IMG/VR virus record: IMGVR_UViG_3300042154_001357
Span: 1-22,120 of that record
Source of the DNA: a virus
Reading direction: 5' to 3' (one strand)
Length of the DNA stretch: 22,120 nt
Below, in pieces: positions 1-22,120 of the stretch. The position numbers were made by a program, and so were the translations under genes. Each line of letters starts with the position of its first letter. The stretch's first letter is position 1. Under the pieces are notes generated by a model. The model saw nothing but the letters and a program-made list of their open reading frames with translations. It was not told the origin of the DNA and made no database searches.

Positions 1-436
1 ATATTTGCCCTAAAAGATAATTTGCTATTATATTTCCAATTACATTTACAGTTCCTAATCCATTTTTATATATTCCATAGCCATTGTTTGTACCACTAGG
101 GCCTCCATTGCCTGTAAAAAAATTACCAATTAAATTTAATGTTTGTCCTGATGAAATAGAAACATACATTAAAAAATTTGTTGCAATAGTTGGAGTTCCA
201 TACCAACCATTAGTAGCAGTTAATGTTAACCCTGATGTTGTTGTAACTTGAAAAATTCCACCATTAATGCCCCCTGCTCTTTGACTTACATTTATGCTAT
301 TTACAGTAAAATTTATATCACAAGTTACAGTCTTGCCATCAGCATATACGTCATCTCCAGCAGCAGGCAAAGTACCTCCGTCCCAAGTTGCCGTATTACT
401 CCAATTACCCGTTGCTACTGCGTATCTTACCGCCAT
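1..436 (-). CDS. Phage tail fibre/adhesin-like protein, 3' end beyond the window
   Basis: The reading frame begins at the ATG at 436 and stays open for 145 codons to the left edge, so the C-terminus is missing. The N-terminus reads MAVRYAVATGNWSNTATWDG, followed by a GDDVYADG stretch, and the rest is rich in Asn, Gly, Thr and Ser with short alternating hydrophobic strands, as in beta-helical fibres. The opening 'GNWSNTATWDGG...AAGDDV' is a pattern I associate with adhesin or fibre-like repeats in Bacteroidota. The gene starts 2 bases after the stop of the 60-residue gene upstream and is the last visible gene of the tail block. A role in host binding is inferred from position and composition; no catalytic motif is visible. 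Confidence 0.65.
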   Translation of the reverse strand, partial: MAVRYAVATGNWSNTATWDGGTLPAAGDDVYADGKTVTCDINFTVNSINVSQRAGGINGGIFQVTTTSGLTLTATNGWYGTPTIATNFLMYVSISSGQTLNLIGNFFTGNGGPSGTNNGYGIYKNGLGTVNVIGNIIANYLLGQI

Positions 437-438
437 AA

Positions 439-621
439 TTATTCAGGATTAGCAAAAGCTTGCGCCAATGTAAAGGCTTCCGCTAGTGTCAAATTTACTT
501 GTGTGTCTGATTTTACATCTACTCTATTGCCATCAACATCAAGATACCAACAAGTCATAACTAAGGCATAAAGATTGTTGTTTATTTCGTTGCAAACAAA
601 TGCGTATTTATAATCTATCAT
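439..621 (-). CDS. Small conserved-looking phage protein, unknown function
   Basis: This is a 60-residue ORF squeezed between two fibre genes, 6 bases after the upstream stop and 2 bases before the next start, which argues that it is translated. The N-terminal half (MIDYKYAFVCNEINNNLYAL) looks like beta strands, and residues 44-57 (LTLAEAFTLAQAFA) form a likely amphipathic helix. There is no signal peptide, membrane segment or catalytic motif. It could be a small fibre-associated protein or fibre chaperone, but this rests on position only. Confidence 0.55.
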   Translation of the reverse strand: MIDYKYAFVCNEINNNLYALVMTCWYLDVDGNRVDVKSDTQVNLTLAEAFTLAQAFANPE

Positions 622-627
622 AATTTA

Positions 628-2208
628 TTAAATATAAGTTAAACTTGCTCTATTATCCCAAATTCCACTTGCGTGTTCTACTACTGAACTTCCATCAGAT
701 GAAATTGTTAATCTTGTTATTGTCCAACCAGTTGAACTTGTTGGTGTACCTGCTACCGCATAACCTAAATAGTCATAAGGACTTGCAAAATCGTGTTCTC
801 TATCTTTGGCAGTAGATAAAACTAAGTTTCCACTTGTTAATATATTATTGCCATTAATAGTTTGTATATTAGTTCCGCTTACTAGCAAATCTTGTTTGCC
901 ATTAAACGTACTCCAATTACTTGAGCTTAACTTTCCTGTATTAGTAGCACTAGCAACAGGTAAATTAAACGTGTGAGTATCATCTACACTATTAATAGCA
1001 AAGTCAGAACCAGTTGTTCCAGTAGCTAAATACTGAACTTGTGCGGTTAAGCCATTTAATGCGTTTAATCCTGTGCTAAAATTAGTAATTATTTGGCAAA
1101 GATGACTATCTTCTGTATGTAATTTTATTGTTTTTGAACTATGATTAACATAAATCTCTATTGCTAACCTATCTCCTATATTTAAAGTAGTTGTTGGAAT
1201 AGTAACAGGAGTAAAATAAGCATCTATTAAAGTTCCATTAGTAATAGCTTCAGGTGCTGTACTATTAGTTCCTAATAAAGTAAATGTACTTGTTATTGCA
1301 GAATATTTATAAATATTTACATAAAATGAAGGTGTTCCGCCTGATGAACTAGATTGAAAGAAAAATTCTAAATTCCAGTTACCACTTGGTACAGATAATA
1401 AACCCGGGTCTCCTACGTCTGTTATAAATCTAGCTATAACACCATCTGCACTAATAGTAAAATCAGTTCCTGTACCAATAACAGGATTTCTACTCATTTC
1501 ATAATAAGTATTACCTCCAATAGTACCTTGAGATACACTTCCATTAAGATAATAACTTAATGCAGAGCCACCTCCAGTTGAAGTAGGTAAAGTAGCTAAT
1601 TGACCATCTCCTCTTACATATTGAGAAGCTACACCAGCACCTGTTACAGCAATAGCTCCACTAGATGTAATAGGACTATTAGAAACAGTAAATGCACTAG
1701 GCATAGTTAATCCTACACTAGTTACAGTTCCACTAACAGAAGTACCTAAAGTACCATCTCCTTTAATATATTGAGCAGAAGTACCATTTGGGTCATCAAG
1801 CTTTGCATCTAAAGCAGCCTGTAAATCAGTTTGAGATGATAATGTTCCTAAGATAGTTCCCCATACAGGGTCTGAACCACCAACTTGAACATAAACAGTT
1901 CCACTCCATCTATATAATAGACTTGTATTAATGGTAATATATATCTTACCAGTCTCTCCTGTCACAGGTAAAGCAGCATAATTAGCTACCTCAATAACAT
2001 CATCAACATAAGAAGGTAAGTAACTTGCATCAATCTTTGTAGAGCCATTTAAAGGGGCATAGCCGTTAGCAATACCTTTATTGGAGTTATTCTCTACACT
2101 AGCATTGATAGTCCTTAAAACCTCTTGTAATTTATTACCAGTAATATCCTCCGTTACGTTGGTATAAATCTTAGAGTTTATATAATTATCTAAATCTGTC
2201 TTATTCAT
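628..2208 (-). CDS. Tail fibre / receptor-binding protein
   Basis: A 526-residue long tail fibre. Residues 1-45 look like a helical or coiled baseplate-attachment segment. Residues 49-106 carry the fibre motif 'GYAPLNGSTKIDASYLPSYV' followed by GETGKIYI and a YRWSGTVYV strand, a module seen at the N-terminal side of many phage receptor-binding proteins. Two related repeats follow, SAQYIKGDGTL (about 144-154) and SQYVRGDGQL (about 195-204). A jelly-roll-like Ser/Thr/Gly-rich domain spans about 215-375. A second linker (THTFNLPVASATNTGKLSSS, 411-430) precedes a C-terminal domain (471-526) ending WDNRASLTYI. It follows the baseplate genes with a 2-base gap. Trimerisation and host-surface recognition are inferred from family behaviour; the polysaccharide or protein receptor cannot be told. 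Confidence 0.8.
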   Translation of the reverse strand: MNKTDLDNYINSKIYTNVTEDITGNKLQEVLRTINASVENNSNKGIANGYAPLNGSTKIDASYLPSYVDDVIEVANYAALPVTGETGKIYITINTSLLYRWSGTVYVQVGGSDPVWGTILGTLSSQTDLQAALDAKLDDPNGTSAQYIKGDGTLGTSVSGTVTSVGLTMPSAFTVSNSPITSSGAIAVTGAGVASQYVRGDGQLATLPTSTGGGSALSYYLNGSVSQGTIGGNTYYEMSRNPVIGTGTDFTISADGVIARFITDVGDPGLLSVPSGNWNLEFFFQSSSSGGTPSFYVNIYKYSAITSTFTLLGTNSTAPEAITNGTLIDAYFTPVTIPTTTLNIGDRLAIEIYVNHSSKTIKLHTEDSHLCQIITNFSTGLNALNGLTAQVQYLATGTTGSDFAINSVDDTHTFNLPVASATNTGKLSSSNWSTFNGKQDLLVSGTNIQTINGNNILTSGNLVLSTAKDREHDFASPYDYLGYAVAGTPTSSTGWTITRLTISSDGSSVVEHASGIWDNRASLTYI

Positions 2209-2210
2209 AA

Positions 2211-2720
2211 TTAATTAAATGAATCATCAAATGCTTTTTGGTCATACGACTTACCTTGTGCTAATGCAATAGAGTAACTTCCTACACCTGTTCCTAAAGT
2301 TTTAAAGTAATTTACAAGTAAAATATCATCAATTAACTTGGTATTGTATGTAAATTCTATATTTTTTACATTAGTACCCTGATTTAAAGAGATATTACTA
2401 TCCTTACACAAAGTTACTAATTTTTCAAGACTTCCGTATAATTGTATGCAAACATCGTAAACATTTTGTCCCTCAATACCAGTATAAGTTTTAATATACT
2501 GCGTTTCAGGAACTGTTTCAGTAGTTATAACAACAATTCTCTTTACTACATAATCACTATCGTAATAAACTATCTGTCCTGAAACAGTAGCCATATCTAT
2601 ATCTAAATTTAATATAGGATTATCATATACAAGCTTTATCAATAATTCCATAGAATTATATGTAGCCATACACACATCTGATAATGTCTGTTTAGATAAT
2701 ATTCTATATTCTAACTGCAT
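2211..2720 (-). CDS. Baseplate protein with two LysM-like repeats (gpX/gp53-like)
   Basis: A 169-residue protein in the position where contractile-tail phages often encode a LysM-type baseplate protein (P2 gpX or T4 gp53). Two internal repeats are visible: about 6-50, with LSDVCMATYNSMELLIKLVY, and about 78-130, with VYDVCIQLYGSLEKLVTLCK. Each has the LysM pattern of a short helix, a Y-x-S-x-E-x-L turn, a second helix and a following strand. In contractile tails such domains hold hub or wedge parts together rather than binding peptidoglycan. Its start overlaps the end of the gp25-like gene by 17 bases, suggesting coupled translation. The LysM assignment is by pattern only; an unrelated duplicated fold is possible. 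Confidence 0.6.
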   Translation of the reverse strand: MQLEYRILSKQTLSDVCMATYNSMELLIKLVYDNPILNLDIDMATVSGQIVYYDSDYVVKRIVVITTETVPETQYIKTYTGIEGQNVYDVCIQLYGSLEKLVTLCKDSNISLNQGTNVKNIEFTYNTKLIDDILLVNYFKTLGTGVGSYSIALAQGKSYDQKAFDDSFN

Positions 2721-3027
2721 CAGTTTCTAAGTTTAAATTATTTTCATAATCAAATGTGAAATTTGAATTAGTGCTGCTATAACCATCAGCTTGTAATTGT
2801 AATTGCATATTTCTACTTAAATTACCTTTATCAATACCATTAGTTCCATTACCACTTAAATATTTTTGTATATTAAGACCACAAGCAGGATATTCTTTCC
2901 ACCATCCAGCAGCAGAATAAACTATATCTAATATGTGTTGTTGGTCGCTAAAATCAACAAAGAAATCCCCTGCTACAATTAATACATCTCCATTTGATGA
3001 TTGCTTAAAGTCTTTTGCTGCTGCCAT
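2704..3027 (-). CDS. Baseplate wedge / sheath initiator, gp25-like
   Basis: A 107-residue protein of the usual gp25/gpW size. The central part has the gp25-like order: an acidic strand (residues 18-28, VAGDFFVDFSD), a helix (DQQHILDIVYSAAGWWKEYP) and then a CGLNIQKYLSG segment. This resembles the 'Q-x-I-x-x-I-L-x-x-x-x-G-x-W-x-x-x-P-x-x-G' pattern around the EPR-type core of sheath initiators, though a true EPR triad is not seen. In contractile tails this protein links the baseplate wedge to the first sheath ring. It is followed by the LysM-like gene (17-base overlap) and preceded by the spike gene (stop and start meet at 3027), matching the usual V-W baseplate order. Confidence 0.6.
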   Translation of the reverse strand: MAAAKDFKQSSNGDVLIVAGDFFVDFSDQQHILDIVYSAAGWWKEYPACGLNIQKYLSGNGTNGIDKGNLSRNMQLQLQADGYSSTNSNFTFDYENNLNLETDAVRI

Positions 3028-3563
3028 TATATACCTTGTTTAATTTTAGTATTTTCTATTTCTGATTGTATTGTTGGTGTTAATGGAGGTGTTGGTGGCA
3101 AAGGAACTGGAGTTACAGCTAGTCCCCAAGTAATAATAGTATTTATTTTATTTTCTAAATTATTTAATTTAGTAACTAAATCACTAACTTTTACCAATCC
3201 ATTAAAACTACCATCTCCTAATAACAATTCATTTTCAGTCATTAATATTTCAAACTGACCTATTGTTATTCTAACCTTATCAATATCACTATATTGCACA
3301 ACAAAATAATCATTTTTATTTGTCATAGCAACTATTACTGTACTTCCTTCACTTGGAATTAATATAAATCCATCATTAGGGCAAGCTAATAAATTAACAG
3401 TTAAATTAGCACTAAAATCTCCCGATAAAGGTTTTACTATTGCAGTTCTAGTTGTTTCATCTACACTTATTACTTCTGATTCTATTATAGAAACATAATC
3501 TTTACCAAACACTCCTGCTAATCTTTGTATACCTTCTTTTATACCTCTATTGTCTACACTCAT
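3027..3563 (-). CDS. Baseplate spike / assembly protein V-like
   Basis: A 178-residue central spike protein. Residues about 24-92 form an OB-fold-like beta barrel (DYVSIIESEVISVDETTRTA ... PSEGSTVIVAMTNKNDYFVV), the typical N-terminal domain of P2 gpV/Mu gp45-type spikes. Strands 95-118 (VRITIGQFEILMTENELLLG) resemble the short beta-helix. Residues 126-145 (VSDLVTKLNNLENKINTIIT) form a predicted coiled coil, followed by a proline-rich tail (152-164). No HxH iron-binding apex motif is visible, so the tip may be formed differently or by another protein. It overlaps the hub gene by 4 bases and abuts the gp25-like gene, the standard order of a contractile-tail baseplate. Confidence 0.75.
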   Translation of the reverse strand: MSVDNRGIKEGIQRLAGVFGKDYVSIIESEVISVDETTRTAIVKPLSGDFSANLTVNLLACPNDGFILIPSEGSTVIVAMTNKNDYFVVQYSDIDKVRITIGQFEILMTENELLLGDGSFNGLVKVSDLVTKLNNLENKINTIITWGLAVTPVPLPPTPPLTPTIQSEIENTKIKQGI

Positions 3564-4780
3564 AAACCTCTAGCTATTTCTTCTGAACTTAAAAAATCTA
3601 CTCTTAAATCTAAATAAACTTCTTGTCTAAATCCACTCATTCCAAAAGTAGTTCTAACTGATTTTACTTTAAACTTACCAGTCCTTTCAGGGATAATCTC
3701 ATCAATTATTTGAACAGTATCTCCATGTTTAACCATTGGTAATCCAAAGGTAGTGAATTTACCCCTCCACCCATCATAACTAATACGCTTAATTTCTTTA
3801 TCAACATATTCTATTAATGTTTCTTTTTCCATTTTCATTCCATTAATAGTTCTAATCTCTCCATCAAATGCAGTAGGCTTTTCTTCAATAGGAACTATCT
3901 TTAATTGCCTTTCTGTACTTAACCCTTCATAGTAAGCAAAATAATGTAACTTATCTGTTTTAAACTTTGTAGTTCCATCTTTATTTTTTTTACCTGAAAC
4001 CTCTATTAATTGAGATGATTTTACCTCTATGCCTATTCTTACATCATCTGTTCTCTTATAAAGCAAATCATCATCAATAATGTTATATTGAAATTTAAAT
4101 ACATGGTCTACATTATCTTGTGGATAATAAACAAGATAGGCACATCTCAACTCATTATTTCTGATAAAACTCTCAAATCTAAAATCTCTTTGTATTCTTT
4201 CTAATACTTGTGCAACAGTTTCATTTCTAGTAGTAAAATCCCCTACTTTAGTAGAAACAAAATTACTCATTGTTAAAGGCTGATTAGGAACTAATTTAAG
4301 CATCTCTGTGAGCATTTCTTCTATTGTCCCACTATAAGTCTTATTTGGAGCTTGAACCTGCTTTAAAAGCCACATTTTGTCCTCAAACTGGATTTCAATA
4401 GGCATCCTGTTATCTACATTAGAAATATAACCATCAAATACTGTATTATATTCAGTAACTTCTTCTCTTTGATTATCTGTTGTAAATATTTCATAAGTAT
4501 AACCTAAATCAATCTTTATAGAATCTCCCCTTAATATTAATGGCTCTCCTAACTCATCTCCTGATATAATATTTCTTCCTTCAAATGTTATATTTTTACC
4601 AAACTCATCTTCATAATAAATCTTTTTAGGCATAATCATTTTACCAGTATCAGTAAGATTTTGCCATGATGAATTTATTTCTATATCATTAACAAAGTCA
4701 AAAACAATTATCCTATTCCTATTAGGATAACTCTCTGTTGGCTTTTGAGTTAATTTAATATAACTTCTAAGTATTAACAT
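3560..4780 (-). CDS. Baseplate hub protein, gpD/gp27-like
   Basis: A 406-residue hub protein lying directly upstream of the spike gene, as P2 gpD and Mu gp44 do. The N-terminal part (about 22-135) is beta-rich and alternates polar and hydrophobic residues (RIIVFDFVNDIEINSSWQNL), followed by a domain with GTIEEMLTEMLKLVPNQPLT and then VAQVLERIQRDFRFESFIRN (about 193-212), a pattern typical of late-control D hubs. The C-terminal part (about 330-395) has a GLPMVKHGDTVQIIDEIIPE strand pair and a final FRQEVYLDLRV strand. The hub sits under the tail tube and carries the spike. The 4-base overlap with the spike gene indicates translational coupling. Confidence 0.75.
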   Translation of the reverse strand: MLILRSYIKLTQKPTESYPNRNRIIVFDFVNDIEINSSWQNLTDTGKMIMPKKIYYEDEFGKNITFEGRNIISGDELGEPLILRGDSIKIDLGYTYEIFTTDNQREEVTEYNTVFDGYISNVDNRMPIEIQFEDKMWLLKQVQAPNKTYSGTIEEMLTEMLKLVPNQPLTMSNFVSTKVGDFTTRNETVAQVLERIQRDFRFESFIRNNELRCAYLVYYPQDNVDHVFKFQYNIIDDDLLYKRTDDVRIGIEVKSSQLIEVSGKKNKDGTTKFKTDKLHYFAYYEGLSTERQLKIVPIEEKPTAFDGEIRTINGMKMEKETLIEYVDKEIKRISYDGWRGKFTTFGLPMVKHGDTVQIIDEIIPERTGKFKVKSVRTTFGMSGFRQEVYLDLRVDFLSSEEIARGL

Positions 4781-4786
4781 TTAATT

Positions 4787-5578
4787 TTAAATAAAAGGTA
4801 TATAACTTCTGTTAATTGCTTTTTTATTTTCACTATTTGTATTGTTAATTACAAATGGTGTATCAGAAATAGCATTTATTTCAAATGGCTGTGAGCTATA
4901 TTGACCTTCTAATTGCGGAAATTCATAATCTGTAATAACCATTTCATAAACACAAAATTGCCATAAATACCAACTATTAACAGTTAAAGATTTATTTAAT
5001 TGACACATTTGAAACAAATCATTTACTGTACTTTGTCCTTTATCAATTTTAAATTGAGGATATTTTCCATTACTATTAGTAATAACTCCTTTTATATTTA
5101 TTTTAAAATCTCCATCACTAATATATTCTTTTACAGTTCCATTTCTACCTTGTATAGCAGTAGTTATTATATTTTTACTTTGAGTAACTGTAAATAATAC
5201 AGTAGGTATTTTTATATTAATAACAGTTCCTATATCTGCCGTAAAAGATACATCTAAATCACTAAATACTGCTGTATTTAAAAAAGATTCATATTGAGGT
5301 AAAAAAGGATGAGTTTTAGGACTATCTTGTACAGGAGGATTAGGTATTTTTGAATTATAAAGATTTGTTTCTGTTTTTGTTTTTTCTTCTTTTGCTTTTT
5401 TAACCCTTTTTTCTGCTGCATTTATACCCGGACTATAAACAAGAGTTTTTAAACCTCTTAATCCCCATGTAGTAACAATTAATTTACCAGTATTTATTGC
5501 TTGTTCTTTTGTTTTAGGGATACTTACATTTAAAGTATCTTGTAATATCCTTTCAGGATTTAATAAATATTTTGCCAT
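4787..5578 (-). CDS. DUF6046-like tail protein between tape measure and hub
   Basis: A 263-residue protein following the tape measure gene by 3 bases and preceding the hub by 6. Residues 55-75 are a highly charged helix (AEKRVKKAKEEKTKTETN), followed by a proline-rich linker (79-94). The core (about 105-245) contains FTVTQSKNIITTAIQGRNGT and VKEYISDGDFKINIKGVI, a pattern I associate with the Bacteroidota phage family DUF6046. Position suggests the counterpart of the tube-to-hub proteins (P2 gpU, Mu gp43 or T4 gp48/gp54 area). No catalytic residues are apparent. The family call is from memory of the pattern and is moderate; a structural baseplate or tube-cap role is inferred from position. Confidence 0.6.
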   Translation of the reverse strand: MAKYLLNPERILQDTLNVSIPKTKEQAINTGKLIVTTWGLRGLKTLVYSPGINAAEKRVKKAKEEKTKTETNLYNSKIPNPPVQDSPKTHPFLPQYESFLNTAVFSDLDVSFTADIGTVINIKIPTVLFTVTQSKNIITTAIQGRNGTVKEYISDGDFKINIKGVITNSNGKYPQFKIDKGQSTVNDLFQMCQLNKSLTVNSWYLWQFCVYEMVITDYEFPQLEGQYSSQPFEINAISDTPFVINNTNSENKKAINRSYIPFI

Positions 5579-5581
5579 GTC

Positions 5582-7492
5582 TTATTGAGTTGCTATATGG
5601 TTTGCATCATTTACTGCCATTAATAAAGCTTTACTTACTTCCTCTGCTATATTGTTGGCAAAATCTCTAGCAGCATTTTCTACTTTTACATTCTGTGTTT
5701 CTATTAACTTATTAATGTTAATATATATATTATGACCATATCCTTTTCCAACTCCTGCTGTGCTTTTACCTGCTTTAGTTTCATAGTCTTCTCCTTTTGC
5801 ACCTTTAATACCTTTTTCTTTAGTTCCTTTAACTCTTTTCATATAATCTGATAAAGATTCTATGTTAGGATTATAAGGTTCTGATGTTCCTCCAAAAAAT
5901 TCTAAACTATTAATATTTTTAGATTTTTCAGGTTTAGCAAATATACTATCATTATATGCTTTTTCTGCTTCAGCAATACCTCCCATTACATCTAAGAATG
6001 GTTTTTTTAATGTAAGGCTCATAGCAGTACCATAAACACTAGCTATTTCCATGTGTCCATGAATAGCAGAATTAAATGCCATAAAAGCATAATATCCTGC
6101 TTCAAAAGGAACTACTATTGCATCATATAATAATTTAGCTGTTGTTTTTAATATTGGCCATGAAGCATTAAGAACTCCTCTAAATTGGTCATATTCACTA
6201 TAAGCATAAGCTATTGTTCCTGCCAATGCAGAAATCATAATAATAACTTCAGGAATACCTGTTGCCCATAATGCAGCAGCTACTGCAAAAATACCTGAAC
6301 TTAAAAGATAAGAACCTACTGTTGCTAATGTTAATCCTCCTGCTAATATCGTTAATCCTACTGCTAATCCTCTAGCTACTGAATCATGGTCTTTTAAATA
6401 TTTAGCGCCTTCAGATAGTTTTTGATAAAAAGCTGTTAATCCTTTTATAACGCCTAATTGTAATCCTTTAGTAGTCTCTCCTAAATGATATTGGAAATCT
6501 AATAAAGCATTATTCATTAAGTTAGTTTGTACTGTAATGCTCTCTCTAGCTGCTTCTACTCCTCCTGCAAATTCCTTTTTTAATTGTTCAGCAAATTTAG
6601 GTAAGAAATCCTCACTTAATATTTTACCTTGTTTCATCATTTCCATAAATGTACCTGATGTCATTCCCATAGCTCGTGAAGCTATACCTAACGCACCCGG
6701 TAATCTATTTCCTAACTGTCTGTTTAACTCTTCTGCACTTACCTTACCCTTACTCATCATTTGCTGTAAAGCATACATAGTACCCTCTGTTTCATCAGCA
6801 GATAAATGCAATACAGTAGAAGCCATTGATACACCTTCAAATATCTTTCTTACACCTTCTCCTGCATAAGAAGTTCCCATAGCAGCACCTTGCATCCTTG
6901 CAAAGGCTTTTGCTGTGGTTAATAAATCTAATCCTAATTCATTTGCTTTTTGTTTTGCATATTCAAAATCTGCTCCTCCCTGCCTTACACTTCCTGATGC
7001 AAAATTTAATTGGTTTTGAATTTCCTCTACTTTTCTAGTAGTTTCCATTACACCAGTGCCAAATTGGACTATCTTGTCCTTAGCATACATTAATGTAGAG
7101 TAAGAAATTAAATCTTTAAAAACACTACTGGTTTCTTTAGTAGTTCTATTTGTATCTTTTAAAGTTTTATTTAATTTCTCTGCATTTCTTACTGCCTGAT
7201 TAGAATCATTAGCAACATCTTTTATATTTTTAGCTATCTGTTTTGTTGAAGTATTAGAAGCAGTAGATTTAAATGCTTCCCCCATATTCATTACAGCTAC
7301 TGAAACCTTACGTGATGATACCATCATAGTTTCATTAGCAGCAACAGCAATATTAGCTAAACTTCTATAACTGATTTTAGCTTTATCTACTGATGTATTT
7401 AACCTTTCTGTAAGTAATATTAAGCTGCTAAGCTTATTAGACATTAAGTCATTTAAGTCTAAGGTATACCTAACATTATTTTCAACATTCAT
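5582..7492 (-). CDS. Tail tape measure protein
   Basis: A 636-residue tape measure protein. The N-terminus (1-150) is helical and coiled-coil-like. Residues about 150-340 match the tape-measure N-terminal domain, including LGLDLLTTAKAFARMQGAAM and VSAEELNRQLGNRLPGALGI. A hydrophobic stretch (about 374-432) has two or three potential membrane-spanning segments, as in many tape measures that enter the host membrane. The C-terminus (575-636) is Lys/Gly-rich and then helical. At about 0.15 nm per residue the length predicts a tail of roughly 95 nm (inference). The gene starts 2 bases after the stop of the frameshifted chaperone extension, the normal order. No lysozyme or peptidase motif is visible inside it. 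Confidence 0.92.
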   Translation of the reverse strand: MNVENNVRYTLDLNDLMSNKLSSLILLTERLNTSVDKAKISYRSLANIAVAANETMMVSSRKVSVAVMNMGEAFKSTASNTSTKQIAKNIKDVANDSNQAVRNAEKLNKTLKDTNRTTKETSSVFKDLISYSTLMYAKDKIVQFGTGVMETTRKVEEIQNQLNFASGSVRQGGADFEYAKQKANELGLDLLTTAKAFARMQGAAMGTSYAGEGVRKIFEGVSMASTVLHLSADETEGTMYALQQMMSKGKVSAEELNRQLGNRLPGALGIASRAMGMTSGTFMEMMKQGKILSEDFLPKFAEQLKKEFAGGVEAARESITVQTNLMNNALLDFQYHLGETTKGLQLGVIKGLTAFYQKLSEGAKYLKDHDSVARGLAVGLTILAGGLTLATVGSYLLSSGIFAVAAALWATGIPEVIIMISALAGTIAYAYSEYDQFRGVLNASWPILKTTAKLLYDAIVVPFEAGYYAFMAFNSAIHGHMEIASVYGTAMSLTLKKPFLDVMGGIAEAEKAYNDSIFAKPEKSKNINSLEFFGGTSEPYNPNIESLSDYMKRVKGTKEKGIKGAKGEDYETKAGKSTAGVGKGYGHNIYININKLIETQNVKVENAARDFANNIAEEVSKALLMAVNDANHIATQ

Positions 7493-7494
7493 AG

Positions 7495-8012
7495 CTATTT
7501 CATTTTATCAAATTTCTTTAAACACCACTTTAACTCTCCCCACCTCATATAAAATTCTTCATCGCTCAATACATCAGGGTCAATCTTAAAAAAATAGCGA
7601 AGTAAAGCACTTATATGTCTTTCTTCGCTACTTTCATCAGTTATTTCGTATTGAGCTAACTTTTTTTTTGTTTTTCAGAATAGAATTTAACTAACTCGTT
7701 AGCTTTCATTAAAAATCCAAAATAAATCTTATCATTAGCAGGATTTTCATCTAAAATTCTTGAATCTGAATATTCTTTAATTAAACAAGTTTCTAATAAA
7801 ATGTTAGCAGCAGCAGTCCAGCTTTGTAAGCTCATATCCAATGCCCTCATTTTTACTAATCTGTCAGGGTCTTTCATGAAGCCTACTATCTCTTCTTTAT
7901 CTTCTGTTTCAAAAGTATAAACATATACTTCTTTGCCTAATTCTTTAGATAATCTTGCTCTTGTAGCTTCGTGGCTATTAATTTCCAAAGCTGTTTCTTT
8001 ATTTTTTTCCAT
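7495..8012 (-). CDS. Tail assembly chaperone, -1 frameshift fusion product (GT-like)
   Basis: The 118-residue upstream frame ends in ...SEKQKKS-stop within a run of nine A residues (minus strand, 7669-7661). A -1 slip at A-AAA-AAA gives AAG at 7662-7660 and then an open frame of 55 further codons to a TAG at 7497-7495. The product would be about 172 residues. The extension includes HISALLRYFF and DPDVLSDEEFYMRWGELKW, which look like protein-coding sequence and have no early ATG of their own. Such G/GT-type frameshift pairs between tail tube and tape measure genes are known in lambda, P2 and Mu-like phages; the longer form bridges tube subunits and tape measure during assembly. The frame change is read directly from sequence; its use in vivo is inferred. 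Confidence 0.75.
7595..7630 (-). repeat. Stem-loop downstream of the frameshift site
   Basis: An 8-base perfect stem (tagcgaag 7595-7602 with cttcgcta 7623-7630) is extended inward by aaag (7604-7607) paired with cttt (7619-7622), leaving one unpaired base at 7603 and an 11-base loop. In the minus-strand mRNA it begins about 30 bases after the slip site. This is further than the usual 5-9 bases for a stimulatory structure, so a role in frameshifting is possible but uncertain. Confidence 0.45.
7656..8012 (-). CDS. Tail assembly chaperone, short form (G-like)
   Basis: A 118-residue protein between tail tube and tape measure, the fixed position of tail assembly chaperones. The N-terminal half contains KELGKEVYVYTFETEDKEEI and VGFMKDPDRLVKMRALDM, followed by a helical C-terminal half (AANILLETCLIKEYSDSRIL, FGFLMKANELVKFYSEKQKK). 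It is acidic and helical, like other chaperones of this class that coat the tape measure and are absent from virions. It ends within the A-rich slip site, so it is the unshifted product of the pair. There is a 52-base gap after the tube gene, which holds only a weak inverted repeat. Confidence 0.75.
   Translation of the reverse strand: MEKNKETALEINSHEATRARLSKELGKEVYVYTFETEDKEEIVGFMKDPDRLVKMRALDMSLQSWTAAANILLETCLIKEYSDSRILDENPANDKIYFGFLMKANELVKFYSEKQKKS
7660..7670 (-). promoter_or_regulatory. Slippery site for -1 ribosomal frameshift
   Basis: On the minus strand the sequence is C followed by nine A residues and G, read in the zero frame as CAA AAA AAA AGT TAG. It contains the A-AAA-AAA(G) heptamer, one of the most efficient bacterial -1 slip sites, and lies immediately before the zero-frame stop. 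Shifting back one base joins the 118-codon frame to a 55-codon frame that ends just before the tape measure gene. A +2 shift would give the same fusion. Confidence 0.7.
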
Positions 8013-8064
8013 AATATTTTGTTGGTTTAGTCTTACGGGGCTAAATTACAAAATATTTTTAAAA

Positions 8065-8481
8065 TTATCTTACTATATCTCCGATAATTAATGGAATAGT
8101 TACTTTTATAGAAGTATCTCCTTCAGAACTTGATAAAGGATTTTCTAAAAATTCACACATCTTTAAAGAATCTGATGTAAAAACAACTTTATCTGATTCA
8201 AAAACTACTAAAATATCAAATGGAGAAATAGATAGTGGGTCTCTATTTGGAGATGCAGCTATTATAGCTTTCCATTCTTCAGTATAAAGTTCTATTGAAC
8301 CTTCATACTCATATTTACCATAACCTCTTGATACTGGTTTGTAACCTGCACCATAAAGATTCTCTTTTGTCTGTTTGGATTTGTAGTCGATTTTAGTAAT
8401 ACCTACAACTGGAACTCCAAAAAGTGTCAATTTGATATTACCCCATCCGTAACTAACTCCGTTTATAAGTGGTGTTGCCAT
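8065..8481 (-). CDS. Tail tube protein
   Basis: A 138-residue protein directly after the sheath gene (7-base gap) and before the chaperone pair, the standard position of the tail tube subunit. It is beta-rich with features common to tubes of contractile tails: an N-terminal strand (LINGVSYGWGNIKLTLFGVP), a loop with KQTKENLYGAGYKPVSRGYG (about 37-56), a strand and helix (YEGSIELYTEEWKAIIAA) and a C-terminal strand pair ending TSIKVTIPLIIGDIV. Hexameric rings of this protein form the inner conduit for DNA. The family call rests on length, order and pattern together. Confidence 0.82.
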   Translation of the reverse strand: MATPLINGVSYGWGNIKLTLFGVPVVGITKIDYKSKQTKENLYGAGYKPVSRGYGKYEYEGSIELYTEEWKAIIAASPNRDPLSISPFDILVVFESDKVVFTSDSLKMCEFLENPLSSSEGDTSIKVTIPLIIGDIVR

Positions 8482-8488
8482 TTTTTAA

Positions 8489-10015
8489 TTAGATTGAAGT
8501 TGTGAAACCTATGTTAACTGTAATGAAATCTGCTACTCCTATTGGAAGTAATTGAACTGCTACTGTAATATTATTTGTAGATAATACATTTTGAGTAGAA
8601 TCAATACTTACAGCAAAATCGCTTAATTCTTCGTTTCTAACCATATCATCTAAATTAACACTTGCTTGTGAAATAAAGTATTCGATAGTAGTATTGGTTA
8701 AAGTTCCATTAGAATTTAATTTAATAGGACTAGAAAGCAAAGGCAATAGAGAAGCTCTAACACCTCTTGTGGCTTTATCAATAGTTCTGTTAGAATAAAT
8801 ATAATGGTAATCGCTAGAACTTAAAGTAGCAGTTGTAGGAGGTGTATTATAAGTTCCTGTTATTCCTATTAACTTTCTTAAAAATACATAACCATAGTTA
8901 TTTAAAGAAGTTAATTGAGAATCAGCAACAGCATTATAAAACACATTAGCTCCTGAAGCATTAATACCAAACATTAAAGTATCTAACTCAATTCCATTGC
9001 TCATGTTAAACTTTCCTACCCATGCAATAGATTCAGATACACTTGATGCAGCAACAGCTCCTAAAACAGCTCCTAATGAACCTATTGATTTAGCAGTAGC
9101 TTTCCAAAGTTTATAACCAAAAGCTATACCATCTTGTCCAATAGATACTGATACATTTTTAGAAGCTAAACTAGTTAAATCAACTAAAGCTGATAAAGAT
9201 GCAGTTCCGCTAACTTCAGGATTGTAAACAATAGATAATGGTTTGTAAAGAGTCTGTGATTCATCAGCAATAACTTGTAATGCACTTACAATAGAAGTAG
9301 CAAAAGCAGTAGAGAAGTCGTGATTAACACCAATTTGTCTTATAGTACCATTAGCATAATCTCTTACTAAAGATACGTTAGAAGCACTGTAAGTAGCATA
9401 ATAAGCTATGTAAAGGATTCCTTTAGATTGTAATCTAAAAAACTCTGATACATGATACCATTCAATAGCTCTTTTAGAAGCTATACCTGCAACTACATTT
9501 TGAGTTAAAGTACCTGCAATAGCACCAGTAGTAGTAATTACATAAGGAGTTCCTGCATTTAAAAATACACCTTGTCCTGCAACAGCTGTAATAGTTACTG
9601 TTGAACTTGTTACAATGGCTGTAAATCCATGAGTAGTTGTTCCTGCATTAATTTCAGCAGCAATAGCAGCAGCAGTGGTAGCAGTAGATACTGCATCAGC
9701 AGTAACAAAAGAATAACCAGTAATTAATTTAACAGTACCTTCAATAGTAGTACAAGTTAAATTAAAAGTATCTGCAACAGTTGCTTTAGTAGTTACTAAA
9801 TAAGTAGCAGTAGCTTTTGTTTCATCAGAATAATCTTTATTGATACCCAAAGCTTCAGCTTCTGCTAAAGAGAATACCTTTTTTATTCTATCGGTAGATG
9901 AAAAACCGCTTGGTAAAGAAGAATTGACAAACATTAGTCCACTAATGAAGTCCTCTCCTGTTAAAGGTCTACCAAGCCCACCTTGTCCATAATTAAACGT
10001 GATATTAGGTAACAT
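8489..10015 (-). CDS. Tail sheath protein with an inserted beta domain
   Basis: A 508-residue contractile tail sheath. The N-terminus (LPNITFNYGQGGLGRPLTGE) and the C-terminal half (VSIGQDGIAFGYKLWKATAK; AWVGKFNMSNGIELDTLMFG; GYVFLRKLIGITGTYN) match the Bacteroidota-type sheath (DUF2586-like), and the last strand resembles the C-terminal arm that links neighbouring subunits. Residues about 71-178, very rich in Thr, Ala and Val, interrupt the core between AEAEALGI and AIEWYHVSEFFRLQSKG; they look like a separate beta-sandwich (FTAIVTSSTVTITAVAGQGV). Its presence identifies the virion as contractile. The gene follows a hairpin terminator, so it may be expressed at a level different from the capsid genes. 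Confidence 0.88.
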   Translation of the reverse strand: MLPNITFNYGQGGLGRPLTGEDFISGLMFVNSSLPSGFSSTDRIKKVFSLAEAEALGINKDYSDETKATATYLVTTKATVADTFNLTCTTIEGTVKLITGYSFVTADAVSTATTAAAIAAEINAGTTTHGFTAIVTSSTVTITAVAGQGVFLNAGTPYVITTTGAIAGTLTQNVVAGIASKRAIEWYHVSEFFRLQSKGILYIAYYATYSASNVSLVRDYANGTIRQIGVNHDFSTAFATSIVSALQVIADESQTLYKPLSIVYNPEVSGTASLSALVDLTSLASKNVSVSIGQDGIAFGYKLWKATAKSIGSLGAVLGAVAASSVSESIAWVGKFNMSNGIELDTLMFGINASGANVFYNAVADSQLTSLNNYGYVFLRKLIGITGTYNTPPTTATLSSSDYHYIYSNRTIDKATRGVRASLLPLLSSPIKLNSNGTLTNTTIEYFISQASVNLDDMVRNEELSDFAVSIDSTQNVLSTNNITVAVQLLPIGVADFITVNIGFTTSI

Positions 10016-10042
10016 TGTTTTTGGTTTTTATGCTCTTAGAAA

Positions 10043-10074
10043 AAAAGCCACCCATTATGTAACAAGTGGCTTTT
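10043..10074 (-). terminator. Rho-independent terminator-like hairpin before the sheath gene
   Basis: The arms aaaagccac (10043-10051) and gtggctttt (10066-10074) pair perfectly around a 14-base loop. On the minus strand the GC-rich part of the stem is followed by a run of seven T residues, as expected for an intrinsic terminator. It lies between the 58-residue gene and the sheath gene, so partial termination could lower tail-gene expression relative to head genes. Confidence 0.65.
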
Positions 10075-10095
10075 CTTTCTTTAAGCGGTTTATAA

Positions 10096-10272
10096 TTATT
10101 TTGTTTTTTTTATTTCTTTTACTTTATCTTCAACTTTTTCAGAACTTAATAGCTCTTCTCTAGTTTTTATTTTGTGTTCTGCATTTGGTTTATGTATTGA
10201 CCAAACTTCTTCTACAAAATATACGTTTTTAACGTGAGGATGTGATAGTAAAAAGTCTTTTAACTCTTCCAT
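10096..10272 (-). CDS. Small charged phage protein, 58 residues, unknown function
   Basis: An ATG at 10272-10270 opens a 58-codon frame ending at TAA 10098-10096. The protein begins MEELKDFLLSHPHVKNVYFV, has a central EEVWSIHKPNAEHKIKTREE and ends in a Lys/Glu-rich helix (SEKVEDKVKEIKKTK). It fills the gap between the head protein gene (12 bases upstream) and the terminator before the sheath gene. The pattern 'short acidic helix, H-P-x-V-x-x-V-Y-F' suggests a folded domain rather than noise. Function is unknown; a minor head or head-tail joining part is one possibility. Confidence 0.6.
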   Translation of the reverse strand: MEELKDFLLSHPHVKNVYFVEEVWSIHKPNAEHKIKTREELLSSEKVEDKVKEIKKTK

Positions 10273-10284
10273 AACAAAATGTTA

Positions 10285-10641
10285 TTAAGCTTCTAAAGCT
10301 CTGCCTTTTTCAACAAAAGCAGTTCCATTGAAAACAAAAGATACTGAACCTGATTTACCTGAAAGTACAGTTAAAGTACCAGCAGTAGCAAAACCAGTTG
10401 AAAAAGTTACTACTCTGTTAGCAGCTGAAGCTTTGAAAACACATACTAATTCATCACAATCTTGTGAAGAAGTAACAGTAGCTACTAATGATAAAGCACC
10501 TGTTAAATCAGCAGGTAAAACATAAGTTTTAGCAGCATTAGGAACGATAGTTACTGAAGCAGCATAAGCAGGAGTTAATTTAGCAAAAGTTAATACTCTT
10601 CCTGTGTTATCATCGCTTTTTGTTAATCCGAAACGTGGCAT
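10285..10641 (-). CDS. Small beta-rich head protein, possible capsid decoration protein
   Basis: A 118-residue protein directly downstream of the major capsid gene. It is rich in Ala, Val, Thr and Ser and built of alternating strands (LTFAKLTPAYAASVTIVPNA; ALSLVATVTSSQDCDELVCV; TLTVLSGKSGSVSFVFNGTA). Position after the capsid gene is that of decoration or stabilisation proteins (lambda gpD class), and the composition fits an exposed beta protein, but I do not recognise a named family. The segment VVTFSTGFATAGTLTVLSG resembles phage surface beta modules. It is preceded by a GGGGG/CCCCC hairpin. Confidence 0.5.
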   Translation of the reverse strand: MPRFGLTKSDDNTGRVLTFAKLTPAYAASVTIVPNAAKTYVLPADLTGALSLVATVTSSQDCDELVCVFKASAANRVVTFSTGFATAGTLTVLSGKSGSVSFVFNGTAFVEKGRALEA

Positions 10642-10670
10642 ATTTATAAGTTTTTATAGGTTTAAAATAA

Positions 10671-10688
10671 GGGGGTTTTTAAGCCCCC
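10671..10688 (-). terminator. G5/C5 hairpin after the major capsid gene
   Basis: ggggg (10671-10675) and ccccc (10684-10688) form a 5-bp all-GC stem with an 8-base loop, just after the capsid stop codon. On the minus strand it is followed by TTATTTTAAA rather than a clean T run, so it could be a weak terminator or an mRNA 3'-end stabiliser that keeps capsid mRNA abundant. In such an AT-rich genome a ten-base GC stem is unlikely by chance. Confidence 0.5.
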
Positions 10689-10694
10689 ATTTAA

Positions 10695-11687
10695 TTAAGC
10701 TGTTATAGTAGTGTAGATTACTAATTGGTCAGCAAATCCAATTTGAGTATCCATTTTGAAAAGACCTTTAACAAAGAACATTTCAGAGTTGTTTTGCAAT
10801 CTCATCAACTGTAATTGGTTATCTTCAGTACTATTGATACCTAACCAAAGATTTGAATCAATATCAGGTTTAGCAATACATACATAAAAAGTATCTTCAG
10901 GAAGACCTGCAACTGGAACTACATCATAACCTGAATATCTGTTGATACCTGATTCAGTAGTGTCCTGATTTTTGTATAGGTCTTGTCTTAAAGCTTGTTC
11001 GTATTTTAATTGGTCAGCGTAAGAAACTACAAATTTCAAACCTGCTTTACCATATCTGTATAGTAATGCTTTAGGAACTAGATTAAGAGCAGCTTGGAAT
11101 TTATCTCTGATGTTAGAGTAAGTCAAAGCAATTGGAGTAGGAACTGAAATAATACCTGATGCGTCTAAAGCTTTTTTGATAATACCATCAAAATAGAAAT
11201 AAGCAGCAGCACCAGCTACATCACCTTTAGTAGTAGGATTAACAGCAGCACCTTGAGTATCATATTCTTTACGACCTCTGTGGATAGCGTTTTCAAAAAA
11301 CTCATTCAAACGTTTCATTGTTTGCATAACCATGAAGTTTTCAGCAGTTACTGGCAATTCACGACCAAGCAATTTTGGTTGTAATTGTTCAGCATAAAAG
11401 TGAGCTTCAAAATCTCTTGGATTAAACTCATAATAAAGCATTAAATCTTGTGGCTCTAATACTCTACCATCTACTACTACATCTCCTTGAGAAACTGGAG
11501 TAGCACTTCTTCTTTGCATAAAGTTAGATACTTCAATACGTGGAATAGTCTTTTTCTTTTTAATTCCATCCTCTACATAAATTACACCTTTTTCAATAGT
11601 GTCTGCACCAACTACTGCTCTAGTAATCATGTAACTAGCAGCAGGTCCTGACCATGTGGTGTCTTGGATATTTAACGCTTCAGCCAT
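10695..11687 (-). CDS. Major capsid protein
   Basis: A 330-residue protein following the protease/scaffold gene, the usual place of the major head protein. The composition and layout fit an HK97-type fold: N-terminal arm, an E-loop-like region (VIYVEDGIKKKKTIPRIEVS, about 35-54), a long spine helix (TAENFMVMQTMKRLNEFFEN, about 118-137), and a beta-rich P/A domain (YGKAGLKFVVSYADQLKYEQ, about 211-230; SGYDVVPVAGLPEDTFYVCI, about 251-270), ending with VKGLFKMDTQIGFADQLVIY. There is no N-terminal delta-domain-like scaffold, consistent with a separate scaffold fused to the protease. The gene has an A-rich leader before its ATG and no Shine-Dalgarno sequence. Confidence 0.88.
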   Translation of the reverse strand: MAEALNIQDTTWSGPAASYMITRAVVGADTIEKGVIYVEDGIKKKKTIPRIEVSNFMQRRSATPVSQGDVVVDGRVLEPQDLMLYYEFNPRDFEAHFYAEQLQPKLLGRELPVTAENFMVMQTMKRLNEFFENAIHRGRKEYDTQGAAVNPTTKGDVAGAAAYFYFDGIIKKALDASGIISVPTPIALTYSNIRDKFQAALNLVPKALLYRYGKAGLKFVVSYADQLKYEQALRQDLYKNQDTTESGINRYSGYDVVPVAGLPEDTFYVCIAKPDIDSNLWLGINSTEDNQLQLMRLQNNSEMFFVKGLFKMDTQIGFADQLVIYTTITA

Positions 11688-11710
11688 TTTTTCTGTTTTT
11701 TATTTGTTAA

Positions 11711-12184
11711 TTATTTATTGAATTTATTTTGTAAGTTAGCCATTGTTCTAGCAGCTATGTTAGTAAGCAAATCGTCAGATTCGTTTATTGAATTAACTAC
11801 TATATCAACACCTTTTTTAGAAACTGAAAGACCTTTAATCATTTCACTAGCAGCATCAAAATTCTCTAATGCTAGGTTAGTCCAATGAGCAGCAAAGTCA
11901 TTAGTAAATTTGCCATCTTTAACAGCTTCATTTATTAATTCTTCAGCTTTGTTTTTAGCTTCCATTTTTTTAGCATTTTCTGCTTCTTCATCAGATTCAT
12001 CTTTAGCTTTTTTAAGCTCTTTCAATTTGTCTGACAATTCATTACATTTAGCTTTAGCTTCATCATAAGCTTTTTTGATTTTTTCAAATTCGCTCATTTT
12101 GTTTTCCATTTCTGAAATAGCAGCTAAAATGGTTTCTTCGGTAGCATCTACTGCTAATCCTAGTTTGTTAATAATGTTTTCCAT
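11711..12184 (-). CDS. Possible nested scaffolding protein (internal in-frame start)
   Basis: Met206 of the protease-scaffold protein (ATG at 12184-12182) opens exactly at the junction between protease and scaffold and would yield a 157-residue free scaffold starting MENIINKLGL. The bases before it (AAAACAATTAATAAAATG on the minus strand) are A/T-rich like the other starts in this phage, and similar to the leader of the sheath gene. Nested scaffolds made from an internal start are known for lambda Nu3 and Mu gpZ. Direct evidence for translation is not available from sequence. Confidence 0.45.
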   Translation of the reverse strand: MENIINKLGLAVDATEETILAAISEMENKMSEFEKIKKAYDEAKAKCNELSDKLKELKKAKDESDEEAENAKKMEAKNKAEELINEAVKDGKFTNDFAAHWTNLALENFDAASEMIKGLSVSKKGVDIVVNSINESDDLLTNIAARTMANLQNKFNK

Positions 12185-12799
12185 TTTATTAATTGTTTTT
12201 GGTTTGTAACTGTTTATTATTTCTGTTGCTTCTAACCATGCAGCTTTAACATCAGAACTAACTATCTTTGGCTTATTCTCTTTACTTATTTCTATTTTAT
12301 CTGCTAACCCTGCTGCTATGCTTTCTGAAGCACTAAACCAGCTTGTAACATCCATTAGCTTAGATAACTCTTTTTCTGTTTTACCAGTCTTACGACTTAA
12401 CATTACTAAAAGACTATCTTTAATTTTTGCTAAACTTTTCTTATCTCCATTAGAAGGATTATGAATCATTAATAAAGCATAGTCTGCCATTATTCTGTTT
12501 CTACCTGCTTGAAAGATTACTCCTGCAATACTAGCAGCTATACCTATATTATAAGTATCTACTTTAGCATTAGATTTTAAAATAGCATTATAAATACTCA
12601 TTCCATCTATTACAGAACCACCTATGCTATTTATTCTTACTTGTATTCTTTTTTTCTGTAAGCTATCTAAATAAAGCAATTCTTTTGCAAATTCTGCACC
12701 ATCAATACCCTCTCCTTTATCAGAATCGTATCCAATGTGCTTATCTAGCATCATTATTGGCTCTTCGGCAGCTATATCTATGGTATATTTTAATTGCAT
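11711..12799 (-). CDS. Head maturation protease (ClpP/S14 type) fused to scaffold
   Basis: A 362-residue two-part protein. Residues 1-170 form a ClpP-like serine protease: INSIGGSVIDGMSIYNAI (57-74), the nucleophile Ser90 in GIAASIAGVI, the His113 in LLMIHNPSN, and Asp150 followed by the SASESIAAGLAD segment. Residues about 206-362 are a highly charged, Lys/Glu-rich coiled-coil scaffold (EFEKIKKAYDEAKAKCNELS). During head assembly the scaffold guides capsid polymerisation and the protease removes it. The gene begins the second minus-strand block and is followed by the capsid gene after 23 bases. The -AAENA-like end domain (about 280-362) could bind the capsid protein. Confidence 0.9.
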   Translation of the reverse strand: MQLKYTIDIAAEEPIMMLDKHIGYDSDKGEGIDGAEFAKELLYLDSLQKKRIQVRINSIGGSVIDGMSIYNAILKSNAKVDTYNIGIAASIAGVIFQAGRNRIMADYALLMIHNPSNGDKKSLAKIKDSLLVMLSRKTGKTEKELSKLMDVTSWFSASESIAAGLADKIEISKENKPKIVSSDVKAAWLEATEIINSYKPKTINKMENIINKLGLAVDATEETILAAISEMENKMSEFEKIKKAYDEAKAKCNELSDKLKELKKAKDESDEEAENAKKMEAKNKAEELINEAVKDGKFTNDFAAHWTNLALENFDAASEMIKGLSVSKKGVDIVVNSINESDDLLTNIAARTMANLQNKFNK

Positions 12800-12841
12800 A
12801 TTTACAAAGGTTTATATTTTAAAATAATAATTACTAGTTAC

Positions 12842-12873
12842 TTGTAATAATGTTGTATATTTTTCTATTTTTG
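12842..12873 (+). promoter_or_regulatory. Bacteroidota-type promoter for the plus-strand cassette
   Basis: TATTTTTG (12866-12873) matches the -7 consensus TAnnTTTG exactly, and TTG (12842-12844) lies 21 bases upstream in the -33 position. Transcription would begin close to 12880, about 12 bases before the ATG of the ribbon-helix-helix-like gene. Confidence 0.6.
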
Positions 12874-12892
12874 CTTAACTAATAACACTTTT

Positions 12893-13138
12893 ATGACAAA
12901 TAATAAAAATAAACATTTATATAGCGTTATGTCTTACTTAAGACCTCGTTATTATAAAATGTTAACTGCTCATTGTTACCTTAATTATGAAAGTAAATCA
13001 GAAGCGGTTGAAAAAGCTGTCATAACTTTTATTAATGGATTAGATGAAAAACAACAAACTGCTCTTTTAAGGCTTTATGATGAAATGCCTGAAAAAGCAA
13101 AGAAAAATCCTAAATTCTTGTCATCTAATGGAGATTAA
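12893..13138 (+). CDS. Ribbon-helix-helix-like DNA-binding protein
   Basis: An 81-residue protein on the opposite strand to its neighbours. Residues 9-50 fit a ribbon-helix-helix fold: a strand (about 9-16, LYSVMSYL), a first helix (18-30), the turn ESKSEAV (33-39) and a second helix (AVEKAVITFINGL, 38-50). The S-K-S-E-A-V turn is the typical 'S-[RK]-S-E-x-[IV]' signature of this family. The rest is a charged helical tail. Such dimers bind operators and usually repress nearby promoters, so regulation of the flanking structural blocks or of itself is inferred. It has its own promoter just upstream. It could instead be a moron regulator acting on host genes. Confidence 0.6.
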   Translation: MTNNKNKHLYSVMSYLRPRYYKMLTAHCYLNYESKSEAVEKAVITFINGLDEKQQTALLRLYDEMPEKAKKNPKFLSSNGD

Positions 13139-13316
13139 AGGAATTATTTTCAAAAAACGATATTGTGTTAAATGTTTTAAATTCAAATACATTTGGGAGC
13201 GCTCCTATAAACCTTATGTAATGAAAGTTACTGGAGGTAGCAGTTATTGTTGTTTAAAACATAGTATACAAAAAAAGGGACTTGTTAAATCCCTTCTTTG
13301 TATTATTGATTTTTAA
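13128..13316 (+). CDS. Small Cys/His-rich protein, zinc-knuckle-like
   Basis: An ATG at 13128 (11-base overlap with the ribbon-helix-helix gene) opens a 62-codon frame that stops at 13316. The protein is basic and has Cys13-x2-Cys16 and Cys41-Cys42-x2-His45, a spacing compatible with a zinc ribbon or knuckle (RYCVKCFKFK ... SYCCLKH). The overlap suggests translational coupling. Its last codons run through the terminator hairpin, so full-length translation needs readthrough or a terminator that acts late. A longer start at 13077 is possible but overlaps the upstream gene by over 60 bases and is less likely. Moderate confidence that it is expressed. Confidence 0.4.
   Translation: MEIKGIIFKKRYCVKCFKFKYIWERSYKPYVMKVTGGSSYCCLKHSIQKKGLVKSLLCIIDF
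13275..13295. terminator. Bidirectional rho-independent terminator
   Basis: aaggga (13275-13280) pairs with tccctt (13290-13295) around a 9-base loop. On the minus strand the stem is followed by TTTTTTTGT, a clear T run that ends the right-hand structural block. On the plus strand it is followed by ctttgtatt and may end the cassette transcript. It separates the two minus-strand blocks. Confidence 0.7.
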
Positions 13317-14185
13317 GCTCCAAAACCAAATGTTATTTGACCATACAAATATATATTGTTTGTTCCGTCAGTATTAAAATTAGTAAATGCTGACCTAGAA
13401 GGAATAATAGTAAGATATTGATTGCTTCCATATCCTCCAGCAGTATATATTCTTGTAGCAATTTCTTTTATTGTACCTGATGCTTCTGTTGCAGTTAAAT
13501 AGGTATTTAAAAAATAACCCATATTTGTAAATATACTTGATATAGTTAAAGATTCAGGCAATTTAATATAAAAAGCATCAACATTAGCAGTAGCATCAGC
13601 CCCTTCTATGTTAAAATTTAATGTAATTATTTGATTTTTATAATCTATATTGTAAAATAAATTTTTAGTAGATGCTCCTAATACAGTAAATGTTCCTGAT
13701 GAAGCAGCTACATCTGAATTTGTTAAAGTATAACTTTTCCATTGTTTTTTAATAGAATACCAATTATTATAAGCATAAAAATCAACAGATACTGCATCAG
13801 AAATAACAATAGTTTTTATTTGATGTACATTATGAGTAGTATTATCACTAAATAAAACAGGGTCAATACCCGATACATAACTAGTAGTAATAGTTCCTTT
13901 TAATCCATTAACTATTGAAGCAGTTGAAAAGGCAGGAACTTGATAAATTTCTCCATTATAATAAACTGCTCCTGCACTTATTATAGCACTATTTCCAATT
14001 CCTGTTCCAGTTCCTGTATTTATACATCCCCAAAGAATAGTAATACTTGATGGGTCTGAAACAATACTTTCGCCATAAGCTTTTGTTAATTCATCAATCA
14101 TTTCATTATAATGTTGATGAGTTTGTTTTAAATAAGGTTGTTTAGCTGTTGAGGTTATATCCCCATATAATACATGTTTTGCCAT
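13313..14185 (-). CDS. Baseplate-attached fibre or adaptor protein
   Basis: A 290-residue protein, last gene of the right-hand block. The N-terminus (1-50) has a helical segment (YLKQTHQHYNEMIDELTKAY) that could attach to the baseplate. It is followed by SITILWGCINTGTGTGIGNS and SAGAVYYNGEIYQVPAF, a motif I associate with proteins next to baseplate wedge genes in Bacteroidota phages, where a virion-exposed beta domain follows. The remainder (100-290) is Thr/Ser/Asn-rich beta sequence. Its position just after the J-like and following wedge gene suggests a fibre adaptor (Mu gp49/P2 gpH-like place). The stop codon shares the TTAA with the convergent plus-strand ORF. Confidence 0.55.
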   Translation of the reverse strand: MAKHVLYGDITSTAKQPYLKQTHQHYNEMIDELTKAYGESIVSDPSSITILWGCINTGTGTGIGNSAIISAGAVYYNGEIYQVPAFSTASIVNGLKGTITTSYVSGIDPVLFSDNTTHNVHQIKTIVISDAVSVDFYAYNNWYSIKKQWKSYTLTNSDVAASSGTFTVLGASTKNLFYNIDYKNQIITLNFNIEGADATANVDAFYIKLPESLTISSIFTNMGYFLNTYLTATEASGTIKEIATRIYTAGGYGSNQYLTIIPSRSAFTNFNTDGTNNIYLYGQITFGFGA

Positions 14186-14188
14186 TTT

Positions 14189-14875
14189 TTAATAAGATAA
14201 TATGTTATAAATAGTTCCTGAAACTTTTAATCTATCTGCTATTGTAGCTATTTGTTGTTTAAGATAATCAGCTGATATTCCTAATGTAGTAGGTAAACCA
14301 ACTGGATAATATATAGTAAAACTATAAGTAACTGTATTACTATAACTTGCTCCTACATATTGTAATGCTTGTATTCCTTCATTAGCCGCATAAGAACTAT
14401 TAATATCATCAGATGAAACTAAAAAACTATTTACATCAATAACATTATTAGATATATATATAACATTTACAGAAGGTGGCTGAACAAAAGGTAAATCAAA
14501 ATATGAATTTAAAGCATATTCAAATGAAATAAGTTGAGAAGTATATTTTAATCTGTCTGTTAAACCAATAAAAACATCTTGTGTCTTATACCAATATCTA
14601 ATATCTACTGGTGTAATTCCTGCTGGTGTATCTTGTATGCTACAATAAATACTTTTATTAGTATATCTTACAAAACTATCTTTAGGATAAATAGTTGAAT
14701 TATTCCAATTAGCAGCAACGCTACCATCTTTATAATCTACAAAAAATCTAGCGTGAAGCCACTGTAAAGGATATAACAATACTTTACCCCATTTTAAATA
14801 TATTGATTGCCTTTTATTAGGCGGCATCAATTCTTCCCATCTATCTGAAAAATCTGTATTATAATTAAATGGCAT
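14189..14875 (-). CDS. Baseplate protein with a carbohydrate-binding-like module (gpI-like position)
   Basis: A 228-residue protein 1 base after the J-like gene, the position of P2 gpI. The N-terminus (about 1-50) contains KWGKVLLYPLQWLHARFFVD, probably the wedge-binding part. Residues about 56-98 have the layout of a small carbohydrate-binding module: NWNNSTIYPKDSFVRYTNKS, then IYCSIQDTPAGITP and a closing YW. The remainder is beta-rich, with a C-terminal helix (ADYLKQQIATIADRLKV). The module resembles the three repeats in the neck connector of this same phage. Glycan binding is inferred from the pattern only; the gpI relation is from gene order. Confidence 0.55.
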   Translation of the reverse strand: MPFNYNTDFSDRWEELMPPNKRQSIYLKWGKVLLYPLQWLHARFFVDYKDGSVAANWNNSTIYPKDSFVRYTNKSIYCSIQDTPAGITPVDIRYWYKTQDVFIGLTDRLKYTSQLISFEYALNSYFDLPFVQPPSVNVIYISNNVIDVNSFLVSSDDINSSYAANEGIQALQYVGASYSNTVTYSFTIYYPVGLPTTLGISADYLKQQIATIADRLKVSGTIYNILSY

Positions 14876-14876
14876 A

Positions 14877-15710
14877 TTATATTATAGTATAAGTAATTTT
14901 ATCAGCAAATGTATGTAAAGGTTCAGTTTCTTCTAAAATATAACCTGCATAAGTTTGATAGAAACGAGCATTAGTACCAGTAGGTAAATCATATAATACA
15001 GTACCAGTTCCGTATCCTTGAGAGTTTCTACGTGTATTAATAGTAGTTAATTTAATATCTTTAACGCCTGTTACTCCTTGAAATATATCTTCTATTTTAG
15101 AAACATAAACAATACCATCAAAAGGTATATTTCGTAAATAATCATTTAAAGCTTTTTCTGTTGATTCTTGTATTGTAGCACCATATTGGCCATCATAATA
15201 AACAGTAGCAACAATTTCTATTTTATCAGCTTCATCAGAAATAATATTATAAGATATTCCTGCATTACCTATTGTATTATAATAACTTGTTATTCCTGAT
15301 AATTCAGGAGATGTTAATTTTGTAGCAGGGTCTCCTTTTGCTACTTTAATCTGACAAATTTTATTATTATCTGTTTTAACACTACATCTTGTAATAATTC
15401 TTTTACCACTATTTATAATTGTATATGTAGGCACTAAATTAATTAATTGAATAGTATCTCCATATTGATATTCAAATGCTTTAGCTTGTACCCAAGCATC
15501 TGTATTAGGGATAGCAGCAGCAGCTATTGCTTCTACTTCTGCTTTATAAACATCTTGTAAGTTTTCAAATACATTTATTGCTGTTGCTTGTATAAATAAC
15601 CATAAATTCCAAATAGCTGTCTGACTAGTGCTTGTTAATCCATCTAATTCAGGTGTTGCATTCTTTTGGTCTAATAACTGTTGTTTAATTACTGCTATGC
15701 TACGTGCCAT
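14877..15710 (-). CDS. Baseplate wedge protein J-like
   Basis: A 277-residue protein resembling baseplate J/Mu gp47-type wedge proteins. The N-terminus (MARSIAVIKQQLLDQKN ... TAIWNLWLFIQATAINVFEN) has two helices. Residues 85-180 are beta-rich (LVPTYTIINSGKRIITRCSV; TRCSVKTDNNKICQIKVAKG), and the C-terminal half contains the J-type pattern 'A-x-x-x-L-N-D-Y-L-R-N-I-P-F-D-G' with IVYVSKIEDIFQGVTGVKDI. J-like proteins form the wedge ring that holds sheath and baseplate together. Here it lies far from the hub, spike and gp25-like genes, which are in the other block. Confidence 0.72.
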   Translation of the reverse strand: MARSIAVIKQQLLDQKNATPELDGLTSTSQTAIWNLWLFIQATAINVFENLQDVYKAEVEAIAAAAIPNTDAWVQAKAFEYQYGDTIQLINLVPTYTIINSGKRIITRCSVKTDNNKICQIKVAKGDPATKLTSPELSGITSYYNTIGNAGISYNIISDEADKIEIVATVYYDGQYGATIQESTEKALNDYLRNIPFDGIVYVSKIEDIFQGVTGVKDIKLTTINTRRNSQGYGTGTVLYDLPTGTNARFYQTYAGYILEETEPLHTFADKITYTII

Positions 15711-15711
15711 T

Positions 15712-16215
15712 TTATAATATAGTTTTTGTTATTGTTAAATCAGTTATTGGTGTAGTATAAGTAGGATTATAAGGTTCTTCCATTAAACCATCAATATAAG
15801 TAGTTCTGTAAGTTTGTTTCCATACATAAACATTAGCATGGTCATAATCCTGTTCTTCTGAACTTCTTATAAATACACTAGCTTTATTAGGTTCAAACTT
15901 TTGAATAGCCTTATAAAGTTTATCTTTTAAATCAAAGATATTAAGATTTTGGTCTAAATTACCATCAGCACTATCTAATTCATTTACTACTAAATGTAAT
16001 TTTACATAAAGAGGTTCATAAATTTGAAATCCATTACCAAGTTGTTTAGGCTCATTAATATTTTCAAACTCTACAAATACGCAAGGCATTGGAAAGTCAT
16101 AAGTATTATTTTCATTTACAGCATTTTCAAACTGATTATTAAATATGCGTACATAAGTAATTTCAGGTACTAATGTTGTTATTCTTGTTTGTATTGCTAA
16201 AAATAAACTTTTCAT
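15712..16215 (-). CDS. Tail terminator / tail completion protein
   Basis: A 167-residue protein between the gpS/gpG-like gene (4-base overlap) and the J-like gene (1-base gap). The pattern MKSLFLAIQTRITTLVPEIT, then FPMPCVFVEFENINEPKQLG, then YEPLYVKLHLVVNELDSADG, then FDLKDKLYKAIQKF, is that of the alpha-beta tail terminator fold (lambda gpU, Mu gp37 class): helix, strand pair, strand, helix. The C-terminus (YVWKQTYRTTYIDGL) is a further strand pair. The protein would cap the tail tube at its head end. The call rests on order and pattern; identity below family level cannot be given. Confidence 0.62.
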   Translation of the reverse strand: MKSLFLAIQTRITTLVPEITYVRIFNNQFENAVNENNTYDFPMPCVFVEFENINEPKQLGNGFQIYEPLYVKLHLVVNELDSADGNLDQNLNIFDLKDKLYKAIQKFEPNKASVFIRSSEEQDYDHANVYVWKQTYRTTYIDGLMEEPYNPTYTTPITDLTITKTIL

Positions 16216-16793
16216 TTAAAACACGAATCAATATTTTTTGTTATTCTTTTTATTTGCAAGTAACTTAATTGTGTAGAATGACCCATAAATTGCCTTTGTG
16301 GCATTACCATGTGCCTAGTATGAGCTTTAACTTGACCAGTAGCTCCTATTATTTTAATTCTCTTACTTTTACCTTTACTAAACTTTCCGTTTATAAATAC
16401 TCCACCACCTCTAATAGTTGCTTTTATATTTCTAGTCCTAGAATGAGCTTTAACACTTTCACTACCATCAAATCCTTCATTATGTATTTTAGCATAAGGA
16501 ACATTAGTTCCTAAAACAATAGTATAACTTGTAGTCTTTAATATTGCAATACTTCTTTTTAATGTACCTGATTTAACTAATATAGGATGTTTTGGTTTAG
16601 GATTTTTTCTTTTTTTCCATTTATCTAAAGCAACATCTTCCCATCCCTGTTTAGTAAAACTTTTATTAAAAAACTTTAAAGATTCTTCCCCTAATTCAAA
16701 ACCTTTATTTTTTTTTGAATTAAAAGCATATAAGGTTTTAGTTAAATCAAACTTTTCCTGAATTTTCTTCATAAAAATCCCAACTAATATCAT
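16212..16793 (-). CDS. Tail completion protein, P2 gpS / Mu gpG family
   Basis: A 193-residue protein with the virion morphogenesis signature: LVKSGTLKRSI (72-82), VPYAKIHNEG (98-107) and a MPQRQFMG end motif (164-171), which corresponds to the conserved 'P-x-R-x-F-[LM]-G' segment. It is basic and contains a GGGVFINGKFSKGKSKR loop insertion (129-145). It acts in joining head to tail. The first ATG at 16793 gives a 47-base overlap with the upstream gene; the ATG at 16772 (MKKIQEKF) leaves a 26-base overlap and a more typical start, so the true protein may be 186 residues. The stop overlaps the tail terminator start by 4 bases. Confidence 0.78.
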   Translation of the reverse strand: MILVGIFMKKIQEKFDLTKTLYAFNSKKNKGFELGEESLKFFNKSFTKQGWEDVALDKWKKRKNPKPKHPILVKSGTLKRSIAILKTTSYTIVLGTNVPYAKIHNEGFDGSESVKAHSRTRNIKATIRGGGVFINGKFSKGKSKRIKIIGATGQVKAHTRHMVMPQRQFMGHSTQLSYLQIKRITKNIDSCFK

Positions 16794-17037
16794 TAATTAA
16801 TAGATGGTTTTGTTTTTTAATATCTATACCATCAAATTGAAACCCATTCTCCCTTGCATCGTAAAATTCTTCCTCACCCATATTTTTACTTACCCAATAC
16901 TCAAACTGATAATATAAAGTATTTTTTAAATAAATAGTCTTAACAGGCTTTAATCCCCTTCTCAAATTACTTATGCAAGATGCAACCATGTCAACAGCCA
17001 ATACGCCTGTCTTATCCCAATTGTTAATTAATTTCAT
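16747..17037 (-). CDS. Small phage protein of unknown function
   Basis: A 96-residue protein (MKLINNWDKTGVLAVDMVAS ...) with no recognised domain. The N-terminal part is a mixed helix; the middle has an aromatic strand (TIYLKNTLYYQFEYWVSKNM) and the end is acidic (NDISWDFYEENSGKV). It follows the candidate promoter at 17061-17092 and its end overlaps the next gene by 26-47 bases, which suggests coupled translation. Position between portal and tail completion genes suggests a head-tail joining part. I do not recognise it. Confidence 0.55.
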   Translation of the reverse strand: MKLINNWDKTGVLAVDMVASCISNLRRGLKPVKTIYLKNTLYYQFEYWVSKNMGEEEFYDARENGFQFDGIDIKKQNHLLINDISWDFYEENSGKV

Positions 17038-17060
17038 AAAATGTTGGTTTTTAATTTTAT

Positions 17061-17092
17061 CAAAGATATTACTTTTTTAAGTCGTTATCAAA
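17061..17092 (-). promoter_or_regulatory. Bacteroidota-type promoter, minus strand
   Basis: On the minus strand, TTTG (17092-17089), a 20-base spacer and TATCTTTG (17068-17061) fit the Bacteroidota consensus TTTG-N19/20-TAnnTTTG exactly. The -33 half lies in the last codons of the ferritin-like gene and the -7 half directly follows its stop. A start of transcription near 17055 would leave a leader of about 17 bases before the gene at 17037, and would feed the tail completion and baseplate genes separately from terminase and portal. Confidence 0.6.
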
Positions 17093-17560
17093 GTTTAATA
17101 AAGCTGATGGCTCATTTTTGCACAACTCTAGTCTAGCTAAGAAATCTCCATATTCTCCAACACTTTTTCTTTGCTCTCCAATAAAGAAATATAAAAACTC
17201 TTCTAATATCACATCTTGTGCTTTAGCTAATTTCATTAACTCTGAATATTCTTGCATCAATAAAAACTCTGCATTAAAAGCTACTTTAAAAGCACTTTCT
17301 AAACCGCCTTCAGTATAAGTATAGTTTGTTGGCATTTGGATGTCAGGAAGCACTCCTAAATCGTTACAGAAGTCTACTAGCTTTTGGTAGTGAGCAGATT
17401 CTGCCTTAGATTCATCTAAAAAGAAACCAGCAGCACCAAAATAACCTTCATTTTGCATACAGTTAGCCAATGTTCTATACATCAGCTCTGCTTTTAACTC
17501 TCCTGTAATTCTTTTTTCAATCTCTAATATAAGATTATTGCTTAATAATGCTGTTTTCAT
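17069..17560 (-). CDS. Ferritin-like four-helix protein
   Basis: A 163-residue protein with the full ferritin layout of bacterial FtnA. Helix A has ITGELKAELMY, with Glu21 and Tyr28 at the places of E. coli FtnA Glu17 and Tyr24. Helix B is AGFFLDESKAESAHYQKL, with Glu54 and His57 at Glu50/His53, followed by DLGVLPDI. Helix C has NAEFLLMQEYSELMKLA with Glu98 at Glu94. Helix D has FFIGEQRKSVGEY with Glu129 and Gln130 at Glu126/Gln127. The position of FtnA Glu130 is Ser133, and FtnA Glu49 and Glu129 are Ala53 and Lys132 here, so one iron site is kept and others are reduced. It lies 2 bases after the portal gene, between portal and tail completion genes. Iron storage, protection from peroxide or a purely structural role are all possible. 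Confidence 0.85.
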   Translation of the reverse strand: MKTALLSNNLILEIEKRITGELKAELMYRTLANCMQNEGYFGAAGFFLDESKAESAHYQKLVDFCNDLGVLPDIQMPTNYTYTEGGLESAFKVAFNAEFLLMQEYSELMKLAKAQDVILEEFLYFFIGEQRKSVGEYGDFLARLELCKNEPSALLNFDNDLKK

Positions 17561-17562
17561 AT

Positions 17563-18846
17563 TTATACTGTTAAATCATTAATAATAGGTTCTGTTGATA
17601 TAATTTTGGTTACTGGAATACCAGTTCTTTCAGTAATGTATTTCTCATCTACTTCAAAACCTGCATTTTTTAAAGTTAATACTAAATCAGCAGTTAATTT
17701 ATTATTAGCATCTTCTTTTTGTCTAGCTTCTTCTTTTTCCTTGTCATTAGAGAATTTAAACTTCAAATCATCAGGAATAGATACACCTAAATTTCTTAGC
17801 TTAGGCAATACTTCAGCGTTCATAAAATGCTCTAAATATCTACCATCAGATATTTCTATATCTTCTAAAGATTCTTGTGCTTCATGAGTAGCACCTAATC
17901 TACCTGCTTGTGAATCCAAAGCATCAGCATGACCTAAAAGAAGCTTACTAATCTTTTTCTCACATCTTTGCTCTAAGTTATCATAACCTTGATGTCCATT
18001 ATGAGCGTGCTTAGCTTCTAAAAAGAATAACTCATCTTCAGGGTCAAAGATACCATATCCTGCACTACCCATGTCTTTCAACATATTCTCTAAGTTACCT
18101 CTTTCTAATTCAGTAGTCTTAGTAGTCTTAGCATATCTAAATGGCTGTGCAAACAACTCCACAAAATCCCCATTGTAACCTAATATATTTCTTAAGAATA
18201 TCTCATAAAGACCACATCTGTATAACAACCCGTAACCACATGGACTTACTCCATTTTCACTTGGTGTACTTGCATAAAATGTCCATTCATTATAAGGTTC
18301 TTCTCTAAAATTAATACCTTGTAAAGCATATACATAACTTACCACCTGAAGCCTATCAGGGCTTATATTATGTCTTTTAATGATTTTAACACCTGTTAAG
18401 CTGTTATTTTCTATGCCATCAAAGTTAATAAGGTTATAACCATAAAAAATAGCATCTAATGCGTAATTCATTACATCATGACACCATTGCTCTTTAAACT
18501 TCTCACTCCACTCTGCATCAATCTCATTTTCTGTATTAACAAGATTATAGTCTTTTAATAAAGTTAATCCCTTTCTTTTTTGCATACAAGCATAAACGTG
18601 TCCATTTAAAGTAGTATCTCCAAATAACCTTTGCATCATTACCCTGTGTGGATAATAAGCTAACTCCGCTTCTTGTATTGCATCTCTCCAGCCTTTAACA
18701 TCTTGTCTTATCCTTTGTAACTGTACCTTAGCAATATATTTATCTAAATGCTGCGGTGTCTCTTCTCTGAAGTTACCTTCTCCGCCACCAGCTAAAGGAT
18801 TAGCAGTAGGAAACCAATAATTCTTTATATCTGATAATAATCCCAT
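17563..18846 (-). CDS. Portal protein, Mu gp29-like (DUF935 type)
   Basis: A 427-residue portal protein of the Mu gp29 type. The N-terminal part (about 55-105) has QEAELAYYPHRVMMQRLFGD and GHVYACMQKRKGLTLL, corresponding to the conserved 'D-x-x-V-x-x-x-x-x-x-R-K' segment. The stem and clip region has an aromatic, Asn-rich core (MNYALDAIFYGYNLINFDGI, about 130-149). The C-terminal part includes NLEQRCEKKISKLLLGHADA and LGATHEAQESLEDIEISDGR (about 286-331), a pattern shared with DUF935 portals. It forms the dodecameric gate for DNA entry and exit at one capsid vertex. It overlaps neither neighbour, with 1-2-base gaps on both sides. It lacks a fused Mu gp30-like (SPP1 gp7) domain. Confidence 0.83.
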   Translation of the reverse strand: MGLLSDIKNYWFPTANPLAGGGEGNFREETPQHLDKYIAKVQLQRIRQDVKGWRDAIQEAELAYYPHRVMMQRLFGDTTLNGHVYACMQKRKGLTLLKDYNLVNTENEIDAEWSEKFKEQWCHDVMNYALDAIFYGYNLINFDGIENNSLTGVKIIKRHNISPDRLQVVSYVYALQGINFREEPYNEWTFYASTPSENGVSPCGYGLLYRCGLYEIFLRNILGYNGDFVELFAQPFRYAKTTKTTELERGNLENMLKDMGSAGYGIFDPEDELFFLEAKHAHNGHQGYDNLEQRCEKKISKLLLGHADALDSQAGRLGATHEAQESLEDIEISDGRYLEHFMNAEVLPKLRNLGVSIPDDLKFKFSNDKEKEEARQKEDANNKLTADLVLTLKNAGFEVDEKYITERTGIPVTKIISTEPIINDLTV

Positions 18847-18847
18847 T

Positions 18848-19816
18848 TTAATATGTATTTATATTTTTAACATTACTACCATATCTAATTCTTAATCCTA
18901 CATTAGGCTGTAACAAAGGAATATCTGCTGTAATAGCATCTTCTCTACCTCCTGCTGACCTTAACCATTCAATAGCATAATCAGCATTATCTTTCCTTAC
19001 CTGTGGCACGTTATTAGGAGCTATTAAGATATGTATCTTACTTAAACATAAATCCAACATTACACCTATTAACTGCTGACTTCTGTTATCTCCGTTAATC
19101 CATGTGATAGGCTGCCATGAAGTGCTAAAACTAGGTGTAATACCCGTATTAGCAACTACACAGTTATATATCTGACCACCATAGTTTACCTTATCTCCTA
19201 CTATATAAGCAGTTAAAGCATTATAAGAAGCAAAATTACTAGGGATATTATAAACTTCTACTCCACTAAAGCTATAATTAGTGCCAAGACCCCAATATGT
19301 TACTCCATTAACAACATCATTAGGCAACACGCCAACATTGTTAACAACACATTTATAAATCTTGCCATTATAAAAAATGAAATCTCCAAGAGTGTAATAA
19401 GTTTTGCTATTATAAGCAGGATATGGTATTTTAACATAATATAAAGCATATTGTGCGCCTACTAATCTCCATTTAACAGGATTCCATGCTGCTGCCACTG
19501 TAATAGCAGTAGTACACTGATATACATATCCACTATATGATACCAAAGCATCTAAAGCATAAGTGCTAGTAGCACTAAAAGCAATAGCATCTAACTCAAA
19601 TCTGTTATCGGAATAATATGTAGTAGCACCTGTCCATACATTAGTATCTGTAAACTCTTGGTTTACATCGTATTTCTGTACCAAATAACTAATTACCTCT
19701 GCCTGTGCTTCTAATTCGGAGGATAACCTTACCGCATCTCTATTGCCAGTAATTTGGTCTAATTGTGTTTTTTGAATACGTTTATTGTAATAATCGTATA
19801 ATCTTAAATATCCCAT
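18848..19816 (-). CDS. Neck connector (Mu gp36/DUF1320-like) with three inserted carbohydrate-binding-like repeats
   Basis: A 322-residue protein. Residues about 1-60 (AVRLSSELEAQAEVISYLVQ, then KYDV) and 245-322 (SQQLIGVMLDLCLSKIHILI; RKDNADYAIEWLRSAGG; GLRIRYGSNVKN) resemble the two halves of a small Mu gp36-type head completion protein, which is usually near 140 residues. Between them, three modules interrupt the fold, at about 82-120, 138-178 and 201-238. Each has the order aromatic-Tyr, G/L-D, strand, Tyr-x-G, Tyr-x-Cys, Gly-x-x-P, Trp (for example AYIVGDKVNYGGQIYNCVVA), a pattern like carbohydrate-binding module families 5/12. The protein would form a neck ring carrying outward-facing modules. 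Sugar binding is inferred. It is located between terminase and portal genes. Confidence 0.65.
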   Translation of the reverse strand: MGYLRLYDYYNKRIQKTQLDQITGNRDAVRLSSELEAQAEVISYLVQKYDVNQEFTDTNVWTGATTYYSDNRFELDAIAFSATSTYALDALVSYSGYVYQCTTAITVAAAWNPVKWRLVGAQYALYYVKIPYPAYNSKTYYTLGDFIFYNGKIYKCVVNNVGVLPNDVVNGVTYWGLGTNYSFSGVEVYNIPSNFASYNALTAYIVGDKVNYGGQIYNCVVANTGITPSFSTSWQPITWINGDNRSQQLIGVMLDLCLSKIHILIAPNNVPQVRKDNADYAIEWLRSAGGREDAITADIPLLQPNVGLRIRYGSNVKNINTY

Positions 19817-19841
19817 ATAGCAAAATTAATTAAATAATCAA

Positions 19842-21221
19842 TTAATATCCATGTTTACTGTGATTATTTTTACCTAATGTGTAAGTTATTCCATTATCTC
19901 CCTTTTGATACCCTTCATAATCAACAGCAAAGGCACTACAAATGAAATAATCTAAGCAATCACTCATATGCCCATATTCCTCATACCTGATTCCATTAGC
20001 ATCAGTTTTCTTAGTCTTGCTCTTAGTACCATCAGCTCCCTGTTGCACATTACTTAAATCCTTAATAGTCTCCTTACAGCTATTATTAATAACTATCTTA
20101 ATACCCTTATGCTCATTATACATAATAGTATTTATAAACAATCCCCTAGTAAATACACTAGGATTACTTCTTCTAACCCTTAACTGCGGATTAAGCTCTT
20201 TAAGCTCGTTTTTAATAAGCCTATATAGATTATATCCCTTTTCTAGTTTAACATCCTGCTTTTGGCTCGTAGCGTCTCCTGTGATGACAAATCCTCCTTT
20301 GTGATTACCAAACCTTCTCTTTATCTCGTTTGTCATACCCTCAACAGTATTATTAGGATTTCTCATAGGTAACTCATCAATCTGCTTAGCAACCCTTCCC
20401 TCTACCTGCCATACCTGACAACTGAAATATGGATGTACGTTCTCATCAATACTTAGCCATATAGGTAAATTAGGATTTAATGTTACCAACCCTACGTGCT
20501 TATCCATATTAAACTCTTTATAAAACTCTGTACCCCTCTTTTGCTGAAAATCCCAGTTACCCTCCACAAACACCTCATACTCATATCTAGGCATATTCTG
20601 CCTTAAACTGTCTATATAGTCCTTACTTAAATGGGGATTGTCATATAGCTTAGCAGGTATATAAGCCCATTTAGGAGGTAACGTATTTTCTATGTAAGGA
20701 ATATAAAACTTATCCTTTACCCACCCCTGTGTAGGGTTACAAGTGCATAATATCTTAACAGGCACATTACCAGCTCCATTCCAAGAGCCTGACCTCTCAA
20801 TAACCTTATTAAAAGTCTCCTCCTGTATCTCGTTTATCTCATCAATACCTGCTCCATTAATCTCTAAACCCCTAAACCTATTCAGCTCTTTATCACTTGC
20901 ATAACTTTCAGCCATAAACATAATCTGACTACCATTGAATAAAGTAGCTGTCATCGTATTGTTATCCCATGTTTTGATATATTGCTGGAATCCCTCTGAT
21001 AGCAACTGCCTGAAACTCACTAAGATAGTTCTTTCAATGTTACTGTAACTAGCACGTATAATAAGCCATCTACTCTTAGGGTATTTAAAACATAAAGTAA
21101 ATAGTTCAATAAGTAACCAAAAGGACTTACCTCCCCTGATAGCACCGCCATACAAAACAATATCGTTATTTTGTAATATCTTATGTGCCTCTTTCTGTTT
21201 TGGTGTTGGGTTTACTTGCAT
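19842..21221 (-). CDS. Terminase large subunit
   Basis: A 459-residue DNA-packaging motor protein. Walker A is GGAIRGGKS (25-33); Walker B with catalytic Glu is GAGIDE (123-128); the coupling motif is CTCNP (159-163). The C-terminal RNase H-like nuclease has acidic residues at Asp259 (LSIDENV), Asp316 (VITGDATSQ) and Asp421/Asp424 (HMSDCLDYF). It cuts concatemeric DNA and drives it into the procapsid through the portal. The gene starts 2 bases after the upstream small gene stop. No small terminase subunit is recognised among the four small genes upstream, though one may lie among them or outside the window. Confidence 0.95.
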   Translation of the reverse strand: MQVNPTPKQKEAHKILQNNDIVLYGGAIRGGKSFWLLIELFTLCFKYPKSRWLIIRASYSNIERTILVSFRQLLSEGFQQYIKTWDNNTMTATLFNGSQIMFMAESYASDKELNRFRGLEINGAGIDEINEIQEETFNKVIERSGSWNGAGNVPVKILCTCNPTQGWVKDKFYIPYIENTLPPKWAYIPAKLYDNPHLSKDYIDSLRQNMPRYEYEVFVEGNWDFQQKRGTEFYKEFNMDKHVGLVTLNPNLPIWLSIDENVHPYFSCQVWQVEGRVAKQIDELPMRNPNNTVEGMTNEIKRRFGNHKGGFVITGDATSQKQDVKLEKGYNLYRLIKNELKELNPQLRVRRSNPSVFTRGLFINTIMYNEHKGIKIVINNSCKETIKDLSNVQQGADGTKSKTKKTDANGIRYEEYGHMSDCLDYFICSAFAVDYEGYQKGDNGITYTLGKNNHSKHGY

Positions 21222-21223
21222 AA

Positions 21224-21499
21224 TTAATTATTAAATTCTAGTAAGTAGGTTTTGTAATTCTCATTAAACAAATGCTCCGTCTCTGTTATAGCATCATGCC
21301 AGTGCAATATAAGCCCTTTAGGAGCACTCTGCTCTAAATCTATGATTATCTCATACATATTGATAAAATAACCTTCTTTAAACTCTGCTAAACCTCCCTG
21401 TATGTTATCAACAAAGCAAGTAAAGTTTATATCCTGCTTAAGCTCAAAATCTCTGATATAAGCCATGCAAACCTTTTCAAAGTCGTTCTTTAGTGTCAT
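21224..21499 (-). CDS. Small protein upstream of terminase, unknown function
   Basis: A 91-residue protein that overlaps the previous gene by 4 bases and ends 2 bases before terminase. It is acidic with aromatic strands: FTCFVDNIQGGLAEFKEGYF, INMYEIIIDLEQSAPKGLIL, HWHDAITETEHLF. The HWHDAITETEH segment has His and Glu residues that could bind metal but do not match a family I know. Small terminase proteins are often found in this place, yet no helix-turn-helix is apparent here. The single operon arrangement argues that it is translated. Confidence 0.55.
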   Translation of the reverse strand: MTLKNDFEKVCMAYIRDFELKQDINFTCFVDNIQGGLAEFKEGYFINMYEIIIDLEQSAPKGLILHWHDAITETEHLFNENYKTYLLEFNN

Positions 21500-21684
21500 A
21501 ACTCTAATAATTCATCTAATTCAGTGTAACCTATCTCAAAACTCTTTATTAACTCTATAAAGCTTTCGTAATTTAAGCCCATCTCTTTTACAGTTAAGTA
21601 AACACTTACCATATCGTAAATATATACTTTGCTTTCTGAAAAGTGCTTTAACAAGTCGTGTTTTGTCTTATATCTCTGATTCAT
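21496..21684 (-). CDS. Small helical protein, unknown function
   Basis: A 62-residue protein with two amphipathic helices (MNQRYKTKHDLLKHFSES and SFIELIKSFEIGYTELDELL) joined by KVYIYDMVSVYLTVKEMG. It overlaps the upstream gene by 17 bases and the downstream gene by 4, the mark of a compact phage operon. It could be a small DNA-binding or packaging protein; there is no proof of either. Confidence 0.5.
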   Translation of the reverse strand: MNQRYKTKHDLLKHFSESKVYIYDMVSVYLTVKEMGLNYESFIELIKSFEIGYTELDELLEL

Positions 21685-21859
21685 AGTTTAAGTTTTCTCT
21701 TATATCAAATTTGTTATATTTATTCATGGCATAAACAAAAGCATCAGTGTATTTACCAAAATACTCATCTATTTTTTTTATACTAGTATCATTCTTGTAA
21801 ATGAAATACATATGCTTTTTCTCGTTATTAAAATACTTTCTTTTTCTTTTAACATACAT
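21668..21859 (-). CDS. Small basic protein, unknown function
   Basis: A 63-residue protein that begins with a strongly basic segment (MYVKRKRKYFNNEKKHMYFI) and continues with KIDEYFGKYTDAFVYAMNKY, a likely helix. It overlaps the upstream frame by 11 bases and the downstream one by 17. Basic N-termini are common in nucleic-acid-binding proteins, but no fold is recognised. Confidence 0.5.
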   Translation of the reverse strand: MYVKRKRKYFNNEKKHMYFIYKNDTSIKKIDEYFGKYTDAFVYAMNKYNKFDIRENLNYESEI

Positions 21860-22103
21860 ATTGTTTTTGCACGTAATTACACCAACTATTAAAGTTCTTA
21901 TATTCCTTTTTTATAGTTTCAATATTAACACTTTCACCTTTGTACTTTTCATCAATGTAGCACGTAAAGATATCCGCTGTATTTAAAGATATGTTTTTTA
22001 CTATAAGCTTGTAACCAATAGCATTAAATTTGTTTTCCTCAAAGCTATAATGCCATAAGTTATACTTTTCACTATAAGATAAATTGATATAGATAGTATT
22101 CAT
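21849..22103 (-). CDS. Small protein, unknown function
   Basis: An 84-residue protein beginning MNTIYINLSYSEKYNLWHYS, with FNAIGYKLIVKNISLNTADI and a C-terminal helix (IKKEYKNFNSWCNYVQKQYV). Its composition is ordinary for this phage (Asn, Lys, Tyr, Ile). It is the first gene fully inside the window; a purine-rich GGA lies about 8 bases before its ATG. No domain is recognised. The short remainder to 22120 is too small to interpret. Confidence 0.5.
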   Translation of the reverse strand: MNTIYINLSYSEKYNLWHYSFEENKFNAIGYKLIVKNISLNTADIFTCYIDEKYKGESVNIETIKKEYKNFNSWCNYVQKQYVC

Positions 22104-22120
22104 TTATTCCTGTTTTATGA

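Follow-up and report, generated by a model that had tools for sequence, protein, structure and literature searches.

The question raised by positions 18848-19816 of the window, by which we mean the whole stretch of 22,120 nucleotides analyzed here (IMG/VR virus record IMGVR_UViG_3300042154_001357), is why a gene in the position of a head-tail connector should encode repeats that resemble carbohydrate-binding modules (CBMs). The gene coordinates in the first-pass annotation are right: the open reading frame occupies 19816 to 18848 on the minus strand, starts with ATG and encodes 322 amino acids, and its assignment as a Gp36-type head-tail adaptor with a CBM5/12 insert draws on the reading frame, Pfam matches, relatives and a structural model. 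The gene lies within a myovirus gene operon, flanked upstream by the terminase large subunit gene (TerL, 19842..21221, minus strand; PF03237/PF04466 in Pfam, PHROG matches and synteny) and downstream by the gene for a Mu-type portal protein (17563..18846, minus strand; PF06074, E 3e-52, and synteny), the expected binding partner. A scan of viral contigs gave 205 confirmed relatives, of which 80 were kept and 53 aligned. The portal gene was located downstream of the adaptor in 92 of 98 testable loci of the relatives, and TerL was located upstream in 80 of 94. The head operon of the window also encodes a ferritin-like protein (17069-17560, minus strand; PF00210, 1e-15), with the portal gene on one side and a tail-completion gene on the other, and relatives of this protein are present in about ten related phage loci.

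The Pfam search did not detect PF07030 (Mu Gp36) in the window protein itself, a PDB sequence search with this protein returned only weak matches to CBMs and nanobodies and none for the connector, and the NCBIfam search gave no match for the adaptor. Among the 53 aligned relatives, 43 matched PF07030 and 50 matched CBM_5_12. The PF07030 match is split into two stretches around the insert both in FPSV-S1 (1.2e-10), a phage of Flavobacterium psychrophilum with a 228 aa homologue between terminase and portal, and in lotta8-1 (5e-11), with a 190 aa homologue annotated as a head-tail adaptor from PF07030. Removal of the insert leaves a core of 132–153 aa among the relatives, mostly 132–136 aa. Natural orthologues without an insert, which occupy the same gene slot in Bacteroides phage p00, Flavobacterium phage fF4 and others, measure 137–141 aa, in agreement with the length of about 140 residues that the first-pass annotation had given as normal for a Gp36-type protein. 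Using an insert-less profile, Mu Gp36 was reached in the PDB with an E-value of 3e-4.

The AlphaFold2 model of the adaptor, based on 53 sequences, had a mean pLDDT of 89.7 and a pTM of 0.83, with the modules at about 93–97. The top VIA-align matches were JBD30 8rka_B (Z 13.9), Mu 5ydn (Z 13.8, 1.6 Å, 101 residues) and Mu 9knu_M (Z 13.6), values that may be inflated for helical bundles, although these three exceed all other matches by about 6 Z units and are in line with both sequence and synteny. The matches span residues 2–308, across the insert, and the core fold is common to Mu gpJ/Gp36 and JBD30 gp41 (PF07030; 5ydn, 9knu, 8rka; Z 13.6–13.9 over 101–111 residues). The adaptors of Mu and JBD30 lack an insert and have a length of about 140 aa, whereas the window protein carries 184 residues of CBM5/12 modules in one loop. 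The insert-less orthologue L009, predicted alone, showed the same helices and the same match to 5ydn (Z 14.0, 1.8 Å, 101 residues), and the core is therefore unchanged by the insert. Two full-length look-alikes were retrieved from BFVD, one of them named 'Bacteriophage Mu, Gp36'. The split PF07030 matches in one-module homologues, the 43 of 53 relatives with this family and the superposition of the core on Mu Gp36 thus support the earlier claim that the ends of the protein are the two halves of a Gp36.

The N-terminal part of the core, residues 1–56 (19649..19816, minus strand), is modeled with helices at residues 6–12, 16–23, 27–45 and 51–54, which are also predicted in L009 and are covered by the matches to 5ydn and 8rka_B. 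The C-terminal part, residues 241–300 (18917..19096, minus strand), begins with GDNRS, has predicted helices at 247–265 and 272–288 and is conserved in all relatives. The insertion point is located after helix 51–54 and before the helix at 247, that is, in the loop that links the second long helix to the third. Residues 301–322 (18851..18916, minus strand) were assigned to a C-terminal arm from position and conservation, and the monomer model shows them as disordered (pLDDT about 40). The C-terminal arm of the Mu adaptor sits in the portal clip (PMC11915804), and the arm of the window protein, which is alike in position, would be expected to insert there as in Mu. A connector role like that of the Mu and JBD30 adaptors is likewise expected from gene position.

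Pfam found CBM_5_12 (PF02839) in three stretches of the window protein (E 5.3e-15, 55.6 bits, cut-off 26.2). An HMM made from relatives outside the clade of the window placed the modules at residues 79–116, 132–167 and 196–234, with scores of 44.6, 43.5 and 39.2 bits, as compared to a best score of 11.6 bits in 5000 shuffles of the window protein. Each pair among the three modules was more alike than in 2000 of 2000 shuffles. Thus, based on both comparisons, we conclude that the repeats are real; their positions differ by only a few residues from the 82–120, 138–178 and 201–238 of the first-pass annotation. Behind the adaptors, the next-ranked VIA-align matches were CBM5/12 domains, which aligned separately over residues 76–121, 131–180 and 187–239. 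Each module superposes on the CBM5/12 of chitinases or phage homologues, the partners including CBM5/12 domains of phage receptor-binding proteins (1.2–2.4 Å, 42–50 residues, Z 5.5–7.8). The proposed resemblance to CBM5/12 therefore holds both for the family, with PF02839 above the cut-off three times, and for the fold, and searches of the repeats against CBM5/12 and Pfam gave CBM_5_12 and no unrelated fold.

Module 1 comprises residues 76–121 (19454..19591, minus strand; Pfam, alignment, Z 7.8 to 8fqc_Q1), module 2 residues 131–180 (19277..19426, minus strand; Pfam, Z 6.2–7.5 to the CBM5/12 of chitinases or chitin deacetylases) and module 3, which is present in some clades only, residues 194–240 (19097..19237, minus strand; HMM, tree, Z 6.4 to chitinase C 1wvv). 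The exposed Trp used by ChiA1 for chitin binding (W687) corresponds in the alignment to W111 of module 1 and to an aliphatic or polar residue in modules 2 and 3. At this position, module 1 of the relatives has F or W in 84%. The modules are similar to the CBM5/12 of chitinases and chitin deacetylases (ChiA1 1ed7, SmChiB, Vibrio COD) in the PF02839 match and in the fold over 44–50 residues, but they are predicted modules with no enzyme attached, and only module 1 has kept the ChiA1 Trp. The inventory of three modules stands, although it had overlooked a degenerate half-module before module 1, at residues 57–75 (19592..19648, minus strand), which is seen as weak HMM matches in some relatives (best in L071, 3.8e-4) and falls below the HMM threshold in the window protein itself.

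The best PHROG matches of the protein were to tail fibre families, over the repeats, which would agree with CBM repeats on a tail protein or receptor-binding protein in place of an adaptor. These matches cover the modules only, whereas the core fold, PF07030 in the relatives, the size of the de-inserted core and the position between TerL and portal all indicate an adaptor. We therefore rejected the PHROG 'tail fiber' identity and regard such a protein as barely credible. In the model the modules neither replace nor distort the core, and neither packing of the repeats into the connector nor an unrelated fold, the two outcomes named against the first-pass annotation, was seen; the interruption of the connector by three modules is confirmed. 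The protein is almost certainly an adaptor with CBM5/12 modules spliced into one loop, and its identity, the insertion site, the predicted fold of the modules and their varying number are established by sequence and structure prediction.

The adaptors of FPSV-S1 and of lotta8-1/pippi8-1 (Winoviridae), annotated as DUF1320 or 'head-tail adaptor', are true relatives with the same slot and insertion site and one degenerate CBM5/12 module. These Flavobacterium phage forms are 190–228 aa long and their single module is unmentioned in the annotation, whereas the clade of the window has three modules with clear Pfam matches. The number of modules is zero in the insert-less forms, one in FPSV-S1, lotta8-1 and L111, two in most proteins, and three in the window clade, L020/L042, L022 and L047. 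On a core-only tree the module counts required 7 changes, whereas shuffles needed 24.7; for the state with three modules, 4 changes (gain or loss) were required, at least two of them forced by starred branches, although the exact counts are soft because the core-only tree has few columns. One relative of 381 aa (L071, 4601-4900) has an extra domain of about 80 residues, unrelated to CBM5/12, where others carry module 3, and no relative of this domain was found in phages. The FPSV-S1 head gene cluster also includes, according to its annotation, a Dcm-like DNA methylase gene (L006, 17004-17918).

Identity to L005 was 48% in the insert as compared to 80% in the core, and dN/dS against L002-L004 was 0.16–0.23 in the insert as compared to 0.02–0.08 in the core. 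The insert is thus faster-evolving, or relaxed, relative to the core, yet it is under purifying selection and shows no sign of positive selection. The faster evolution, the unrelated domain of L071 at the same place and the common insert-less forms could suggest that the loop is a hotspot collecting small stable domains with little function, so that the insert would be a tolerated and mostly idle decoration. This seems quite unlikely to us, since the dN/dS values of the insert signify clear purifying selection and at least two modules have been retained across a deep clade (65 of 77 rows).

A profile scan of genome contigs with the family alignment found one relative only, which was insert-less. 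Among 395 genomes of the (host) phylum of this relative, the inserted adaptor was not found; six genomes matched the family profile, with open frames of 145–169 aa, and the five that were recovered all lacked the insert. PF07030 gave 33 matches in 27 of the 395 genomes, all unsplit and without insert, and the modules are therefore dispensable for the basic job of the adaptor. The unsplit chromosomal forms and the module-bearing forms of viromes and lytic Flavobacterium phages may represent a contrast between temperate and virulent phages, in a sample that is biased because the virome contigs were sought with an insert-bearing query.

For the role of the insert we lean, by a small margin of belief, towards an evolved Gp36-type adaptor with neck modules acting as weak, multivalent accessory glycan contacts. 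As a Mu Gp36-type protein the adaptor would form a ring under the portal, with one to three CBM5/12-fold modules and a half-module filling the loop that joins its second and third long helices. The adaptors of Mu (PMC11915804) and JBD30 (PMC11445458) are dodecameric, and it is therefore a fair inference that twelve copies would place about 36 small modules around the virion neck. The modules are probably exposed at the surface of the neck. In the T7 adaptor, the loop that connects helices 1 and 2 faces the tail nozzle (PMC6702177), and by analogy with T7 the insert would emerge from the ring on its outer side, towards the head. The modules would bind glycans of the host envelope or of the surroundings, beside receptor binding by the tail tip, and they may perhaps tether virions to mucin, chitin or capsule, as had been proposed from the first reading.

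That glycan adhesion is the main role of the insert appears to us evenly balanced. The CBM5/12 fold, the repeated gain or loss of modules, their dispensability, the 84% aromatic residues at the ChiA1 Trp position and the precedents of neck passage structures fit adhesion, whereas modules 2 and 3 without an equivalent of the ChiA1 Trp, and dN/dS well below 1 with no sign of receptor-driven diversification, speak against it. CBMs carried on the neck of lactococcal phages have been proposed to serve as an ancillary device for adsorption (PMC9692632, PMC10747895). The CBM on the neck fibre of cyanophage A-1(L) did not bind the host (PMC10966104), which warns against taking 'CBM' as proof of glycan binding. 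A 228 aa tail protein encoded after a baseplate J-like gene of the window (14189-14875, minus strand) contains one diverged CBM5/12-like module (3e-5), and is thus a second virion protein carrying the module in the same phage, with a fourth, more diverged copy. This mildly favours a shared surface-binding role. A diverged CBM5/12-like module is also found in the relative of this tail protein in L005 (11756-12460). At the sensitivity of the scan of viral contigs the tail protein had no relatives, its phage matches being at chance level.

The insert could instead be a bracing or docking element of the virion neck, which is possible though rather doubtful in our view. From the residue numbers in PMC6702177, the beta-barrel fibre dock of T7 gp11 appears to lie between helices 2 and 3, seemingly the same slot, and the podophage adaptors T7 gp11 and SU10 align over the core and leave large inserts unaligned, at low Z values of 6–7 that we treat as weak. 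The Ig domains of the roseophage R4C adaptor touch capsid and portal, and have been proposed to be structural (PMC10276861). The ChiA1 Trp missing from modules 2 and 3 and the purifying selection on the insert would also agree with bracing or docking. However, many relatives, and temperate orthologues such as fF4 and p00, manage the same task insert-free, it would be surprising for a fitted structural interface to change its module number repeatedly, and the fold of the insert is that of CBM5/12 and not the jelly-roll beta-barrel of the T7 gp11-type dock.

Returning to accessory glycan contacts, similar arrangements are known in other phages. The neck passage structures of TP901-1, Tuc2009 and phiLC3 (PMC9692632, PMC10747895) likewise have CBMs at the head-tail junction, but these are CBM15-, CBM61- and CBM4-like domains of separate fibre proteins of about 700 aa, whereas here the modules are within the adaptor. 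The long trimeric fibre with an N-terminal anchor domain that characterizes the lactococcal type differs from this 322 aa adaptor, the model of which contains neither coiled coil nor anchor domain. The R4C adaptor (PMC10276861) is likewise a ring bearing an additional beta domain at its periphery; this is a single N-terminal Ig-like domain proposed to be structural, as compared to internal CBM5/12 repeats here. The evolved Dit of lactococcal P335 phages (PMC9692632) is, as here, a conserved ring protein with a CBM in one of its loops, although that ring belongs to the baseplate and not to the neck.

Gp36 adaptors, CBM5/12 folds in phage fibres, neck-fibre CBMs, CBM inserts of Dit and an Ig-like domain on an adaptor are thus already known. 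Within the open-licence literature, no paper turned up that describes CBM repeats as an integral part of the adaptor protein. Across the adaptor family, domains of adhesion type can be carried in graded numbers (0, 1, 2, 3), with insert-less natural controls in the same slot, which makes possible a clean test of neck sugar-binding domains in adsorption. Whether neck-borne CBMs benefit adsorption is a question raised by the neck passage structures and by the neck fibre of A-1(L). The insert also explains 'DUF1320' annotations with unexplained extra length, and the adaptor loop appears tolerant of multivalent display. We suggest tentatively, at somewhat less than even confidence, that the adaptor ring has become an evolvable collar for adhesion in a large group of phages from the environment that are related to Winoviridae, in which glycan-binding modules are added or lost singly in one loop to give 12, 24 or 36 per virion without a separate fibre gene. 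A faecal phage record (L008, 3902-4315) encodes a protein of 137 aa that contains two CBM5/12 modules (5e-19); its gene lies in a tail-like context, and it is unrelated to the adaptor.
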